Shown one piece after another: positions 1 to 64,000 of a DNA stretch of 64,000 nucleotides (positions are counted from its first letter, which is position 1; each line of letters begins with the position of its first letter). The notes under the pieces were generated by a model. It worked only from the letters and a program-made list of their open reading frames with translations. It was not told the DNA's origin and searched no databases. The stretch is from Anaerolineaceae bacterium (lineage in GTDB: Bacteria; Chloroflexota; Anaerolineae; Anaerolineales; Anaerolineaceae), in contig JAGPFF010000002.1 of the NCBI GenBank assembly GCA_018056725.1, positions 1 through 64,000 of the forward strand. Reading direction: 5' to 3'. The translations under genes were made by a program, and so were the position numbers.

Positions 1-2
1 AG

Positions 3-116
3 GTAGTTGTAAGTTTTAGCAAGCAAGTGACCCTGCGGGAGAAAGTTCACAAACAATATGCCCGGGTCACACTGGATAAAGCAGGCAAAATGGTTAAACT
101 GGCGGTCTCCAGGTAA
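3..116 (+). CDS. 3' end of an unidentified protein (partial)
   Basis: An open frame enters from the left edge and ends with TAA at 114-116, giving 37 residues that finish in KMVKLAVSR. It is basic (many Lys and Arg). A strong intrinsic terminator follows 16 bases after the stop, which supports this being the real end of a gene. I do not recognise the family from so short a tail and assign no function. Confidence 0.5.
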   Translation, partial: VVVSFSKQVTLREKVHKQYARVTLDKAGKMVKLAVSR

Positions 117-131
117 AACCATCCTCCTTGA

Positions 132-166
132 AAAAGCCGCGGTCACCTCCACCGCGGTTTTTTCTT
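132..166 (+). terminator. Rho-independent terminator
   Basis: A 6-bp GC-rich stem (CCGCGG at 137-142 with CCGCGG at 152-157) is flanked by an A-run on the left and a T-run (158-163, then CTTTT) on the right. It follows the partial gene at the window edge and separates it from alaS. Confidence 0.85.
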
Positions 167-225
167 TTAACCTCCTATTATTGGTTATAATTTAGCCTAC
201 TTTGAAAAAATCATCAGGTGAAAAA

Positions 226-2964
226 ATGACGCAGAAAATGACCGGTGCGGAAATCAGGCAATCATTTATCAATTACTTCGCGGCAAGGGGGCACACGGTG
301 GTTCCATCCTCGTCCTTGGTGCCGGGAGGGGATCAGACCTTGTTATTTACCAACGCCGGAATGGTGCAGTTCAAAGACGTTTTCCTCGGGCTGGACAAAC
401 GGGACTACCGGCGCGCAGTGGATTCACAGAAGTGTATGCGTGTAGCCGGTAAACACAACGATCTGGACGATGTGGGCAGGGATGACTCCCATCATACATT
501 CTTCGAAATGCTGGGGAATTGGTCTTTTGGAGATTATTACAAGAAGGAAGCGATCACCTGGGCATGGGATTTATTGACCAATGTGTGGGGGATTGATCCG
601 AAACGGCTCCACACGACCGTTTTTCGTGACGAAAAAGAGCAGATACCTACGGATGATGAAGCTGCTGAAATCTGGAATCAGCAACCGGGGATCGATCCCA
701 CCCATATCCTCTATTTTGGACGTAAAGAAAACTTTTGGGAAATGGCAGAAACAGGACCGTGCGGTCCGTGCAGTGAAATCCACATGGATCGAGGTGCTGA
801 ATTTTGCAACCGCAAGAATGAACCCGGGCATGTCTGCAGGGTTAACGGGGACTGTGCCCGTTTTCTTGAAATTTGGAACCTGGTGTTTATTCAGTATAAC
901 CGGGTGAGTGAAACCCGATTTGATCCACTTCCTGCCAAACACGTAGACACCGGGATGGGTTTGGATCGTATTGTTGCCATTCTTCAGGATGTGAATTCGA
1001 ATTATCGCACGGATCTTTTCTCTCCAATGATCAATAAAATTCGCGAGCTTGCCGGTGCGAGCGAAACCGAAATGAATGAAAATTTTACTCCTTACCGGGT
1101 CATTGCCGATCACACCCGGGCTGCTTCCTTCCTCATTGCGGATGGGGTCGTGCCGGGGAATGTCGGTCGAAATTACGTCTGCCGAATGATCATTCGACGG
1201 GCTGCCCGTTTTGCTTCAAAAATTGGCTTGAATGAACCTTTCATGGCGAAAATCGCCAGGGTTGTGATTGATGAATATGGGACTGCTTACCCTGAGCTGT
1301 TGAAAAACCAAAAAAGTATTTTGGATAACCTTACCCGGGAAGAAAAGCGCTTTCAAAGAACCGTTGAAGGGGGGCTTTTCCACCTTGAAGATCTTCTTGA
1401 AGAAATGAAGAAAACCGGTAGGCACGAACTGGATGGCGGAAAAGCGTTTGAGCTTTATGCAACGCATGGTTTGCCACTGGAACTTACACGTGATGTTGCC
1501 AGAGAATCCGGACTCGATGTTGATGAGAATGGTTTTAAGGCAGCGATGGAGAATCATCGAATTCAATCCGGTGCCGGTAAGGTCTTTGGGACCATGGGCG
1601 GTGAAATGGTGGAGGTGTACCGGAAAGCGTTTGAGGATTTGGCGCGCGAAAATCAGCTGCCAGCCACTGGCGTAGCCTATAACCCGTACGAGTGGTTGGA
1701 AGTGGACACCAAAATCGTCGGGTTGTTTTCAGAGGGTGAACCAATTGAAGAGGCGGAAGCTGGTACCACTGTAGAAGTCATCGTCCCACGCACAGGTTTC
1801 TATATCGAGTCAGGCGGACAGGTAAGCGATACAGGTTGGATTAAAGCTGCGGATGGTAGCTGGGAAGTTGAGGTGGAAGATGTGCGGCGACCAGCTTCAG
1901 GAGTGATCATTCATATTGGTACAGTGACGCGGGGGGTGGTTCGGAATGGAAGCCAGGCAAAATTAAAAGTTGACCGCGAGCGGCGTATGGATATTATGCG
2001 CAATCACACTGCCACTCATCTGTTGCATGCTCAGCTTCACAAAGTGCTGGGAGACCATGCGCGTCAATCCGGTTCGCTTGTAGCTCCAGACCGGTTAAGG
2101 TTTGATTTCACGCATCCAGAAGCGGTTACCCCTGAACAACTTGATCTGATTGAAAGTGGTGTAAATCAAGAGATTCTTTCTGCGCATCAATTATCCATTA
2201 AAGAGAAAAGTCTGCAGACAGCGATGGCTGAGGGAGCCATGGCATTATTCGGGGAAAAATATGGTGAAAAAGTACGCACTGTAACCATTGATGAAGATCA
2301 TCCTGTATCTTACGAACTTTGCGGCGGCACTCACGTTGAAAATACCGCAGAAATTGGATCTTTTATCATCCTGAGTGAAGGTAGTGCAGCGGCTGGCATC
2401 CGGCGAATTGAAGCAGTTACTGGTCATGCTGCTTATCAAGTAATCCGGTCACGCAATAAGACCCTGCAACGGATAGCCCGTATGACGAATGCGTCCATAA
2501 ATGAAATCATCCCAAAGATTAACGGCATTCTGGATGAAATTTCTGATTTACGGGCTGAACTAAGCCGGACGAGGCAGGAATTGGTGCAACAGGAATTTGA
2601 TGCCAGCATGGGTCAGGCAATTAATGTGAAGGATGTTTCAATCCTCTCCGTACCTCTTGAGGGAGCAGACGCGGAGAGTCTGCGGCAAATGACTGATCGT
2701 TTCCGTCAAAAGTTTACCAGCGGCGTTGTCGCTGTTGGTTCCATCGTGAATGAAAAACCGATGATTGTTTGCGCCGTCACCGAAGACGTGGTCAAAAAGG
2801 GCATTCATGCTGGTGAACTTGTGCGTCAGGCAGCAGCCTTATTAGGTGGCAGTGGCGGAGGACGACCTGTTTTAGGACAGGCGGGAGGAAAAGACCCTGA
2901 AAAACTCTCCGAAGCCTTGGATCTGATCGCTAAAATGGTTCGAGAAAAACTCCAAAATACATAA
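226..2964 (+). CDS. alaS: Alanine--tRNA ligase
   Basis: Charges tRNA-Ala in the cytoplasm and edits mis-acylated Ser/Gly. The 912-residue product has the full class II architecture: catalytic core with HHTFFEML at about 89-96, the editing domain with HTATHLLH at 594-601 and the zinc ligands CGGTH at 699-703, and a C-terminal C-Ala domain ending in a Gly-rich segment. An in-frame TTG lies eight codons upstream at 202, but the ATG at 226 follows AGGTG with a 5-base gap and begins MTQKMTGAEIR as the family does, so I use 226. A TATAAT box at 186-191 could be the -10 element. The gene is monocistronic, with terminators on both sides. Confidence 0.98.
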   Translation: MTQKMTGAEIRQSFINYFAARGHTVVPSSSLVPGGDQTLLFTNAGMVQFKDVFLGLDKRDYRRAVDSQKCMRVAGKHNDLDDVGRDDSHHTFFEMLGNWSFGDYYKKEAITWAWDLLTNVWGIDPKRLHTTVFRDEKEQIPTDDEAAEIWNQQPGIDPTHILYFGRKENFWEMAETGPCGPCSEIHMDRGAEFCNRKNEPGHVCRVNGDCARFLEIWNLVFIQYNRVSETRFDPLPAKHVDTGMGLDRIVAILQDVNSNYRTDLFSPMINKIRELAGASETEMNENFTPYRVIADHTRAASFLIADGVVPGNVGRNYVCRMIIRRAARFASKIGLNEPFMAKIARVVIDEYGTAYPELLKNQKSILDNLTREEKRFQRTVEGGLFHLEDLLEEMKKTGRHELDGGKAFELYATHGLPLELTRDVARESGLDVDENGFKAAMENHRIQSGAGKVFGTMGGEMVEVYRKAFEDLARENQLPATGVAYNPYEWLEVDTKIVGLFSEGEPIEEAEAGTTVEVIVPRTGFYIESGGQVSDTGWIKAADGSWEVEVEDVRRPASGVIIHIGTVTRGVVRNGSQAKLKVDRERRMDIMRNHTATHLLHAQLHKVLGDHARQSGSLVAPDRLRFDFTHPEAVTPEQLDLIESGVNQEILSAHQLSIKEKSLQTAMAEGAMALFGEKYGEKVRTVTIDEDHPVSYELCGGTHVENTAEIGSFIILSEGSAAAGIRRIEAVTGHAAYQVIRSRNKTLQRIARMTNASINEIIPKINGILDEISDLRAELSRTRQELVQQEFDASMGQAINVKDVSILSVPLEGADAESLRQMTDRFRQKFTSGVVAVGSIVNEKPMIVCAVTEDVVKKGIHAGELVRQAAALLGGSGGGRPVLGQAGGKDPEKLSEALDLIAKMVREKLQNT

Positions 2965-2965
2965 G

Positions 2966-3002
2966 AAAAGACTCCCCTGATCAATTTCCAGGGGAGTCTT
3001 TT
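2966..3002. terminator. Bidirectional terminator between alaS and gcvPB
   Basis: A 12-bp perfect stem (2966-2977 with 2991-3002, AAAAGACTCCCC/GGGGAGTCTTTT) begins two bases after the alaS stop. Both ends finish in T-runs when read outward, so it can serve alaS and the convergent gcv operon, whose last gene ends at 3030. Confidence 0.88.
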
Positions 3003-3029
3003 GGATTTCAATCTTAATTTTTGTCCTTC

Positions 3030-4496
3030 TTATTGAAGAGAGTCCGGTAACCAGCAGCAAAGGACCAGCTCTTTTGCGGCTTTAACTTCATCCAGGCGGC
3101 TTACAGGTGTGTTGTGCGGTGCTTCCTTCAATAATTCGGGGCTGGTTCTGGCTTCCTCGGCGATTTTCAACAGAGCATCCGCAAAGGCATCGAGAGTCTG
3201 CTTGTTTTCTGTTTCGGTTGGTTCGATCATTAAGGCTTCATGCACGATGAGAGGGAAGTAGTTTGTGGGTGGGTGGAAATCATAATCCATCAATCTTTTG
3301 GCAATATCCAGCGCATGAATCTCCGGCAGCGACTGCCAGACTCCTTCAAGGACGAATTCGTGCATGCAAGTCCGATCGAATGGCAGAGTGTAAACTCCCT
3401 TTAGACGAGCGAGAAGATAATTCGCATTAAGGACGGCATATTCAGCGATTTTTCGCAAGCCATCCGGACCATGCATGCGAATGTAGGTGTAGGCTCTGAC
3501 AAGCATGCCAAATTGACCATTAAACGACTTCACTCTGCCAATGGATTTCGCTGGTGTCAGGTAGCCATAGAGCGGTGCCTGGTCACTGGTGGCTTCTTCC
3601 ACAATGCCAACAATTGGGGCAGGCAGAAAATCTTTCAGTTTTGCTGAAACCCCCACTGGACCAGATCCCGGTCCACCGCCGCCATGAGGGGTGGAGAATG
3701 TTTTATGCAGATTGAAGTGCATGACATCAAAACCGATTTCGCCGGGTCGGGCAATGCCAAGCAAGGCATTGAGATTGGCGCCATCGCCATAAACCAGACC
3801 ACCAGCCTGATGGACAATCTCGATGACTTCAGTCACGTGCTCATCGAATAAACCCAGCGTATTCGGATTGGTCAGCATTAACCCGGCAACGGTATCATCA
3901 CACAAAGCGCGGAGGGCAGTGAGATCGACATTGCCACGAGTATCAGAGGGAACCGGTACAACTTCAAATCCGGTCATGGCTGAGGTTGCTGGATTGGTGC
4001 CATGAGCCGAATCTGGAATGAGCATGCGGGTCCTTTTATCATCTGACCGCGAAAGATGGTAGGCTTTAATAATCCTCACGCCTGTAAACTCGCCTTGAGC
4101 ACCGGCAGCTGGCTGCAAAGATACAGCTGCAAATCCGCTTATTTCTTTTAAATATTCTTGCAACTGATACATGAGAAACAGGCTACCCTGTACAGTTTCG
4201 ATCGGTTGAAGTGGGTGGGCTTCCGAAAACCCAGGCAGGCGGGCGGTGACTTCGTTGATTTTTGGATTGTATTTCATCGTGCATGAGCCAAGGGGATAAA
4301 ACCCCTTATCGATGCTGTAATTCATTGACGAAAGGTGAGTAAAATGACGTACGACATCCACTTCCGCCAGTTCCGGGAAGGGAAGCTCAGAGCGGACGAA
4401 CCCTTCGGGCAGGGCTGTCTCCGGGACATCTGATTCAGGAAACCGCACACCTGTTCTTCCGGGTGAAGAAAGTTCGTAAATGGTGGGTTCAGTCAT
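3030..4496 (-). CDS. gcvPB: Glycine dehydrogenase (decarboxylating), subunit 2
   Basis: C-terminal half of the split P-protein. With GcvPA it decarboxylates glycine on PLP and passes the aminomethyl group to lipoyl-GcvH. The 488-residue product carries the PLP-binding lysine at K265 in HFNLHKTFSTP, followed by the glycine-rich HGGGGPGSGP loop, and near the N-terminus the typical FYPLGSCTMKYNPK segment. Length is normal for subunit 2. Its ATG overlaps the end of gcvPA by 8 bases, so translation is probably coupled. It is the last gene of the leftward gcvH-gcvPA-gcvPB unit, followed by the shared terminator at 2966-3002. Confidence 0.97.
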   Translation of the reverse strand: MTEPTIYELSSPGRTGVRFPESDVPETALPEGFVRSELPFPELAEVDVVRHFTHLSSMNYSIDKGFYPLGSCTMKYNPKINEVTARLPGFSEAHPLQPIETVQGSLFLMYQLQEYLKEISGFAAVSLQPAAGAQGEFTGVRIIKAYHLSRSDDKRTRMLIPDSAHGTNPATSAMTGFEVVPVPSDTRGNVDLTALRALCDDTVAGLMLTNPNTLGLFDEHVTEVIEIVHQAGGLVYGDGANLNALLGIARPGEIGFDVMHFNLHKTFSTPHGGGGPGSGPVGVSAKLKDFLPAPIVGIVEEATSDQAPLYGYLTPAKSIGRVKSFNGQFGMLVRAYTYIRMHGPDGLRKIAEYAVLNANYLLARLKGVYTLPFDRTCMHEFVLEGVWQSLPEIHALDIAKRLMDYDFHPPTNYFPLIVHEALMIEPTETENKQTLDAFADALLKIAEEARTSPELLKEAPHNTPVSRLDEVKAAKELVLCCWLPDSLQ

Positions 4497-5841
4497 GGGC
4501 AGCCTCCTTCAGAGCATCAACGAAATCTTCAATTTCTTGTTTTGAAAGCATTTCGGTGACAGCAACCAGCATATGGTTCTTAAGGGATGGGTTGACCATC
4601 CCAAGATCATAGCCACCCAGGAAACCCATCTCGAGCAAATGTTCATTGAGATGTCCCACATCCATTGGACAGCGCACCACAAATTCATGGAAGAAGGGGG
4701 TATCAGAAAGCGCCGTAAAACCAGGGAGATTGTTTATCATTGTTGCTGCATAATGAGCTTTCTGGTAGCAAAGATTGGCGACCTGCTTCATTCCCTGTTT
4801 TCCCAGCAGGCTCATATAAACTGTCGCTGCCAGCGCCATCAAACCCTGGTTGGTACAAATATTGGAGGTTGCCTTTTCACGGCGGATATGTTGCTCGCGG
4901 GCGGTGAGCGTTAAGACGTAACCACGCCGACCTTCCACATCGGTTGTTTCGCCAACGAGACGACCTGAGATCTTGCGTACAAATTCCTTCCGGGTTGCCA
5001 GGAAACCCAGGTAGGGACCGCCATACGAGAGAGGAATCCCTAAAGGCTGTCCTTCGCCGACCACAATATCAGCACCCATTTCACCAGGTGTCTTAAGAAT
5101 CCCAAGTGCGGTGGGGTTAACCACCATGGCAATCAACGAACCTGCTTGATGGGCCTTTTGTATCAGGTTCTGAAAGTCGAAGAGACGACCGAAGAAATCA
5201 GGATATTGCACCAAAACGAGAGCTGTCTGATCATCGATCAGATCTGCCAGTTCGTCTGGATCTTCCATACATCCTTTTGCCCCTTCATGCGTAACCAACT
5301 CCAAATTCTCATACCCGCAAAGGTAGGAACACATTACTTCGCGATATTGAGGATTGACGGCTGAAGAGAGAAGGATTTTTCTCCTCTTCCCTCTGAAGTG
5401 ATGGTATGCCATAATGCCCGCTTCAGCTGCCGCGGTTGCACCATCGTAATGCGAAGCGTTGCTGACATCCATCCCTGTGAGATTGGCGACCAGGGTTTGA
5501 AATTCAAAAATTGACTGCAAGGTGCCCTGAGATACTTCAGGTTGATATGGCGTGTAAGCGGTATAAAACTCGCCCCGGCTAATGATGGCATTAACGGCGG
5601 CAGGAATATAATGCCGATAGGCTCCGGCACCTAAAAAGCAAGCGAGATGGTCGGTGGCTTCATTGGCTTCAGCAAATTCCTGCATTTCAGCCAGAATTTC
5701 CATTTCTGTCATTACCTTTGGCAGTTTTAGATCTGGAAAACGAAAGCGCTCGGGAACATCAGTGAAGAGATCTTTAATCTCCTTAACACCAATGACCTTG
5801 AGCATTTCTTTGGTTTCAGCCTCGGTATGAGGAATAAACAT
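4489..5841 (-). CDS. gcvPA: Glycine dehydrogenase (decarboxylating), subunit 1
   Basis: N-terminal half of the two-subunit P-protein of the glycine cleavage system. The 450-residue product begins MFIPHTEAETKEML and contains the segments typical of subunit 1, including FLGAGAYRHYIPAAV, TAYTPYQPEVSQGTLQ and the SYGGPYLGFLATR region. The start codon overlaps the gcvH stop by one base (TAATG), and the 3' end overlaps gcvPB by 8 bases, an arrangement that fits assembly of an alpha2beta2 enzyme. No frame interruption is seen. Confidence 0.97.
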   Translation of the reverse strand: MFIPHTEAETKEMLKVIGVKEIKDLFTDVPERFRFPDLKLPKVMTEMEILAEMQEFAEANEATDHLACFLGAGAYRHYIPAAVNAIISRGEFYTAYTPYQPEVSQGTLQSIFEFQTLVANLTGMDVSNASHYDGATAAAEAGIMAYHHFRGKRRKILLSSAVNPQYREVMCSYLCGYENLELVTHEGAKGCMEDPDELADLIDDQTALVLVQYPDFFGRLFDFQNLIQKAHQAGSLIAMVVNPTALGILKTPGEMGADIVVGEGQPLGIPLSYGGPYLGFLATRKEFVRKISGRLVGETTDVEGRRGYVLTLTAREQHIRREKATSNICTNQGLMALAATVYMSLLGKQGMKQVANLCYQKAHYAATMINNLPGFTALSDTPFFHEFVVRCPMDVGHLNEHLLEMGFLGGYDLGMVNPSLKNHMLVAVTEMLSKQEIEDFVDALKEAAHD

Positions 5842-6233
5842 TAGTGACCTCGAGTCTCACAAAAAGCCGCATAAGCATCCGCATCCATCAGAGCGTCCAC
5901 TTCAGCCGGATCGGTGAGCTCCACCTTGAGCATCCAGGCAGCACCAAATGGATCGGAATTGATCAGCTCAGGTTTATCGGCGAGGTCTTCATTGATTTCG
6001 ATCACTTTACCGGATACGGGAAGTTTCACATCGGCTGCTGCCTTGACGGATTCAATGGTTGCGACGATGGTATTTTTTTCAACCTGATCTCCGACATCCA
6101 CAGTAACCTCAAAAAAGACAATATCGGAAAGTTGCCCCTGGGCATAGTCGGTCACACCGAGAGTGGCGATATTCTTTTCCACTTTCAGCCATTCATCCGT
6201 ACTCGCGTATTTCAATTCTTTTGGTGTATTCAT
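5841..6233 (-). CDS. gcvH: Glycine cleavage system H protein
   Basis: Lipoyl carrier that shuttles the aminomethyl group between the P, T and L proteins. The 130-residue product has the lipoyl-attachment lysine K64 in ATIESVKAAADV, within the expected beta-hairpin, and the conserved GVTDYAQGQLSDIVF stretch. The ATG is preceded by a strong GGAGGAT site. It is the first gene of a three-gene leftward operon; the 114-base gap to the upstream MFS gene could hold a promoter (TACAAT on the minus strand at 6281-6286), though no good -35 is visible. No gcvT lies beside it. Confidence 0.97.
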   Translation of the reverse strand: MNTPKELKYASTDEWLKVEKNIATLGVTDYAQGQLSDIVFFEVTVDVGDQVEKNTIVATIESVKAAADVKLPVSGKVIEINEDLADKPELINSDPFGAAWMLKVELTDPAEVDALMDADAYAAFCETRGH

Positions 6234-6347
6234 TGATCCTCCGAGTGGTAATAAATTTGAACAACCCCTTCAGCACTACAATTGTACCGGTTATTTAAGG
6301 AACTCTTGCCTATCCTTCTTTGATTCTACGAAGCCGCGGATAAAAAG

Positions 6348-7631
6348 TCAAGAATGGTCATCCGCTGGAGCGGTTTTTTTCAGGGTGAAAAAGGTGGAAC
6401 CGCCAACAAGGAAAGCGATAAAACCGGAGAAACGCATGATTGCCGCTCCAATTAAACCCGCTTGAATCGAAATCGTATCAGTAAGCAATGTGCCGATCAT
6501 TGGTGAAAATATTGCCGCCATGTACTGCATCATTTGTGCCACCGAAACAAAAATGGCACTGTACTCAACCGGAACGTTCTTCATCAATTCATCAAAGAAG
6601 ACGAGATCCAATCCAGCCTGGAAAATTCCCGCAAATCCGGCAAAGATGGCAATTTGCCAGGGGACAGTTGTGAAGGTGAGCAATAAAGGATAAAACGAAA
6701 TACCCAATGTTGTCCACAGTAAAACAGCCTTCGATCCCTGCTTGCGGGAGATTCTCGTCCAGAGGAAATAGCCAATAAAAAGGATGGCTGTTTGAGACAT
6801 GGTAATGATTGAGATCCAACTATCCGTGGCGTGCACAGTGCGCACGAGATAGATCGGCACAAGAGGAGCGGACATTTGCAATCCACTCATCACCAGCAGT
6901 CTTTTCCCCATGAAGCTCAGAAAGGGCTTTTCTTTCTTTACCAGAGCGATCATATCTTTCATATCCGCGCGCCAACCGCGGGAGTAATTCAAGGGTGGTG
7001 GTGCGGTTGGAGTTAACACGATATGCGAGGAGTAGTAATAACTAAGCAAGCCACCCAACGATAGTCCAATAAACATCAACTGATAATTTAACGGAAAGAT
7101 TACCCGATCCAACATTTGACCTAAAGCCAGTACCGCAATCGTGGTGGTGAGCCCCATCGTAGACCAGCGGCGAGACATGAGTTCAAATCGGCGATCCGGA
7201 CCGGCGACTGCGTTCATCACCACGGAGAAAGTGATCGAGACAAGGGTTTGTGGAACTGTGGCGATTGCCCAAATGGTCAATATGGAATTGACGAGAATTT
7301 TATCGGGAAGAATAAAAGAGATGACACCGGTAATGGCATAGGAAGCGATAACGAGCAAACGGGCGATACTAAACCATTTGATAATATTCGATTGTCGCTG
7401 CAGGAAACGACCCAGAGGAATCGCCAGAATCAAGCCAGTAATTGCCGGCATGGAGGAAAGCAGCCCGATCTGAAACGTGGAGGCGTTCAGGTAAGTCAGA
7501 AATACCGGAAGGAAAGGACTAATGGCATTGGCAAGACCAACACCGATGGCGTCAATCTGCACATAGCGGAAGTTCTTTTGATCTTGATTATCTACAAGAA
7601 TTGATCTAGAGTGAGCGGTTTTGTTTTCCAA
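6348..7631 (-). CDS. MFS transporter
   Basis: A 427-residue integral membrane protein with about 12 hydrophobic segments, in two halves separated by a charged loop near residues 210-225 (RGWRADMKDMIALVKKEK). This is the Major Facilitator layout; the substrate cannot be read from sequence. The only start codon in the upstream part of the frame is a TTG at 7631, without a Shine-Dalgarno. A minus-strand TATAAT (7662-7667) lies about 30 bases upstream, and a second box, TAGAAT, ends six bases before the TTG, so a leaderless message is possible. It precedes gcvH in the same direction with a 114-base gap. Confidence 0.8.
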   Translation of the reverse strand: MENKTAHSRSILVDNQDQKNFRYVQIDAIGVGLANAISPFLPVFLTYLNASTFQIGLLSSMPAITGLILAIPLGRFLQRQSNIIKWFSIARLLVIASYAITGVISFILPDKILVNSILTIWAIATVPQTLVSITFSVVMNAVAGPDRRFELMSRRWSTMGLTTTIAVLALGQMLDRVIFPLNYQLMFIGLSLGGLLSYYYSSHIVLTPTAPPPLNYSRGWRADMKDMIALVKKEKPFLSFMGKRLLVMSGLQMSAPLVPIYLVRTVHATDSWISIITMSQTAILFIGYFLWTRISRKQGSKAVLLWTTLGISFYPLLLTFTTVPWQIAIFAGFAGIFQAGLDLVFFDELMKNVPVEYSAIFVSVAQMMQYMAAIFSPMIGTLLTDTISIQAGLIGAAIMRFSGFIAFLVGGSTFFTLKKTAPADDHS

Positions 7632-7718
7632 TTCTAAATTCTATTTGCTGGTCTTTCCTGCATTATACCAATGGCTTTATTATGTGATAGCAAAAAGGGG
7701 AAGCAAAAATTCATGAGG

Positions 7719-7724
7719 TATAAT
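7719..7724 (+). promoter_or_regulatory. Putative -10 element for glmS
   Basis: A perfect TATAAT lies about 50 bases before the predicted cleavage site of the glmS ribozyme, the expected place for the promoter of a leader that contains the whole ribozyme. No convincing -35 hexamer is visible 16-18 bases upstream. Confidence 0.45.
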
Positions 7725-7775
7725 TTTGGTACAAAAGGAGTATGGTTCTACTTGTAATGATTATGAAATAGAGTA

Positions 7776-7925
7776 GCGCATGGACCGGCAATATTGCCAG
7801 GTTGACGAGGATGAGGGTTCTTTACCGCGAGGTAAAGTTAACCGGGAAGACCGGGAAAATCGAAAGATCAGCGGATGCCCTCCAGGATTGAATCCTGCTA
7901 TTTCCAACAAGCAGACAATACACTC
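7776..7925 (+). ncRNA. glmS ribozyme (glucosamine-6-phosphate-activated)
   Basis: The glmS leader contains the hallmark segments in order: AGCGC around the cleavage point (predicted between A7775 and G7776), a hairpin around GGCAATATTGCC (7788-7799), the highly conserved GTTGACGAGG (7801-7810), a CTTTAC/GGTAAAG hairpin, AGCGGATGCCCTCCAGG near 7870-7886, a CAGGAT/ATCCTG hairpin, and ACAAGCAGACAATACACT (about 7908-7925), matching the conserved 3' core. Known family members self-cleave with GlcN6P as cofactor and so lower glmS expression. The boundaries are approximate; identity rests on conserved blocks plus position directly before glmS. Confidence 0.92.
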
Positions 7926-7932
7926 CTTTTGA

Positions 7933-7953
7933 ACAGAGATGGATTCTCTCTGT
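7933..7953 (+). other. Small hairpin between ribozyme and glmS start
   Basis: A perfect 7-bp inverted repeat (ACAGAGA at 7933-7939, TCTCTGT at 7947-7953) lies 20 bases before the glmS Shine-Dalgarno. It is followed by AATTTTATG rather than a U-tract, so it is not a convincing terminator. It might fold in the cleaved mRNA; role unknown. Confidence 0.4.
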
Positions 7954-7982
7954 AATTTTATGTTTACAATTTGGAGGAAGGC

Positions 7983-9824
7983 ATGTGTGGAATTGTCGGC
8001 TATATTGGAGAAAGAAACGCAACTCCCATCATACTAAACGGTCTCAAGAAGCTTGAATATCGCGGCTACGATTCAGCGGGTATCGCTGTGCTGACGAATG
8101 GAAGAATCGAAGTCCGCCGAAACGCCGGGAAATTAAGCAATTTGGAAGGTAATCTTCTCTCAGACCCCGTTGCCGGCACAATTGGCATCGGTCACACGCG
8201 TTGGGCGACCCATGGTGAACCCTCCGCCCGTAATGCACATCCGCACCTTTCGAGCAGTGGTGAGGTTGTGGTGGTACACAATGGAATTGTTGAGAATTTC
8301 ATTGAACTCAAAGAGGAGCTACAAGCGGAGGGGGTAAAGTTCCAATCAGATACGGATACCGAGACCATTGTCCATCTTGTGGACAAGTATTTTTCGGTAA
8401 CCAATGATCTTGAAAAAGCGGTACGCAAGGCGCTCGAGCAGCTCAAAGGGGCGCATGGCATCGTCATTTTTTCTTCTCGCGAACCGGATAAGATCATAGC
8501 CGCCCGCATCGGAAACGCTGGCGGGGTGGTCATCGGGCTGGGAAACGGTGAAAATTACATTGCCTCAGATATTCCAGCGATTCTGGAGCACACCCGCCGG
8601 CTGGTATTTCTGGAATCACGCCAGATGGCAGTGGTAACACGGGATGGGATAAGAATATCCTCTCTTGAAGGAATTCCAGTCAAAGTGCAAACTTCAACGG
8701 TTGCATGGGATCCTGTATCGGCAGAAAAAGGTGAATACCGGCATTTCATGCAAAAAGAGATTCATGAACAGGTACGGTCACTCACCGACACATTAGCCGG
8801 GCGTGTAAATTTTGCTGAGGGCACCATCCGTCTACCAGAGCTGAACCTGAGCGTTGAAAAAGCCAGGGCGATCAAAAAGATCGTTCTCACAGCCTGTGGC
8901 ACGGCTTCTCACGCTGGAATGGTTGGGCGGATGCTGATTGAAAGAATTGCCAGAATCCCCGCTACCATGGAAATTGCTTCAGAATTTCGGTATTCTGAAC
9001 CCATTGTGGATGCGAATACAGCCATTATCGCCATCAGCCAATCAGGCGAAACTGCAGATACGCTGGCTGCGATGGAAGAGGGGCGAAAAAAAGGCGCGAC
9101 AACCTGGTCAATCGTTAATGCCATTGGGTCACAGGCAATGCGCGTGGCGGATGGATTCATTTCTATGCAGACAGGTCCGGAAATTGGCGTGGCGTCTACC
9201 AAGGCTTTTACTGCACCTCTGGTTGATCTTTATATGCTGGCTGTTTTGTTGGCGGATATGCGTGGAACTTTGTCCGTAGAAGAACGCAAACATCTTGTGG
9301 AAGATTTGCGCTTGGTGCCGGAATTAGCAGGGCGCTGCCTCGATCGCGAAAATGAAGTAGAACAAGTGGCTGAATTATTAAAAGAAAGCCGCGACATGTT
9401 ATACCTGGGTCGGGGAATCAATATGCCGATCGCGTACGAAGGAGCATTGAAACTCAAAGAAATATCCTATATGCACGCCGAAGCCTACCCCGCAGGCGAG
9501 ATGAAACATGGACCGATCGCGTTAATTGATAAAGATATGCCCGTTCTGGCAATTGCCACCCGCGATCCCTGGTACGAAAAAATGATCTCGCAAATTGAGC
9601 AGGCGAAAGCGCGTGGTGGAGTAGTAATAGCAGTGGCTACGGAAGGGGATGAGCGGGTAAGGGAACTGGTAGACCGGGTGCTTTGGGTACCAGAATGCCC
9701 CTGGATGCTCAGTCCTGTGATTACTTCCATCCCCCTGCAAATATTAGCTTATCAGATCGCTACCATGCGCGGTTTGGATGTGGATCAGCCACGAAACCTG
9801 GCGAAATCCGTAACTGTGGAATAA
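7983..9824 (+). CDS. glmS: Glutamine--fructose-6-phosphate aminotransferase (isomerizing)
   Basis: Makes glucosamine-6-phosphate, the first committed step to UDP-GlcNAc for peptidoglycan. The frame opens at 7971, but the ATG at 7983, eight bases after GGAGG, gives MCGIVGYIGERN and places Cys2 as the N-terminal nucleophile of the glutaminase domain after Met removal, so 7983 is the start. The 613 residues comprise an N-terminal Ntn glutamine amidotransferase domain (about 1-240) and two SIS isomerase domains (with ISQSGETADT and the C-terminal PRNLAKSVTVE). Expression should be feedback-controlled by the ribozyme in its leader. Transcription ends at a hairpin lying in the next, convergent gene. 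Confidence 0.98.
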   Translation: MCGIVGYIGERNATPIILNGLKKLEYRGYDSAGIAVLTNGRIEVRRNAGKLSNLEGNLLSDPVAGTIGIGHTRWATHGEPSARNAHPHLSSSGEVVVVHNGIVENFIELKEELQAEGVKFQSDTDTETIVHLVDKYFSVTNDLEKAVRKALEQLKGAHGIVIFSSREPDKIIAARIGNAGGVVIGLGNGENYIASDIPAILEHTRRLVFLESRQMAVVTRDGIRISSLEGIPVKVQTSTVAWDPVSAEKGEYRHFMQKEIHEQVRSLTDTLAGRVNFAEGTIRLPELNLSVEKARAIKKIVLTACGTASHAGMVGRMLIERIARIPATMEIASEFRYSEPIVDANTAIIAISQSGETADTLAAMEEGRKKGATTWSIVNAIGSQAMRVADGFISMQTGPEIGVASTKAFTAPLVDLYMLAVLLADMRGTLSVEERKHLVEDLRLVPELAGRCLDRENEVEQVAELLKESRDMLYLGRGINMPIAYEGALKLKEISYMHAEAYPAGEMKHGPIALIDKDMPVLAIATRDPWYEKMISQIEQAKARGGVVIAVATEGDERVRELVDRVLWVPECPWMLSPVITSIPLQILAYQIATMRGLDVDQPRNLAKSVTVE

Positions 9825-9847
9825 CCCCTTCCTGCCATTGGCATGGA

Positions 9848-10402
9848 TCAGGCAATTCGCTCTTCAATCCGCATGATCATGGATTGAAGAGTTTTTTGTA
9901 CCAGGTTTTCACCAGGCAAAAGTTGAGTTAATGGTTCTTTTACGAATGAAATTTTTGGACCGGTTCTGCTTGCATGCCAGATCATGGTGAAACCAAATCT
10001 GGATAATTCCTGGGTTAATCTGTTCAGCAGGATCGCTGGAGAAAGGCATTCCTCCTTCCAGGCAGGACATTGTTGCAAAAGAGCATTTGCCAGCCTTTGG
10101 GGGAATTCGTTTGAGATTTGCTTTCTTTGATCCAAATTGGAAAGTTGTTCATGCAGAAGAGCAATAATCAATTGGGCTGTTTGCGGTGAAATTGGTCGGA
10201 CCAGAGAATACCGGCGGGCAGGTCTACCAGCACCGTTCTGGTAGGTACTCAGGCACACCTGCACCTGTTCGGTGTTCCGCAATTGCTGCATGTGATAATG
10301 AATATCTGCTTTGGAAAGAAAAAGCGCATGGCTGATTTGTTCGACCGTTGCGGATTCATGATTCTCGAGGTAATTAAGAATTTTTTCCGTGGTAGTTTTC
10401 AT
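9848..10402 (-). CDS. Winged-helix transcriptional regulator (SufR/ArsR-like)
   Basis: The 184-residue product begins with a winged-helix domain (about 1-75: ILNYLENHESATVEQISHAL, then KADIHYHMQQL as recognition region, and the wing motif GAGRPARRYSL) typical of the SufR/DeoR-like group. The C-terminal half resembles the effector part of that group (FGFTMIWHASRTGPKISF) but lacks the clustered cysteines that hold Fe-S in SufR. It lies divergent to nuoB; a minus-strand TATAAT at 10441-10446 abuts the nuo -35 box, so the regulator probably influences both itself and the nuo genes (inference). No Shine-Dalgarno is visible. Its last codons encode the glmS terminator on the other strand. Confidence 0.75.
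   Translation of the reverse strand: MKTTTEKILNYLENHESATVEQISHALFLSKADIHYHMQQLRNTEQVQVCLSTYQNGAGRPARRYSLVRPISPQTAQLIIALLHEQLSNLDQRKQISNEFPQRLANALLQQCPAWKEECLSPAILLNRLTQELSRFGFTMIWHASRTGPKISFVKEPLTQLLPGENLVQKTLQSMIMRIEERIA
9860..9897 (+). terminator. glmS terminator embedded in the convergent regulator gene
   Basis: A perfect 11-bp stem (9860-9870 with 9881-9891, CTCTTCAATCC/GGATTGAAGAG) with a 10-base loop is followed by TTTTTT. It is 36 bases after the glmS stop, yet inside the last 15 or so codons of the leftward winged-helix gene. The T-run exists only on the + strand, so it acts on glmS transcripts. Confidence 0.88.
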
Positions 10403-10440
10403 AGAAAACCGAATTAATTAATCAAAATAAATTTAGACTA

Positions 10441-10477
10441 ATTATAGACTTGACACCTGAAAAAGCAAAGATAAAAT
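10441..10477. promoter_or_regulatory. Overlapping divergent promoters (nuoB and regulator)
   Basis: On the + strand TTGACA (10450-10455) and TAAAAT (10472-10477) are 16 bases apart, giving a start near 10484 and a roughly 24-base leader for nuoB. On the minus strand TATAAT (10441-10446 read in reverse) would give a 30-base leader for the regulator gene. The two promoters overlap, so the two polymerases or one bound regulator would interfere. Confidence 0.75.
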
Positions 10478-10507
10478 GAAAATGAATCCCATAACCGAGA
10501 GGTAAAT

Positions 10508-11170
10508 ATGGACGAAAAACAGGATCTTAACAATTCAGGGTATGAAATTCCTGAAGAACTGCGTCATCAGGTAACCATTACCACGTTGGAAAAAATCTAT
10601 AACTGGGGACGTAGCAATTCCATGTGGCCAATGATGTTTGGTCTGGCATGTTGTGCGATCGAAATGATTTGCACTGCCGCAAGCCGGTATGACTTTTCCC
10701 GGTTTGGGATGGAAGTGATGCGTCCCAGTCCCCGCCAGGCGGATGTGATGATTGTTGCCGGTACGGTAACGAAAAAAATGCTTCCACAGATTGTCCGTTT
10801 ATACAATCAAATGTCGCTGCCCAAGTACGTGGTGGCGATGGGTGCCTGTGCCAGTGGCGGAGGTCCTTTCAAAGAGGGATATTCTGTTGTACCCGGAATT
10901 GATACTTATATTCCGGTGGACGTTTACATTACCGGCTGTCCGCCAACACCACAATCCTTAATTAATGGTCTTAATGCATTACAAAAAAAGGTAATGAATG
11001 AAAAAATGAGCGAGAGCGGCTGGTACGCCAAAGAACCTGCCAAGGAAGTACCCATCCCTGTCCTGGGTCCTGATGTGTTTGATCCACGAAAGAGCGATCT
11101 TATTTTCGCCGAGACTCACAAGCCGGCAGAGACCGGTGATGAAACTGGGGAAGAAGGAGAACCAAAATGA
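10508..11170 (+). CDS. nuoB: NADH-quinone oxidoreductase subunit B
   Basis: Carries the N2 [4Fe-4S] cluster of complex I next to the quinone site. The 220-residue product has the four expected cysteines: C48 and C49 in the FGLACCAIEM motif, C114 in MGACASGGGPF and C144 in TGCPPTPQSL. The C-terminal about 60 residues after GWYAKEP are an acidic tail longer than in many homologues. The ATG at 10508 follows GAGAGGT and a clear promoter. Its end overlaps the nuoCD start by four bases. Membrane subunits and the NADH module are not in this window. Confidence 0.96.
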   Translation: MDEKQDLNNSGYEIPEELRHQVTITTLEKIYNWGRSNSMWPMMFGLACCAIEMICTAASRYDFSRFGMEVMRPSPRQADVMIVAGTVTKKMLPQIVRLYNQMSLPKYVVAMGACASGGGPFKEGYSVVPGIDTYIPVDVYITGCPPTPQSLINGLNALQKKVMNEKMSESGWYAKEPAKEVPIPVLGPDVFDPRKSDLIFAETHKPAETGDETGEEGEPK

Positions 11171-12930
11171 GCGATTCCTCCATTCAGATAGAGCCATCCT
11201 CTGCCGATTCAACTTACAACGACTTAATCGCCCAATTTCCCGGACTAATTGAGATGGAAACACGCCCGGGTTTTACCGGTGTGGTTGTCAGCACTGTGGC
11301 AATCAGGAAGGTGATGCTCTATTTAAAAGAACAATGCGGATTTGATTACCTGACCTCCCTTACTGCGGTGGATGATTTTCCAGAAGACAAGATAGAAATA
11401 ATCTACCATTTGTATAAGACCACAGGCAGTCCGATAATTGAACTGAAAATATTCACTACGAGAGAGTCACCAGTTGTTCCGAGTGTCATGCCTGTCTACC
11501 CTGGAGCTGATTTCCAGGAGCGCGAAGTTTGGGACCTTTTCGGTGTCCATTTTGAAGGTCATCCGGATTTACGGCGGCTGTTACTGTGGGAGGGATTTGC
11601 CGGTCATCCACTGCGAAAGGACTGGAAAGAACCTCTCTTTGAAGAGGATGTAAAACCTTTCAAAAGCCGTTGGCCAGAAGGTAAAGGAATTCATCGGGAG
11701 TCGTTGAATCCCTTCAACGATAATGTTCAGTACCCAAAAGAATTTGATCCAAACGGCTTTACTCCGGACAATGATGAGAGCGTTTACAAAATCCTCCAAT
11801 CCAAGATTCCAGCTGGTTCGGATGATCTGAAAGTTGAACATATGATTGTCAATCTGGGACCACAGCATCCATCCACTCATGGCGTTTTTCGTATGGCTGC
11901 CTTGCTGGAAGGCGAGAAAGTACTGGCATTGAAACCAGTCATCGGATACATGCATCGAAACCACGAAAAAATTGGTGAACGCAATACCTGGCTGCAAAAT
12001 ATGCCATACACTGACCGCCTGGACTACCTTTCGTCCATGAGCAATAATTTTGGATATGCTCTTGCCGTTGAAAAACTGTTGGGAATCCAACCCCCGGAGC
12101 GAGCGGAATTTCTGCGGGTGATGATGGCGGAACTGACCCGAATTGCCTCGCATGCCATGGCGATCGGTTTCCTTCTCAACGATCTTGGCGCCTTCTTCAC
12201 CCCTTCACTTTATGCGCTGGAAGAACGTGAGTTGATCCTGGATATTTTCGAATCTGTTGCCGGTTCACGTATGATGTGCAACTACTTCCGGTTTGGCGGC
12301 GTGGTACGGGATATTACAGAAGCTGATTTTAAGCAGATAAAGAAATTAGTGGAAGACCGGCTGCCGCGAAAAATTGACGATATTGATCTCTATCTGACCG
12401 AAAACGAAATTGTGCAGGCACGTTGTGAAGGGGTGGGAGTTTTGACCGCCGAGGAAGCGATCGCATTCTCGGAAAGTGGTCCGATGTTGCGAGCTTCGGG
12501 TGTGCCGTATGATATTCGTAAAGCTGACCCGTATAGCATTTATGATCAGCTTGAGTTTGATGTCTGTTACCGGCAACATGGCGATGTCTACGACCGTTAC
12601 CTGGTCCGGCTGGATGAAATCCGACAAAGTATACGAATATTGCAGCAAGTGATCAAGTATATGCCACAGGGTCCAATTCAGACAGGTAAAGTTCAATATG
12701 CGGTAAGAGTGCCGGCTGGTGAAGCTTACGGTCGGGTGGAAGGACCGCGCGGCGAGCTTGGATTTTATGTTGTCTCAGATGGAAAAGCCAATCCTAAACG
12801 TTATCATGTGCGGGCGCCATCCTTAATGAATTGTACTGGACTGGAAAAAATGTGTGTTGGTGGAAAAATCGCGGATGCAGTTACGATCCTGGGCGCGGTG
12901 GATGTCGTCCTTGGCGAAGTGGATCGATAG
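11167..12930 (+). CDS. nuoCD: NADH-quinone oxidoreductase subunits C and D, fused
   Basis: A 587-residue fusion of the hydrophilic complex I subunits that form the quinone-reducing module with NuoB. Residues about 15-190 are NuoC (with EREVWDLFGVHFEGHPDLRR). A linker leads to NuoD from about 215 (NLGPQHPSTHGVFRM, then MHRNHEKIGERNTWLQNMPY, ending ILGAVDVVLGEVDR). The CxxC pairs that bind Ni in related hydrogenase large subunits are absent, so this is a true NuoD rather than a hydrogenase subunit. Translation is coupled to nuoB by an ATGA overlap. C-D fusion is known in several phyla. Confidence 0.95.
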   Translation: MSDSSIQIEPSSADSTYNDLIAQFPGLIEMETRPGFTGVVVSTVAIRKVMLYLKEQCGFDYLTSLTAVDDFPEDKIEIIYHLYKTTGSPIIELKIFTTRESPVVPSVMPVYPGADFQEREVWDLFGVHFEGHPDLRRLLLWEGFAGHPLRKDWKEPLFEEDVKPFKSRWPEGKGIHRESLNPFNDNVQYPKEFDPNGFTPDNDESVYKILQSKIPAGSDDLKVEHMIVNLGPQHPSTHGVFRMAALLEGEKVLALKPVIGYMHRNHEKIGERNTWLQNMPYTDRLDYLSSMSNNFGYALAVEKLLGIQPPERAEFLRVMMAELTRIASHAMAIGFLLNDLGAFFTPSLYALEERELILDIFESVAGSRMMCNYFRFGGVVRDITEADFKQIKKLVEDRLPRKIDDIDLYLTENEIVQARCEGVGVLTAEEAIAFSESGPMLRASGVPYDIRKADPYSIYDQLEFDVCYRQHGDVYDRYLVRLDEIRQSIRILQQVIKYMPQGPIQTGKVQYAVRVPAGEAYGRVEGPRGELGFYVVSDGKANPKRYHVRAPSLMNCTGLEKMCVGGKIADAVTILGAVDVVLGEVDR

Positions 12931-12942
12931 GATGGAGGAAAA

Positions 12943-13515
12943 ATGAACGGCAAGGGTTTACTTAAAGGCTTGGGACTTACTTTCAGACACTTTTTCGCCA
13001 CTTATCTTGTGGATCTCTTCGATAAAAATGCCAAGAAACGCCGGGGAACGATTGACGCAGATGGACTCTTCACTGTTCAATTTCCTGAAGAATCCCTGGT
13101 CATCCCAGAAGAATTTCGGGTGATCCCTTTCCTGATCTATACATTGGATGAAAATAATCAGCGTAAGTACCGTTGCACTGCCTGTGGGATTTGCTCCAAA
13201 GTATGCCCGACGCAATGCATTTGGATTACCCGAAAAAAGGACCCGGAAACTGGAAAACCGGTTACGGAATCGGAAGAATTTTATATTGACATCGACAAAT
13301 GCATGAATTGCGGCTCCTGTGCTGAATTTTGCCCCTTCGATGCGATTAAAATGGATCATAATTTCAAAATTGCCACCTATGTACGCGGTGAGACCCATAT
13401 TCTTCCGAAAGAAAAACTGGGAAGACCACTGGAATATTATGCTAAAATTCGTCCGAATAATTATGCTGCAGAAGAAGCGGAACGAGCTGCCAAAGCGCAA
13501 CCGGCTCAAGTTTAA
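12943..13515 (+). CDS. nuoI: NADH-quinone oxidoreductase subunit I (2x[4Fe-4S])
   Basis: Electron-wire subunit of complex I. The 190-residue product holds two classic 4Fe-4S motifs: C78-x2-C81-x2-C84-x3-C88P and C120-x2-C123-x2-C126-x3-C130P. The N-terminus (LLKGLGLTFRHFFATYLVDLF) matches the amphipathic helix of NuoI. It starts 12 bases after nuoCD behind GGAGG. The C-terminal tail is Ala/Glu-rich and varies in the family. The nuoA and nuoH-N genes are not next to it. Confidence 0.92.
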   Translation: MNGKGLLKGLGLTFRHFFATYLVDLFDKNAKKRRGTIDADGLFTVQFPEESLVIPEEFRVIPFLIYTLDENNQRKYRCTACGICSKVCPTQCIWITRKKDPETGKPVTESEEFYIDIDKCMNCGSCAEFCPFDAIKMDHNFKIATYVRGETHILPKEKLGRPLEYYAKIRPNNYAAEEAERAAKAQPAQV

Positions 13516-13520
13516 CCAAG

Positions 13521-13850
13521 ATGAACGACGACACCGAAATTCTCTTTCCTTTTCGTGTAATCCCTTCGTTGAGAAGTTTGCGTGGAGAACCCTGGAAGAA
13601 CCTGATTGATCACCTTTGCCTGCCTGATGTGGATGAAGGAGACCGGGTCGGTTTTAGCCTGATGATGGTGCGTTTGGGGGGGTGTGGGGGATGCAATGCG
13701 GATTCATTTCGGGCAATGAGGGGATGTACCCATTGTGCCAGGCTAACGATCCGTCGGTTTAAGAATAGTGACCAGGAATTATTGGAGCTATTCAAGGAAG
13801 CCCGGTTAGAGGCGGCTGAATATCTGGAGCGTTATAAAGAAACGATCTAA
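13521..13850 (+). CDS. Small four-cysteine protein linked to nuo genes
   Basis: A 109-residue protein that I do not recognise. It begins five bases after nuoI and so is very likely cotranscribed. Its centre has C55-x2-C58-x10-C69-x2-C72 in GGCGGCN...RGCTHC, the spacing of a zinc ribbon or Fe-S site; a lone C33 lies upstream. After it comes a basic segment (ARLTIRRFK) and a C-terminal Glu/Lys-rich helix (about 84-109). There is no signal peptide or membrane segment. Position suggests a role in maturation of, or as an accessory subunit to, the NuoB-CD-I module; this is inference only. Confidence 0.75.
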   Translation: MNDDTEILFPFRVIPSLRSLRGEPWKNLIDHLCLPDVDEGDRVGFSLMMVRLGGCGGCNADSFRAMRGCTHCARLTIRRFKNSDQELLELFKEARLEAAEYLERYKETI

Positions 13851-13907
13851 ACAGATCCCATTTTGTCAGGTTGACTGACCCTGGCAGGAGAAATAAAGGA
13901 AACCTTA

Positions 13908-14831
13908 ATGACCGAAAATGGTTCAATAATGAAGATTGTGGGCGTTCGATTTTCAAAAGTGGGAAAAATATATAATTTCGATGCCTCACAGGTGGAGAAT
14001 ATTCAAAAAGGGGACGTAGTAGTTGTTGAAACCAGCCGCGGATGGCAGCTTGGCGAGGTAATTGTCCTGAGCACTGCAACTCCTCAGGATGCCAAAACAA
14101 ACAGCTGGAAAACAATCGATCGATTGGCTACTCCAAAAGATCTCATGCTGCGACAATCCTGGCAGAACCAGGAACCAGAAGTGGTGGAAAAATGCAAGGA
14201 ACGGGCTGCTGAATTGCATTTGAGCCATATCAAAATTGTTGCCAGCGAGTACAGCTTTGATGGCTCCCGGTTAACCATCCTTTTTAGCAGTGACATTGAA
14301 GAAAAAGTGGAACTCAAATCCTTAAGAACGGATATGCAAAAATTATTTGCCCCTGCGCAGGTGGAAATGCGTCAGATTGGACCGCGTGACGTTGCGAAGA
14401 TTATGGGTGGTTTGGGAGCATGTGGTCTGGAATGCCGATGTTGCACTCGCTTCATCACTGAGTTCAGCTCTATTTCCATCAAAATGGCAAAGGAACAAGG
14501 CATTTCACTTACTCCAACAGAGATTACCGGGATGTGTGGACGCCTGCGCTGCTGCTTGATCTATGAATACGAAAACTATGTGGATGCGCGCAAGGTGCTC
14601 CCCAAGAAAAATCGGCGCGTGCTTACACCTGACGGGGAAGGGAAAGTTGTTGATGTGCAGCCTCTAAACGCTGTAATCATCGTGGAAATACCCGAGCGTG
14701 GCAAACGCGAATACCATAAAGATGATATCAAGCTGCTTGATGAGCCAGAAAACATGCCTAAAAGTTCCAATCCGGCGGGTGGAAAACAAGGTGGTGGGGG
14801 AGGTTGCGGTCAATGTCGCTGGAGACAATAA
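13908..14831 (+). CDS. ricT: PSP1 / RicT (YaaT)-like protein
   Basis: Cytoplasmic PSP1-domain protein. In Bacillus RicT with RicA and RicF forms an Fe-S-containing complex that affects RNase Y-dependent mRNA maturation. The 307-residue product has the conserved Cys set C172, C176, C178, C179 (ACGLECRCCTRF) and C210, C215, C216 (MCGRLRCCLIYEYE). It also has an unusual Gly-rich C-terminus with one more CxxC (C300, C303). The ATG at 13908 is preceded by AAGGAAA. It lies 57 bases after the four-cysteine gene and directly abuts the PIG-L gene (TAA then ATG). Partners RicA/RicF are not in the window. Confidence 0.9.
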   Translation: MTENGSIMKIVGVRFSKVGKIYNFDASQVENIQKGDVVVVETSRGWQLGEVIVLSTATPQDAKTNSWKTIDRLATPKDLMLRQSWQNQEPEVVEKCKERAAELHLSHIKIVASEYSFDGSRLTILFSSDIEEKVELKSLRTDMQKLFAPAQVEMRQIGPRDVAKIMGGLGACGLECRCCTRFITEFSSISIKMAKEQGISLTPTEITGMCGRLRCCLIYEYENYVDARKVLPKKNRRVLTPDGEGKVVDVQPLNAVIIVEIPERGKREYHKDDIKLLDEPENMPKSSNPAGGKQGGGGGCGQCRWRQ

Positions 14832-15560
14832 ATGTCATTTGACGAAGGATGGTTGCAAAAGAAAAAAATCCTTGTCGTCCTGGCTCACCCGGATGACCCG
14901 GATTTTTTTTGCGGAGCGATGATTGCCCGGTGGTGCGCAAAGGGGCATGAGGTTTCATATTGTTTGCTCACAAGAGGGCAACGCGGTTCTCAGAATTCCA
15001 AAAATGATCCACTTGAACTCGGCATCATCCGTCAGCAAGAACAGACGAATGCTGCGAAAATTCTTGGCGTCAGCTCCATTCATTTTCTGAATCATATGGA
15101 TGGCGAATTGGTTTCGAATCTAGGGTTAAGGAACGAAATTATTGCCGAGATCCGCAAACTGAAACCTGATATTGTGGTATCTTGTGATCCCACCAATCTG
15201 TTTCCTTCTGAAAACCGGATAAATCATCCTGATCACCGCGCAGCTGGTCAGGCTGTTCTCGATGCGGTATTTCCTGCTGCCGGGAATCCGGCATATCCAC
15301 TCATGACGGAAGATGGCATGCTCGAAGCGCATGCGCTAGAGGAAGTATGGTTAAGTCTGACGCAGCAGCCCAACACCAAAGTGGAATTAAGTGATTTTCT
15401 TGAACCAAAGATCTCGGCAATTTTGGCTCATTCCTCACAGACAAATATGAGCCGTGAGAGTTTACGGGAAAAATATCGCGACGGGTTTGAAATTAACTCT
15501 GAAACCAATTTGCCGGTTTATGTCGAAAAATTCCTGCGGATTCGATTAAATCCGAAATAA
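14832..15560 (+). CDS. PIG-L family deacetylase
   Basis: The 242-residue protein has the metal-binding AHPDD motif (H19-D22), a second HPDH motif, and the overall layout of LmbE/PIG-L N-acetylglucosaminyl deacetylases, which hydrolyse an N-acetyl group from a GlcNAc-type substrate using Zn. The substrate cannot be told: family members act in mycothiol and bacillithiol synthesis, lipid glycan synthesis and detoxification. It starts immediately after the ricT stop codon, suggesting coupled translation. No membrane segment or signal peptide. Confidence 0.88.
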   Translation: MSFDEGWLQKKKILVVLAHPDDPDFFCGAMIARWCAKGHEVSYCLLTRGQRGSQNSKNDPLELGIIRQQEQTNAAKILGVSSIHFLNHMDGELVSNLGLRNEIIAEIRKLKPDIVVSCDPTNLFPSENRINHPDHRAAGQAVLDAVFPAAGNPAYPLMTEDGMLEAHALEEVWLSLTQQPNTKVELSDFLEPKISAILAHSSQTNMSRESLREKYRDGFEINSETNLPVYVEKFLRIRLNPK

Positions 15561-15605
15561 TCCGATTAATCTGATTAAATAGCAAATAATTACTCCTTTT
15601 AAGGA

Positions 15606-15634
15606 TTGCCCCATTTTACAGACACTGTTATAAT
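15606..15634 (+). promoter_or_regulatory. Promoter of the GntR gene (extended -10)
   Basis: TTGCCC (15606-15611) and TATAAT (15629-15634) are separated by 17 bases, and the -10 is preceded by TG at 15626-15627, an extended -10. Initiation is expected near 15641, giving a leader of only about 24 bases. Confidence 0.75.
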
Positions 15635-15645
15635 AGAAATCATCA

Positions 15646-15662
15646 GAATAATCATATTATTC
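15646..15662. promoter_or_regulatory. Perfect palindrome before the GntR start codon
   Basis: GAATAAT (15646-15652), three bases, then ATTATTC (15656-15662) form a perfect 7-3-7 inverted repeat ending two bases before the ATG at 15665. It occupies the place where a Shine-Dalgarno would be. Size and position fit an operator for the GntR protein encoded next (autoregulation inferred). Confidence 0.6.
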
Positions 15663-15664
15663 AT

Positions 15665-16357
15665 ATGAGCGCTGAACCTTTCACTTTATCTGAATTCCTT
15701 CTATACCTTGCGGCAATCCCGCCTGAGGGAGATCAGCGAATTCCCCCGTTGAATGTCTTAAGTAAAGAATTGGGTTTGAGCGTTGCCACTCTCCGAGAGC
15801 AGTTAGAAGAGGCTCGATCGATGGGGTTAGTGGAAGTGAAACCCCGTGCAGGAATTCGAAAGTTACCTTTCGATTTTGCTGCTGCCATTCGTCCGGGTCT
15901 TCTTTATGCCGTACATTCTAAAAGCATCTTCTATCGTCAATTTTCTGACTTGAGAAAACACCTGGAAGCCGCTTATTTCATTGAGGCGGCTCAGTTATTG
16001 ACTCTTTCCGATGTCAATCAATTAACCGATCTGGTCAGTGAAGCCCAGAAAAAAATAAATTCCCTTCCTACTCAAAATCCTGCCACGGAACATCGGCAAT
16101 TTCATCTTTTGATTTACCGGAGACTGGAAAATGAGTATCTGCTTGGAGTACTAAGAGCATTTTGGGATATCTACCACATCAGTGGCATGGAAATCTACCC
16201 CGAAATTCATTACCTAGAGCGCGTCTGGTATTACCATGCCAGCATTGTAGACGAGATCCGGGCAAAAAATTTTTCTCAGGGTCTTGCAATTTTAATGGAG
16301 CATATGGACATGCTTTCTCAACGTGAAAAAAGCCTGCCCAAACTCAATTTTGAATAA
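15665..16357 (+). CDS. GntR family regulator with FCD domain
   Basis: The 230-residue product has an N-terminal winged helix (about 8-70: IPPLNVLSKELGLSVATLREQLEEARSMG as two pieces of the helix-turn-helix) and an all-helical FCD effector domain (about 95-225) with candidate metal-ligand histidines in EHRQFHLLIYRR and YYHASIVDEI. FCD regulators sense small organic acids. It lies 26 bases before korA, so it probably controls the 2-oxoacid:ferredoxin oxidoreductase genes as well as itself. There is no Shine-Dalgarno before the ATG. Confidence 0.87.
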   Translation: MSAEPFTLSEFLLYLAAIPPEGDQRIPPLNVLSKELGLSVATLREQLEEARSMGLVEVKPRAGIRKLPFDFAAAIRPGLLYAVHSKSIFYRQFSDLRKHLEAAYFIEAAQLLTLSDVNQLTDLVSEAQKKINSLPTQNPATEHRQFHLLIYRRLENEYLLGVLRAFWDIYHISGMEIYPEIHYLERVWYYHASIVDEIRAKNFSQGLAILMEHMDMLSQREKSLPKLNFE

Positions 16358-16383
16358 ATTTCCTTAATGGAGATAAAACTTTA

Positions 16384-18198
16384 ATGAACAATACAAAGAT
16401 GATCGAAAATGATTTTTGCATCACTTTTAGCACCATCAATGGTTCAGGAAGTGCAACCGCCAACATTACCCTAATGCGTACACTCTTCCGCATGGGCATA
16501 CCGGTTTCAGGCAAGAACATTTTTCCATCCAATATTCAGGGACAACCAACCTGGTTTACGCTCCGCTTAAGTAAGCAAGGCTATCTTGGACGAGTAAAAG
16601 AGGATGATATCGTTGTGGCGATGAATCCTGCCACTCTCGAAAAAGATATTTCCTGCCTTGTACCCGACGGAGTCATGCTTGTTCCGGATGATTTCACGCT
16701 TCCAACTGTAAGGGAAGATATCATTCTGTATAAAATGCCAGTTCGAAAGATCCTCAAAGAGGCAAATGTTGTTCCAGCTTTGCGTGAATATATTGCCAAT
16801 ATGGTGTATGTAGGTGTTTTGTGTTCAATATTAAAAATTGAAATCAATTTAATCCAGGAATCCTTAAATTACCATTTTAAAGGCAATGAAAAAGCCGTCG
16901 AAAGTAATTTCAGTGTAGTCAAGATGGCTTTTGATTGGGCGGAAGCGAATCTTCAAAAAATGGATCGCTACGTAACAGCCAAAATGAATGGCACAGAAGG
17001 GTATATCATGACGGATGGAAATACTGCCGCTGCCCTAGGCGCAATTTTTGGCGGTGTGCAATTTATTTCCTGGTATCCGATCACACCGGCTACCTCGCTG
17101 GCAGAAACACTTCATGAGTATCTGCCGCAGCTGCGCAAGGATCCTGAAACCGGTAAAGATACTTTTGCTATTGTTCAGGCTGAGGACGAACTGGCGGCGA
17201 TTGGGATGGTTATCGGCGCAGGGTGGGGCGGTTTGCGGGCGATGACCTCAACCTCTGGTCCTGGATTATCCTTGATGACCGAATATATTGGATTGGCTTA
17301 TTACGCCGAAGTTCCAGTTGTCGTTTGGGATGTTCAGCGGGTGGGTCCGAGTACAGGAATGCCTACCAGGACCTCTCAGGGTGATTTGACCATGGTGAAT
17401 TTTATGAGCCATGGTGATTCACAAATGCTCATCCTGATTCCGGGAACGATTCAGGAGTGCTTCGAGTTTGGCTGGCGCGCGTTTGATATTGCCGAGCGCT
17501 TTCAGACGCCCGTGATTGTCCTTTCTGATCTTGATTTTGGTATGAACCAGTGGATGACCAAGAAATTTGAATATCCTGACCAGCCAATAGATCGCGGAAA
17601 GATTCTTTGGGAAGAAGATCTGGAAAAACTGCTACAGCGTACAGGTGATAATTGGGGACGGTACCTCGATTTAGATGGGGACGGGATTCCATACCGGACT
17701 TTGCCAGGGAACCAGCACCCAAAGAGCGGGCATTTTGTCCGCGGAACCAGCCATGATGAGTACGCAAACTATACTGAAGATGGAGACGTCTGGCTGAGAA
17801 ACTTTGGCAGGATTAAGAAAAAAATTGATTTGGCGAGAGAATCTCTACCTGTGCCTGTGGTTGACACCATGGCTGACGCTGAAATCGGCATTATCGCCTC
17901 AGGATCCGTGGATTCAGCGGTTATCGAAGCCCGTGATCTCTTGCTGGAAGAAGGGAAAGCCACTGATTATCTGCGCATTCGCGGAATTCCATTCTCTGAA
18001 GAGGTAAAGAAGTTTATTGATCAACACAGAGTAACCTATGTGGTTGAAGTGAATCGAGATGGTCAGCTTTCACAGCTTCTGACCATGGATTTTCCGGAAG
18101 TCGCCTTCAAACTCAGGAAAGTAGCTCAAATGGATGGTTTGCCTTTGCCGGCAAAATGGATTGTGGATGAAATAAAGAGCTATGAGGAGAAAAAATAA
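16384..18198 (+). CDS. korA: 2-oxoacid:ferredoxin oxidoreductase, gamma-alpha fusion
   Basis: Oxidises a 2-oxoacid (2-oxoglutarate or pyruvate type) with CoA to acyl-CoA, reducing ferredoxin, together with KorB. The 604-residue product fuses an N-terminal gamma domain (about 1-195, with INGSGSATANITLMRTLF) to the alpha/pyrimidine-binding domain (from about 205, with WYPITPATSLAE, and TSTSGPGLSLMTEYIGLA), which is the KorA-type order. The insert GDNWGRYLDLDGDGIPYRT is typical of KorA-like proteins. The ATG is preceded by GGAGA. It overlaps korB by one base. Substrate specificity is not determined by sequence. Confidence 0.9.
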   Translation: MNNTKMIENDFCITFSTINGSGSATANITLMRTLFRMGIPVSGKNIFPSNIQGQPTWFTLRLSKQGYLGRVKEDDIVVAMNPATLEKDISCLVPDGVMLVPDDFTLPTVREDIILYKMPVRKILKEANVVPALREYIANMVYVGVLCSILKIEINLIQESLNYHFKGNEKAVESNFSVVKMAFDWAEANLQKMDRYVTAKMNGTEGYIMTDGNTAAALGAIFGGVQFISWYPITPATSLAETLHEYLPQLRKDPETGKDTFAIVQAEDELAAIGMVIGAGWGGLRAMTSTSGPGLSLMTEYIGLAYYAEVPVVVWDVQRVGPSTGMPTRTSQGDLTMVNFMSHGDSQMLILIPGTIQECFEFGWRAFDIAERFQTPVIVLSDLDFGMNQWMTKKFEYPDQPIDRGKILWEEDLEKLLQRTGDNWGRYLDLDGDGIPYRTLPGNQHPKSGHFVRGTSHDEYANYTEDGDVWLRNFGRIKKKIDLARESLPVPVVDTMADAEIGIIASGSVDSAVIEARDLLLEEGKATDYLRIRGIPFSEEVKKFIDQHRVTYVVEVNRDGQLSQLLTMDFPEVAFKLRKVAQMDGLPLPAKWIVDEIKSYEEKK

Positions 18199-19235
18199 TG
18201 GTTACTGCCCTAAATCAAACCACCAATTCTGTAGGTCTTACCCGAGCAGATTATCGAGGAGCTCCTTCCACCTTGTGTCAAGGATGTGGACATAATAGTA
18301 TCGCGGCTCAGATTACCGCAGCTTGCTTTGAAATGAATCTCATTCCTGAAAAGGTGGTGAAATTCAGCGGAATCGGCTGTTCCAGTAAAAGCCCCACCTA
18401 TTTTCTGAGCCGGTCCTTCGGTTTCAACGGGCTTCACGGAAGGATGCCATCCCTGGCGCTCGGCGCCATGTTTGCTGACAGGACGCTTGAAGGGATTGCG
18501 ATCAGCGGAGATGGCGACACTGCCAGTATTGGATTTGGACAATTCAAGCATCTCGTGCGGAGAAATTTGCCTCTTGTTTACATTATCGAAAATAACGGAG
18601 TGTATGGTCTGACCAAAGGTCAATTCTCTGCCACAGCAGAAAAAGGATTGCAACTGAAGCGGCAGGGAACGAATCCATTTCTACCGGTAGATCTGGCGAT
18701 GGAGGCACTGATTTCGAATGCCACCTTTGTTGCCAGGTCTTTCGCCGGAGACCCAAAGCAGGTAAAGGAACTGGTCAAGGCGGCGATCGCTCATCAGGGG
18801 ATTGCCGTGATCGATATCATCAGCCCATGCGTGACGTTTCACAACCATGAGAATTCTTTCCATTCATACTCCTTTGGAAAAACGCATGAAGAACCATTGC
18901 ATGAAATTTCGTTGGTATTAGCCCGTGATGAAATTACGGTTGAGGATTTCGAGCGTGGCACAATCAAAGAAGTGACCATGTTTGATGGCAGTACGGTGGT
19001 TTTGAAGAAACTGGAAAGTGATTATGACCCTACTGATAAATATCAGGCTCTAAACAAGTTGCAGGAAGCTGAAGAAAACAATTGGCTGCTGACCGGGCTA
19101 ATCTATATAAACCCAGAAGTGCCAACTCTTTTTGACACCTATAATATTCCGGATTCTCCAATGAACCGCCTGGGAGTTGAGAAACTTCGACCGGCTCCAG
19201 AGGCTCTCCAGCAACTCAACGATTCCATGTTCTAA
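18198..19235 (+). CDS. korB: 2-oxoacid:ferredoxin oxidoreductase, beta subunit
   Basis: Thiamine-diphosphate and Fe-S subunit. The 345-residue product has the cluster ligands C27 and C30 (CQGCGHNSI), C61 (GIGCSSK) and C211 (SPCVTF), as in the two-subunit oxidoreductases. TPP binding is seen in GDGDTASIGF (104-113) and ENNGVYGLTKGQ (131-142). Translation is coupled to korA through TAATG. With ferredoxin as the electron carrier this enzyme ties fermentation or amino-acid oxidation to the anaerobic redox pool. The gene ends 23 bases before the convergent GNAT-like gene. Confidence 0.93.
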   Translation: MVTALNQTTNSVGLTRADYRGAPSTLCQGCGHNSIAAQITAACFEMNLIPEKVVKFSGIGCSSKSPTYFLSRSFGFNGLHGRMPSLALGAMFADRTLEGIAISGDGDTASIGFGQFKHLVRRNLPLVYIIENNGVYGLTKGQFSATAEKGLQLKRQGTNPFLPVDLAMEALISNATFVARSFAGDPKQVKELVKAAIAHQGIAVIDIISPCVTFHNHENSFHSYSFGKTHEEPLHEISLVLARDEITVEDFERGTIKEVTMFDGSTVVLKKLESDYDPTDKYQALNKLQEAEENNWLLTGLIYINPEVPTLFDTYNIPDSPMNRLGVEKLRPAPEALQQLNDSMF

Positions 19236-19258
19236 CGGACCCAAAGGAATGGGTGGAC

Positions 19259-20395
19259 CTATAAAGCTTTAGAATAAGTGCGATGGATTTTTGAAAAACG
19301 GATGCCGAGCGCTTCCAAATCCGACATGCTGCGGAGATTTCGTTCATCTACCTGAACAATCTCCGCTCTTTTTATCCGTCGCGAAAGCGTTACCACTTTG
19401 TCCAATTCTGAATAAAGAAGCGCATTTCCCCCCAGTCCCTGGTACTGTGGCAGGAGACCTACACCATTGATATCGAGTATGGTTGGATGTTGCTTTTCAT
19501 GCAAGAGGAACATCCATCCAAAGGGGAACAACTTGCCCTTGCATCGAATGAGCGCCTGATTCAGATTGGGGTAGGCGATAATAAAACCAGCCACATCGTT
19601 TTGGTGAAGGATGATCTTGATAAATTTAGGATCAGTAATCGCCAAAATGTTTTGTGCCTGAAGTGCCAGTTCTTCTGGCGAGGAAGGATATTCGTTGGGA
19701 TTAGCTGCAAAGGCTTTCTTCTGAGTATCTTCAATGAGCGGCAGCCATTCGAGGAGCTGGTCTTTCTTCTTAAAACTCAGAACGCGAAAATTTCCGCGTG
19801 AAAGGACTTTCGCTGCTATAAGGTGAATTTTGGAATCAGGGTGGTGATCAAGGTAGCCAGATAGGTGATCATGGCTTTTGATAAAACCGGATGCTTCAAT
19901 CAGCTCCTTATAGTAAGGTGGGTTGTAGGGAATCCCGACAGCCGGCAGTTGATCGAAGCCTTCAACGAGTAAGCCCATACCGTTTGAGCGCAAGAACCCC
20001 CGGGGTCCCATTAATTGGGTTAAACCACGTTCGCGGCACCAATCCTCAGCCGTGTTAAACAACCGGTTTGCTACATTTGAATCCTCAATCGATTCAAAAA
20101 AATAGAAAAAACCTGTTTTGACCTGGTGATATTCACAAAAATTTCTGTTATGAAGAACCGCAATTCTCCCCAGACAGTTTCCCTTATCTTCAGCAATGAA
20201 GAAATCTGCCTCGGAATGGGCATAAAAGGGGTGTTTATTAAGTCCCAGTACTGATTCAATTTCGCCCGGTAAAGGTGGAACCCAAAATCGATTCCCCTGG
20301 TAAATTCGCGTGGGAAGCTGCTTGAAGAGTTTGATATCCTCTGCGTTTCCTTTTTCCAGCTTGCGGATTTCCATTGAATCTTTAGACTTCTTCAC
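19259..20395 (-). CDS. GNAT-fold protein of the YghO-like family (copy 1)
   Basis: A 378-residue cytoplasmic protein of unknown reaction. The N-terminal part (WVPPLPGEIESVLGLNKHPF, FFIAEDKGNCLGRIAVLHN) and the C-terminal acetyl-CoA-binding-like region (GVGLLPQYQGLGGNALLYSEL) match large GNAT proteins of the YghO type. A paralogue with the same layout is at 47242-48369. The longest start is a GTG at 20395, overlapping pyk by 14 bases; an ATG at 20374 (MEIRKLEKGN) leaves no overlap and is an equally good start, with no clear Shine-Dalgarno for either. Probably cotranscribed with pyk. Confidence 0.72.
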   Translation of the reverse strand: MKKSKDSMEIRKLEKGNAEDIKLFKQLPTRIYQGNRFWVPPLPGEIESVLGLNKHPFYAHSEADFFIAEDKGNCLGRIAVLHNRNFCEYHQVKTGFFYFFESIEDSNVANRLFNTAEDWCRERGLTQLMGPRGFLRSNGMGLLVEGFDQLPAVGIPYNPPYYKELIEASGFIKSHDHLSGYLDHHPDSKIHLIAAKVLSRGNFRVLSFKKKDQLLEWLPLIEDTQKKAFAANPNEYPSSPEELALQAQNILAITDPKFIKIILHQNDVAGFIIAYPNLNQALIRCKGKLFPFGWMFLLHEKQHPTILDINGVGLLPQYQGLGGNALLYSELDKVVTLSRRIKRAEIVQVDERNLRSMSDLEALGIRFSKIHRTYSKAL

Positions 20396-21833
20396 CTACA
20401 GAATGTAACAGTGCTAAATTAGGAAGGCGCATGGCTCCGACAGGGAAGCCGGAGATCAAGACTACTTGCTCACCCACTTTTAGATTCTTATGGGTAATCA
20501 GATAGTTGTCAACACTATGGACCATTTCTTCAAGACTATGAGCAAAGGGAACCAGAACAGGGCTTACTCCCCAGAAAAGACTGAGAGCAGATAATGTGGC
20601 AGGTTCCGGGGTAAAGGCAATAATCGGTACACGGGGACGCGTCTTGGACATGAGCAACGCGGTCTTGCCACTCTGCGTGAAGACGGCTACATGGGAAACG
20701 TCTCGGTCATGGGCAAGTGTTTTGGCGGCATTTGAAATTGCCAGCGCATCATCACGTAAAGCAGCCTCCGGAAAGTCGCCGGAATGGCTCCATTCAAGGA
20801 AATGTTTTTCGGCTTCCTGAATAATCGATACCATCATTTTTACACTTTCGATCGGATACTGCCCGGAAGCAGTTTCGGCTGAAAGCATCACCGCATCCGT
20901 ACCATCAAAAATCGCATTTGCCACATCCGAAGCTTCGGCACGGGTCGGTCTCGGGTTTTCAATCATTGATTCGAGCATCTGGGTGGCGGTTATGACCAGC
21001 TTGGCATGTTGGTTTGCCATTTGAATGATTTCTTTTTGCACGATTGGCACAAGGGCTGGAGAAGTTTCCACGCCCAGGTCTCCCCGTGCCACCATAACGC
21101 CCTCCGCCGTATGGATGATCTCGTGTAAATTCTTAATCGCACCGGGTCTTTCCAGTTTGGCAATAATGGGAGTATTCTTGCGGGAGGGATCCATCTCTCC
21201 GATAATTCTTTTTACTTGACGGATATCTTCAGCCGTTTCCACAAAGGAAATCGCAATGTAATCCACATGGTTTGCCAGACCGAATTGGAGGTCAATATGG
21301 TCTTTTTCTGTAAATCGAGCAATACCCAGGTCAGCGCCAGGTAAATTCACGCCTTTGTGTGATTTCAGAATACCGCCGATGATAACTTTGGTTTCAATAT
21401 CTAAATCATTCACCCCGGTAACCATTAATTCGAGTTTGCCATCATCAAGGAGAATTCGATTGCCGGGTTTTACCGCTTTGGTTAGATTGGGCACATCCAG
21501 TGGGAGGGAAAGATTCTCGCCTTCGAGTTGTTCCTCTCCTTCGCCAACCATAAAGAACCGTATTCTTGCGCCTGAAGTTAAAGGGATTCCCTGGGGAGGT
21601 AATTCACCAACCCGCAACTTGGGACCTTGCAGATCCTGGAGAATGGCAACAGGTTTTCCTAACTCTGCCGCGCATTCACGCACCAGATGGATCGCCTCGA
21701 GTTGAGATTCATGGCTGCCATGTGAAAAATTTAATCGGGCAACATCCATACCCGCCTGAATTAATTGCCGGATCTTGGCACGCGAGGAGGTGCTTGGTCC
21801 AAGAGTGCAAACAATTTTCGCAAAACGAGGCAT
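20382..21833 (-). CDS. pyk: Pyruvate kinase
   Basis: Converts phosphoenolpyruvate and ADP to pyruvate and ATP, the last glycolytic step. The 483-residue product begins MPRFAKIVCTLGPSTSS and shows the classic features: RLNFSHGSHE, the active-site stretch IIAKLERPGAIKNL followed by GVMVARGDLGVE, and ATQMLESMIENPRPTRAEASDVANA. The C-terminal allosteric domain is present and complete. The promoter on the minus strand sits at 21875-21901, with AAGGA before the ATG. With PPi-dependent phosphofructokinase also in the window, a PPi-saving glycolysis is plausible. Confidence 0.98.
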   Translation of the reverse strand: MPRFAKIVCTLGPSTSSRAKIRQLIQAGMDVARLNFSHGSHESQLEAIHLVRECAAELGKPVAILQDLQGPKLRVGELPPQGIPLTSGARIRFFMVGEGEEQLEGENLSLPLDVPNLTKAVKPGNRILLDDGKLELMVTGVNDLDIETKVIIGGILKSHKGVNLPGADLGIARFTEKDHIDLQFGLANHVDYIAISFVETAEDIRQVKRIIGEMDPSRKNTPIIAKLERPGAIKNLHEIIHTAEGVMVARGDLGVETSPALVPIVQKEIIQMANQHAKLVITATQMLESMIENPRPTRAEASDVANAIFDGTDAVMLSAETASGQYPIESVKMMVSIIQEAEKHFLEWSHSGDFPEAALRDDALAISNAAKTLAHDRDVSHVAVFTQSGKTALLMSKTRPRVPIIAFTPEPATLSALSLFWGVSPVLVPFAHSLEEMVHSVDNYLITHKNLKVGEQVVLISGFPVGAMRLPNLALLHSVGEEV

Positions 21834-21874
21834 AAGAAATCCTTTTTTGTCTATTTGAACAATGAATTTATTTG

Positions 21875-21901
21875 ATTATAACGTTTCAGCGGAAAAATCA
21901 A
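21875..21901 (-). promoter_or_regulatory. Promoter of pyk
   Basis: On the minus strand TTGATT (21901-21896) and a perfect TATAAT (21880-21875) are 15 bases apart, short but acceptable. The start would be near 21868, leaving a 35-base leader with AAGGA before the ATG. The -35 touches the argF terminator. Confidence 0.5.
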
Positions 21902-21929
21902 GAAACCAGGTTGATTTCACCTGGTTTCT
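21893..21929 (-). terminator. argF terminator
   Basis: A perfect 11-bp stem (AGAAACCAGGT, 21901-21911, with ACCTGGTTTCT, 21919-21929) follows the argF stop by 20 bases in the leftward direction and is followed by TTGATTTTT on the minus strand. Confidence 0.8.
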
Positions 21930-21949
21930 AATTTAATTTGCGACTTTGC

Positions 21950-22873
21950 TTAGGGAACTAAGAGTTTATACAGAATTGCTTTTTGCGCGTGAAGGCGATT
22001 GTGAGCCTGAGGGAAGATGACCGAATGAGGTCCATCCGCAACCTCGTCTGTGAGTTCCTGTCCACGATGGGCAGGCAGGCAGTGCATCACAATGACATCT
22101 TTATTGGCTTCACTAACAAGTTCGTCATTGACCTGGTAGGGAGGGAATACAGACTTGCGTTTTTCTGCTTCTGTTTCCTGCCCCATGCTCGTCCAGGTAT
22201 CGGTGTAGATGACGTGAGCATTCTTAACCGCTTCATGTGGATCCCGGACGAAGTTTACAGTTGCTCCTGATTCTTGGGCGAATTTCTTGCCTAATTCAAT
22301 GGCTGCAGGAACCATATCGTATCCTTCAGGACTGGCAAGGGTAAAGTTGGCTCCCAGCTTGGAGCAAATATGCAGCAGAGAAACAGCAACATTATTTCCA
22401 TCTCCAACAAAGGTTACATTCAAACCTTTAAGCGTACCGAATTTTTCAATAATCGTGAGCGCATCCGCCATCGCCTGGCAAGGGTGATTGTAATCACTCA
22501 GTCCATTGATCACCGGGATGGAAGCCCATTTGGCAAGCTCGAGCACATGCGCGTGTTCAAAAACGCGCGCCATAATGGCATCCACGTAGCCGGAAATTAC
22601 TCTGGCAATGTCGGCAATCGATTCGCGCTGACCGAGACCGATTTCAGCCGGGGAGAGGTAAAGGGCATCTCCAGCCATGTGGCGCATGGCCATATCGAAA
22701 CTCATTCTGGTTCGCAAACTGGGTTTTTGAAAAATCATGGCGAGAACTTTGCCTTTGAAGACGGGCTTGTTGCCCCCTGCAAAATGCTCTTTCTTCAGGT
22801 CAATTGCCAGATCAAGCATTTCCTGAAGCTCTGCTGGAGAATAATCGGATACCGCTAGGAAATCTTTCTTCAT
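21950..22873 (-). CDS. argF: Ornithine carbamoyltransferase
   Basis: Joins ornithine and carbamoyl phosphate to citrulline in arginine synthesis. The 307-residue product has the carbamoyl-phosphate loop as [12 protein letters not shown] (usual form STRTR; here SLRTR), the ornithine-side [15 protein letters not shown], and [14 protein letters not shown]. The length is typical. The HCLP motif argues against aspartate or succinylornithine transcarbamylase. It has its own minus-strand -10 (extended TGTTATACT form, near 22914-22919) and a terminator, so it is a single-gene unit. No other arg gene is nearby. Confidence 0.93.
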
Positions 22874-22953
22874 GTCAACCTCTTCGTGATTTGATTTGGA
22901 AAGCGACTTCAGTATAACATAGACAATTTAATCAAAACTTCGCATAGCAATTG

Positions 22954-23787
22954 TTAACGACCAAATCTTAACTTTTTTATGGCACCCTTTACCATCATAT
23001 CAATGATTGGATAAAAGTTTCTGCCGGTGAGATTCTTTGCCAGATAGATCAGTTTTCCTTCCGTACCGGGTATGATGATGTATCTGCCACGTGCAATTTT
23101 ATTAAGCACTTCTTCTGCGACCGCATCGGCAGTCATCAGACTCGCAGAACCAGCGACTTGCTGTGTAATAAATGGTTTGAATTTTTTCTCATATTCAAGT
23201 TGCGGAGTCTGGGTATCAGGTGGAAAGACGATAGAAACCTGGACGTTGTACGGTTTTAACTCAGAACGTAAGGCATCGGTAAAACCAGTCACTGCAAATT
23301 TTGATGCACTGTACGCTGTATAACCATACACGCCAATAAAGCCAGCCATGGATGAAATGTTTACCACGTTGCCTGAACGGCGGCTTTTCATTTTCGGCAC
23401 AATGTTTTGGAGAACGTTTACCGTGCCAAAATAATTTACATCCATCAACCAGTGGAAGATCTCTGGCTTTAATGTGGTGAACGTCCCTGGATGGGTCACT
23501 CCGGCACTGTTGATGACAATATCAGGGAGACCATGAAGTCCAATGTAGCTATCTAGAATTTCATTGAGGGCTGAGGGTTCCGTAACATCTGCCTGAAGGA
23601 GCGTAACCGGTTGATCTGAATTAGGATTTACTTGTTGCAATTCATTGCGGGCATTTTCGAGCAGCGATTTTTGCCGTGAAAGAATGGTGACATGACTATT
23701 AAGTTTCACTAATTTCTTCGCGAGCGCCAATCCAATTCCGCTCGAACCGCCGGTAATCAGAACGGACTTGTTTCTGAAGAAATCCAT
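22954..23787 (-). CDS. Short-chain dehydrogenase/reductase (SDR)
   Basis: The 277-residue product is a classical SDR: cofactor motif TGGSSGIGLALAKKL near the N-terminus, NSAG, and catalytic S...YSASK (SSMAGFIGVYGYTAYSASKF). The C-terminal extension and FPPDTQTPQLEYEKKFKP resemble 3-ketodihydrosphingosine reductase-like SDRs, but the substrate is unproven. The frame is open to 24045, but that part reads through the FmdB gene in another frame; the ATG at 23787 has a fine AGGAGG 6 bases upstream, so I use it. It lies 19 bases after the FmdB-type gene. Confidence 0.88.
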   Translation of the reverse strand: MDFFRNKSVLITGGSSGIGLALAKKLVKLNSHVTILSRQKSLLENARNELQQVNPNSDQPVTLLQADVTEPSALNEILDSYIGLHGLPDIVINSAGVTHPGTFTTLKPEIFHWLMDVNYFGTVNVLQNIVPKMKSRRSGNVVNISSMAGFIGVYGYTAYSASKFAVTGFTDALRSELKPYNVQVSIVFPPDTQTPQLEYEKKFKPFITQQVAGSASLMTADAVAEEVLNKIARGRYIIIPGTEGKLIYLAKNLTGRNFYPIIDMMVKGAIKKLRFGR

Positions 23788-23806
23788 TAATTCCTCCTGA
23801 CCTTTG

Positions 23807-24037
23807 TTATGAATGCCCACAGGTTGCACAAGACCCACCTGAACAGCCGCTGCAGCCTGATGCGCCTGATGAATTGACACTGTGCGAATCGGAATGGCAG
23901 AAACAGGTTGACAGGAGACGAACGGTTTGCCCCGATTGGCATTTCGTGCAGGGAAGGGGCGAATCGGCATCCTTGATTGAACGCAAGGCATCAAATTTGT
24001 AACCACAATCTTGACATTGATACTCGTAAATTGGCAT
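23807..24037 (-). CDS. FmdB-type zinc ribbon protein
   Basis: A 76-residue protein with the FmdB/CxxC regulatory signature: MPIYEYQCQDCGYKFDAL with C8 and C11, and a second pair, CTKCQ, about 19 residues later. The C-terminal third is rich in Cys, Gly and Ser (GCSGCSGGSCATCGHS), as in other members, and would bind zinc. Function of the family is not settled; it was named for a putative regulator of formamide use. It is the gene just before the SDR and probably shares its transcript. Confidence 0.85.
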   Translation of the reverse strand: MPIYEYQCQDCGYKFDALRSIKDADSPLPCTKCQSGQTVRLLSTCFCHSDSHSVNSSGASGCSGCSGGSCATCGHS

Positions 24038-24083
24038 CTGACCACCTGATTAAGTGATGATGGCGATTTTAACCGAAAACAAA

Positions 24084-24743
24084 TTATTGTGGGTACCCAT
24101 GAAAACTTCCCAACAGCCAGTAGATCGTAATGCCTGCTGAAACCGCCACGTTAAGAGAGGATTTAACCCCCGACATTGGAATGTGTAATTGAAATTGACA
24201 AATTTCCAGAATTTGCGGATCAATTCCAGAAATTTCATTGCCATAAACCAAAACGAGATCTGATTGCCTCCAATCTTCCGGATGAGTCTTAAAAAGAGAA
24301 TGTGAAGCCATGGTGGATTCCACGCCGACAAGAAAGGATCCGTTTGAGATCAACTCTGCAGCCAGGAGGAGACCATTGGGATGGTACGACCAGGGTATCG
24401 ATTCTTCAGCATGCAGGCTGGCTTTGTGCACCCGTGGGTGAAGGGGAATTGGCGTTGTGCCACAGCAATAAACATGGGCGACCCCGGCACCATCCGCGGT
24501 GCGCAAAATTGACCCCACGTTTTCCGCACTGCGCAGATTATCCAGGAGCAGACTGATTTTACCGGTGAAGTTTCCGGAGGTTTCTGCTGCATGCTGAAAA
24601 TTTGAATAAGGGTTCCCGACAGGTTCCATTTTGGCATGGCAGTGAGGGCAGGTTGTGATCTGTCGGACGGAAAGATCATTGGGGAACCGTAACCGGCAGG
24701 CTGGGTTGGTGCACTCAAAAACCTGAAACTGTGGCGGATTCAT
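24084..24743 (-). CDS. SpoU/TrmH RNA methyltransferase with N-terminal zinc ribbon
   Basis: The C-terminal about 150 of 219 residues are a SPOUT 2'-O-methyltransferase with the three motifs DNLRSAENVGSILRTADG, VYGNEISGI and IPMSGVKSSLNVAVSAG that make the knotted SAM site. In front lies a four-Cys ribbon: C-x4-C (CTNPAC) and CPHC about 22 residues later, not found in typical TrmH. The frame opens at 24812, but the ATG at 24743 (MNPPQFQVFEC) lies one base after the previous gene and is the better start. It probably methylates tRNA or rRNA; the target is unknown. Confidence 0.85.
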   Translation of the reverse strand: MNPPQFQVFECTNPACRLRFPNDLSVRQITTCPHCHAKMEPVGNPYSNFQHAAETSGNFTGKISLLLDNLRSAENVGSILRTADGAGVAHVYCCGTTPIPLHPRVHKASLHAEESIPWSYHPNGLLLAAELISNGSFLVGVESTMASHSLFKTHPEDWRQSDLVLVYGNEISGIDPQILEICQFQLHIPMSGVKSSLNVAVSAGITIYWLLGSFHGYPQ

Positions 24744-24744
24744 G

Positions 24745-25371
24745 TTATTGGCTAAGGAGTAAACCTGTCCTTTCAATGGTCGTTTCCTGCCAGGGAATGC
24801 CAAGCTCGTCAAGGACTTCCTCCGGGCGTCCGGTTGCGGAGGGAAGGGTGGTGAGGGTCATTTGCAGGACAGGTGATTTTTCCTGAAGGATCTTAATATT
24901 TTCGATTAAGGGTCGAAGATTATACAATTTTCCACGCCGTTCACGCTGGATCCCTTCTCTAGAAAGAACGGCTTCGATGCGCTGTTGAAGGTTCGTAAAC
25001 CAAATTTCATCCTCAATTTGAACGCGATAGACAGCCGCTTTGATCCTCGTTTGCAGAGGTTTTTCCTGCAAGGGTATCAGCAAAATATCTTGAACGGTAA
25101 TTCCTGGCTGCAGGACTGGCAGTAACCTGGATCGAATCATCTCGATGGATTCCTCACCATTTAGCCAAATGTCGATCAAATCGTTTGAGCTTAGAAAACC
25201 GAGAGGGAGAGGGCAAGCCTGATGAATACGCGGTTGGGGATGAAAGCCTTGCGAATAAGCCAGAGGCAAACCTGAACGGCGGAAGGATCTTTCCCATACT
25301 TTTTGCATATCCAGGTTGCCAGTGAATTGCAATTCACTGCCCTTGGAATAGATCAGCCGGATACGTTCCAT
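24745..25371 (-). CDS. TIGR03936 family protein (radical-SAM partner, DUF2344)
   Basis: A 208-residue protein of the family usually adjacent or fused to TIGR03960 radical SAM proteins. It opens MERIRLIYSKGSELQFTGNLD and has the typical RSGLPLAYSQGFHPQPRI segment. The ATG at 25371 shares its A with the TGA of the upstream gene, so the two are translationally coupled; the longer frame to 25395 only reads back into that gene. Function unknown; conserved pairing implies a joint role with the radical SAM enzyme. Confidence 0.87.
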   Translation of the reverse strand: MERIRLIYSKGSELQFTGNLDMQKVWERSFRRSGLPLAYSQGFHPQPRIHQACPLPLGFLSSNDLIDIWLNGEESIEMIRSRLLPVLQPGITVQDILLIPLQEKPLQTRIKAAVYRVQIEDEIWFTNLQQRIEAVLSREGIQRERRGKLYNLRPLIENIKILQEKSPVLQMTLTTLPSATGRPEEVLDELGIPWQETTIERTGLLLSQ

Positions 25372-27245
25372 CACATTACCTCCGGACAAAACCACTCGTT
25401 TTCAGACACCGACCGGCGTTCGGATTCAAATTCGGTCAGGATGCCGCAGGCATGGCAAACCTCCCTGCAATCTGAAGTGAGCTGCCCATTTTGTGCTTTC
25501 AAGAATTCCGATTGGAGAAAACGGCGGCTGACCCCACTGTGAATATGATCCCAGGGAAAAACCTCATTTAACGCACGAACCCGGGATGTATAGAAATCTG
25601 GGGAAATCTGGTGAGCGTCAAATGCATCCATCCAAATGTTGTAATTGAACTGATCCTGCCAGGCATCAAATTTTGCGCCTTTTCTCCAGGCTGTTTCGAT
25701 GACCTCAGAAATTGCTCGATCACCACGAGATAGAGCTGCTTCGAGGATGGTTTCACGTGGATTTGACCAGGTCATTTTCATGCCGGGACCGCGAAGTTGA
25801 TCTTTGAGCAAATTCTGTTTTTCCAGTACCGTGGGTAAGGGATCCAGAGCCGCCCATTGGAAAGGCGTGTGTGGTTTTGGGACAAAGGTACTGACTCCGA
25901 TGTGCAGATTTGCGCGTTTACCGATGGTCTTGCGACCCTCCACAATCACTTGCTTGCACAGATTGGCAATTTCCTGCACATCTTCCATGGTTTCACCGGG
26001 TTGACCGATCATGAAATAGAGTTTGATGGTGTTCCAACCATGAGTGTAGATCTCTCTGGCAGTTGAAAGCAGCAGTTCCGTTTGGATGGGTTTGTTGATG
26101 ATCTGACGCATATGATCGGTAGCAGCCTCTGGGGCGAGGGTAAAACCTCCAGGTCGGGTGCCTTTCAATTTGTTCATCAAATTAACGGAAAAAGATTCGA
26201 TGCGCAAGGATGGAAGGGAAATTGTGAGATTACGTCCGGCAAAACGGCTGGTGATTGATGAAATTAATTCCTCGATTTGCGTGTAGTCGCTTGAGGATAA
26301 AGATAATAAAGCTATTTCCTCATACCCTGTATTTTGGAGTGCTTTTTCAATTGAATCAATGATCATCGTCACCGGCCGTTCACGAACCGGGCGGTTAATC
26401 ATCCCTGCGTGGCAAAAACGGCAACCTCTGGTGCAGCCGCGCATAATTTCGATGGCGATGCGGTTATGAACGACATCAATCGACGGAACCAAAAAATGTG
26501 TGGGAGGAGGCGGGAGCTGAGCGCATAGCCGTTTGGTGACTTGAGCGGGAAATTCCCCCCGGATAGTGCTCACTGAAGCAATAGTTCGGTCGTCATGATA
26601 AATGGGCTGGTAAAAGGAAGGGACGTACACCCCTGGAATTCGGGCTAAAACAGCCAGTGTTTCCTCGCGGGTCGCCTCTGGCGCACTTGAATGCTGCAAA
26701 GCATCAATGATTTCGTGAATCACTTCTTCGCCTTCGCCGATGACAAATGCATCGATGAATGGCGCCATAGGTTCAGGATTGTAGGTGGCATGTCCGCCGG
26801 CGATGATGATGGGAGACTCATTCCCGCGCTCAGCACTGCGCAAAGGGATACCTGCCAGATTGAGCGCATTTAGCACGTTGGTATATAAGGATTCGTACGG
26901 GATAGTAAACCCAATGAGGTCAAATTGTGAAAGAGGAATTTTCGATTCTAATGAGTAGAGAGGGAGGTTATTTTCCCGCATGGCTTTTTCCATATCAAGC
27001 CAGGGAACGTAGGCTCGCTCTGCAAGAGCATCGGTACGATTGTTGATCGTCTCATAGAGGATCATTAGCCCAAGGTTAGGCAGACCAATATCATAAATGT
27101 CCGGGAAAACGAGAGCCACATGCGTCTTAACCGCAGACCAATCTTTTTTAATCTGGTTATATTCCCCGCCCACATAGCGACCAGGTTTTTGCATAGTGGG
27201 CAATATTTTGCGTAAGCTCTTTTCGATTTTGATTGAATCAATCAA
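25371..27245 (-). CDS. TIGR03960 family B12-binding-like radical SAM protein
   Basis: A 624-residue protein with an N-terminal cobalamin-binding-like domain (ALVFPDIYDIGLPNLGL) and a radical SAM core whose Cys triad is in RGCTRGCRFCHAG (C-x3-C-x2-C). The next segment, PVRERPVTMIIDSIEKAL, is typical of the family. The C-terminal about 90 residues contain two more Cys in CREVCHACG. The chemistry catalysed is not established. It lies 17 bases after the DUF503 gene and is coupled to TIGR03936; the operon also includes a SpoU methyltransferase, hinting at RNA modification or ribosome work. Confidence 0.9.
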   Translation of the reverse strand: MIDSIKIEKSLRKILPTMQKPGRYVGGEYNQIKKDWSAVKTHVALVFPDIYDIGLPNLGLMILYETINNRTDALAERAYVPWLDMEKAMRENNLPLYSLESKIPLSQFDLIGFTIPYESLYTNVLNALNLAGIPLRSAERGNESPIIIAGGHATYNPEPMAPFIDAFVIGEGEEVIHEIIDALQHSSAPEATREETLAVLARIPGVYVPSFYQPIYHDDRTIASVSTIRGEFPAQVTKRLCAQLPPPPTHFLVPSIDVVHNRIAIEIMRGCTRGCRFCHAGMINRPVRERPVTMIIDSIEKALQNTGYEEIALLSLSSSDYTQIEELISSITSRFAGRNLTISLPSLRIESFSVNLMNKLKGTRPGGFTLAPEAATDHMRQIINKPIQTELLLSTAREIYTHGWNTIKLYFMIGQPGETMEDVQEIANLCKQVIVEGRKTIGKRANLHIGVSTFVPKPHTPFQWAALDPLPTVLEKQNLLKDQLRGPGMKMTWSNPRETILEAALSRGDRAISEVIETAWRKGAKFDAWQDQFNYNIWMDAFDAHQISPDFYTSRVRALNEVFPWDHIHSGVSRRFLQSEFLKAQNGQLTSDCREVCHACGILTEFESERRSVSENEWFCPEVM

Positions 27246-27262
27246 TGGATAATCTCCGATCC

Positions 27263-27583
27263 TTAACGAATTTCAAAATTAAACTCCTCAATCTCTAGCT
27301 CGGGAAAATTCTCCTCGATAAAAAGTTTTAATGCCTCAAATTTCTCTTTGTTGAACCTTTGGCTGTTCGATACACTTACGCAGGAGATCCACGCGGACTG
27401 CAAGTAATCCTGTAGACCGGTTTCTGCGCTGGAAACGTTAAACTCCTTTTGCATCCGGTGAAGAAGAGGAGACAATCGATGACGTTTCTCTTTGAGTGAA
27501 GAGCAGCCTGGTAAGAAGATTTTAATATTTACCATAGCTACGGATTCATTAGGAGAAAAGTCGGGGAAAGTTTCTCTTGTCAT
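27263..27583 (-). CDS. DUF503 (YlxP-like) protein
   Basis: A 106-residue protein with the DUF503 signature: IFLPGCSSLKEKRHRLSPLL, then FNVSSAETGLQDYLQSAWISCVSVSN. Family members are usually 90-100 residues and often lie near ribosome-associated genes. The N-terminal 14 residues (MTRETFPDFSPNES) are longer than usual; a later Met (27535) would cut into the first strand, so I keep 27583, though its ribosome site is weak (GAGAA). First gene of the leftward DUF503-TIGR03960-TIGR03936-SpoU unit. Confidence 0.8.
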   Translation of the reverse strand: MTRETFPDFSPNESVAMVNIKIFLPGCSSLKEKRHRLSPLLHRMQKEFNVSSAETGLQDYLQSAWISCVSVSNSQRFNKEKFEALKLFIEENFPELEIEEFNFEIR

Positions 27584-27641
27584 AACATTCTCGTAAGATT
27601 ACAATGCCTGGGTAAATATAATATAGAATGGGTAAAAATCA

Positions 27642-29030
27642 ATGATCGAATCTGATCAGAAATACCAGTCAACACTTGATTTTCTTTATTCCTTTGTCGA
27701 TTACAGTCTGACCCGGCAATTAAGATATTCTCCTGAAAAGTTCAATCTGGATCGGATGCGGCGATTGATGGAAGCTCTTCAGAACCCACATCGTAACTAT
27801 CCCATTGTGCACGTAGCGGGGACGAAAGGAAAAGGCTCCACGGCAGCCATGATTGAAAACATCCTGCGTAAAGCGGGTTATCACACCGGATTTTATTCCT
27901 CCCCGCATCTGCAGGATTTTACTGAGCGGATACAGATTGACGGCGCGCCAATTTCACACGAGGAGCTGGTTCGCCTGGTGGATCAAATTCGACCCCATCT
28001 TGAAGCGGTTCCCGAGATTACTACATTTGAGATCACCACAGCACTTGGGTTCTTGGCTTTTGCGGAGGCAAATGTTGATATCGCCGTCATTGAAGTAGGC
28101 TTGGGAGGGCGTTTGGATGCGACCAATGTGGTGGATCCGTTGGTTTCTGTCATCACATCCCTATCTTTTGACCACATGAATGTGCTGGGTGATTCTATTC
28201 AACAAATTGCAGCGGAAAAAGGGGGAATCATCAAGCCGGGAAAACCGGTCGTTCTCGCGCCACAATGGAAGGAAGCCCGGGAAGTGATTGAAAAGATTGC
28301 CCTAGAGCGTGGAGCCCCTCTGACCGTTATTGGTCAGGATTATTTTTATGCCGAACAAGCCCATTCTCTCAGCGGACAGACATTTATCTTATGGTCGAAG
28401 GAAGAACAGGAACTGATTAACGATTTCATTTCTTCCGCGGGTCGTACGGATTGGGTACCGGAACATTACACGATTCCACTACTGGGGCTGCATCAAATTG
28501 AAAATGCTGCCACTGCATACGCGGCAATCAAGAATTTGCAACAGGCTGGTATTCATATACCCAAAAAAGCAATTTCAAATGGGTTTGAAAGCGTCAAATG
28601 GCCTGCCCGGTTTGAAATTGTCAGCAAAGATCCATTAATCATCATCGATTCCGCTCATAATCAAGACTCTGCCTTAAGATTGCGGCTGGCGATGGACGAC
28701 TATTTGAATGGCAAACCGATCATCCTCTTGTTCGGTTCTTCAGAAGACAAAGACGTACGGGGAATGTTTTCCCACTTACTGCCCCGTGTGAAAAATATTG
28801 TCGCCACAAAAAGTGAACACCCGCGAGCCATGTCACCGGATATGCTGGTAGAATTAGCCAATCAATTTGGTAAGCCTGCAATCAAGACGCAAACGATCGA
28901 AGAGGGGCTTTTTGAGGCACGGCGGCTGGCAGGAAAAGATAGTGTAATTATTGTGGCTGGAAGTATTTTTGTCGCCGCGGCAGTTCGAGAAATTATCCAT
29001 GAAGAAAATCAACTAACAGGGATGCCATGA
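27642..29030 (+). CDS. folC: Folylpolyglutamate synthase / dihydrofolate synthase
   Basis: Adds glutamate to dihydropteroate or folate, ATP-dependent, in the cytoplasm. The 462-residue product has the Mur-ligase-like P-loop HVAGTKGKGSTAAMI, SSPHLQDFTERIQIDG, and the central IEVGLGGRLDATNV with catalytic residues. The ATG at 27642 has no Shine-Dalgarno and follows a TATAAT (27617-27622) and a TAGAAT (27624-27629), so the leader is very short. The TGA overlaps the lon ATG by four bases, so lon is translated from the same message. Confidence 0.95.
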   Translation: MIESDQKYQSTLDFLYSFVDYSLTRQLRYSPEKFNLDRMRRLMEALQNPHRNYPIVHVAGTKGKGSTAAMIENILRKAGYHTGFYSSPHLQDFTERIQIDGAPISHEELVRLVDQIRPHLEAVPEITTFEITTALGFLAFAEANVDIAVIEVGLGGRLDATNVVDPLVSVITSLSFDHMNVLGDSIQQIAAEKGGIIKPGKPVVLAPQWKEAREVIEKIALERGAPLTVIGQDYFYAEQAHSLSGQTFILWSKEEQELINDFISSAGRTDWVPEHYTIPLLGLHQIENAATAYAAIKNLQQAGIHIPKKAISNGFESVKWPARFEIVSKDPLIIIDSAHNQDSALRLRLAMDDYLNGKPIILLFGSSEDKDVRGMFSHLLPRVKNIVATKSEHPRAMSPDMLVELANQFGKPAIKTQTIEEGLFEARRLAGKDSVIIVAGSIFVAAAVREIIHEENQLTGMP

Positions 29031-31510
29031 AAGAAGACTGGAAAAAACGACAGGAAAACCCCGAAGAATTTAACACTGCCCTTTATCAGAGGACAGATGA
29101 ACTTTATCAGGTGAACGATGCTGTACCTGATGAAAACGGAGAAATCTACTGCCCGGTGCTGATCATGCGGGATATTGTGGTTTTTCCGCGCATGGTTTCA
29201 CCGATTTTCATCACACCCGGAGCCAATCTTGATGCCATAAATCATGTGCAAAAAATTGGCGGCACCATGATTGCTCTGATCTTGAAAGATAGTGATATTG
29301 AAAACCCGAACCCTATCGACTTTTTGGAAATCGGGATCGAAATTGCCGTCGGGCGTCTATTGAGTCTTCAGGACGGAAATGCCTCAGCACTGGTGCAGGG
29401 ACGCCGACGCATCAAAATTCGTGAGATTAAGCAGGAAGGGAGTTTCATGTGGGCGCGGGGTCTGGTAGTTAAAGAAAAAACAACAGTGGACCGCCAAACC
29501 GAAGCTCTCATGAGAACAGCTCGGGATTTGTTTGAGCGCTGTATTCAACTGGATCGTAGTCTGCCGGATGAGGCGCACCTCTTCTCGGTGAATATTTCTG
29601 AACCGGGCTGGTTGGCGGACATGGTTGCTACCGCTATATCGTTACCTTTTGATGAGCGGATGAAACTGGTAACAATTATCGATCCCAAAGATCGGTTAAA
29701 ACGGGTGAACTGGTTACTGGCTCAGGAACTCGATGTGCTGCAACTGGAAGACGAAATCCAAAACCGGGTGCAAAGCGAGGTCGATCGATCACAACGGGAA
29801 TTTTACCTTCGCGAGCAACTGCGGGCAATTCAAACCGAGTTGGGCGAGGGGGATATTTGGTCGAGAGAACTCAACGAAATTCGAGAAAAAGTGGAAGCGA
29901 AAAAAATGCCTGAGGAAGCAAAGAAACAGGCTTTTAAGGAAATCGAGCGCTTGTCTCAAATGCCTTCCATGGCTCCTGAAGTAGGGATTATCCGTACTTA
30001 TCTGGATTGGATTCTCGAATTACCTTGGGAGGAAAGAACTGAAGATAATCTGGACGTTAAACATGCTGCCAGAGTACTTGAAGCCAACCATTATGGATTG
30101 GGAAAAGCAAAAGATCGCATTCTCGAGTACATCGCCGTTAAAAGCCTCAAACCCAAGAAAGAACGGCAACCAATCCTTTGTTTTATCGGACCTCCTGGCA
30201 CTGGGAAGACCTCGCTGGGCAATTCAATTGCCAATGCGTTAGGCAGGAAGTTTGTTCGGCTTTCACTTGGAGGAGTTCGAGATGAAGCTGAGATTCGCGG
30301 GCATCGCCGTACCTATATTGGTGCCCTGCCGGGGCGCATCATCCAAACGATGCGGCGAGCTGGAACGATTAATCCCCTATTCATGCTGGACGAGATTGAC
30401 AAATTGGGCGCTGATTTTCGCGGTGATCCTTCATCCGCGTTGCTTGAAGTTTTGGATCCAGAACAAAACTACTCCTTTTCAGATCATTACCTGGAATTAC
30501 CCTATGACCTTTCCAAGGTGATGTTCATCACCACTGCCAACAGCTTAAGCAGTATCCCACCTGCGTTGCTGGATCGAATGGAAGTGCTTGAATTTCCGGG
30601 ATACATTGAAGAAGAAAAGATCGAAATCGCCAAACGTTTTCTAATCCCTCGACAATTGGAGGAAAGTGGATTTGAAGCCGGTGAGCTTGTTTTCGATGAT
30701 GAGGCAATTAAAAAGATCGTGCGCGAGTATACCTATGAAGCCGGTGTACGAAACCTTGAGCGGGAAATTGGCAGGCTTTGCCGCAAACAGGCAAGATTAA
30801 AATCTGAAAAAAAGAAGTTAGTTGATACGCTTTCGGTCAAATCAGTAGAAAAATTCCTTGGACCTCCACAGTTCTTCATGACTGAAGCAGAACGCCAGGA
30901 TGAAGTGGGTGTAGCCACCGCGATTGCATGGACGGAGAATGGTGGTGAAATCATGCCGGTTGAAGTGCTGATCATGGAAGGCAAAGGTAACCTGCAGATC
31001 ACTGGGCAGATTGGAGACGTAATGCAGGAATCCGCTCAGGCTGCACTTTCTTATGTTAAATCTAAAGCCACTACCCTTAAAATAGATCCAGACCTGTTCG
31101 AAGAAGTCGATGTGCACATCCACATCCCTGAAGGTGCGATTCCGAAGGATGGTCCGAGTGCGGGCATCACCATGGCAACAGCCCTTTTTTCGGCATTTAC
31201 CGAGCGCAAGGTCTTCAAAGAAATAGGCATGACGGGTGAGATCACCTTGCGCGGGAAAATCCTCCCTGTGGGGGGTGTGAGAGAGAAGATTCTTGCAGCG
31301 CATCGCAGCGGTTTGAGAACGATTCTGTTACCTGAAAAGAACGAAAAGGACCTGGTGGAGGTACCTAAAAAGGTGCGCGATGATTTGAAGATTATTTTTG
31401 TAAAACACATGGATGAAGTCGTCAAGCTCGCCTTGCATGTGGAACAGGAGAAGTCGAATCCTTCACTTAGAAGGGACAAGAGCAGGAAGAAACGGGCTTC
31501 AGAAGAATAA
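29027..31510 (+). CDS. lon: ATP-dependent Lon protease
   Basis: Soluble AAA+ protease that degrades damaged and regulatory proteins. The 827-residue product is the full LonA type: N-terminal substrate domain (about 40-235, CPVLIMRDIVVFPRMVSPIF), coiled coil, AAA+ module with Walker A GPPGTGKTSL, Walker B FMLDEIDKLG, and the serine-lysine protease domain with catalytic S711 in PKDGPSAGITMATAL. It overlaps folC by four bases (ATGA), an unusual partner. The C-terminal tail is Lys/Arg-rich. A bidirectional terminator follows. Confidence 0.98.
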   Translation: MKEDWKKRQENPEEFNTALYQRTDELYQVNDAVPDENGEIYCPVLIMRDIVVFPRMVSPIFITPGANLDAINHVQKIGGTMIALILKDSDIENPNPIDFLEIGIEIAVGRLLSLQDGNASALVQGRRRIKIREIKQEGSFMWARGLVVKEKTTVDRQTEALMRTARDLFERCIQLDRSLPDEAHLFSVNISEPGWLADMVATAISLPFDERMKLVTIIDPKDRLKRVNWLLAQELDVLQLEDEIQNRVQSEVDRSQREFYLREQLRAIQTELGEGDIWSRELNEIREKVEAKKMPEEAKKQAFKEIERLSQMPSMAPEVGIIRTYLDWILELPWEERTEDNLDVKHAARVLEANHYGLGKAKDRILEYIAVKSLKPKKERQPILCFIGPPGTGKTSLGNSIANALGRKFVRLSLGGVRDEAEIRGHRRTYIGALPGRIIQTMRRAGTINPLFMLDEIDKLGADFRGDPSSALLEVLDPEQNYSFSDHYLELPYDLSKVMFITTANSLSSIPPALLDRMEVLEFPGYIEEEKIEIAKRFLIPRQLEESGFEAGELVFDDEAIKKIVREYTYEAGVRNLEREIGRLCRKQARLKSEKKKLVDTLSVKSVEKFLGPPQFFMTEAERQDEVGVATAIAWTENGGEIMPVEVLIMEGKGNLQITGQIGDVMQESAQAALSYVKSKATTLKIDPDLFEEVDVHIHIPEGAIPKDGPSAGITMATALFSAFTERKVFKEIGMTGEITLRGKILPVGGVREKILAAHRSGLRTILLPEKNEKDLVEVPKKVRDDLKIIFVKHMDEVVKLALHVEQEKSNPSLRRDKSRKKRASEE

Positions 31511-31517
31511 GCATCAA

Positions 31518-31557
31518 AAAGCGGTCAGGTGGAAAAAATCATCTGACCGCTTTCTTA
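31518..31557. terminator. Bidirectional terminator between lon and the coiled-coil gene
   Basis: An 11-bp perfect stem (AAAGCGGTCAG at 31518-31528, CTGACCGCTTT at 31543-31553) is followed by TTTCTT on the + strand and by TTTTT on the minus strand. It lies in the 63-base gap between convergent genes. Confidence 0.88.
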
Positions 31558-31573
31558 TTGACACCCCGGTTCA

Positions 31574-32041
31574 TTAATCAGAAATATTGTCTTTAGTATT
31601 AACCGAATTTATCGCTAGAATTCCATTCTTGACCTGATTTGATATTTTTTCGATTTCCTCTTCCATGGTAGTCAAGATTTGTAATACGTATTCATCGGCT
31701 TCTTTTTTGGTTTTTTCGCTCTCAGCACGTGCCTCGGCGATAATCTCTTCCGCTTTGGTTTTTGCAGCGGCTGTGATCGGATCATCTTCGACGATTTTTT
31801 CGGCTTTTTCGCGGGCGAGAGCGATCGTGCGGCTGGCTTCTTCCTGCGCTTGTGCGAGGATACGATCACGCTGAGCCAGCAGTTGCTGGCTTTTCTTAAT
31901 CTCATCGGGAATGGTTACCCGCATTTGATCGATCAGATCCAGCATCCGATCTTCATCCACAATAACGTTATGGGTAAACCAAATTGGTTTACTCTCATTA
32001 AACAATTCTTCCAGGCGGTCGACCAAATGTAAGATGTCCAT
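31574..32041 (-). CDS. Conserved coiled-coil protein
   Basis: A 155-residue soluble protein. An N-terminal module (MDILHLVDRLEELFNES, NVIVDEDRMLDLIDQMRVTIP) is followed by a long charged, Ala/Glu/Lys/Arg-rich helix (about 50-130) predicted as coiled coil, resembling ATP synthase b-subunit or DivIVA-like stalks but without a membrane anchor. Homologous short proteins are common next to coaD/recG in related bacteria. Function unknown. Its promoter region holds a perfect palindrome over the -10 (32065-32084). The ATG follows AGGAGTGAGG. Confidence 0.75.
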   Translation of the reverse strand: MDILHLVDRLEELFNESKPIWFTHNVIVDEDRMLDLIDQMRVTIPDEIKKSQQLLAQRDRILAQAQEEASRTIALAREKAEKIVEDDPITAAAKTKAEEIIAEARAESEKTKKEADEYVLQILTTMEEEIEKISNQVKNGILAINSVNTKDNISD

Positions 32042-32064
32042 ACCCTCACTCCTGCAGATTCAAT

Positions 32065-32084
32065 ATGATTATAACGATAATCAT
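32065..32084. promoter_or_regulatory. Perfect palindrome over a -10 box
   Basis: ATGATTAT (32065-32072), four bases, ATAATCAT (32077-32084) form a perfect 8-4-8 inverted repeat. On the minus strand it contains TATAAT (32068-32073 in reverse), the probable -10 of the coiled-coil gene 24 bases downstream. It resembles an operator; the regulator is unknown. Confidence 0.5.
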
Positions 32085-32109
32085 CAATTATGTATACGCA
32101 ACTTAATGA

Positions 32110-32634
32110 TCAATCACGTGTATTTTGGGTAGGGGGAACCAGGAAGGTATATCCGGGTTGACTAAACTTAAGATCGAGCGCTTTTTTTACCAGTTCCGGG
32201 ACCATGGTTGTTACATCTCCTCCCAGAGAGGCGATTTCCCGTACGGTGGTCGAAGAAAGAAATGTATGTTCCTCGCTGGTGATTAATGCCATCACTTCTA
32301 TTTCCGGTTCCAAACGGTGGTTGGCTAATGCCATGCGGAACTCATACTCAAAATCGGAAAAGACGCGTAACCCACGGATCATGACCTGGGCTCCGACCTG
32401 GCGGCAAAAGTTCACTGTAATTCCGCTGTAGCCGGTTACAGTAATTTTGGAATCTTCAGCAAAAACTTGTCTGACCATCGCAATTCGTTCTTCAGGGGTG
32501 AATAAAAAGGTTTTCAATGGCTTATCATAAACAGCTACGATTAACTCGTCGACCAGTTTTGCAGCACGCCTGGCTATATCTACATGACCATTATGGACTG
32601 GATCGAAGGAACCCGGAAAGACAGCTCGTATCAT
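32110..32634 (-). CDS. coaD: Phosphopantetheine adenylyltransferase
   Basis: Penultimate step of coenzyme A synthesis: 4'-phosphopantetheine plus ATP to dephospho-CoA. The 174-residue product has the nucleotidyltransferase motif FPGSFDPVHNGHVDIARR and the second motif EHTFLSSTTVRE. The frame is open to 32673, but the ATG at 32634 follows AGGAGT and matches the family start MIRAVFPGSFDP; the upstream part lies in recG. The protein is about 10 residues longer than usual, with a non-conserved C-terminus. It lies eight bases after recG. Confidence 0.96.
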   Translation of the reverse strand: MIRAVFPGSFDPVHNGHVDIARRAAKLVDELIVAVYDKPLKTFLFTPEERIAMVRQVFAEDSKITVTGYSGITVNFCRQVGAQVMIRGLRVFSDFEYEFRMALANHRLEPEIEVMALITSEEHTFLSSTTVREIASLGGDVTTMVPELVKKALDLKFSQPGYTFLVPPTQNTRD

Positions 32635-32642
32635 CTTTACTC

Positions 32643-35114
32643 CTAACTGAGATCTCCTGCTGAACTGGACCATAACTGTTGTAATTTAGTAGAGATCAGC
32701 AAGTGTTCTGGCTTTTCTAAAGATGGATCATCATTTAAAATTTCCTGGGCGTAATGCCTGGCTTTTTCGATGAGATGGATATCCGTCAAGCTAGCCATAC
32801 GTAAGTCAGCATAACCTGATTGCCGGTAACCAATGAAATCGCCCGGACCACGTTGTGCCAAATCTTTTTCGGCAAGAACAAATCCATCAGTCGTCTCCGT
32901 CATCACAGCAAGTCGTTCATTTTCCAGCGCGTCTTCATTTTCAGGGACGAGGAGGCAGTAGGCTTTATCTTGACCTCTCCCTACCCGCCCGCGCAACTGG
33001 TGCAATTGGGCAAGACCGAACCGGTTGGCGCCTTCGATCATCATTACGGTGGCGTTGGGAATATCCACTCCGACTTCGATGACGGTCGTGGAGACTAAAA
33101 TATCATATTTTCCCAACCGAAAGGCTTGCATGATACGGTCTTTCTCATCAGCAGGCATTCTGCCATGGAGTAACCCAAGCTTTAGCGAGGGAAAAATTTC
33201 TTTTTCAAGGTAGGCATGTTCATCCACCGCGGCTTTTTTATCTTCATCATCCCCTTTATCAATGAGCGGATAAATGATGAAAGCCTGATGACCATTCTTT
33301 ATTTCATTCTGAATCAATTGATAGGCTTTTTCGCGTGCAAATGGATGGATGATCTGGGTGTCTACAGGTTTACGACCCGGTGGCATCTCATCGAGGACGG
33401 AAATATCCAGATCGCCGAAAATGGTCAATGCCAGGGATCTTGGGATGGGTGTGGCACTCATGACTAAAAGGTGTGGATTTTCGCCTTTTTGTCGTAAAGC
33501 AGACCGTTGGGAAATACCGAAGCGATGTTGTTCATCGATAATCGCCAATTGCAGGTTCTTGAAGTTTACCGTGTCTTCTATCAGAGCATGGGTGCCAAGG
33601 AGTAATTTCACGGTGCCATCCTGACAGCCTGTAGAAATCTCTTCACGTTCTCTGGCGGATGTATCACCGGTTAACAGCCGGATTTCACTCTCGTGCAAGG
33701 GCAAACCTGTATCTTCTCCTCCGGAAAGAATGACGCGAAGGGAGCTGAAGTGTTGTTCCGCCAGAATACTGGTGGGTGCCATAAACGCTGTTTGTCCATC
33801 ATTAAGGTTAACCGCAGCAGACGCAATCGCCGCCAGGATGGTTTTCCCGGACCCTACATCGCCCTGGATGAGGCGGTTCATTGGCTTTCCAGAAGCGAGA
33901 TCAGACCGGATTTCAGCAATCACCCGTTCCTGGGCATGAGTTAACGAGAAAGGCAGATGGAGTGTGATGGCGCTAATTTGCTCGTCGGTAATTTCATATT
34001 TTCTTGCCGGCAATCCTTGCCAGGATTGTTTTTGTTGCTGAACACCCAGTTGGAGGAAGAAGATCTCATCGAAAGCGAGTCGATCCTGGGCTTGTCTTAA
34101 TCGTTCGAAATTATCCGGAAAATGAACTTGCTGCAGCGAATCGGATAAACTGATTAATCCTATTTGCTCACGCATGGAGTCTGGTAAGTGATCCTCTACG
34201 CGAGGGGTGTTGATTAATAATGCCGCGCTGATAGACGCGCGCAAATCCTTTTGTGTCAGACCGGCAGTAAGGGGATATACCGGCGTGATACGGTTTGTGT
34301 TGAGGTGTGATTGATCCAAAGGTTCAAAGGCTGGATCGTTCATTTGTTTTCTTCCCAGGTACATCGTCACTTTGCCGGAAATCACCAGCTGTGTTCCCCG
34401 GCGGAAGTGATTCTCAAAACTCTGGATGTATTTCAAGGAGCGGAAAAAAACAAGACGAAGGAATCCAGTGCCATCGCTTACCACCACTTCAACTCTAGCC
34501 TGGTTTCGTCTTCGGATGGGAGTGGTCAATAAACTCTGAACGGTAGCTACAATGGTCAGTTCATCTCCAAATTCAAGACGGTTGATGGTCTTCAATGTGG
34601 AGTAATCCACATAACGATGTGGAAAATAATAAAGTAAGTCCTGAACCCTATCGACACCAAGCGTATGAAAGGTCTCTTTTTTAACCTCGCCGATACCAGG
34701 CAAGACTGTCACTGGTGCCAGAAGACCACCCTGATAACGCGGCTTATCTTCTTTATGATGAGGGTTCGAAGGGGGATTAAGCGATTTGTGAAAGTAGGGG
34801 GTGGAAGTCGTTGAAGAATTCGATGCCCTTGAAGAATTGACAGGTTCCAAAGAATTGTCTGGAAGTTCTTTGATCGCGGAGACAATTTCTTTGATCGATT
34901 CTTCCCGTTCACTTATACTCATTTGAGCATAGGTCGAGAAGGTATGGTCGATTTTAGCCAGAATGTCAGGATCAATAGGGTCATTTTTCGCTTCAATCAA
35001 CCAATTGGGGTAGAACTTATCCATCCCGCCAATAATGGCTTTATTCCCGTAACCGCTCTGCGCTTCAAGGCTGAAAATCTTTAATAATTTTTCCAATGAT
35101 TTGAGCATGGTCAT
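32643..35114 (-). CDS. recG: ATP-dependent DNA helicase RecG
   Basis: Remodels stalled forks and branched DNA. The 823-residue product has a wedge/OB domain (about 150-290, LPGIGEVKKETFHTLGVDRV), SF2 helicase motifs GDVGSGKT, DEQHRFG (the DEQH box of RecG), MSATPIPRSL, and the C-terminal QLRGRVGRG arginine-finger segment. An N-terminal extension of about 130 residues (partly Ser/Thr/Asn-rich linker) precedes the wedge. Two ATGs, 35114 and 35108, are possible; a TAAAAT immediately before the first would leave almost no leader. It follows fakB by 62 bases. Confidence 0.95.
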   Translation of the reverse strand: MTMLKSLEKLLKIFSLEAQSGYGNKAIIGGMDKFYPNWLIEAKNDPIDPDILAKIDHTFSTYAQMSISEREESIKEIVSAIKELPDNSLEPVNSSRASNSSTTSTPYFHKSLNPPSNPHHKEDKPRYQGGLLAPVTVLPGIGEVKKETFHTLGVDRVQDLLYYFPHRYVDYSTLKTINRLEFGDELTIVATVQSLLTTPIRRRNQARVEVVVSDGTGFLRLVFFRSLKYIQSFENHFRRGTQLVISGKVTMYLGRKQMNDPAFEPLDQSHLNTNRITPVYPLTAGLTQKDLRASISAALLINTPRVEDHLPDSMREQIGLISLSDSLQQVHFPDNFERLRQAQDRLAFDEIFFLQLGVQQQKQSWQGLPARKYEITDEQISAITLHLPFSLTHAQERVIAEIRSDLASGKPMNRLIQGDVGSGKTILAAIASAAVNLNDGQTAFMAPTSILAEQHFSSLRVILSGGEDTGLPLHESEIRLLTGDTSAREREEISTGCQDGTVKLLLGTHALIEDTVNFKNLQLAIIDEQHRFGISQRSALRQKGENPHLLVMSATPIPRSLALTIFGDLDISVLDEMPPGRKPVDTQIIHPFAREKAYQLIQNEIKNGHQAFIIYPLIDKGDDEDKKAAVDEHAYLEKEIFPSLKLGLLHGRMPADEKDRIMQAFRLGKYDILVSTTVIEVGVDIPNATVMMIEGANRFGLAQLHQLRGRVGRGQDKAYCLLVPENEDALENERLAVMTETTDGFVLAEKDLAQRGPGDFIGYRQSGYADLRMASLTDIHLIEKARHYAQEILNDDPSLEKPEHLLISTKLQQLWSSSAGDLS

Positions 35115-35176
35115 ATTTTACAGCATTCAGCGTAGTTGTAGTTTTGTTCTGCTATTTTGTTTAATACAATTCTCGT

Positions 35177-36031
35177 TCAAAGAGAGATGGATTCGGTAAT
35201 AATAATGCCTGTTCCTTGAGGACCAATTAGAGAAGCTAGAAACGGGTTTATGGGATGTTCTGAATAACTGGTCTCTGGAAAAAATTCATCGATATGCTGG
35301 CGAATTAATTTCGATTCGGAAAAGCCATTAGGTGAAGGTTGAATCATGGAAATATTGGAGATATCTTCAAATTCATCTATGAATTCGATGAAATAATCAA
35401 TCACATTGCGGACATTTTTTACTTTCTCGACGGGATTTAATTTCCCGTCTTCCAGATTAAAAATTGGCAGGAAAGAAAGAATCTCGCCACTGACTGCCTG
35501 ACCTAGATCAAGGAAGCCTGAGTTATATAAATAGGAATAATTTGGAGTGCTGAGAAGTGTATAAACATGAGGAATAGCAACCCTGAGTTGCTCTTCAATC
35601 CTCATGCCATTTCCACCTTTTTCAACCAGATCAGCCGCAATTTGGATGATCTGACCTTCGCCAATTGCCACGCTTTGAGTGTCGAGAAGGTGGATCGTCG
35701 CACGTCCGTGGATGTTTTGAATCAGGTCCTCGATGATGTTATAAATCGGATGCAGATCTCGAGAAACGAGAAGGATGAAGATATCATCATAAGTCTGTGA
35801 GAACAGGTGTAACTTCTCTTTAATTTCTTCAGGGGATAAGGGGAGCAGGCGGACGGGAAAAGCCGCATTGATATGTTTGGGAAAATCACTGACACGCGCC
35901 TTACGCAGATCTAGAATGACATCCTTCTGAATTTCGACATTTTCTTCTAGAAATAGCAGATTTTTGTACCCGGAAAATATCGGACGGGTAAACTGAGCAG
36001 CATTATCTGTCAGGATGCAACTTCGTCCCAT
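35177..36031 (-). CDS. DegV family protein (divergent FakB-like)
   Basis: A 284-residue protein next to fakA, so by context a fatty-acid-binding partner of the FakA kinase. Overall layout is DegV, but key segments differ: the usual DST motif near the N-terminus reads LTDNAAQF, and the usual S-SGTYQS region reads SRDLHPIYNII, so the phosphate- and lipid-head-contacting Ser/Thr residues are not conserved. It may be a degenerate or specialised form. It lies three bases after fakA and upstream of recG; no signal peptide or TM segment. Confidence 0.75.
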   Translation of the reverse strand: MGRSCILTDNAAQFTRPIFSGYKNLLFLEENVEIQKDVILDLRKARVSDFPKHINAAFPVRLLPLSPEEIKEKLHLFSQTYDDIFILLVSRDLHPIYNIIEDLIQNIHGRATIHLLDTQSVAIGEGQIIQIAADLVEKGGNGMRIEEQLRVAIPHVYTLLSTPNYSYLYNSGFLDLGQAVSGEILSFLPIFNLEDGKLNPVEKVKNVRNVIDYFIEFIDEFEDISNISMIQPSPNGFSESKLIRQHIDEFFPETSYSEHPINPFLASLIGPQGTGIIITESISL

Positions 36032-36034
36032 GCC

Positions 36035-37726
36035 TTACTCGAGTGACATAATAATTGGATAAAGGGGTTGACCGCCGAAGTGTACTTCGATCTCATGGTC
36101 AGGGTATTTATCCTCGATTTGTTTCGCAATGCTGTTGGCTTCTGCTTCGGTTAATTCTGAGCCATAAAAAATGGTAATTCTTTCACGGTTGTCGAGATCG
36201 GTTTTTTGGAGTATCTCCAGTACTGCATTCTCTACGGCATCCGCCGCCACCATCAATTTTCCATTGAGCAAGCCAATAATTTTGCCTTTTTTAACCTCAA
36301 CGCCATTCAAGATCACATTGCGGGTGGCGGTAGTGATTTCAACGCAATCCGCCTCCTCAAGAGATTCATTCATATCATCCACGACTTGTTGAAAATCACC
36401 TTCAGGGTTCCAACGCAGGATCGCAGAAATTCCTTGCGAGACATTTTTTGTCGGAATTACTTCAACCTGTTTGACACTTAATGTTTTAGCAGTGTTGGCA
36501 GCGAGGATGATGTTCTTGTTATTCGGAAGGATGATTACTTTATCCGTTGGGAGGTCTTCAAAAGCCTTTAAAATCTCCTGAGTAGAGGGATTCATTGTTT
36601 GACCGCCGGAAATAATGGCGCTGGCTCCCTGACTGGCAAAGATTTGGGAAAGACCGATTCCTGGTGAAACTGCTACGACAGCAATCGTGCCAGGGGTAAG
36701 TGGATTAAGCGTAATCTCATTTTTCTTGGCTTCGATTCGCTTCATTTGTTCCACAAGGTCTTCTTTGTAAACCTTGTAAATCTCTCCCATTTTTTTGATC
36801 AATAATTCCGGTTCATCCTGCTTTTCAGTTTCAGTATGGATATGCATGCGGTACAATCCATCGCCTTCTCCCACCTGAATCGAAGTACCAATTTTTGATA
36901 AATCTTTATAAAAGGATTCAAGGTCGAGCGTCTTGTACGGAGCAAAATCGATAACTACTTCCACATCCTGCCCATCTTCCACAGCATCCATGGTTTCCGC
37001 AAATTTGATCGAAGATAGATCTTTAATGACCACGGCGGAATCATCCAGTGTCAACCCTTTCGTGAAGCGCAAGGCTCCTTCCAACAGGAAGAATAACCCT
37101 TTCCCGCCCGAATCAACAACTCCTGCGGTTTTTAAGATCGGAAGCAATTCCGGTGTGTATTTTACGGATTCATCTGCACTTTTTACTGCTTCTTCCAGAA
37201 TAAGGGCAAGATCCGAAGTACGGCTGATCGTATTTTCAACAGCAATGGAGACATCTTTGATTACGGTAAGGATCGTCCCCTCGACAGGTCTGACGACCCC
37301 TTTATAGGCTGTATTTCTGCTTTCAGAAAGTGCCCGGGAGAATAGTTGCGCATCCATTTCGGGCAGATTGTCAAGCACGCGCGCGAACCCACGCAAGATC
37401 TGCGAAAGGATCACTCCTGAATTACCCCGGGCGCCCATCAGGGCTCCCTGAGCCAGGTTCTTGGATACATGTCCAATGTTCAAATCGGTCGATTCGGCGA
37501 TCTCGTTATATGCTGCTTGCATGGTCAACAGCATGTTGGTTCCAGTATCCCCATCGGGAACAGGGAAAACATTCAAAGAATTAACCAGTTGCTGATTAGC
37601 TTTAAGCCAGCGCAGGGAGGCTTCGACGAATCGTTTGAATTGTTCGCCATTTATGGAATAGATAGAAGTTAAAGGAGTATTGCTGCCAATTGTTTTTTCG
37701 TCCACGGTAATCCTATTAGATAACAT
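36035..37726 (-). CDS. fakA: Fatty acid kinase catalytic protein FakA (DAK2/DhaL type)
   Basis: In the Fak system FakA phosphorylates FakB-bound fatty acid to acyl phosphate, which PlsX and PlsY use for phospholipid synthesis. The 563-residue product begins with a DhaL-like kinase domain (about 25-225: NVFPVPDGDTGTNMLLTM, GARGNSGVILSQILRGF, VDSGGKGLFFLLEGA) and continues with the middle and C-terminal domains of FakA. The ATG at 37726 lacks a ribosome site; a GTG at 37705 follows AGGA and could be the true start. It follows asp23 by 12 bases. A plsX gene is also in this window, at 59277. Confidence 0.9.
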   Translation of the reverse strand: MLSNRITVDEKTIGSNTPLTSIYSINGEQFKRFVEASLRWLKANQQLVNSLNVFPVPDGDTGTNMLLTMQAAYNEIAESTDLNIGHVSKNLAQGALMGARGNSGVILSQILRGFARVLDNLPEMDAQLFSRALSESRNTAYKGVVRPVEGTILTVIKDVSIAVENTISRTSDLALILEEAVKSADESVKYTPELLPILKTAGVVDSGGKGLFFLLEGALRFTKGLTLDDSAVVIKDLSSIKFAETMDAVEDGQDVEVVIDFAPYKTLDLESFYKDLSKIGTSIQVGEGDGLYRMHIHTETEKQDEPELLIKKMGEIYKVYKEDLVEQMKRIEAKKNEITLNPLTPGTIAVVAVSPGIGLSQIFASQGASAIISGGQTMNPSTQEILKAFEDLPTDKVIILPNNKNIILAANTAKTLSVKQVEVIPTKNVSQGISAILRWNPEGDFQQVVDDMNESLEEADCVEITTATRNVILNGVEVKKGKIIGLLNGKLMVAADAVENAVLEILQKTDLDNRERITIFYGSELTEAEANSIAKQIEDKYPDHEIEVHFGGQPLYPIIMSLE

Positions 37727-37738
37727 AAATATGTCCGG

Positions 37739-38095
37739 TTAATCAGTATTGCTAATGCGCAAGCCTCGAATATGCACATTCACATTCTTAACGCGCAAAC
37801 CAGTGGTATTTTCCACCTGATATTTGATTAATTCTGCCACGTTATTTGCCACTGATTTTATCCGCGTGCCATATTCAACGATAATATAAAGGTCGATTAT
37901 AACAGCCGAATCTTCAAAGTTTATGTCAACTCCCATGATTGGATCTTTGACCAGAGACTGGGTGATCCCTTCAGCCAGATTCTTGGCTGCGAGACCCACA
38001 ACCCCGTAAGATTCGAGTGCGGATTGGCTGGCAATAGAAGCAAGCGCGCGATGGGAGATAAAAATGCTGCCTAATGGATTTTCAATCGGGTTCAT
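37739..38095 (-). CDS. Asp23/Gls24 family protein (YloU-like)
   Basis: A 118-residue acidic protein of the Asp23 family, a membrane-associated envelope stress protein in Gram-positives. It has the conserved HRALASIASQSALESYGVVGLAAK and a beta-rich C-terminal half (VIIDLYIIVEYGTRI). In Bacillus it stands between rpmB and fakA (yloU-yloV), as here. The minus-strand -10 (TATAAA with TG one base before, 38110-38115) lies only 14 bases from the ATG, and AAGGA is partly in that gap, so the leader is very short. Confidence 0.87.
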   Translation of the reverse strand: MNPIENPLGSIFISHRALASIASQSALESYGVVGLAAKNLAEGITQSLVKDPIMGVDINFEDSAVIIDLYIIVEYGTRIKSVANNVAELIKYQVENTTGLRVKNVNVHIRGLRISNTD

Positions 38096-38125
38096 AAAAT
38101 TATCCTTGTTTTATAACATTGTTTC

Positions 38126-38154
38126 TTGTAAAAAGATACGGTGTGTGTTAGAAT
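38126..38154 (+). promoter_or_regulatory. Promoter of rpmB
   Basis: TTGTAA (38126-38131) and TAGAAT (38149-38154) are separated by 17 bases and the -10 is extended by TG at 38146-38147. Initiation near 38161 gives a leader of about 70 bases. Confidence 0.7.
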
Positions 38155-38164
38155 TTACGGCTGT

Positions 38165-38183
38165 GTTCAGAGTATAGCTGAAC
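38165..38183 (+). other. Hairpin in the rpmB leader
   Basis: GTTCAG (38165-38170) and CTGAAC (38178-38183) form a 6-bp stem with a 7-base loop about 50 bases before the rpmB start. It could be a regulatory leader structure, but the stem is short and no further support is visible. Confidence 0.35.
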
Positions 38184-38229
38184 CTTATTTTACACAATAA
38201 TAGCTGTCTTGTACGGAAAGGATTTTATC

Positions 38230-38412
38230 ATGGCGAAGTGTGATGTTTGTGGAAAAACGACTACGTTTGGTCATAACCGGAGTTTCTCCTTGAGGGCAAC
38301 AAACCGAGTCTTTAAACCTAATTTGCAAAAAGTTACTGTGATTGAAAATGGGCGCAAGGTTTCCAAAACGTTGTGCGCAAAGTGCATTCGATCAATGGTC
38401 AAGACTGCATAG
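38230..38412 (+). CDS. rpmB: 50S ribosomal protein L28
   Basis: Structural protein of the large ribosomal subunit. The 60-residue product is [19 protein letters not shown]..., with zinc-binding CxxC near the N-terminus (C4, C7) and LCAKCIRS near the C-terminus (C+ form). The frame opens at 38209, but the ATG at 38230, preceded by GGAAAGGA, matches the family start. It has its own promoter and terminator, divergent from asp23-fakA. Confidence 0.97.
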
Positions 38413-38434
38413 ATTATTATATAAGGCAAATAAG

Positions 38435-38461
38435 ATACGGCTTCGGCCGTATTTTTATTTT
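38435..38461 (+). terminator. rpmB terminator
   Basis: A 7-bp stem (ATACGGC 38435-38441, GCCGTAT 38446-38452) closed by a TTCG tetraloop is followed by TTTTATTTT. The T-run overlaps the rpe stop codon. Confidence 0.9.
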
Positions 38462-39114
38462 AATGCTTCACGCAAAACACTTACTCCACCCGCAATCCCT
38501 TGCGGATGTTGAAAGATTGCCGAGGCGCTTACAAATACATTGGCTCCGGCATCCTGCAAAGACCTGATGTTGGAAGCATTGATTCCACCGTCGACTTCGA
38601 GATCAATCTTCAAACCTGACCCCAGGATCATCTTCTCGACCTGTTCAACCTTCTTCAGGGTTTGCGGCAAAAAGGATTGCCCCGAAAACCCCGGATTGAC
38701 TGTCATAACGAGGAGCAAATCAATATTCTCTAAAAGCGGTTCAATCAAAACCGGGCTCGTTCCCGGGTTGATGGCAAGACCCGAACGGCAGCCCAACTGC
38801 CTGATCATTTGCAAAGTGCGGTGAACGTTCGGATTATTTTCCGGGTGAATGGTGATCGAACTAGCGCCAGCCAGAACAAATGCCTCTACCAAGGACTCGG
38901 GTTTTTCCACCATCATATGGCAATCGAGAGGGAGTTGAGTGACCTTGTGACAGGCATTCACAATAACGGCACCCATGGTGAGGTTGGGAACAAAATGACC
39001 ATCCATTACATCCACATGAATCCAGTCCACACCGGCGCTTTCACATTCTTGGATGACAGCCTGGATGTTGGAAAGGTCCGCAGATAATATTGATGCTGCA
39101 ATTTTGGATTTCAT
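38455..39114 (-). CDS. rpe: Ribulose-phosphate 3-epimerase
   Basis: Interconverts ribulose-5-phosphate and xylulose-5-phosphate in the pentose phosphate pathway. The 219-residue TIM barrel has the catalytic Asp in DWIHVDVMDGHFVPNLTMG, the second metal Asp in LEVDGGINASNI, and the conserved VMTVNPGFSGQSF loop. Length is typical. It is followed in the operon order by nothing on its strand; upstream lies a Ser/Thr kinase gene 4 bases away, so the two share a transcript. Confidence 0.97.
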   Translation of the reverse strand: MKSKIAASILSADLSNIQAVIQECESAGVDWIHVDVMDGHFVPNLTMGAVIVNACHKVTQLPLDCHMMVEKPESLVEAFVLAGASSITIHPENNPNVHRTLQMIRQLGCRSGLAINPGTSPVLIEPLLENIDLLLVMTVNPGFSGQSFLPQTLKKVEQVEKMILGSGLKIDLEVDGGINASNIRSLQDAGANVFVSASAIFQHPQGIAGGVSVLREALK

Positions 39115-39118
39115 ACTT

Positions 39119-40189
39119 TCACCGTGTTCCCGTACTCAATTTTAGGAAAACAAAAAGCCAGAAGGGAACCAACCCTCCCACCATAAGCAGGGTCAACAGT
39201 TGCAGTCCTATCAATTTCCAATCCATTCCCGGACGGGCTTGAGGATGGTTATCTTCAGTGGTGATAGGTGGGAGAACTCTGACTGGTTGCGTGATCGGAC
39301 GTTGCACGTTTTCAATGGGAATCCGCTCAGCATTCCCTTTTACAGGTTCAGTTTTTTGTTCCACCAATCGTGAAAGGACGTGACCGAGTTGGTCTGCGGT
39401 GCGATAACGGGACGAGGGTTCCTTCGAAAGAACTTTCAAGATGATCTGGGCTAAATCTTCAGGAAGATCGGGCACATAAACCCTGGGATCTGTGGGCGGT
39501 TGGGTGCGGTGATACTCAATCATCTTCTCAACGGTCTCAGCCTCAAATGGTAGATGACCGGTGAAGATCTCATAAATCACTACACCAAGGGAATAAACAT
39601 CTGCCGCCGGGGTTGGGTTTTCGCCTGATGCCTGTTCAGGGGCAAAGTACTGGGGGGATCCCCAAACGATTTCTTTTTCCCCTTCCTCTTCCAGGCTGGA
39701 TAAAGCTCTGGCAATGCCAAAATCAGTGATTTTGAGACGTTGATCACTGGTAACAAGCATGTTATGCGGTTTTACATCACAATGGACGATTCCTGCCCGG
39801 TGAGCGTAACCTAAACCAGCACATGCCTGAATCATCAACGGCAGACCTTCTTCGACACGAAAAAACCCTTTTTCCTTAATTTTGGTCTTTAGATCCGTTC
39901 CGGGAATATATTCCATGACGATGTAGACCCCGGTTGAATCGATGCCAAAATCATGGACGGTTACAATGTTGGGATGGGAAAGGTTTGCTGCAGCAGTGGC
40001 TTCTTTCTTGAAGCGTTCGCGAAAACTCTCATCCTCAGAAAAATCTTTCTTAAGTAATTTCACCGCCACGGGACGCTCAAGCAATTGGTCGTAAGCTTTG
40101 AAAACATAAGCCATTCCGCCTCGACCTATCTGATGGATGAGACGATAACGACCTCCTAGAAGGCTATTGGGCATAGCATTCAAATCCAT
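39119..40189 (-). CDS. Membrane-anchored Ser/Thr protein kinase (HCD type)
   Basis: The 356-residue product has a kinase domain (about 14-270: glycine loop IGRGGMAYVF, K44, E63, catalytic HCDVKPHN at 136-143, DFG at 156-158, APEQ) and a C-terminal membrane segment (about 331-350) with a short tail. The HRD Arg is Cys (C137), so it is a non-RD kinase. It probably signals in the cytoplasm with the anchor only tethering it; no extracellular sensor domain is present. The minus-strand promoter ends 7 bases before the ATG, predicting a leaderless message. It lies 4 bases before rpe and divergent to cax. Confidence 0.88.
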   Translation of the reverse strand: MDLNAMPNSLLGGRYRLIHQIGRGGMAYVFKAYDQLLERPVAVKLLKKDFSEDESFRERFKKEATAAANLSHPNIVTVHDFGIDSTGVYIVMEYIPGTDLKTKIKEKGFFRVEEGLPLMIQACAGLGYAHRAGIVHCDVKPHNMLVTSDQRLKITDFGIARALSSLEEEGEKEIVWGSPQYFAPEQASGENPTPAADVYSLGVVIYEIFTGHLPFEAETVEKMIEYHRTQPPTDPRVYVPDLPEDLAQIILKVLSKEPSSRYRTADQLGHVLSRLVEQKTEPVKGNAERIPIENVQRPITQPVRVLPPITTEDNHPQARPGMDWKLIGLQLLTLLMVGGLVPFWLFVFLKLSTGTR

Positions 40190-40196
40190 AGATTGG

Positions 40197-40202
40197 ATTA
40201 TA
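40197..40202 (-). promoter_or_regulatory. -10 box of the kinase gene
   Basis: The minus strand reads TGTTATAAT, an extended -10 (TATAAT at 40202-40197), followed by seven bases and then the ATG at 40189. Transcription would begin at or one base before the start codon. Confidence 0.6.
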
Positions 40203-40228
40203 ACATGTCAAATTTTCCCAACCTTGGA

Positions 40229-40234
40229 TATAAT
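40229..40234 (+). promoter_or_regulatory. -10 box of the cax gene
   Basis: A perfect TATAAT ends eight bases before the ATG at 40243. With usual spacing, initiation falls within three bases of the start codon, and no Shine-Dalgarno exists in between. A leaderless message is the simplest reading. Confidence 0.6.
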
Positions 40235-40242
40235 CTTATCCT

Positions 40243-41325
40243 ATGAATTCTATCCTCCGATATTTGAAACAAAAACCACTGACGCTATTGTTGGTTGTTT
40301 TTCCAGTTACCGCTGCCGGATCATTTTTAGGATGGAATGCAACGGTCCTTTTTATCCTCTCGGCGCTTGCTGTAATCCCACTTGCCGGGCTGATAGGGGA
40401 TGGTACGGAAAATCTGGCAATGCATACTGGTCCAAAAATGGGGGGCTTGATCAATGCAACCCTGGGCAATGCTGCAGAATTAATCATTACACTTCTGGCG
40501 ATCAATAAAGGATTACTGGAACTGGTTAAAGCCTCCATTACCGGCTCTATCATTGGGAATCTGCTTTTTGTCCTGGGTTTATCTATCCTGGTTGGCGGGG
40601 CAAAAAATGGAGTGCAAAAGTTTGATCGCCGGCACACTGTGAACAATTCGATTTTGCTTAGTATTGCTCTCCTGGGACTTATCATTCCCTCCCTCTTTAG
40701 CCATTCTACAGCGTCGGGTGTAAATGAAAAAGTTGAAACTCTAAGCCTTTGCGTTGCTGTGGTTATGATTGGTTTGTACTCGCTGGGGATCCTTTTTTCT
40801 TTCGTTGAAAAGAAAAATGAAGAATCTATCGTCCCTGTGGAAGCCCTAATTGAGCATGGGGCATGGAGCGTCCGCAAATCCCTCCTCATTCTGGCGCTGG
40901 CTACGGGTGGAATCGTCTGGATGAGCGAAATTTTGGTTGGGAGCGTGGAGGCGGTTGTTGCGGGTTCAGGAATTTCAGAATTCTTTGTAGGCATTATACT
41001 GGTGCCGATTATTGGCAATGTGGCGGAACATCTTGTGGCAATCAATATGGCAATCAAGAACAAGATGGAATTGAGCATGGAAATTGCCATTTCTTCGAGT
41101 TTGCAAATTGCCTTGTTTGTGGCACCTGTTTTGGTTTTTATCAGCCTGCTTTTTGGCAATCCGTTAAATCTGGTTTTTAACCCCTTTGAACTGGCGGCGT
41201 TAATGTCGGCAGTAATTGTGACCTATTTCGTTTCTGCAGATGGTGAATCGAACTGGCTTGAGGGGGCAGCGCTGATCGCCGTGTACATTATTTTTGGCTT
41301 AGCCTTTTTTATCTTCCCTTCATAA
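40243..41325 (+). CDS. Calcium/proton exchanger (CAX family)
   Basis: A 360-residue membrane protein with about 11 hydrophobic segments and the two alpha-repeat motifs GNAAELIITLLAINKG and GNVAEHLVAINMAI, whose Glu and Asn residues bind the cation. The GTENLAMHTGP segment and the acidic loop KKNEESIVPVEALIEHG are typical. It exports Ca2+ (or another cation) in exchange for H+ across the cytoplasmic membrane. It is the first gene of a rightward cluster with an SH3-like protein, a kinase and a PP2C. A leaderless start is likely. Confidence 0.92.
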   Translation: MNSILRYLKQKPLTLLLVVFPVTAAGSFLGWNATVLFILSALAVIPLAGLIGDGTENLAMHTGPKMGGLINATLGNAAELIITLLAINKGLLELVKASITGSIIGNLLFVLGLSILVGGAKNGVQKFDRRHTVNNSILLSIALLGLIIPSLFSHSTASGVNEKVETLSLCVAVVMIGLYSLGILFSFVEKKNEESIVPVEALIEHGAWSVRKSLLILALATGGIVWMSEILVGSVEAVVAGSGISEFFVGIILVPIIGNVAEHLVAINMAIKNKMELSMEIAISSSLQIALFVAPVLVFISLLFGNPLNLVFNPFELAALMSAVIVTYFVSADGESNWLEGAALIAVYIIFGLAFFIFPS

Positions 41326-41340
41326 TATATTTGAGTCACT

Positions 41341-41802
41341 ATGAAAACAAAAAAGAAAATCCTAATTGGCGGAATTGTAGCAGCAGGAATTATTCTTTTT
41401 TACCTCTATTTGCTGCTCAACGGGATTGCCTACCAGGAAGAAGTCGCGGCAACATCGAAAGCCAATCTTGAGGTGATCCCTGCAGATCATATTCCCACGC
41501 CAGACCTCGGACTACTGGTAATTCCTCCAACGGCTACACCGAAGAGTGATGGAGAGGTAAATGGAATCTCCGTGCAGCGGTTTGTCAAGATTGAGGGAAC
41601 GGGCGGCATTGGATTGCGCATTCGTAAAGAACCGGGGATGGACACTGAAGTGCAATTCATCGCCAATGAATCCGAGGTGTTTATCGTCATCGGCGGACCT
41701 GAAGAGAAAGACGGGATTCTTTGGTGGCAATTATCGACACCTTACGATGAAACCCGTAGCGGTTGGGCATCCTCTGAATACTTATCCGCAGTAGAAAAAT
41801 AA
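41341..41802 (+). CDS. Membrane-anchored SH3-like protein
   Basis: A 153-residue protein: N-terminal Lys-rich stretch and one membrane segment (about 7-29, ILIGGIVAAGIILFYLYLLL), then a low-complexity Thr/Pro linker (about 55-70), and an SH3b-like domain (about 80-150: VKIEGTGGIGLRIRKEPGMD, WWQLSTPYDETRSGWASSEYL). SH3b domains usually bind cell-wall peptides, so it probably faces outward. It starts 15 bases after cax. No enzymatic domain is seen. Confidence 0.8.
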   Translation: MKTKKKILIGGIVAAGIILFYLYLLLNGIAYQEEVAATSKANLEVIPADHIPTPDLGLLVIPPTATPKSDGEVNGISVQRFVKIEGTGGIGLRIRKEPGMDTEVQFIANESEVFIVIGGPEEKDGILWWQLSTPYDETRSGWASSEYLSAVEK

Positions 41803-41871
41803 ATCCCATCCGCTAATAAATTTGTTATACTCACCTTACAGGCGATCAAAAACCCGCGAAATTTTCTGTAC

Positions 41872-41877
41872 TATAAT
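41872..41877 (+). promoter_or_regulatory. -10 box before the propeller kinase
   Basis: A perfect TATAAT lies about 45 bases before a GGAGG site (41913-41917). Its predicted start near 41884 supports translation beginning near the CTG at 41922 rather than at the GTG 100 bases downstream. No good -35 is visible. Confidence 0.5.
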
Positions 41878-41921
41878 CTTCTGGTAAGTTCATCATTCCT
41901 GTTTTCTTTCTTGGAGGAACC

Positions 41922-43790
41922 CTGGAACGAAACTCCATTCCCAAACCAATATCGATTAACAATATCCAGCTTCCCATCGGGCAAGTGCTGATGGAGCGCT
42001 ATAAGATTATGGATATTGTGGGGGTTGGGGGAATGGGATCCGTTTACCGGGCGAGAGACCTTCATTTCCCCAACGCAATGAAAGTTGTTGCAGTAAAGGA
42101 GATGGTCAACAACACGACGGATCCCCAGGTCAGAGAATCAATTAATAAGAACTTTGAACGAGAAGCGAATATCCTCGTTTCGCTTAGCCATCATTCAATT
42201 CCGAAAATATTTGACTTTTTCATCAAGGATGAGCGCAGTTATCTGGTGGAGGAGTTTATTCAAGGAAATGACTTGGATGAAATCATGCGCCGCACGCCTG
42301 GACCCTTTAAAGAAGAACAGGTCATCAATTGGGCGATTGAGATTTGTGATGTGTTGGATTACCTGCATCAACATAAACCTGACCCCGTGATTTTTCGTGA
42401 TATCAAACCCTCCAATATCATGATTAATCCTCAAAATCACGTGGTTCTGGTGGATTTTGGGATTGCGAAAAATATCATTGCCGGTCAAAAGGGCACGATG
42501 ATCGGCACGGAGGGATTTTCACCGCCGGAACAATATCGTGGTGAGGCATCCCCGAGGACGGATATTTATGCCCTGGGTGCCACGATGCATACTCTTCTCA
42601 CCCGCCGAGACCCCCGCCTTGAACCTCCATTTTCTTTCAAAGATCGTCCGGTTCGGATGATCAACCCAAGCGTTTCCACCGAGTTGGAAGCAATAGTCAA
42701 CAAAACGTTAGAATACAATCCTGAAGACCGCTATCGCAACGTTTTGGAATTGAAATCAGCATTAATCTCTGTGGCGCGACGAACTGGAACGCTTCCCTTT
42801 GTTTATTTTGAGCCCGACGGATCGAATACGGAGAGCCGAGATATTGAGTGGGTTTTCAAATGCAAGGATGAAATTCGGGGTACGCCATTATTTGACCGTG
42901 GGACAATCTATGCAGGTTCCTATGACAAATCACTTTACGCCTTGGATGCAAAAAATGGTAATCTCAAGTGGAGTTATGAAACCCGGGGAGGTGTGGTCAC
43001 CCGACCAGTGATAGCGGATAATCTGCTGTATTTTGGAAGTGAAGATGGGGGTTTGTACTGTATCAATAAAGATACCGGTCAGCAAATTTGGAATTATAAA
43101 ACGGATGGTCCCATTCGCAGCTCCCCACGTATTGCTGAAGGGCAGATTTATTTTGGTTCGGATGATCAAAAAATGTACGTAATTAATTTGCTTTCACATC
43201 AGGTAAGCTGGACTGCAAAAGCAGGAGGAGCGATTCGTTCATCACCGTTCCTTTCTCTCATGTCCATTTATTTTGGTTCTGAAGCGAGTGAGTTTATCTG
43301 CGCAAATTATCGGGGACAAATCGAATGGCGCTTTTTTACCAAGAAGCCGGTGACTTCTTCGGGAAATGTTACCGATGGGGTGGCTTATTTTTCCTCTCTG
43401 GATGGATTTGTATACGCACTTGATGCCAAAACAGGTTGGGTTATTTGGCGCTATCGAATGGCGAAGGGATCTGTTTCTAGCCCATTTGTGATGGGTGAAC
43501 GTGTTTTTGTAGGATCCGCCGATGGAAATATTTACTGTCTGGAGCGAACCCGTGCCCAGGAAATCTGGCATTTTCAGACGGGTTTTCAGGTAAGTAGCTC
43601 ACCGGTGGTTCATGAAGATGTACTTTACTGTGGTTCAACGGATGGCAAGTTTTATGCTCTTGATGTTAAAACTGGACGCTTGAAGTGGTCGTTCACAACC
43701 CTTGGTCCGATTACTGGAAGTGCTGCAATAGGCGAGAATCTCGTCTATTTTGGGTCACATGATAAAAATCTATATGCATTCCGAATCTAG
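41922..43790 (+). CDS. Ser/Thr kinase with C-terminal beta-propeller
   Basis: Kinase domain (about 23-290 from the CTG start): GVGGMGSVY, K59, FRDIKPSN with catalytic D160, DFG 178, GTEGFSPPEQY. It is followed without a membrane segment by eight repeats of about 40 residues of the type YFGSxDGxLYALDAKTGxxxWxY, a PQQ-like propeller; the closing strand is supplied by WVFKC. Start: conserved kinase N-terminal residues (LPIGQVLMERYKI) extend upstream of the GTG at 41985, and a CTG at 41922 sits five bases after GGAGG; no ATG/GTG/TTG lies between the upstream stop and it. A CTG start is therefore proposed; GTG 41985 remains the fallback. Confidence 0.85.
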   Translation: MERNSIPKPISINNIQLPIGQVLMERYKIMDIVGVGGMGSVYRARDLHFPNAMKVVAVKEMVNNTTDPQVRESINKNFEREANILVSLSHHSIPKIFDFFIKDERSYLVEEFIQGNDLDEIMRRTPGPFKEEQVINWAIEICDVLDYLHQHKPDPVIFRDIKPSNIMINPQNHVVLVDFGIAKNIIAGQKGTMIGTEGFSPPEQYRGEASPRTDIYALGATMHTLLTRRDPRLEPPFSFKDRPVRMINPSVSTELEAIVNKTLEYNPEDRYRNVLELKSALISVARRTGTLPFVYFEPDGSNTESRDIEWVFKCKDEIRGTPLFDRGTIYAGSYDKSLYALDAKNGNLKWSYETRGGVVTRPVIADNLLYFGSEDGGLYCINKDTGQQIWNYKTDGPIRSSPRIAEGQIYFGSDDQKMYVINLLSHQVSWTAKAGGAIRSSPFLSLMSIYFGSEASEFICANYRGQIEWRFFTKKPVTSSGNVTDGVAYFSSLDGFVYALDAKTGWVIWRYRMAKGSVSSPFVMGERVFVGSADGNIYCLERTRAQEIWHFQTGFQVSSSPVVHEDVLYCGSTDGKFYALDVKTGRLKWSFTTLGPITGSAAIGENLVYFGSHDKNLYAFRI

Positions 43791-43807
43791 AAAGGGAGCT
43801 TGATTTC

Positions 43808-44701
43808 ATGTTCTCTTTTATGCGCCAAAAAATAAGAAAGAATCCACAATCCCGAACAAATAGTGGTCAAAGACCGATAGATACTACCTCCTCAGCCGCA
43901 AACGAATTTTCAAGAGGGCTAGTCAACAATCAGAAGCAGTTACTCGTCGGTAGCGCTCAATCCGTTGGAATGCTTCGAGATCATAACGAAGATGCGTTAT
44001 TTACCTTTGCCACGGTGCTATCCATGAATCAATTCGAAGAGCGCTTTGGGTTATTTGCCCTTGCGGATGGCATGGGTGGGCACATGAATGGTGAGATCGC
44101 CAGCGACGTTTCCGTCCGTGTAGTGGTCAAACATCTTCTTCAACATTTATTTGAACCACTAATCTCGAAAAAAAATGAACCCATGAGTAAAGGGGTTCAT
44201 GAAATCTTAACCGAGGCTTTTCAAGAAGCGCAAAAAGCCGTCCTGGAAGCAGCTCCAGGGGGAGGGACAACCCTGCTTGTGGCTATCCTCATGAATGATA
44301 TGGTTACAATTTCTCATGTCGGCGACAGCCGGGCATACTTTTATCATGCAGACGGGCATCTCGAAAGAATTACCAGCGATCATTCACTGGTGCAACGGTT
44401 GATTGATCTGAAAGAGATCACCGAGCAGGAAGCGGAAAACCATCCGCAGAAAAATGTGCTCTTAAAGGCAGTCGGACAAACAGATCCTTATGAACCGGAT
44501 ATTCAAACCATTCATGTTCCTGATAGGGCAAAGTTGATGTTATGCAGTGATGGGCTTTGGGGAGTGGTCCCTGAAAAAATCATGCAACAAGTTCTCGCCG
44601 AAGATGGAACTCCTTTTGAAACCTGCCAGAAACTGGTATCAGCTGCCAACCAGTTTGGCGGTCCGGATAATATCAGTGTGATACTGGCGGAGTCAGCCTG
44701 A
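43808..44701 (+). CDS. PP2C-type protein phosphatase
   Basis: A 297-residue soluble Ser/Thr phosphatase with an intact metal site: RDHNEDAL, ADGMGGHMNGEIAS, SHVGDSRAY, CSDGLWG and FGGPDNISVIL, all in the right order. The first about 40 residues are a basic low-complexity tail with no signal peptide. It starts 18 bases after the kinase gene and presumably reverses kinase phosphorylation, the usual bacterial arrangement. All catalytic Asp residues are present. Confidence 0.95.
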   Translation: MFSFMRQKIRKNPQSRTNSGQRPIDTTSSAANEFSRGLVNNQKQLLVGSAQSVGMLRDHNEDALFTFATVLSMNQFEERFGLFALADGMGGHMNGEIASDVSVRVVVKHLLQHLFEPLISKKNEPMSKGVHEILTEAFQEAQKAVLEAAPGGGTTLLVAILMNDMVTISHVGDSRAYFYHADGHLERITSDHSLVQRLIDLKEITEQEAENHPQKNVLLKAVGQTDPYEPDIQTIHVPDRAKLMLCSDGLWGVVPEKIMQQVLAEDGTPFETCQKLVSAANQFGGPDNISVILAESA

Positions 44702-44758
44702 AAGTTTTATTCATTCCTTCAATGAAAACTGATACTATAATGGATTAATGGAGTAATA

Positions 44759-44998
44759 ATGCCTACTATAGTCTTGCACATGCAAAATGAGGATCCAATT
44801 GTAGGAGAAGTGGACGAATTGCCAGCCAAAACGGATGCCATTATCTATTTATCGAATCCACGCAGGCGAGATGGCAAGGATTTGCCCTATCTTGAAGAAA
44901 GTGTAACCAAAGTTGCCTGGCCGATCGCGCGGTTATCCTTCATAGAAATCATGCCAGGAGATCACGAGGAAGAAATCATCAGTTTTGTTCGGGAGTGA
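44759..44998 (+). CDS. 79-residue protein of unknown function
   Basis: A small protein I do not recognise: MPTIVLHMQNEDPIVGEVDE..., with alternating short hydrophobic strands and a central NPRRRDGKD turn; the pattern suggests a small beta-barrel such as an Sm-like or PilZ-like fold, but this is inference. The ATG follows GGAG and a TATAAT (44736-44741) lies before it, so it may start its own transcript with the response regulator gene, one base downstream. Confidence 0.75.
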   Translation: MPTIVLHMQNEDPIVGEVDELPAKTDAIIYLSNPRRRDGKDLPYLEESVTKVAWPIARLSFIEIMPGDHEEEIISFVRE

Positions 44999-44999
44999 C

Positions 45000-45716
45000 A
45001 TGGCAGAAGATATCTATAAGAATAAATTGATCCTGGTCGTGGATGATGAGGAACGGATGTCCCGCTTTATCCGCTTGAATCTAGAACACGATGGCTTTCA
45101 AGTTATTGAGGCAAACAGAGGCATGCAAGCCATTCAACTTATCCGGGATCAGATGCCGGATCTCGTTTTACTGGATATTATGATGCCGGATCTGGATGGA
45201 TTTGAAGTATTGCAGCTGATCCGCGAAACCAGCCAGGTACCCGTGATTATGCTTACAGCCAAAGGCGAAGAAGATGATAAGGTTAGAGGGCTGGAGCTAG
45301 GCGCTGATGATTATGTCACCAAACCCTTCAGCCCGCGCGAGTTGGTCAGCCGTGTGAGGGCGGTATTGCGGCGAAATGATCAGGGGAGCACAGCAGATGA
45401 TGGTGTCATTGAGGTAGACGAACATCTGAAAATCGATTTTGGACGCCGTGAAGTATGGCTGGACGGCTCCTTAGTAAAATTAAGACCAACTGAATATCGT
45501 CTTCTGTATCATCTGGTAAAAAACGCCGGTTGGGTGATGACTTACGATCAGATTCTTTCAAAAGTCTGGGGATACGAATACCGCGACGAGCCTCATTATG
45601 TTCGACTTTATGTTAATTATTTGCGCCAAAAACTTGAAAAAGATCCTGCCAATCCACAATACATCCTTACAGAACGCGGTGTCGGCTATCGATTTGTGGA
45701 TTATAAGAGAAAGTAA
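45000..45716 (+). CDS. OmpR/PhoB-type response regulator
   Basis: A 238-residue two-domain regulator: receiver (acidic D15-D16, phosphoacceptor D59 in VLLDIMMPDLDG, TAKGEEDD, TKPFSP), then a winged helix of the OmpR type (RPTEYRLLYHLVKN, ILSKVWGYEY, YVNYLRQKLEKDP, RGVGYRF). The frame is open to 44985, but the ATG at 45000, after GGGAG, lies one base after the small gene and is chosen. No histidine kinase is adjacent, so the partner is unknown; in this setting it could be a target of the Ser/Thr kinases. A terminator follows. Confidence 0.95.
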   Translation: MAEDIYKNKLILVVDDEERMSRFIRLNLEHDGFQVIEANRGMQAIQLIRDQMPDLVLLDIMMPDLDGFEVLQLIRETSQVPVIMLTAKGEEDDKVRGLELGADDYVTKPFSPRELVSRVRAVLRRNDQGSTADDGVIEVDEHLKIDFGRREVWLDGSLVKLRPTEYRLLYHLVKNAGWVMTYDQILSKVWGYEYRDEPHYVRLYVNYLRQKLEKDPANPQYILTERGVGYRFVDYKRK

Positions 45717-45756
45717 GCTAAAATATCCAAGAATTGGGAATACTAATGGATAAAAA

Positions 45757-45782
45757 AAGTCGCCTTCGGGCGACTTGTTTTT
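45757..45782. terminator. Bidirectional terminator between response regulator and murA
   Basis: An 8-bp stem (AAGTCGCC 45757-45764, GGCGACTT 45769-45776) with a TTCG loop has GTTTTTT on the right and a run of seven A on the left (T on the minus strand). It serves both convergent genes. Confidence 0.9.
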
Positions 45783-45784
45783 GA

Positions 45785-47080
45785 TCACTCTTCTGTAATT
45801 CGTTCAACGTGCGCACCGAGAGCTCGGAGTTTTTCATCGACTTTCTCATACCCACGATCAATTTGATTGACGTTCCGAATCACAGATTTACCCTGTGCAG
45901 ATAAGGCTGCTAGTACCAGAGCCATGCCAGCCCGGATATCGGGGCTTTCCATCTTTTCTCCGGCGAGTTTGGTTGGTCCTTGAACGATACAGCGATGAGG
46001 ATCGCATAATACAATTTGCGCTCCCATGCCGACAAGTTTGTCGGTAAAGAACATCCGCGAAGGGTACATCCAATCATGGAAAAGGACAGTTCCTTTTGAC
46101 TGGGTGGCAATGACGATGGCAATACTCATCAAATCGGTGGGGAATGCCGGCCATGGCATAACATTGACGGTAGGTATGGCGCCTCCGAGATCTGATTCTA
46201 TGGAAAATCTTTGGTCTTCTGGCACGAAAAGATCTTCCCCGCGTTCCTCCCAGCTCACCCCCAGCCGATCAAAAACGAGTTTAATCATATTCAGGTACTG
46301 GATGCCGGCTTTCTTGATCAATACCGAACCATGGGTAATGGCGGCTGCGCCTACAAAACTGATCACTTCAAGATAATCAGGACCGATCTCGAATTCTCCA
46401 CCACCCAATGAAGATACGCCTGTAATATTCAGCGTATTCGAACCAATATTTTCAATCCTTGCGCCAAGGTGATTAAGAAAATGACACAATTCCTGAATGT
46501 GTGGTTCACTGGCTGCATTTCGTATGGTAGTGTGTCCTTTTGCCAGCACACTTGCCATGATGGCATTTTCCGTTGCTGTAACACTGGTTTCATCGAGCAG
46601 GATATCCGCTCCGGTGAGCCCATTGGCTTTAAACTTAAAAACCCGATCATATTCGATCCTCGCGCCGAGGCGTTTGAGGGCAAGCAAGTGGGTATCCACC
46701 CGGCGGCGTCCGATGACATCTCCTCCAGGTGGGGGGAGTTGAAGTTCGCCACTTTTCGCCACCATCGGACCGGCAAGTAGTATGGAAGCTCGAATCTTGC
46801 GGCACAGATCAGGATCGAGGTTGGCGGCATGTATCTCACTGGCTTGAATTTGAAGGCGATTTGGACCAATGCGATCAATTTTAACACCCAGGCTCTGAAT
46901 CAATGCCACCATAGTCCGCACATCCTGGATATCTGGTACATTATTCAGGATTACCGGTTCTTCGGTCAACAAGCAGGCTGCAAGCAATGGTAGAGCTGCG
47001 TTTTTATTTCCACCCGGTGTGATTTCACCCCGTAGTGGAGTGCCACCGATGATATTAAATTTATCCAAAGTAACCTCCAC
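45785..47080 (-). CDS. murA: UDP-GlcNAc 1-carboxyvinyltransferase (MurA, Asp form)
   Basis: First committed step of peptidoglycan synthesis: transfers enolpyruvate from PEP to UDP-GlcNAc. The 431-residue product has GNKNAALPLL (K26 equals K22 of E. coli), PAFPTDLMS and IDRGYEKVDEKLRALGA. The residue equal to catalytic Cys115 is Asp121, in LPPPGGDVIGRRRVD (codon 46718-46720, GAT). Asp at this place is known in a few MurAs, which remain active and resist fosfomycin. The start is a GTG at 47080 with no clear ribosome site. It is monocistronic. Confidence 0.95.
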   Translation of the reverse strand: MEVTLDKFNIIGGTPLRGEITPGGNKNAALPLLAACLLTEEPVILNNVPDIQDVRTMVALIQSLGVKIDRIGPNRLQIQASEIHAANLDPDLCRKIRASILLAGPMVAKSGELQLPPPGGDVIGRRRVDTHLLALKRLGARIEYDRVFKFKANGLTGADILLDETSVTATENAIMASVLAKGHTTIRNAASEPHIQELCHFLNHLGARIENIGSNTLNITGVSSLGGGEFEIGPDYLEVISFVGAAAITHGSVLIKKAGIQYLNMIKLVFDRLGVSWEERGEDLFVPEDQRFSIESDLGGAIPTVNVMPWPAFPTDLMSIAIVIATQSKGTVLFHDWMYPSRMFFTDKLVGMGAQIVLCDPHRCIVQGPTKLAGEKMESPDIRAGMALVLAALSAQGKSVIRNVNQIDRGYEKVDEKLRALGAHVERITEE

Positions 47081-47148
47081 GAAGCTGATAGTGTTATAAA
47101 CAATGATAATTGAAAGTGTTGTTTTGTGCCAATCTATCTATCTGGATA

Positions 47149-47180
47149 GGTGTACATTCTTACAAATACGGATGTGCACC
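47149..47180. promoter_or_regulatory. Inverted repeat upstream of GNAT copy 2
   Basis: GGTGTACAT (47149-47157) and ATGTGCACC (47172-47180) form a 9-base inverted repeat with one mismatch (T against G, a wobble in RNA) around a 14-base spacer. It lies just before a TATACT -10 (47194-47199) of the next gene, where a regulator could bind. Confidence 0.4.
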
Positions 47181-47241
47181 AATGAATTTGTTGTATACTC
47201 CAATTTATTTAATCCATTCTATTCACGAGTGAGGATTCATC

Positions 47242-48369
47242 ATGGTCCAAATTGAAAAAGTCAATCTCAATTCAAAAGCTGAAGTTGAACGGTTTGTCCA
47301 ATTCCAATATGATCTCTACAAAGACTGTCCACAATTTTGCCCTCCATTTCGCAGCGATATCAAATTGATGCTGAACAAGAAAAAACATCCCTTCTATGAA
47401 CATTCGGATGGCGAGTTCTACATTGCTTTGAAGGATGGAAAAATCGTGGGACGCATTGGCGTTTTCATAAACACTCTTTTCAATGAATATCATGCAGTGA
47501 AAAAAGGGCAATTCTATTTTTTTGACAGCATTGAAGATCAGGAAGTTGCTGACGCCCTGTTTAATAGCGCTATTGAGTACTGCCGTGTTCGAGGGATGAC
47601 GGATCTGGTTGGACCGAAAGGATTATCGGCTTTTGATGGTTATGGAATTCTCGTTGATGGATACCAACATCATCAAATGATGACCATGATGAACTACAAC
47701 TATGCTTATTATCCAAAACTGATCGAGAATTTAGGCTTTGAAAAGGAAGTAGATTTCGCCTCGTGTTTTTTGAAGAAGGATCAATTTGTTTTACCCGAAA
47801 AAATGCGCGAAGTAGCCCGGCGGGTGATTGAGAGGGGTAAGTTTCAAATCCTGGATTTCAAAAACAAATCGCAAATTAAGAAAAAAGCGGATGAAATTGG
47901 AGCTGCTTACAATAATACTTTCATCAACAACTGGGAATACTATCCGATGACCAAAGGGGAGATAAATCTATTGCTATCAAACCTGTTGAGCGTGGTTGAT
48001 CCGAAGTTAATCAAGATCATCACGTATGAAGAAAAGATTGTCGGATTTTTACTGGCATTTCCTGATATTACCTCGGCTTTGCAAAGGCATAATGGAAAAA
48101 TTACACCTTTGGCGATTATTGATATGCTCGTTTCGATGAAAAAGGCAGATTGGGTTTCAGTAAATGGAGCCGGAGTTCTGCCTGAATACCATGGGCGCGG
48201 CGGGAATGCTTTACTTTATTATGAGATGGAAAAAACACTGAAGGATTTTGGGTTTGAGTATTGGGAACTCACCCAGGTGGCGGAATCCGCCATTCAAATG
48301 CGAAAAGACCTCACAGCCTCAGGGGGTGAATTCTACAAAACGCATCGCGTCTATCATAAAGCGATCTAA
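47242..48369 (+). CDS. GNAT-fold protein of the YghO-like family (copy 2)
   Basis: A 375-residue paralogue of the protein at 19259-20395, with the same blocks in the same places (HPFYEHSDGEFYIALKDGKI, KKGQFYFFDSIEDQEVADALFNSA, GAGVLPEYHGRGGNALLYYEME). In copy 2 the loop MMTMMNYNYAYYPKLIENLGF replaces VGIPYNPPYYKELIEASGF. It is presumably a cytoplasmic acyltransferase of unknown substrate. A normal GAGG site precedes the ATG; it is followed by a terminator and is a single-gene unit. Confidence 0.75.
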   Translation: MVQIEKVNLNSKAEVERFVQFQYDLYKDCPQFCPPFRSDIKLMLNKKKHPFYEHSDGEFYIALKDGKIVGRIGVFINTLFNEYHAVKKGQFYFFDSIEDQEVADALFNSAIEYCRVRGMTDLVGPKGLSAFDGYGILVDGYQHHQMMTMMNYNYAYYPKLIENLGFEKEVDFASCFLKKDQFVLPEKMREVARRVIERGKFQILDFKNKSQIKKKADEIGAAYNNTFINNWEYYPMTKGEINLLLSNLLSVVDPKLIKIITYEEKIVGFLLAFPDITSALQRHNGKITPLAIIDMLVSMKKADWVSVNGAGVLPEYHGRGGNALLYYEMEKTLKDFGFEYWELTQVAESAIQMRKDLTASGGEFYKTHRVYHKAI

Positions 48370-48387
48370 TCCTGATGTCGGAGAAAT

Positions 48388-48420
48388 AAAGGACTCGTAT
48401 TCATTATGGGTCCTTTTTTT
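48388..48420 (+). terminator. Terminator after GNAT copy 2
   Basis: AAAGGACTC (48388-48396) and GGGTCCTTT (48408-48416) pair over nine bases with one G-U, and seven or more T follow. Downstream begins the promoter of the GT87-like gene. Confidence 0.75.
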
Positions 48421-48444
48421 ATGACGGTATAATAGTTTTCAACC

Positions 48445-49680
48445 ATGAATACAATAGCCACACGGTCAATCATTAGAAAATACATCCTCGTGACAATAAT
48501 CCTGGTCGGAATCGTGATTGCTGCCTTTTTTGGCAATCTAACATTTGTCCGGCAAAACCCCGGTGGGCTGGATTTTCTTGCCCACTGGCAAGGGATTAAA
48601 TTATTCATCTCAAATGGTCAAAACCCATATTCCGATGCGACGGCAAACCTCATCAATTCCACGATCCGGTCTACTTTAGCCGGCAATGAGGGCACGTATC
48701 GATTTGTAAATCCTCTCTTTTCGATTATTTTTTATGCCCCTTTTAGTCTGATCAACAATTTCGAGACCGCCAGAGCTGCCTGGATGACATTTTTAGAAAT
48801 TCTAGCCGTGGCAGCGATTGTTCTATCTATCCGGTCTACTTCGCTTAGACAAAATATCTGGCTGGTATTAATCATTGGCTTTAGCGGATTCTTGAGTGTG
48901 CCAATGCTTCGATCCTTGATGAACGGTTCAATGGCGATTGTTGGGTTTGCTTTCCTTTGTTTTTCAGCATCCACGCTGATACAAAATCAAGATGAAGCAG
49001 CGGGACTGCTACTCGCTTTTTCATTAGTCATTCCAAATTTATCAGGCGTCTGTGCTTTGTTTATCGTCATATGGGCTATTCTGAATAAAAGATGGAAATT
49101 GGTGGGCTGGTTTATTGGCACATTCGTGTTGCTGATTGGGTTCAGCGTGCTCTTAATACCAGGTTGGCTAGTCGATTATGGAAATACCCTGGTGAAATAT
49201 TCCGGAATCAATCCGGTGCGAGCTCAGGCTTTCAGTCCATCTCTTTTGACAATCCGTCTGATGATCACAAAAAATCTCATTTTGCTTGGCTTGCTTATCA
49301 GCGAATTCTTTTTCGTGAGAACGATTGGAAAGCGCCGGTTGCTTTGGCAAATAGCATTATTGTTCACGGTATCCCCATGGCTTGGGTGGAATGTCCAATT
49401 TGACCATACGATTCTGGTTATTCCGGGTTTAATAATTGGGTTGGGTTTTCTTTTAGATGTCTGGCAAAACAAGGCGAAACGAGCATTATTCTTGATTCCA
49501 CTTCTGCTGTGGTTATTACTATGGGTATTCTCAGGCTATTTGTTTGAAATCCCAATTTCACTGACGGAAACTCTCACTGAGATAATCTTTCCATCAATTG
49601 TTTTGGTGCTTATTTACTGGTCCAGGTGGTGGATTCTCAGCAAGGAGAAATACCCAGAGTTTGTGGAGAAGGTGCGCTAA
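48445..49680 (+). CDS. Polytopic membrane protein, GT87-like (DUF2029)
   Basis: A 411-residue protein with about 10 membrane segments. The N-terminal loop GGLDFLAHWQGIKLFISNGQNPYS holds the Asp and GxNPY pattern typical of GT87 polyprenyl-phosphate-mannose-dependent transferases, which act outside on lipid-linked sugars. Family membership is by eye and moderate. A TATAAT (48428-48433) ends 11 bases before the ATG and there is no Shine-Dalgarno, so the message has almost no leader. Confidence 0.72.
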   Translation: MNTIATRSIIRKYILVTIILVGIVIAAFFGNLTFVRQNPGGLDFLAHWQGIKLFISNGQNPYSDATANLINSTIRSTLAGNEGTYRFVNPLFSIIFYAPFSLINNFETARAAWMTFLEILAVAAIVLSIRSTSLRQNIWLVLIIGFSGFLSVPMLRSLMNGSMAIVGFAFLCFSASTLIQNQDEAAGLLLAFSLVIPNLSGVCALFIVIWAILNKRWKLVGWFIGTFVLLIGFSVLLIPGWLVDYGNTLVKYSGINPVRAQAFSPSLLTIRLMITKNLILLGLLISEFFFVRTIGKRRLLWQIALLFTVSPWLGWNVQFDHTILVIPGLIIGLGFLLDVWQNKAKRALFLIPLLLWLLLWVFSGYLFEIPISLTETLTEIIFPSIVLVLIYWSRWWILSKEKYPEFVEKVR

Positions 49681-49845
49681 ACCTTTTTACCGGTTATCTC
49701 CAATCCAAAGCCTTCCCATGCTAAAGAACCGATTTTGATCCATTTTGAGGTCAATGAAAAAGGGTTATAATTTTTAGCGAATAAATCTAAATATGCTATA
49801 CTTGAACAGTTTAATTGGGATTTCAACAGTTATTCAGGAGAAAAC

Positions 49846-50904
49846 ATGGATACTCAATTTAATTCCCGAATTAAGTCTGAAGATTTTTATGATCTCCTCA
49901 ATAAAAGACTGTTCGACTTGAATGATAAACTGAAACAAGTCCGTCTCACCATTGATCAAAGCCAGGCTGAAATTTCAAGATTAACCCAAAAAGCCTCCAT
50001 CACGACTGCTCAGATCCAAAGATTCCAGGGGGACCTTGGGAGATTTACTAAAGAGGAGCTGCGCGACAATTATTCCGAGGCTATGGAATCGCAACAACGC
50101 CTGTTGGTGATGCGTGGTCAACTGGAAAAGCTGCAGGAACAGCAGAATCAGCTCTCTGGATTTATTAACTTTTTAGAGGAACTGGCTGAATCCTACACGG
50201 CGACCAGCCGTGAAAGCGCCAGCCGACTCTCCAAGTCACAAAGCATTGAAACTCTGGAAATGATGATCAACGCCCAGGAAGCTGAACGGCAGCGTTTGTC
50301 CAGGCAAATGCACGATGGACCTGCCCAGGCACTTTCGAATTTTATTGTTCAGGCGGAAATTGCCACGAAACTGTTCGAAGTAGATCCTGACAAAGCGAGA
50401 GAAGAACTGGATAAGCTTAAAGGATCTGCAATGTCCACTTTTCAGAAAATCCGCAATTTTGTCACTGAAATCCGTCCTATGATGTTAGATGACCTGGGAT
50501 TGTATCCAACTTTACGAAAGCACATGGCAACAATTAAAGAGGAAACAGGCATTGAGGCTAATTTAACAATAAATGGGGGAGAGAAAAAACTTGAACCCTA
50601 TCTTGAAGTTTTTATTTTTCGCACGGTCCAGGATTTGGTTGGCAATGCAATCAAGCGTAATCCGAATAATCAGGAGTTGCGCATAGATGCTGTGCTCACG
50701 CTGGATAATTCAAGGGTACTCCTTTCAGTAATGGACAATGGCAAAGAATTTACCGGTGAACAACTAAAAGCCGAAGATGGTTTGGGAATTAAACTCATTC
50801 AGGAGCGCGTCGAACTGCTGGGGGGAACTTTCAGTATTCAAACCAGTAATGTGGCAAGTGTTGAAATCATGATGAGTATTCCGGTGCATCAAATTCCGGT
50901 GTAA
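49846..50904 (+). CDS. Soluble DegS-like histidine kinase
   Basis: A 352-residue protein without membrane segments. The first about 140 residues form a long Gln/Glu-rich coiled coil (a DegS-type sensor), followed by a HisKA_3 dimerisation box with H156 in RLSRQMHDGPAQAL (DegS has HDGPAQ), and an HATPase domain with NAIKRN, MDNGKEF and GLGIKLIQERVELLGG. It is cytoplasmic. The partner NarL-type regulator is not in the window. TATACT, extended by TG (49797-49802), could be the -10, and GGAG precedes the ATG. The next gene, pfp, is 27 bases downstream. Confidence 0.92.
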   Translation: MDTQFNSRIKSEDFYDLLNKRLFDLNDKLKQVRLTIDQSQAEISRLTQKASITTAQIQRFQGDLGRFTKEELRDNYSEAMESQQRLLVMRGQLEKLQEQQNQLSGFINFLEELAESYTATSRESASRLSKSQSIETLEMMINAQEAERQRLSRQMHDGPAQALSNFIVQAEIATKLFEVDPDKAREELDKLKGSAMSTFQKIRNFVTEIRPMMLDDLGLYPTLRKHMATIKEETGIEANLTINGGEKKLEPYLEVFIFRTVQDLVGNAIKRNPNNQELRIDAVLTLDNSRVLLSVMDNGKEFTGEQLKAEDGLGIKLIQERVELLGGTFSIQTSNVASVEIMMSIPVHQIPV

Positions 50905-50931
50905 TATTTTTATTTTGATCAGGAGTTTATT

Positions 50932-52101
50932 ATGGCAAAGACGATTGGAATTTTAACCGGAGGTGGTGATGTACCGGGATTAAATCCGGCGATCAAATCC
51001 GTGGCAATGAGCGCATTTGATGAGGGCTACAAGATGGTAGGCATCCGGCGTGGCTGGGGTGGATTGCTGCAATACAATTTGGACGAACCTTCTACCTATG
51101 AGTATTACGTCAAAGATTTGACAAAAGACGACGTCCGAACGGTCGACCGGTCAGGTGGAACCTTCCTCCATACTTCACGCACGAACCCCCAAAAAGTTCG
51201 AGAAGACGATATTCCAGGATTTCTGAAGAACTCCGGTTCGGGGAAGAAAGTCGACAACGAAGGGACGATGGACTACACGGATCATGTTCTGCGGGTGTTG
51301 GAACATCTTGGCATCGACGTACTGGTGACAATTGGTGGTGATGATACTTTGAGTTTTTCAGTTCGATTGAATAAGGAAGGTTTTCCGGTTGTTGGCATCC
51401 CAAAAACCATGGACAATGACGTCTTCGGCACGGATTATTGTATTGGCTTTTCCACTGCTGTAACCCGAAGCGTTGACTTTATTACCAATATGCGCACCAG
51501 CGTTGGTTCTCACGAACGCATCGGCGTGGTAGAACTTTTCGGTAGAAATTCCGGCGAAACAAGCCTCATCTCTGCGTATCTGAGTTATGTGGATCGGGCA
51601 ATTATTTCAGAAGTTCCTTTCGAAATTGAAAAACTTGCCAGTTTTCTGCTCGAAGACAAGCGCAATAATCCCTCCAATTATTGTATGATGACCATTAGCG
51701 AGGGAGCGATTATGGAAGGGGGAGGGATTGTGGAAACCGGAGAAGCCGACGCCTATGGTCACCGGAAACTGGGTGGTGTTGGGGAACAAACAGCTTCCCT
51801 GCTAAAACAAATAACCGGTCAAAATATCATGTATCAACAGCTGGGTTATTTAATGCGCTCAGGGGCTCCAGATTCCCTTGATCGCATGGTAGCCATGTCC
51901 TTCGGCAATCTGGCTGTTCAACTGATAAAACGAAACGAAACGGGCAAGCTGGTTGCCCTTCATGGTGGAAAATATACAACCGTACCCATCAATATGGTTT
52001 TAGCAGGCAAAAAACGCGTTGATGTGCCAAGTTTTTACGATATCGACAATTATGTGCCCAAGATCCGAGACTTTATGGGCGTCCCAATGTTCCTCAGTTA
52101 A
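50932..52101 (+). CDS. pfp: Pyrophosphate-dependent 6-phosphofructokinase
   Basis: Phosphorylates fructose-6-phosphate using PPi, reversibly. The 389-residue product belongs to the PfkA fold: [13 protein letters not shown] (GGDxPGxN motif), and the substrate-discriminating residues D138 in IGGDDTL and K158 in GIPKTMDND (with catalytic D161). The Gly at the first position, and Gly rather than Lys at the second, mark ATP enzymes; D with K marks PPi enzymes. Start ATG follows AGGAG. It is downstream of the kinase gene and upstream of the NUDIX gene, likely in one operon. Confidence 0.9.
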
Positions 52102-52114
52102 TGATTTGATTCAA

Positions 52115-52621
52115 ATGGTAACTCATCCGCAAAAAATCCTGGCAGATCGTTATCAAGTGGTGCCACGCTCGATCATCCTTCTCATCAAGGATGATCGAGT
52201 TTTATTGCAAAAGGCGCCTGAATCTAAAAAGATTTTTCCTGGACTCTATAATGGCATTGGCGGTCACATCGAACGTGGTGAGGATGTACTGACTGGAACC
52301 CGCAGAGAACTTAAAGAGGAAGCCGGAGTAAGCTGTTCCGACCTTCATCTAGCCGGAACTATAATGATCGATGTGAGACCTCTGGAAGGTATCCTTCTGT
52401 TTGTCTTTACAGGAAGCAGCCTGGACGGAGAGCCCGTACAATCCTCCGAAGGTACTCTGCACTGGATTAGAGTGGACCAGCTTATGCAGTACAAAGTGGT
52501 GGAAGATATCCCCGAATTAGTGGCAAAAATCCAGGAGGAGGAAGAAACTGGAGAGCTCTTTTTTGGTAAGTACTTATATGATGAAAATGGTCAACGTTCT
52601 ACCAGTTGGGTTACTCACTGA
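52115..52621 (+). CDS. NUDIX hydrolase
   Basis: A 168-residue protein with the NUDIX box GGHIERGEDVLTGTRRELKEE (GX5EX7REUXEEXGU form, ending in AGV). It hydrolyses a nucleoside diphosphate derivative; substrate unknown. The frame is open back to 52019 inside pfp, but the ATG at 52115 (MVTHPQKILADRY) starts 13 bases after the pfp stop and is preferred, although no ribosome site is visible. Its 3' end overlaps convergent rsmD by 11 bases. Confidence 0.85.
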   Translation: MVTHPQKILADRYQVVPRSIILLIKDDRVLLQKAPESKKIFPGLYNGIGGHIERGEDVLTGTRRELKEEAGVSCSDLHLAGTIMIDVRPLEGILLFVFTGSSLDGEPVQSSEGTLHWIRVDQLMQYKVVEDIPELVAKIQEEEETGELFFGKYLYDENGQRSTSWVTH

Positions 52622-53183
52622 TTGCCTCGGGATGCTGATAGAATACAAGCAGGGTGGAGCCATATTTTCGTTGATCAAATTCAACCAGGTTTGATAACTC
52701 TAAAGATTTGTACTCAACAGGGTGGATTTGGACAATTGCCCAGCCATCTTCCGATAACAAATTTGGTTGCCGATCGAGGTGCTGGATCGCATCGATCCAC
52801 ATTTCCTTGTATTGAGGGGGAGCGATGTAGATATAATCGAAGCGATCCTTCGCAGGCTGCGAGAGAAATTTGATCGCATCCATCCTCACTACCCGGGCAC
52901 GTTCAGATGTTCGAGTCTTGACGAGATTCTTCTTGATGGTGGAAATGGCTTTATCGCTAATTTCAAGGAACTGGCAAAAGCGCGCGCCACGGCTTAAAGC
53001 TTCAATACCCACACTCCCCGTACCACCAAATAGGTCAAGGAACGTCGCATCCACGATGTCGGTCGATAATATATTAAACAAAGCCTCTTTGACACGGTCC
53101 GTAATGGGTCGTGTGGTATCCCCTGGCACTGGGTCCAGGTGGATTCCGCGAGCTTCACCTGCAATAATTCGTGGCGAACTCAT
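52611..53183 (-). CDS. rsmD: 16S rRNA (guanine966-N2)-methyltransferase, RsmD-like
   Basis: The 190-residue product has RsmD layout: start MSSPRIIAGEARG, TRPITDRVKEALFNIL, and SAM motif I LDLFGGTGSVGIEALSRGA. The catalytic motif IV, normally DPPY or DPPF, reads APPQ (A121-Q124, codons from 52823), so the usual Asp is missing. It may still methylate rRNA through another residue, or be altered in function. The last gene of the leftward lipoprotein-UXS-gtrA-uroD-like-rsmD run, coupled to the previous gene by an ATGA overlap, and overlapping the NUDIX gene at its 3' end. Confidence 0.85.
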   Translation of the reverse strand: MSSPRIIAGEARGIHLDPVPGDTTRPITDRVKEALFNILSTDIVDATFLDLFGGTGSVGIEALSRGARFCQFLEISDKAISTIKKNLVKTRTSERARVVRMDAIKFLSQPAKDRFDYIYIAPPQYKEMWIDAIQHLDRQPNLLSEDGWAIVQIHPVEYKSLELSNLVEFDQRKYGSTLLVFYQHPEAISE

Positions 53184-54166
53184 TTGTTGAGCTGCTCAAC
53201 TGCAGATCGGGCGGCAGTGATATTTGAATGGGGGGCGATCACTGGTAGCACACAACCAGTGCCAAGGATAAAGCGGTTACCCTCGGTGGCAAGGATTGCG
53301 GCAGAGGCTTCCTCCAGTACTTGCTCCGGAGTTCCGTAAACCAGGGTATCCCATTGACGCAAACCGCCGCAAACAGCCCCCGGGAAAACCTTCTTTGCCT
53401 CCTGCAAGGAGGGCGCAGTCTCTTGATCGTGCCAGTTTAGAACGGAGATGTTCTTCTTGGGGATTTCATTGAAGTATAAATTAGTCCCGTGAATATGGGC
53501 AATGTTGAGCCAGAGTGAAGAAACCGAATCAAGGATTCGTTCGTCAAACGGTGTGATAAAGCGACTGACTTCTTCCACGCTTAAGAGTGACGATTGAGCA
53601 TGTTGAATTGCAAAAAACACTCCATCTATGCCCAGTTTAATACACTCGCCAATAAATTTAATAGTAGAGTCTGTCAAAATCTCCAATCCGGCAAGAAATT
53701 CAGACGGATGCTGCCTGGCGTGAGTCAAAAGCTTTTCTTTGCCTACCAGATTCTTCGCCTGTGACATGGGGTCGAAAATCGTCTGAATTACCGGAACCTC
53801 TGGCGGCAATTCGTTTTTTACCTGGCGGATGCACTCCAGCTGATTCCCCAGAGCGCCGGAGGTGGGATCAAGGACAGTGAGATTTTTCCAATCTTCGGCT
53901 TTGGAAATCGGGAAATGAGCATATTCGCGTGTTCCTTCAGGATTGCCTTTCCAGACGTCTTGTACACCATAATCTCTGACGCAAAAAGAGGAAGCAGGTG
54001 TGATTTTGACCAGATCAAAATCATAGGTTTTTTGAAAAAGGAGAATTGATTTTGCAAGCCGGTCGGGTTTTTGATCATCAACCGGAAAATGCCGCCACAA
54101 TGCAACAGGGGGGCGGTCAACAACTTTATTCGCTAGGCAGGCGGTTAGCCTTTGACGAGGATTCAT
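53180..54166 (-). CDS. Uroporphyrinogen decarboxylase-like family protein
   Basis: A 328-residue TIM-barrel protein of the URO-D/MtaA-like superfamily: it opens [21 protein letters not shown] and ends in TGCVLPVIAPHSNI with the central IAHIHGTNLYF. The HemE signature (RQAGR) is absent, so a porphyrin role is unlikely; members such as MtaA act in methyl transfer from corrinoids. I assign only the superfamily. Four-base overlaps with gtrA upstream and rsmD downstream suggest coupled translation. No membrane segment. Confidence 0.8.
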   Translation of the reverse strand: MNPRQRLTACLANKVVDRPPVALWRHFPVDDQKPDRLAKSILLFQKTYDFDLVKITPASSFCVRDYGVQDVWKGNPEGTREYAHFPISKAEDWKNLTVLDPTSGALGNQLECIRQVKNELPPEVPVIQTIFDPMSQAKNLVGKEKLLTHARQHPSEFLAGLEILTDSTIKFIGECIKLGIDGVFFAIQHAQSSLLSVEEVSRFITPFDERILDSVSSLWLNIAHIHGTNLYFNEIPKKNISVLNWHDQETAPSLQEAKKVFPGAVCGGLRQWDTLVYGTPEQVLEEASAAILATEGNRFILGTGCVLPVIAPHSNITAARSAVEQLNK

Positions 54167-54639
54167 AAATGTTCTTCCTGTTTAACTACTGAAGGTTTAA
54201 ATGTCCATTTTCGATTGATGAAAAAGTTCCAAAGTAAAACCACAAGAATGACAATTGCCAGAGATAAATTGTGCCCGATGATTATGGGTGTTAAGACATT
54301 GGGCAGCCATTTTTGTGCCAGTGAAATTAATGGCTTTTCAATCAAGGCAAAAAGTGGGGTTCGAATGGCAAGACCTGCCACGCTGACGATTGAAAATTGG
54401 ATTAATTGCTTCGTGATAGGTGTGGCGCGGGTTTCTGGATAGGTCCAGTTACGATTCAGAATGAAGTTATTGATCACTGCCAGTGAAAATGAAACTACGC
54501 TGGAAGGAATTGCGGGAAATTTGAGAGCACTGGTAAGCAAGTTAAAAACCCCAAAATCTATCACCGAGCCAATTGCCCCCACGATGGCGAAGCGGATGAA
54601 CTTTCCGCGCTCATTGCGGTTGTTTAAAACACTCATCAA
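54163..54639 (-). CDS. GtrA family membrane protein
   Basis: A 158-residue protein with four hydrophobic segments, characteristic of GtrA-like proteins that flip or carry lipid-linked sugars in envelope glycan assembly. The motif [10 protein letters not shown] and the final FFINRKWTF are typical of the family. The start is ATG ATG (54639); it overlaps the UXS stop by ATGA. Next to a UDP-sugar enzyme, it may handle a lipid-linked xylose or glucuronate product; this is inference. Confidence 0.88.
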
Positions 54640-55592
54640 AATTCGACCTTCGTTTTGAAATAGGAGATCGTCGTTTCAAGTCCATCACGCAGATTTGTTT
54701 TGGGATTCCAACCTAAAATGGTTCTGGCGCGCGTGATATCAGGCTGGCGTCTTTGAGGATCGTCTCCGAGACGTTGGTCCTTCTTAAAAACGATGCCCGC
54801 AGGGTTTCCGGTGATTTCATTGATGACCTGAGCAAATTCAAGGATGGAAATTTCAGCCGGGTTGCCGATGTTTACCGGGTTATGTTCTTCTGAAAGCAGT
54901 AATTTATAAATTCCCTCAATCAGATCATCAACATAACAGAAACTTCTGGTCTGTGAACCATCACCGTAAATCGTCAACGGTTCCTTTTTGAGCGCCTGTA
55001 AAATAAAGTTCGGCACCACACGTCCATCATCAATGCGCATGCGAGGACCATAGGTATTAAAAATTCTGACAATTCGCGTGTCTAAACCGTGAAAGCGGTG
55101 ATAAGCCATTGTCAGCGCTTCTGCAAATCGTTTTGCTTCATCATAGACGGAACGGAACCCGATCGGATCAGCGTGACCCCAGTAGGTTTCTTTTTGCGGG
55201 TGTTCGAGGGGATCTCCATAGATTTCAGAAGTGGAAGCCAGAAGGAACCGGGCGTTGCAGGCTTTTGCCACTCCTAATGAATTGTGAGTGCCCAAGGCGC
55301 CGGCTTTCATGGTTTGTATGGGCAGGCTGGGATAACTATAAGGGGAGGCAGGATTGGGGCTTGCCGGGGAAGCAAAATGAAGGACAGCATCCACTTTGGT
55401 TGGCACAAAGATGTATTCGGAAACATCATGTTTGATGAAGGAAAAATGATCCTCGCCAGCAAGGTGGGCTAAATTTTCTGGGCTACCGGTGATAAAGTTG
55501 TCCATCCCGATGACCGAATGACCCTGGGAAAGAAGAAACACGCATAAGTGTGAACCAAGAAAACCTGCCGCGCCGGTTATTAATATTTTCAT
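54636..55592 (-). CDS. NAD-dependent epimerase/dehydratase, UDP-glucuronate decarboxylase-like
   Basis: The 318-residue SDR-extended protein has [10 protein letters not shown] (NAD binding), the block [26 protein letters not shown], and catalytic YDEAK ([11 protein letters not shown]), which is the form of UXS and dTDP-glucose 4,6-dehydratase relatives. The [12 protein letters not shown] and [12 protein letters not shown] stretches favour UDP-xylose synthase (UDP-glucuronate to UDP-xylose). Substrate not proven. It follows the lipoprotein gene by 2 bases and overlaps gtrA. Confidence 0.88.
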
Positions 55593-55594
55593 CT

Positions 55595-57157
55595 TTATCT
55601 CCAGTTTATTTTCGAAATAGAGCCATCGCCGGTAATCGGTCGGATCATCCCCGTGGAAGGTTCCGCAAGCATCAGATTTCCCTGGGCAATGAACGCAACT
55701 CTGATTGTATCTGATAAGGCTGGTGACCAGTAGACGGATTGCGGGTCAAGCCCTTGTTGCCCTTCGCCGGGGTAGATCTTTTTCCGGTTGGAACCATCGC
55801 GATCCATGATATAGAGGTTATACCGGCTTGTTTCGCTTTGATCGGGCAAGATTGCTGAAAGATACGCGACTTGATAATTTCCCTTTTCATCAGAAAAAGA
55901 CAATGTGGAATAGCAGAAAAGACCACATTTTGGAATGATCGGCAAAATCCGTTTTGTGTCCATCAGGATAGCCGAAAGACTATAACTGTCAATTGAAGAA
56001 CTTCCAAATTCACTTTCATTCAGAACGGTGTAGAGCACTAAATGATCGGCACTCCATGAAATTCCAGGCACCCATGCCCAATCTGTTTTAGGTTGATAGG
56101 GTTCAAAATTGATCAGGTTAACCAGTGTGCCTTTTTTTGTATCGACAGTGCCAATCGAATCTGGACGGGCATAAGCCAGTTGACTGCCATCTTGAGACCA
56201 TTGAAAGATAGTTCCCCACCACCCGTAGATGCCACCAGAATTGGCATCCACAAGAACCTTATCGTCAACTTTTTTCCCTTCATCATCAAATGTATAAAGG
56301 TGCAAGTCATTATTCGCCTGCCAGCCTGGTGGGGTAGCGCGTGGTTCAACGGATGAATAAGAAAAAGTTCTTCCCTTCCCGGGAACCCAATCAGCGTAAT
56401 GCACCACATTCCGGATTCCGGTATCCACAAGTTTTGAATCCTCTTTGGTAAGGTCAACAAGCCAGAGGGAATTGATTATTTCGTTGTCATCATTATTATT
56501 AGAACGGGAAAAAAGGAGCCATTTGCGATCAAAGGAAAGCGTAAAAATCCGTCCGTCCAGGTCGCCACTAGAAACAACGATCTTTCGGTTTCCTGTGTTT
56601 GTTTCCATGATCCAGGCATTACCTGAGGACAAATAGGCAATCACGCCGTCAATGGGGACTGCTGTAAATGGAGATTGCACGCCGATCATGATAATTTCGG
56701 GTTTAGGTTCCTGAACAACTTCTTCTTTGAACAGGATGCGGGAGACTTCTTTTCCGTTTTCAAAGACAATTCTATAAGTAGTCTGTAGACGACCGTTTAC
56801 ACCCGACTGAATCAGAACAGATTGACCTTCAGGCAGGGATTCGTTCTTTATAGTTTGCTGTTCGAATGGCAGCACAGACTCAATAATTGAGAACTCCTCG
56901 CTAACCCGCGTTATGGTGATCACATCTCCGTCTTGAAGGAATGTGTTCAAGGATGGCGAAACGCGGTCGAGCGCTCCAATTGTAATTTGTTGACCTTTTA
57001 GAACCTGATCCACAGTAGCGCCAAAGGTGGCATTTACTGGAATGGTTTGATTCCCATCCAGGATTGTCACTGCAATACTCTGATTATCGCCTGAGTTGGT
57101 AATGCACCCCACCAGACTGAACACAACAATAACCAGGATTAAAAAGGTCTTTTTCAA
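55595..57157 (-). CDS. Lipoprotein with DUF348-like, G5 and beta-propeller regions
   Basis: A 520-residue secreted lipoprotein: signal with lipobox LVGC and C18 as lipid attachment, then a ubiquitin-like DUF348 repeat (about 27-85, [25 protein letters not shown]), a G5-like domain (about 88-160, [14 protein letters not shown]), and a long C-terminal beta-propeller (about 165-520) with TolB/WD-like repeats. DUF348 and G5 often occur on cell-wall hydrolases; the propeller is an unusual third module. Start is TTG at 57157. The first gene of the leftward operon to rsmD. Confidence 0.78.
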
Positions 57158-57184
57158 TGATTTACATCCAGCTGAAATTCATGG

Positions 57185-57192
57185 ATTATAAT
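57185..57192. promoter_or_regulatory. Symmetric -10 box between lipoprotein and scpB
   Basis: ATTATAAT reads TATAAT on both strands (57187-57192 on +, 57185-57190 on -). On + it would give a start near 57199 with a 25-base leader for scpB; on - it would serve the lipoprotein gene. No good -35 is seen on either side. Confidence 0.45.
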
Positions 57193-57223
57193 ACTCTCGA
57201 TTATTTAACTTGGTTATTATAGC

Positions 57224-57793
57224 ATGACTGACACATCGACCGATTTATCCCTCCAAAACGCTTCAGCCAGGATTGAAGCGTTATTATTCGTAGCTACGTC
57301 ACCAGTTACCGCTTCCCAGCTGGCGGATTGTCTGGGTCTGACATCAGAAGAAGTAGAAAAAGAAATTGAAGCACTCAAGAACAGGCTTTCAGATCATGGC
57401 ATCACGGTGCAACAATTTGGCGGTCGATATCAACTTACTACAGCTGCAGAGCTGGCGAGCGATGTAGAAAAATTTCTCGGACTCGAAATTACTACACGGT
57501 TAAGCAGGGCAGCGGTTGAAACCATGGCAATCATTGCTTACCGGCAGCCCATCACCAGACCTGGAATTGAAGCGATTCGTGGTGTAAGCAGTGACGGGGT
57601 GATTCGGAGTCTGTTGTCACGGGGTTTAATCCAGGAGGTTGGGCGAGCAGATGGTCCAGGACGCCCAATCCTTTTTTCGACAACCTCGGATTTCTTGCAA
57701 CATTTCGGGCTCAACTCTCTGGAGCAGTTACCACCTTATGAAAATGAACAGGAAGAGGAGCCAAAACCAAAGAATGGATTACTTAAGGATTAA
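57224..57793 (+). CDS. scpB: Segregation and condensation protein B
   Basis: With ScpA and SMC it condenses and separates chromosomes. The 189-residue product has the two winged-helix domains typical of ScpB, with IEALLFVATSPVTASQLADCL and IIAYRQPITRPGIEAIRGVSSDGVI, and a charged tail (about 170-189). ScpA is not in the window. There is no ribosome binding site before the ATG. It begins the scpB-rluB pair, a common arrangement. Confidence 0.95.
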   Translation: MTDTSTDLSLQNASARIEALLFVATSPVTASQLADCLGLTSEEVEKEIEALKNRLSDHGITVQQFGGRYQLTTAAELASDVEKFLGLEITTRLSRAAVETMAIIAYRQPITRPGIEAIRGVSSDGVIRSLLSRGLIQEVGRADGPGRPILFSTTSDFLQHFGLNSLEQLPPYENEQEEEPKPKNGLLKD

Positions 57794-57796
57794 ACA

Positions 57797-58561
57797 ATGA
57801 GTGAAGAACGGGTTCAAAAAATATTATCTCAATCCGGCTTTGGTTCCAGGCGCACCTGTGAAGGATTAATTGAACAGGGTAGAGTCACAATTAATGGGAA
57901 TAAAGTAATCCTTGGGCAAAAAGCGGATATTGAGCGAGATACAATCCTTGTGGATGGCAAACCGATCCCGAAGCCACGAGGATTGCGGTATATCGCGTTG
58001 AATAAACCCAGATTTGTCCTGTGCGACAAACCAATTGATGATCCACGGCGGACGGTATTTGACCTCGTTGAAAATGGCAGTGAATTGGCTGCGGTGGGGC
58101 GGCTGGATTATGAGAGCGAAGGACTGGTTTTGTTGACCAATGATGGCATGATTGTAAATCGACTGACCCATCCACGGTACCAGCACGAAAAGGAATATCG
58201 CGTACTGGTTTCCACTCACCCGGATGAAAAGCAGTTGGAAATCTGGCGGCGTGGCGTTGTCCTGGAAGATGGGCATCGCACCAGGCCAGCATTTGTTCGG
58301 GTGGAAACAAACGCCGGTAAAGGAACCTGGTTGAATGTTGTCTTGAAAGAAGGTCATAAACGCCAAATCAGAGAAATGGCGAGAGAAACCGGGTTATTCA
58401 TTGTAAAACTAATCCGGGTGAGAATTGGACCAATTCGACTGGGTTCGCTCAAGCCGGGTGAATGGCGTAACTTGACCGGAGACGAAATCAGCAAATTAAA
58501 AGAATCTTTGAGCTCCACTACGTCGCAAAAAAAATCAGGCGGAAAAGCAGCCTCCGCCTGA
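57797..58561 (+). CDS. rluB: Pseudouridine synthase (RluB/RsuA family)
   Basis: Isomerises a uridine in rRNA to pseudouridine. The 254-residue product has an N-terminal S4 domain (about 1-60), then the catalytic core with Asp in AVGRLDYESEGLVLLTNDG (GRLDxxSxGLLLLTNDG) and KEGHKRQIREM. RluB acts on 23S U2605 in E. coli; homology does not settle the target. It follows scpB by 3 bases. The last codons (QKKSGGKAASA) encode, on the other strand, an intrinsic terminator for the leftward plsX unit. Confidence 0.93.
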   Translation: MSEERVQKILSQSGFGSRRTCEGLIEQGRVTINGNKVILGQKADIERDTILVDGKPIPKPRGLRYIALNKPRFVLCDKPIDDPRRTVFDLVENGSELAAVGRLDYESEGLVLLTNDGMIVNRLTHPRYQHEKEYRVLVSTHPDEKQLEIWRRGVVLEDGHRTRPAFVRVETNAGKGTWLNVVLKEGHKRQIREMARETGLFIVKLIRVRIGPIRLGSLKPGEWRNLTGDEISKLKESLSSTTSQKKSGGKAASA

Positions 58562-58562
58562 T
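58527..58562 (-). terminator. plsX-unit terminator embedded in rluB
   Basis: A perfect 9-bp stem (ATCAGGCGG at 58534-58542, CCGCCTGAT at 58554-58562) lies in the rluB 3' end. Reading leftward it is followed by eight T (the eight A at 58527-58534). It acts on the transcript of the gene ending at 58582, 20 bases away; the + strand has no T-run. Confidence 0.85.
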
Positions 58563-58581
58563 CTGGATTAAATTTCACAGC

Positions 58582-59280
58582 TTATGGATTGACAATTTTT
58601 TCAATTTTTTGTGCCAAATCATCCGGAAAGGCAACAATCTTCGCACGTTTCCGGATAAAATCCTTTAATTTACCCGCGCTTACTGCTGCTCCCTCATACT
58701 CATCCGCTTCAAGCACCACACTGGGATTGGTAAAAACAAGCACCGCCTCAGGTTCAAAATCCTTTATCAGTACCTGATTTTTGTCCAGAAATTTTTTGAT
58801 ATCTTCCAGGGTATAGCGAATTTCTTTTTCGGGGTTACCCAAACTCTCTCCGCCAAACGTCTTCAAAAAGAAATTTCCCCCCATCTGTTTCCATTTGTTT
58901 TTTGTGGCATCGAATGAAATGGTGCCAGATTGACCATAGGGGATCAGACATAAAACGCCGGCTGGACCGACGAGAAGATGAGAAACCGGAGTGGTGTAAT
59001 GATAAAGTGTATATTTATCATCTAACCCTTTTAGCGCGCCGGTAATTCTCTCATCCGGGCGTGGAGACTTCCCCCATTTTGTCATATAAAAATTCCCAAT
59101 CTGGAACAATAGAAAACCGACAATCAGCGAAGAAAATGTGTAAATCAGATAAGATCCATCTTTATCACGGAAGGAGAATACCATTCCCACACCAAGAATC
59201 AGAATGCTAAAGATGGAGGTTATATTGCCAATGCGGCGGTTTCTTTTGATCAATTTCTCGTCGGAATAAATTTTCATCAA
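58582..59280 (-). CDS. Membrane protein with NERD-like soluble region
   Basis: A 232-residue protein with two membrane segments (about 20-37 and 44-65), then a soluble region (GALKGLDDKYTLYHYTTPVSHLLVGPAGVLCLIPYG) whose sequence resembles NERD-type nuclease-related domains; the match is weak and catalytic residues cannot be confirmed. It is coupled to plsX by an ATGA overlap (59277-59280), so a lipid-related role is possible but unproven. ATG doublet start at 59280. A terminator follows within rluB. Confidence 0.65.
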   Translation of the reverse strand: MMKIYSDEKLIKRNRRIGNITSIFSILILGVGMVFSFRDKDGSYLIYTFSSLIVGFLLFQIGNFYMTKWGKSPRPDERITGALKGLDDKYTLYHYTTPVSHLLVGPAGVLCLIPYGQSGTISFDATKNKWKQMGGNFFLKTFGGESLGNPEKEIRYTLEDIKKFLDKNQVLIKDFEPEAVLVFTNPSVVLEADEYEGAAVSAGKLKDFIRKRAKIVAFPDDLAQKIEKIVNP

Positions 59281-60302
59281 GCTTCCTTTTCCATTGGATT
59301 TTCTATGGACCGGGTGATTTTGTCTGCGATTTCCTGCTGCATGGATGTCAGCAGATCAGCCTCAATGGTTTTACGGGCAAGTTTCACTGCTGATACTAAA
59401 GCACGGGCATCTGATCTACCGTGACCTATAAATACCAAACCGTTTACTCCAAGGAGGATCGCCGCCCCGGTTTCGGAGGGATCCATCATTTTTCGCAAAG
59501 CATCGAATGCAGACTTGATAAATAAGTAACCCACCTGATTTTTCAGGCTGGATTTAATCTGTACCTTCAATGTATCGGTTATCAGTTTTGCCACGGCTTC
59601 ACTTGATTTGAGCAATATATTTCCTGTAAAGCCATCGGTTACCACGCAATCGACATTGCCAGCAAAGACTTCCTTGGGTTCTGCGTTCCCTTGGAAGTTC
59701 AGCCCGCTTTTCTCTAATAATGGAAATGCATCTTTGACCAGTTGGTTCCCTTTGGTTTCTTCCTCGCCATTTGAGAGGAGCGCGACGCGGGGGGATGGCA
59801 GGTTCAACACCTTGCTGGCGTAGACGCTTCCCATTACCGCAAACTCAAGAAGGAAATCCGGTCGACAATCTGCGTTCGCCCCATTATCGGTCAGAATGCA
59901 TTTGCCATTTTTAACCGGGATCATCACCGCAAGCGCAGGTCTCGAAATTCCGCTTATTTTTCTTAAAACCATAACGGCATTGAAATACGCGCCACCTGTG
60001 TTACCGGCGGTAACGAAGGCTTCAGCTTTGTGTTCTTTTACCAGAGTTAATCCCACTGCCATGGAATTGTTTGGCTTCTTTTTGAAGGATTCCACAGGTT
60101 TGTCGCTCATTTCAACAATGTCCGGAGCATCTACGATCTCAATACCTGAAAGGTCGATATGGATCTCGTTGGCTTTTTCGAGAATAAGATCTTTTTTGCC
60201 GACCAGAATAATGCTTTCATTGAGCATTTTAAGTTGCGCAGCAGCCTGAATCTCAGGAACTGGATAATCATCGCTTCCCATGGCATCTAATACAATAGAC
60301 AT
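59277..60302 (-). CDS. plsX: Phosphate acyltransferase PlsX
   Basis: Converts acyl-ACP to acyl phosphate for phospholipid synthesis, linking to the FakA route at 36-38 kb. The 341-residue product begins MSIVLDAMGSDDYPVPEI (usual DAMGGDxxP, here GSDDYP) and has TAGNTGGAYFNAVMVL and LTDNGANADCRPDFL, VVTDGFTGNILLKSSE. The start follows AAGGAGAGA. Its promoter area is shared with the tRNA-Leu gene. Confidence 0.95.
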   Translation of the reverse strand: MSIVLDAMGSDDYPVPEIQAAAQLKMLNESIILVGKKDLILEKANEIHIDLSGIEIVDAPDIVEMSDKPVESFKKKPNNSMAVGLTLVKEHKAEAFVTAGNTGGAYFNAVMVLRKISGISRPALAVMIPVKNGKCILTDNGANADCRPDFLLEFAVMGSVYASKVLNLPSPRVALLSNGEEETKGNQLVKDAFPLLEKSGLNFQGNAEPKEVFAGNVDCVVTDGFTGNILLKSSEAVAKLITDTLKVQIKSSLKNQVGYLFIKSAFDALRKMMDPSETGAAILLGVNGLVFIGHGRSDARALVSAVKLARKTIEADLLTSMQQEIADKITRSIENPMEKEA

Positions 60303-60330
60303 CCGATTCTCTCCTTTTTAAACCAATTGC

Positions 60331-60358
60331 TTGACATCTTCATATTGCCGATTATAAT
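60331..60358 (+). promoter_or_regulatory. Consensus promoter of tRNA-Leu
   Basis: TTGACA (60331-60336) and TATAAT (60353-60358) are both perfect and 16 bases apart. Initiation near 60365 is six bases before the mature tRNA. The -10 lies in the palindromic ATTATAAT (60351-60358), so the minus strand also reads TATAAT there, possibly serving plsX. Confidence 0.88.
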
Positions 60359-60370
60359 AAGCACGCAATT

Positions 60371-60452
60371 GCGCTGGTGCTGGAATTGGCAGACAGGCAT
60401 GGTTGAGGGCCATGTGCCGCAAGGCGTGTGGGTTCAACTCCCACCCAGCGCA
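60371..60452 (+). tRNA. tRNA-Leu (anticodon GAG)
   Basis: A complete type II cloverleaf: acceptor GCGCTGG/CCAGCGC (60371-60377 with 60445-60451), D-arm, anticodon stem CATGG/CCATG with loop TTGAGGG (anticodon GAG at 60405-60407, reads CUC and CUU), a long variable arm with GCC/GGC, T-stem GTGGG/CCCAC with loop TTCAACT, discriminator A at 60452. The CCA end is not encoded. A promoter and terminator flank it. Confidence 0.97.
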
Positions 60453-60458
60453 CACAAT

Positions 60459-60480
60459 AAGCCGCTTTACGCGGCTTTTC
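60459..60480 (+). terminator. tRNA-Leu terminator
   Basis: A stem AAGCCGC (60459-60465) with GCGGCTT (60471-60477) and a five-base loop is followed by TTTCGTTTC. It begins seven bases after the tRNA. Confidence 0.75.
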
Positions 60481-60496
60481 GTTTCTCAGAGGGGAA

Positions 60497-61456
60497 TTAT
60501 CTTTTTCGCTCAATGATGTACCTGGCGATTTCGACCAGCGCGTCTCTTTCCAAGGAGGCTGGAAAAGTCATCATCGATTCTTCGGCATCGTTTACAAAAT
60601 TCACTGCAACCTGATGAGAACGATCGATGGCTTCACTTTGTGCTACAGATTGGACCAATTGATGAACTTCGTCGTCATCCTGCAGGCAATTTCTTTGTTG
60701 GAGTCTTTTCACCAAAGGATCTTGTGGATACTGCTCCATGTAATATAACAAAGGCAGTGTAATCAAACCCTGGCGAATATCTCCACCAACGGGTTTCCCG
60801 ACAGTTTTCTCTTCGCCGGTGTAATCGAGGATGTCGTCGACAACTTGAAAAGCCATCCCAAGGTTGTAGCCAAATTTTGTCAATAAGGCACACTGTTGAT
60901 TATCAGAGCCACTTATCACAGCGGAACAATGAGTAGAGGTTTCGAATAAAGATGCCGTTTTAGAGTAGATACGGCGGAAATATTCTTCAATATCCGTTGA
61001 ACACCGGCTCGAAAATAGTTGATTTACTTCTCCATTGACGATGGTCATCAAGCAGCGCGCAATCAACCCCATCACCTCAACGGATTCAGTTCTGGATGCC
61101 ATATCGGAGGCACTGGCGAAGAGAAAATCACCTGTTAACACTGTGGCGGCTGGCGACCATTTGGAATTCAATGTGGGAATTCCACGTCTTAATAGCGAGC
61201 CGTCGATGAGATCATCATGGACCAGACTTGCTGTGTGAAGCATTTCAATTGCTGTAGCCAGAATCACAAGTTTTTCTTGATCTGCCCCAAGCATGTTGCC
61301 AATAAGGAGAATAATTCTCGGGCGGATACGTTTTCCACCTGATGCTAAAATGACCGATACGGCATTACGCAAATCAGGGTGATAATTCTCGGTTTGGGAG
61401 AGCATCAATTCTTCGACCCGGGCGAGTTCGTCATGCAAGTAAGAGAGGGATTCCAT
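60497..61456 (-). CDS. Polyprenyl diphosphate synthase
   Basis: Builds a long-chain all-trans prenyl diphosphate from IPP and an allylic primer, for quinones or related lipids. The product has the two Asp-rich motifs: HDDLIDGS (first, D near 81-85 in the ATG form) and FQVVDDILDYTGEEKTVGKP (second). Length and sequence resemble octaprenyl/heptaprenyl synthases; the chain length is not evident. ATG at 61456 is chosen; a TTG at 61468 is four codons upstream, and neither has a ribosome site. It follows tatD by about 17 bases. It is the last gene in the leftward phosphohexomutase-tatD unit. Confidence 0.9.
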   Translation of the reverse strand: MESLSYLHDELARVEELMLSQTENYHPDLRNAVSVILASGGKRIRPRIILLIGNMLGADQEKLVILATAIEMLHTASLVHDDLIDGSLLRRGIPTLNSKWSPAATVLTGDFLFASASDMASRTESVEVMGLIARCLMTIVNGEVNQLFSSRCSTDIEEYFRRIYSKTASLFETSTHCSAVISGSDNQQCALLTKFGYNLGMAFQVVDDILDYTGEEKTVGKPVGGDIRQGLITLPLLYYMEQYPQDPLVKRLQQRNCLQDDDEVHQLVQSVAQSEAIDRSHQVAVNFVNDAEESMMTFPASLERDALVEIARYIIERKR

Positions 61457-61473
61457 GTTAGAAGTCAATTCAA

Positions 61474-62256
61474 TTAATCCAGGATAAATAATTGATATGC
61501 ATTGCGGGTTGTTAGATCAGCGACTTCTTGAATGTCACATTGTTTCAGTTCGGCTATTTTTCGCGCAATAATTGGAATAAATGCGGATTCGTTCCTCTTG
61601 CCGCGATAACCTTCAGGTGGCAGAAAGGGACCATCCGTTTCCAGAATAACCTGTGACAGGTCTATTTTACTCAAAAGTTCATGTTTTAGCGTATTGTTTT
61701 TGTAAGTGATTGGTCCGCCGATCCCTATTAAAAAACCTCGCTGCAACAAAATTTCAGCTTGATGGTAATCTCCCTCAAAAGCATGAAATACACCCCGGAT
61801 ATTCCCCCCTGGTTGCCGACCCGTAAAATTGAAGACCTCAGCTTGCAGCTCCTCAAGACAATTCCGGCTGTGTAGAATGACCGGTTTTTGATAATCAGAA
61901 GCGAGTTGGAGGAAAACTTGCAGAACTTCCTTTTGCAACGTCAGATTATCCTGCCGGTGATACATGTCCAGTCCAATCTCGCCGACTCCGATTACTTTGG
62001 GACGCGAGAGCAACTGCTTAAATTTTGGGATCTGATCCGATGTAAAGGTTTCCAATTCACCCGGATGGACACCAACTGCCGCATAAACAACCGGGAATTC
62101 CTCGGATAAGAGCACCGCCCGCTGACTGGACGCCAGGTTGATCCCTGGGACGATAATTCGATTAACCCCCTGGTCAACAGCTCTCTCGATGACTTCTACG
62201 AGATCTGGTTGATAGGAAGCGAAATCAAGATGACAATGGGTATCAACGAAAGGCAC
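61474..62256 (-). CDS. tatD: TatD family deoxyribonuclease
   Basis: A 260-residue metal-dependent TIM-barrel hydrolase. The metal ligands are visible: DTHCHLDF (first HxH), the Glu in GVGEIGLDMY, His in VILHSRN, His in VFHAFEGD and Asp in ILETDGPFL. TatD nucleases act on DNA ends and in quality control. It starts 2 bases after the phosphohexomutase gene and lies in the same leftward unit. Length and motif order are normal. Confidence 0.95.
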   Translation of the reverse strand: MPFVDTHCHLDFASYQPDLVEVIERAVDQGVNRIIVPGINLASSQRAVLLSEEFPVVYAAVGVHPGELETFTSDQIPKFKQLLSRPKVIGVGEIGLDMYHRQDNLTLQKEVLQVFLQLASDYQKPVILHSRNCLEELQAEVFNFTGRQPGGNIRGVFHAFEGDYHQAEILLQRGFLIGIGGPITYKNNTLKHELLSKIDLSQVILETDGPFLPPEGYRGKRNESAFIPIIARKIAELKQCDIQEVADLTTRNAYQLFILD

Positions 62257-62258
62257 GT

Positions 62259-63680
62259 TTAAACCAGACCAGCAATTTTCTGACCATCTTTGAGTATGGC
62301 TTGCACTTTATCTTTATGGGTGGTCTCGCAATATACTCTCATGATCGGCTCCGTCCCGGAAAACCGGATGAGTAGCCAACCGCCATCCTCAAGGCTAAAT
62401 TTGAAGCCATCTGTGGTGTTCAAATTCACCACCTTTAGACCACCAATCGATTCAGGTCTGGCATCCAGTATCATTTGTTCTCTCATTTTTCGATCGCCAT
62501 TGAAAGGTGTATCCACCCGGTCATAATAATGAGCGCCGACTTTAGAGAAGAGAAGTTGAAGCAATTCAGATGGCTTTTTATTTAACTTGACCATGAAATC
62601 AAGGATGTATAAACCGGCAAGAATCCCATCCCGTTCAGGAACATTCCCTCTGAAGGCGTAACCTCCGGATTCTTCACCACCAATCATGGCATTGGTTTCT
62701 AGCATTTTGGGTGCAACATATTTGAAACCGACCCCGGTCTCATAAACGGGCACACCGTAAAGTTTACCTAATTTTTCAAGCATGCTGGTTGTGGAAAGAG
62801 TCTTGACGATGGGACCACGTTCCTGACGTATTTCCAATAAATAATAAGCCAGCAAGGCATACACTTGTAATTGATTGATGAAGATTCCATTTTCATCACC
62901 CAAACCAACCCGATCAGCATCGCCATCCGTGATCAGAAGGACATCGCCTTCCAAATCGATGGTCGTTTTCAGTCCGACATCAATGTTCGGTTGAATGGGT
63001 TCCGGGCGTTTCATCTCCGGAAAAATGGGATTCCGCTGATTGTGAATTTCGGTTACTCTTGTAGTTCCTCCAGACAAAAGCCGGGTGAACCAGCCAGCGC
63101 CATTTCCCCACATTGCATCCACAATGACGTTCAACCCTGCATCTTTAATCGGCTCCAAATCGATCAGGTCTGAGAGATGTTTGATGTAATTGACTGAGGC
63201 ATCAAAAATCTTGACCAATCCTTTCGATTCCGCTTCAGAAAATGGAAATCGTTTTACAAGATCTTCTGACGGGGGGATCAGGCTTTCAATCTCCTTTAAA
63301 CCGTCTGGATCAATCGCGCCGCCAAACTCATTCCTAACCTTAAAACCATTATCGGTGGGGGGATTATGAGAAGCGGTAATGTTAATGGCTCCCACGGCAT
63401 GTTTGTCCACGACCGCATAAGCAATTACGGGGGTGGGGGTGGCATCATGAGTGAGATAGATGTTAAAACCGTTCCCAACGAGCACTTCTGCGGCAGCACG
63501 CGCAAAGAATTCAGAGAGGAATCGTTTATCATGACCAATGACTACCCACTGACCTTTTTTCCCTTTATTAAGGAGGTAATCTGAAAATCCCTGTGAACAG
63601 CGGCGAACATTCGCAAATGTGTAGTCTTCTGCAATCGCTCCCCGCCAGCCGTCTGTTCCAAAAATAATCGCCTGTGTCAT
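62259..63680 (-). CDS. Phosphoglucomutase/phosphomannomutase
   Basis: The 473-residue alpha-D-phosphohexomutase shuttles the phosphate between C1 and C6 of hexoses. Motifs: [14 protein letters not shown], phosphoserine loop [13 protein letters not shown] (S104), metal loop [12 protein letters not shown], and sugar-binding [10 protein letters not shown], and [12 protein letters not shown]. The frame opens at 63710, but the ATG at 63680 follows AGGAG, and a minus-strand -10 (TATAAT at 63715-63710) lies where the longer start would be, so 63680 is the start. Substrate (glucose or mannose phosphate) is not determined. Confidence 0.93.
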
Positions 63681-63709
63681 ATTAGCTCCTGAAGTGTCAA
63701 GATGCGGCA

Positions 63710-63715
63710 ATTATA
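63710..63715 (-). promoter_or_regulatory. -10 box of the phosphohexomutase unit
   Basis: On the minus strand TGTTATAAT gives an extended -10 (TATAAT at 63715-63710). Initiation near 63703 leaves a 23-base leader with AGGAGC before the ATG at 63680. Confidence 0.55.
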
Positions 63716-63790
63716 ACAGCCTTGTTACCACGATAGACGATTCTAGTATATACAGAGACTTATGCGCTGTGGTATCATCCTCAAGATTGA

Positions 63791-64000
<210 letters not shown>

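Follow-up and report, generated by a model that had tools for sequence, protein, structure and literature searches.

Two CX2C pairs joined by a spacer (CX2C-Xn-CX2C) form small modules that hold zinc or an Fe-S cluster, as in HypA. Another group of Cys-rich proteins, the 4Fe-4S ferredoxins, includes the complex I subunit NuoI and carries the motif CX2CX2CX3C. The CXXC of the carrier ATPase Mrp binds a bridging [4Fe-4S] cluster and is held to be essential in vivo (PMC6345978), and the related Ind1/NUBPL delivers [4Fe-4S] clusters to mitochondrial complex I (PMC7980591). In the present study, we analysed a stretch of 64,000 nucleotides of Anaerolineaceae DNA (the window), in which a four-Cys protein, given the working name X, is encoded directly after nuoI (positions 13521 to 13850, + strand). 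Like the CX2C-Xn-CX2C modules, X is small and has CXXC pairs about 10 residues apart, but it is unmatched in Pfam and NCBIfam and is predicted to consist of helices only, the models leaving the stretch that joins the pairs unresolved. X is Cys-rich like NuoI and is encoded side by side with it, whereas it has neither the ferredoxin motif nor a Fer4 match. With the Mrp/NBP35/ApbC/Ind1 (NUBPL) carriers X shares an adjacent gene and presumably a pathway, Ind1 being described as maturing complex I (PMC7980591); however, X is one third their size, lacks both the P-loop and the FeS_assembly_P domain, and has cysteines absent from its Mrp neighbour.

The original prediction described a 109-residue protein, starting five bases past nuoI, with cysteines C55, C58, C69 and C72, and this proved to be a real gene. 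Its ATG lies at 13521 and its stop codon ends at 13850, nuoI ending at 13515; it has relatives, and against three close ones pN was 0.22-0.26 and pS 0.86-1.01, showing purifying selection. X has one further cysteine, C33, besides those of the CX2C-X10-CX2C module (codons C55 to C72, positions 13683 to 13736, + strand), and an arginine-rich stretch lies C-terminal to the second CXXC. When the window protein was aligned with those of 102 hand-picked loci, C55, C58, G68, C69 and C72 were invariant (103/103), and the exact spacing was kept in all but one sequence (102/103; L147 has a spacer of 8). Conservation of the four cysteines among homologues had been set beforehand as a check on the prediction, and an invariant set of four Cys ligands, as expected of an Fe-S or zinc protein, was found in every aligned sequence. 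The invariance suggests that the four cysteines may serve as ligands of a metal, either zinc or an Fe-S cluster.

The statement that X matches no familiar family also held. Searched at E up to 10, the window protein had no match in Pfam or NCBIfam, a P-loop NTPase domain being likewise absent at that limit in Pfam, and 49 relatives gave only scattered weak matches, none of them shared by more than two members (best E 0.0078 and 0.037). No Fer4 profile in Pfam or NCBIfam matched the window protein or its relatives, and X was unmatched there by the rubredoxin, ferredoxin and thioredoxin families. This last result speaks against X being a small redox or thiol carrier that moves electrons or disulfides between Fe-S or 2-oxoacid enzymes (KorAB, lipoamide dehydrogenase, HdrD-like) and the quinone pool, an improbable role for which its two CXXC motifs and the presence of X paralogues beside lpd or HdrD-like genes can be cited. 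In a profile search, no credible relative of X was found among PDB chains; the top row, 9l08_A (a cytochrome c555 trimer, E 0.00047), contained no individual segment within the threshold and was discounted as a spurious product of weak, repeated matching. Structure prediction of the four-Cys module, proposed with the original prediction, gave a small, helical protein in AlphaFold2 (pLDDT 79.1, pTM 0.75; second target 70.4, 0.67), both runs drawing on one set of six sequences, headed by a different row in each, and both leaving residues 59-67, the loop between the Cys pairs, unresolved at pLDDT below 50. With this model from a six-sequence alignment, Foldseek found no PDB chain at E <= 0.001, and a second structure comparison reached a best Z of 3.4 for a model built from 6 sequences and poor at loop 59-67. 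Judged by titles and abstract openings, through which a sequence is not findable, no description of X or its gene cluster was recognised in the literature. The earlier suggestion is borne out in so far as X belongs to an undescribed family with an invariant four-Cys module.

This unclassified family is of class-wide reach. Of 61 near genomes, 44 carry X, as do 272 of the 396 examined from the class Anaerolineae (163 of the 233 of good quality) and at least 22 of 400 in a Chloroflexota sample, the range covered by the profile search outside Anaerolineae, with at most 11 candidates scored per genome; among the matches listed, all 22 were inside that class. A pattern scan of the contigs of 84,980 species, a one-protein query of low sensitivity, gave five X loci, all titled Chloroflexi or Anaerolineaceae, and no X was found on the plasmids searched. 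Annotation now leaves the family as 'hypothetical', and its recognition holds even if the role considered below fails.

In the window, all on the + strand, X is preceded by nuoB (10508 to 11170; Pfam PF01058, E 3.3e-27), by nuoCD for fused 30-kDa and 49-kDa subunits (11167 to 12930, overlapping nuoB by 4 bases; PF00329, PF00346), and by nuoI with two 4Fe-4S motifs (12943 to 13515; Pfam Fer4 families). After 57 bases (13851 to 13907) it is followed by a ricT-like (PSP1) gene (13908 to 14831, + strand; PF04468), a PIG-L gene, a gene that we take to be of GntR type, korA for the alpha subunit of a 2-oxoacid:ferredoxin oxidoreductase (16384 to 18198, + strand; PF01855/PF01558, syntenic in many relatives), and korB, an ORF named by position and sequence and supported by synteny (18198 to 19235, + strand). 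The cysteines of the window RicT (CX5CC-X30-CX4CC) resemble in spacing the Fe-S ligands CX4CC-X30-CX4CC given for Bacillus subtilis RicT (PMC6751060). By synteny, the 57-base gap is the site of mrp in most near relatives, whose usual order is nuoB-nuoCD-nuoI-X-mrp-ricT; mrp is absent here, and some relatives likewise have none after X. Searching the window genome for Mrp gave as best match a distant paralogue of 42% identity, and the nuo-linked orthologue seems to have been lost from this genome, which is 89% complete. That paralogue, the only strong Mrp match (G000, C1:24048-25034), has just one Cys where the CXXC would be.

The arrangement recurs across the class. We compared 102 loci, comprising 33 (L021-L053), 60 (L100-L159) and nine short ones, picked for family spread with other matches and duplicate fetches left out, so that their shares are not class-wide frequencies; flanks were about 5-6 kb (1.5 kb in the nine short loci), and some absences are contig or flank ends. 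A same-strand nuoI lay upstream of X in 52 of the 102 (fragmentary in L033) and a same-strand mrp, the commonest downstream neighbour, in 50; both were present in 42, nuoI only in 10, mrp only in 8 and neither in 42. Linkage to nuo extended over 20 of 34 numbered families and one unassigned contig, the nuoI-X-mrp order recurring in families far apart, and X stood beside mrp-ricT in seven loci without nuo. Together with neighbours that are often Fe-S-related (HdrD-like in nine loci, RicT, KorA), these counts suggest a part in Fe-S maturation, as does the setting of X, a four-Cys protein encoded after nuoI and ahead of an Mrp poor in cysteines, with a RicT that has Fe-S-like cysteines close by. 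We thus tentatively propose the following scenario. X may be a four-Cys metal or Fe-S accessory of Fe-S maturation that often serves complex I. It would work, most likely, with the Mrp/NUBPL-type carrier ATPase encoded beside it, and may assist the transfer of [4Fe-4S] clusters to Fe-S enzymes, or their stability there, with the NuoB/NuoI module as a frequent recipient. In the window genome, X would act alone or with the distant Mrp paralogue because the orthologous mrp is missing there, and paralogous branches may serve other proteins, for example an HdrD-like Fe-S protein. Among the roles first put forward, an assembly factor or metal-stabilised accessory fits better, since the gene most often found downstream encodes an Fe-S carrier of the Mrp/NUBPL type; an extra redox subunit gained no direct backing.

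The X-linked Mrp proteins match Pfam PF10609 ('NUBPL iron-transfer P-loop NTPase') and PF01883 ('Iron-sulfur cluster assembly protein'). The scored set consisted of L042:3881-4957 and 48 other X-linked mrp genes, that of L023, cut by the contig end, being unscored. Walker A (GKGGhGK[ST]) was found in 49/49, and CXXC was absent from 48/49, only L117 keeping it; the motif was lost in several ways, by LPDG-like replacement, by deletion with its loop or by an APDT-like change. CXXC was kept in 24 of 32 scored best Mrp matches from 34 loci of other Chloroflexota classes, orthology being assumed (15/20 in the first 20 loci, before 14 more were added); this difference, between rows that share ancestry in all such counts, suggests a link with the proposed maturation role. 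Against that role, CXXC is also gone from 8 of these 32, although X was not found there among the matches listed for the phylum sample. Within the class, CXXC was present in 0/9 X-less nuo-mrp loci (six before four more class Mrp were added), in 1/10 orthologues encoded away from X, and in 5 of 20 scored distant paralogues (of 21). Since the first two of these controls resemble the X-linked set, CXXC loss tracks the X-bearing class and not X locus by locus, and it occurs without X as well. A strict rule by which X replaces the CXXC of Mrp was rejected, given the nine X-less nuo-mrp loci without CXXC and the CXXC of L117. A looser form, in which the complex I-linked Mrp gave up its CXXC site and X provides four Cys in trans, appears unlikely, and we give equally little credence to the two-protein carrier that it implies, with the ATPase on Mrp and the cluster site on X; the nine X-less loci with the same loss tell against any necessity of X supplying cysteines to Mrp, and such X-less lineages would, if the split existed, need another partner. 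The question is raised of how a CXXC-less Mrp works, and whether the metal site lies on another protein.

Linkage to complex I, which the original prediction had called tight, is real as a repeated nuoB-nuoCD-nuoI synteny (52/102 loci, 20/34 families) but is not exclusive. With window-type nuoCD defined by E < 1e-200 and mrp orthologues by E < 1e-90, X and nuoCD occurred together in 34 of the 61 near genomes, X alone in 10, nuoCD alone in 7 and neither in 10; for X and mrp the numbers were 36, 8, 9 and 8. Both co-occurrences are weak (Fisher p 0.013 and 0.048, respectively; 61 genomes, kinship uncorrected), and this tells against the maturation role, as do X genes kept without nuoCD (10/44), without a linked mrp orthologue (8/44) or without either, G004 having X-ricT and neither of the two. 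In four of the 34 genomes with X and nuoCD, the sole X adjoins other genes. Conversely, six of the seven nuoCD-positive near genomes without X have nuoI followed directly by mrp, and in the seventh the contig ends in nuoI. Among 20 X-bearing class genomes picked for having no nuo beside X or a second X copy, nuoCD had no match in G610, G786 and G682 and just a distant one in G766, in genomes that are incomplete (83-95%); these four, which belong to families f22, f140 and f143, gave no window-type nuoCD. An accessory subunit would be expected only with complex I genes, and the check set on the original prediction, homologues without nuo linkage, came out partly against it, as 50/102 loci have no upstream nuoI and 10 of the 44 X-bearing near genomes no window-type nuoCD. 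Because X persists without nuo, has other neighbours elsewhere and is missing at some nuoI-mrp loci, its distribution excludes an obligatory complex I subunit, and a dedicated one was rejected on the same grounds. That X belongs stably to the peripheral arm as an accessory subunit is likewise hard to credit: its gene starts 5 bases past nuoI in the window and follows nuoI in 52 of 102 loci, yet it occurs in genomes without window-type nuoCD, and 7 of 41 near genomes have nuoB-nuoCD-nuoI but no X.

The nine X-less, CXXC-less nuoI-mrp loci and the 42 of 102 X loci with neither neighbour also weigh against the maturation role, and several X loci have no Fe-S neighbour at all, lying beside IF3, HD-domain or glycosidase-like genes. 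Such loci agree with X being a general zinc-stabilised housekeeping or regulatory protein of the class, outside Fe-S maturation, for which nuo, mrp and ricT would be mere operon companions; its presence in 272 of 396 genomes and the arginine-rich stretch past the second CXXC point the same way. However, the recurrence of nuoI-X-mrp in far-apart families and the adjoining Mrp without CXXC are not readily explained by a housekeeping function, which we regard as possible though somewhat doubtful. For the role in Fe-S maturation we estimate a probability of about 0.35, since the gene distribution rules X out as an obligatory complex I subunit and makes a strict partnership with Mrp less likely. 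If this role is correct, a whole bacterial class would build its Fe-S enzymes with an undescribed small protein and with an Mrp carrier that lacks a site held essential (PMC6345978).

In a tree of X with few columns and many forks open, the nuo/mrp-linked rows were separate from two further branches, one of 23 rows with HdrD-like, lpd, IF3 or other neighbours and one of 18 rows with HdrD-like, HD, glycosidase-like or other neighbours. X paralogues adjoin lpd or HdrD-like genes. The HdrD-like Fe-S protein gene lies downstream of X in L041, L044, L045, L047, L049, L106, L119, L138 and L139; the L139 copy carries CCG and Fer4 domains (Pfam), and in L047 it is followed by what looks, on visual reading, like a PDH E1 gene. 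Two further genes turn up in deeper families of the class: a metallo-beta-lactamase-fold gene, which separates nuoI from X in 11 loci, and an amine-oxidase-type FAD gene, which comes after X or between X and mrp in 15; the metallo-beta-lactamase-fold gene, X and the FAD gene recur in L114, L120, L125, L128-L130, L135, L140, L141, L149 and L150. Furthermore, complex I is split (L168 of G001, 4504-13623; L167 of G034, 7701-16453; window, 10508-13515): nuoB-nuoCD-nuoI are separate from an operon for the membrane arm (nuoH, K, L, two M-like, N), in which nuoA and J were also read in L168, several of the gene names being given from sequence. The NuoH and NuoL/M/N-like matches of the window genome lie on other contigs, C28 and C40, and both NuoF-type (PF01512) matches lie together at C79:26827-29687 of G000, away from the nuo unit.
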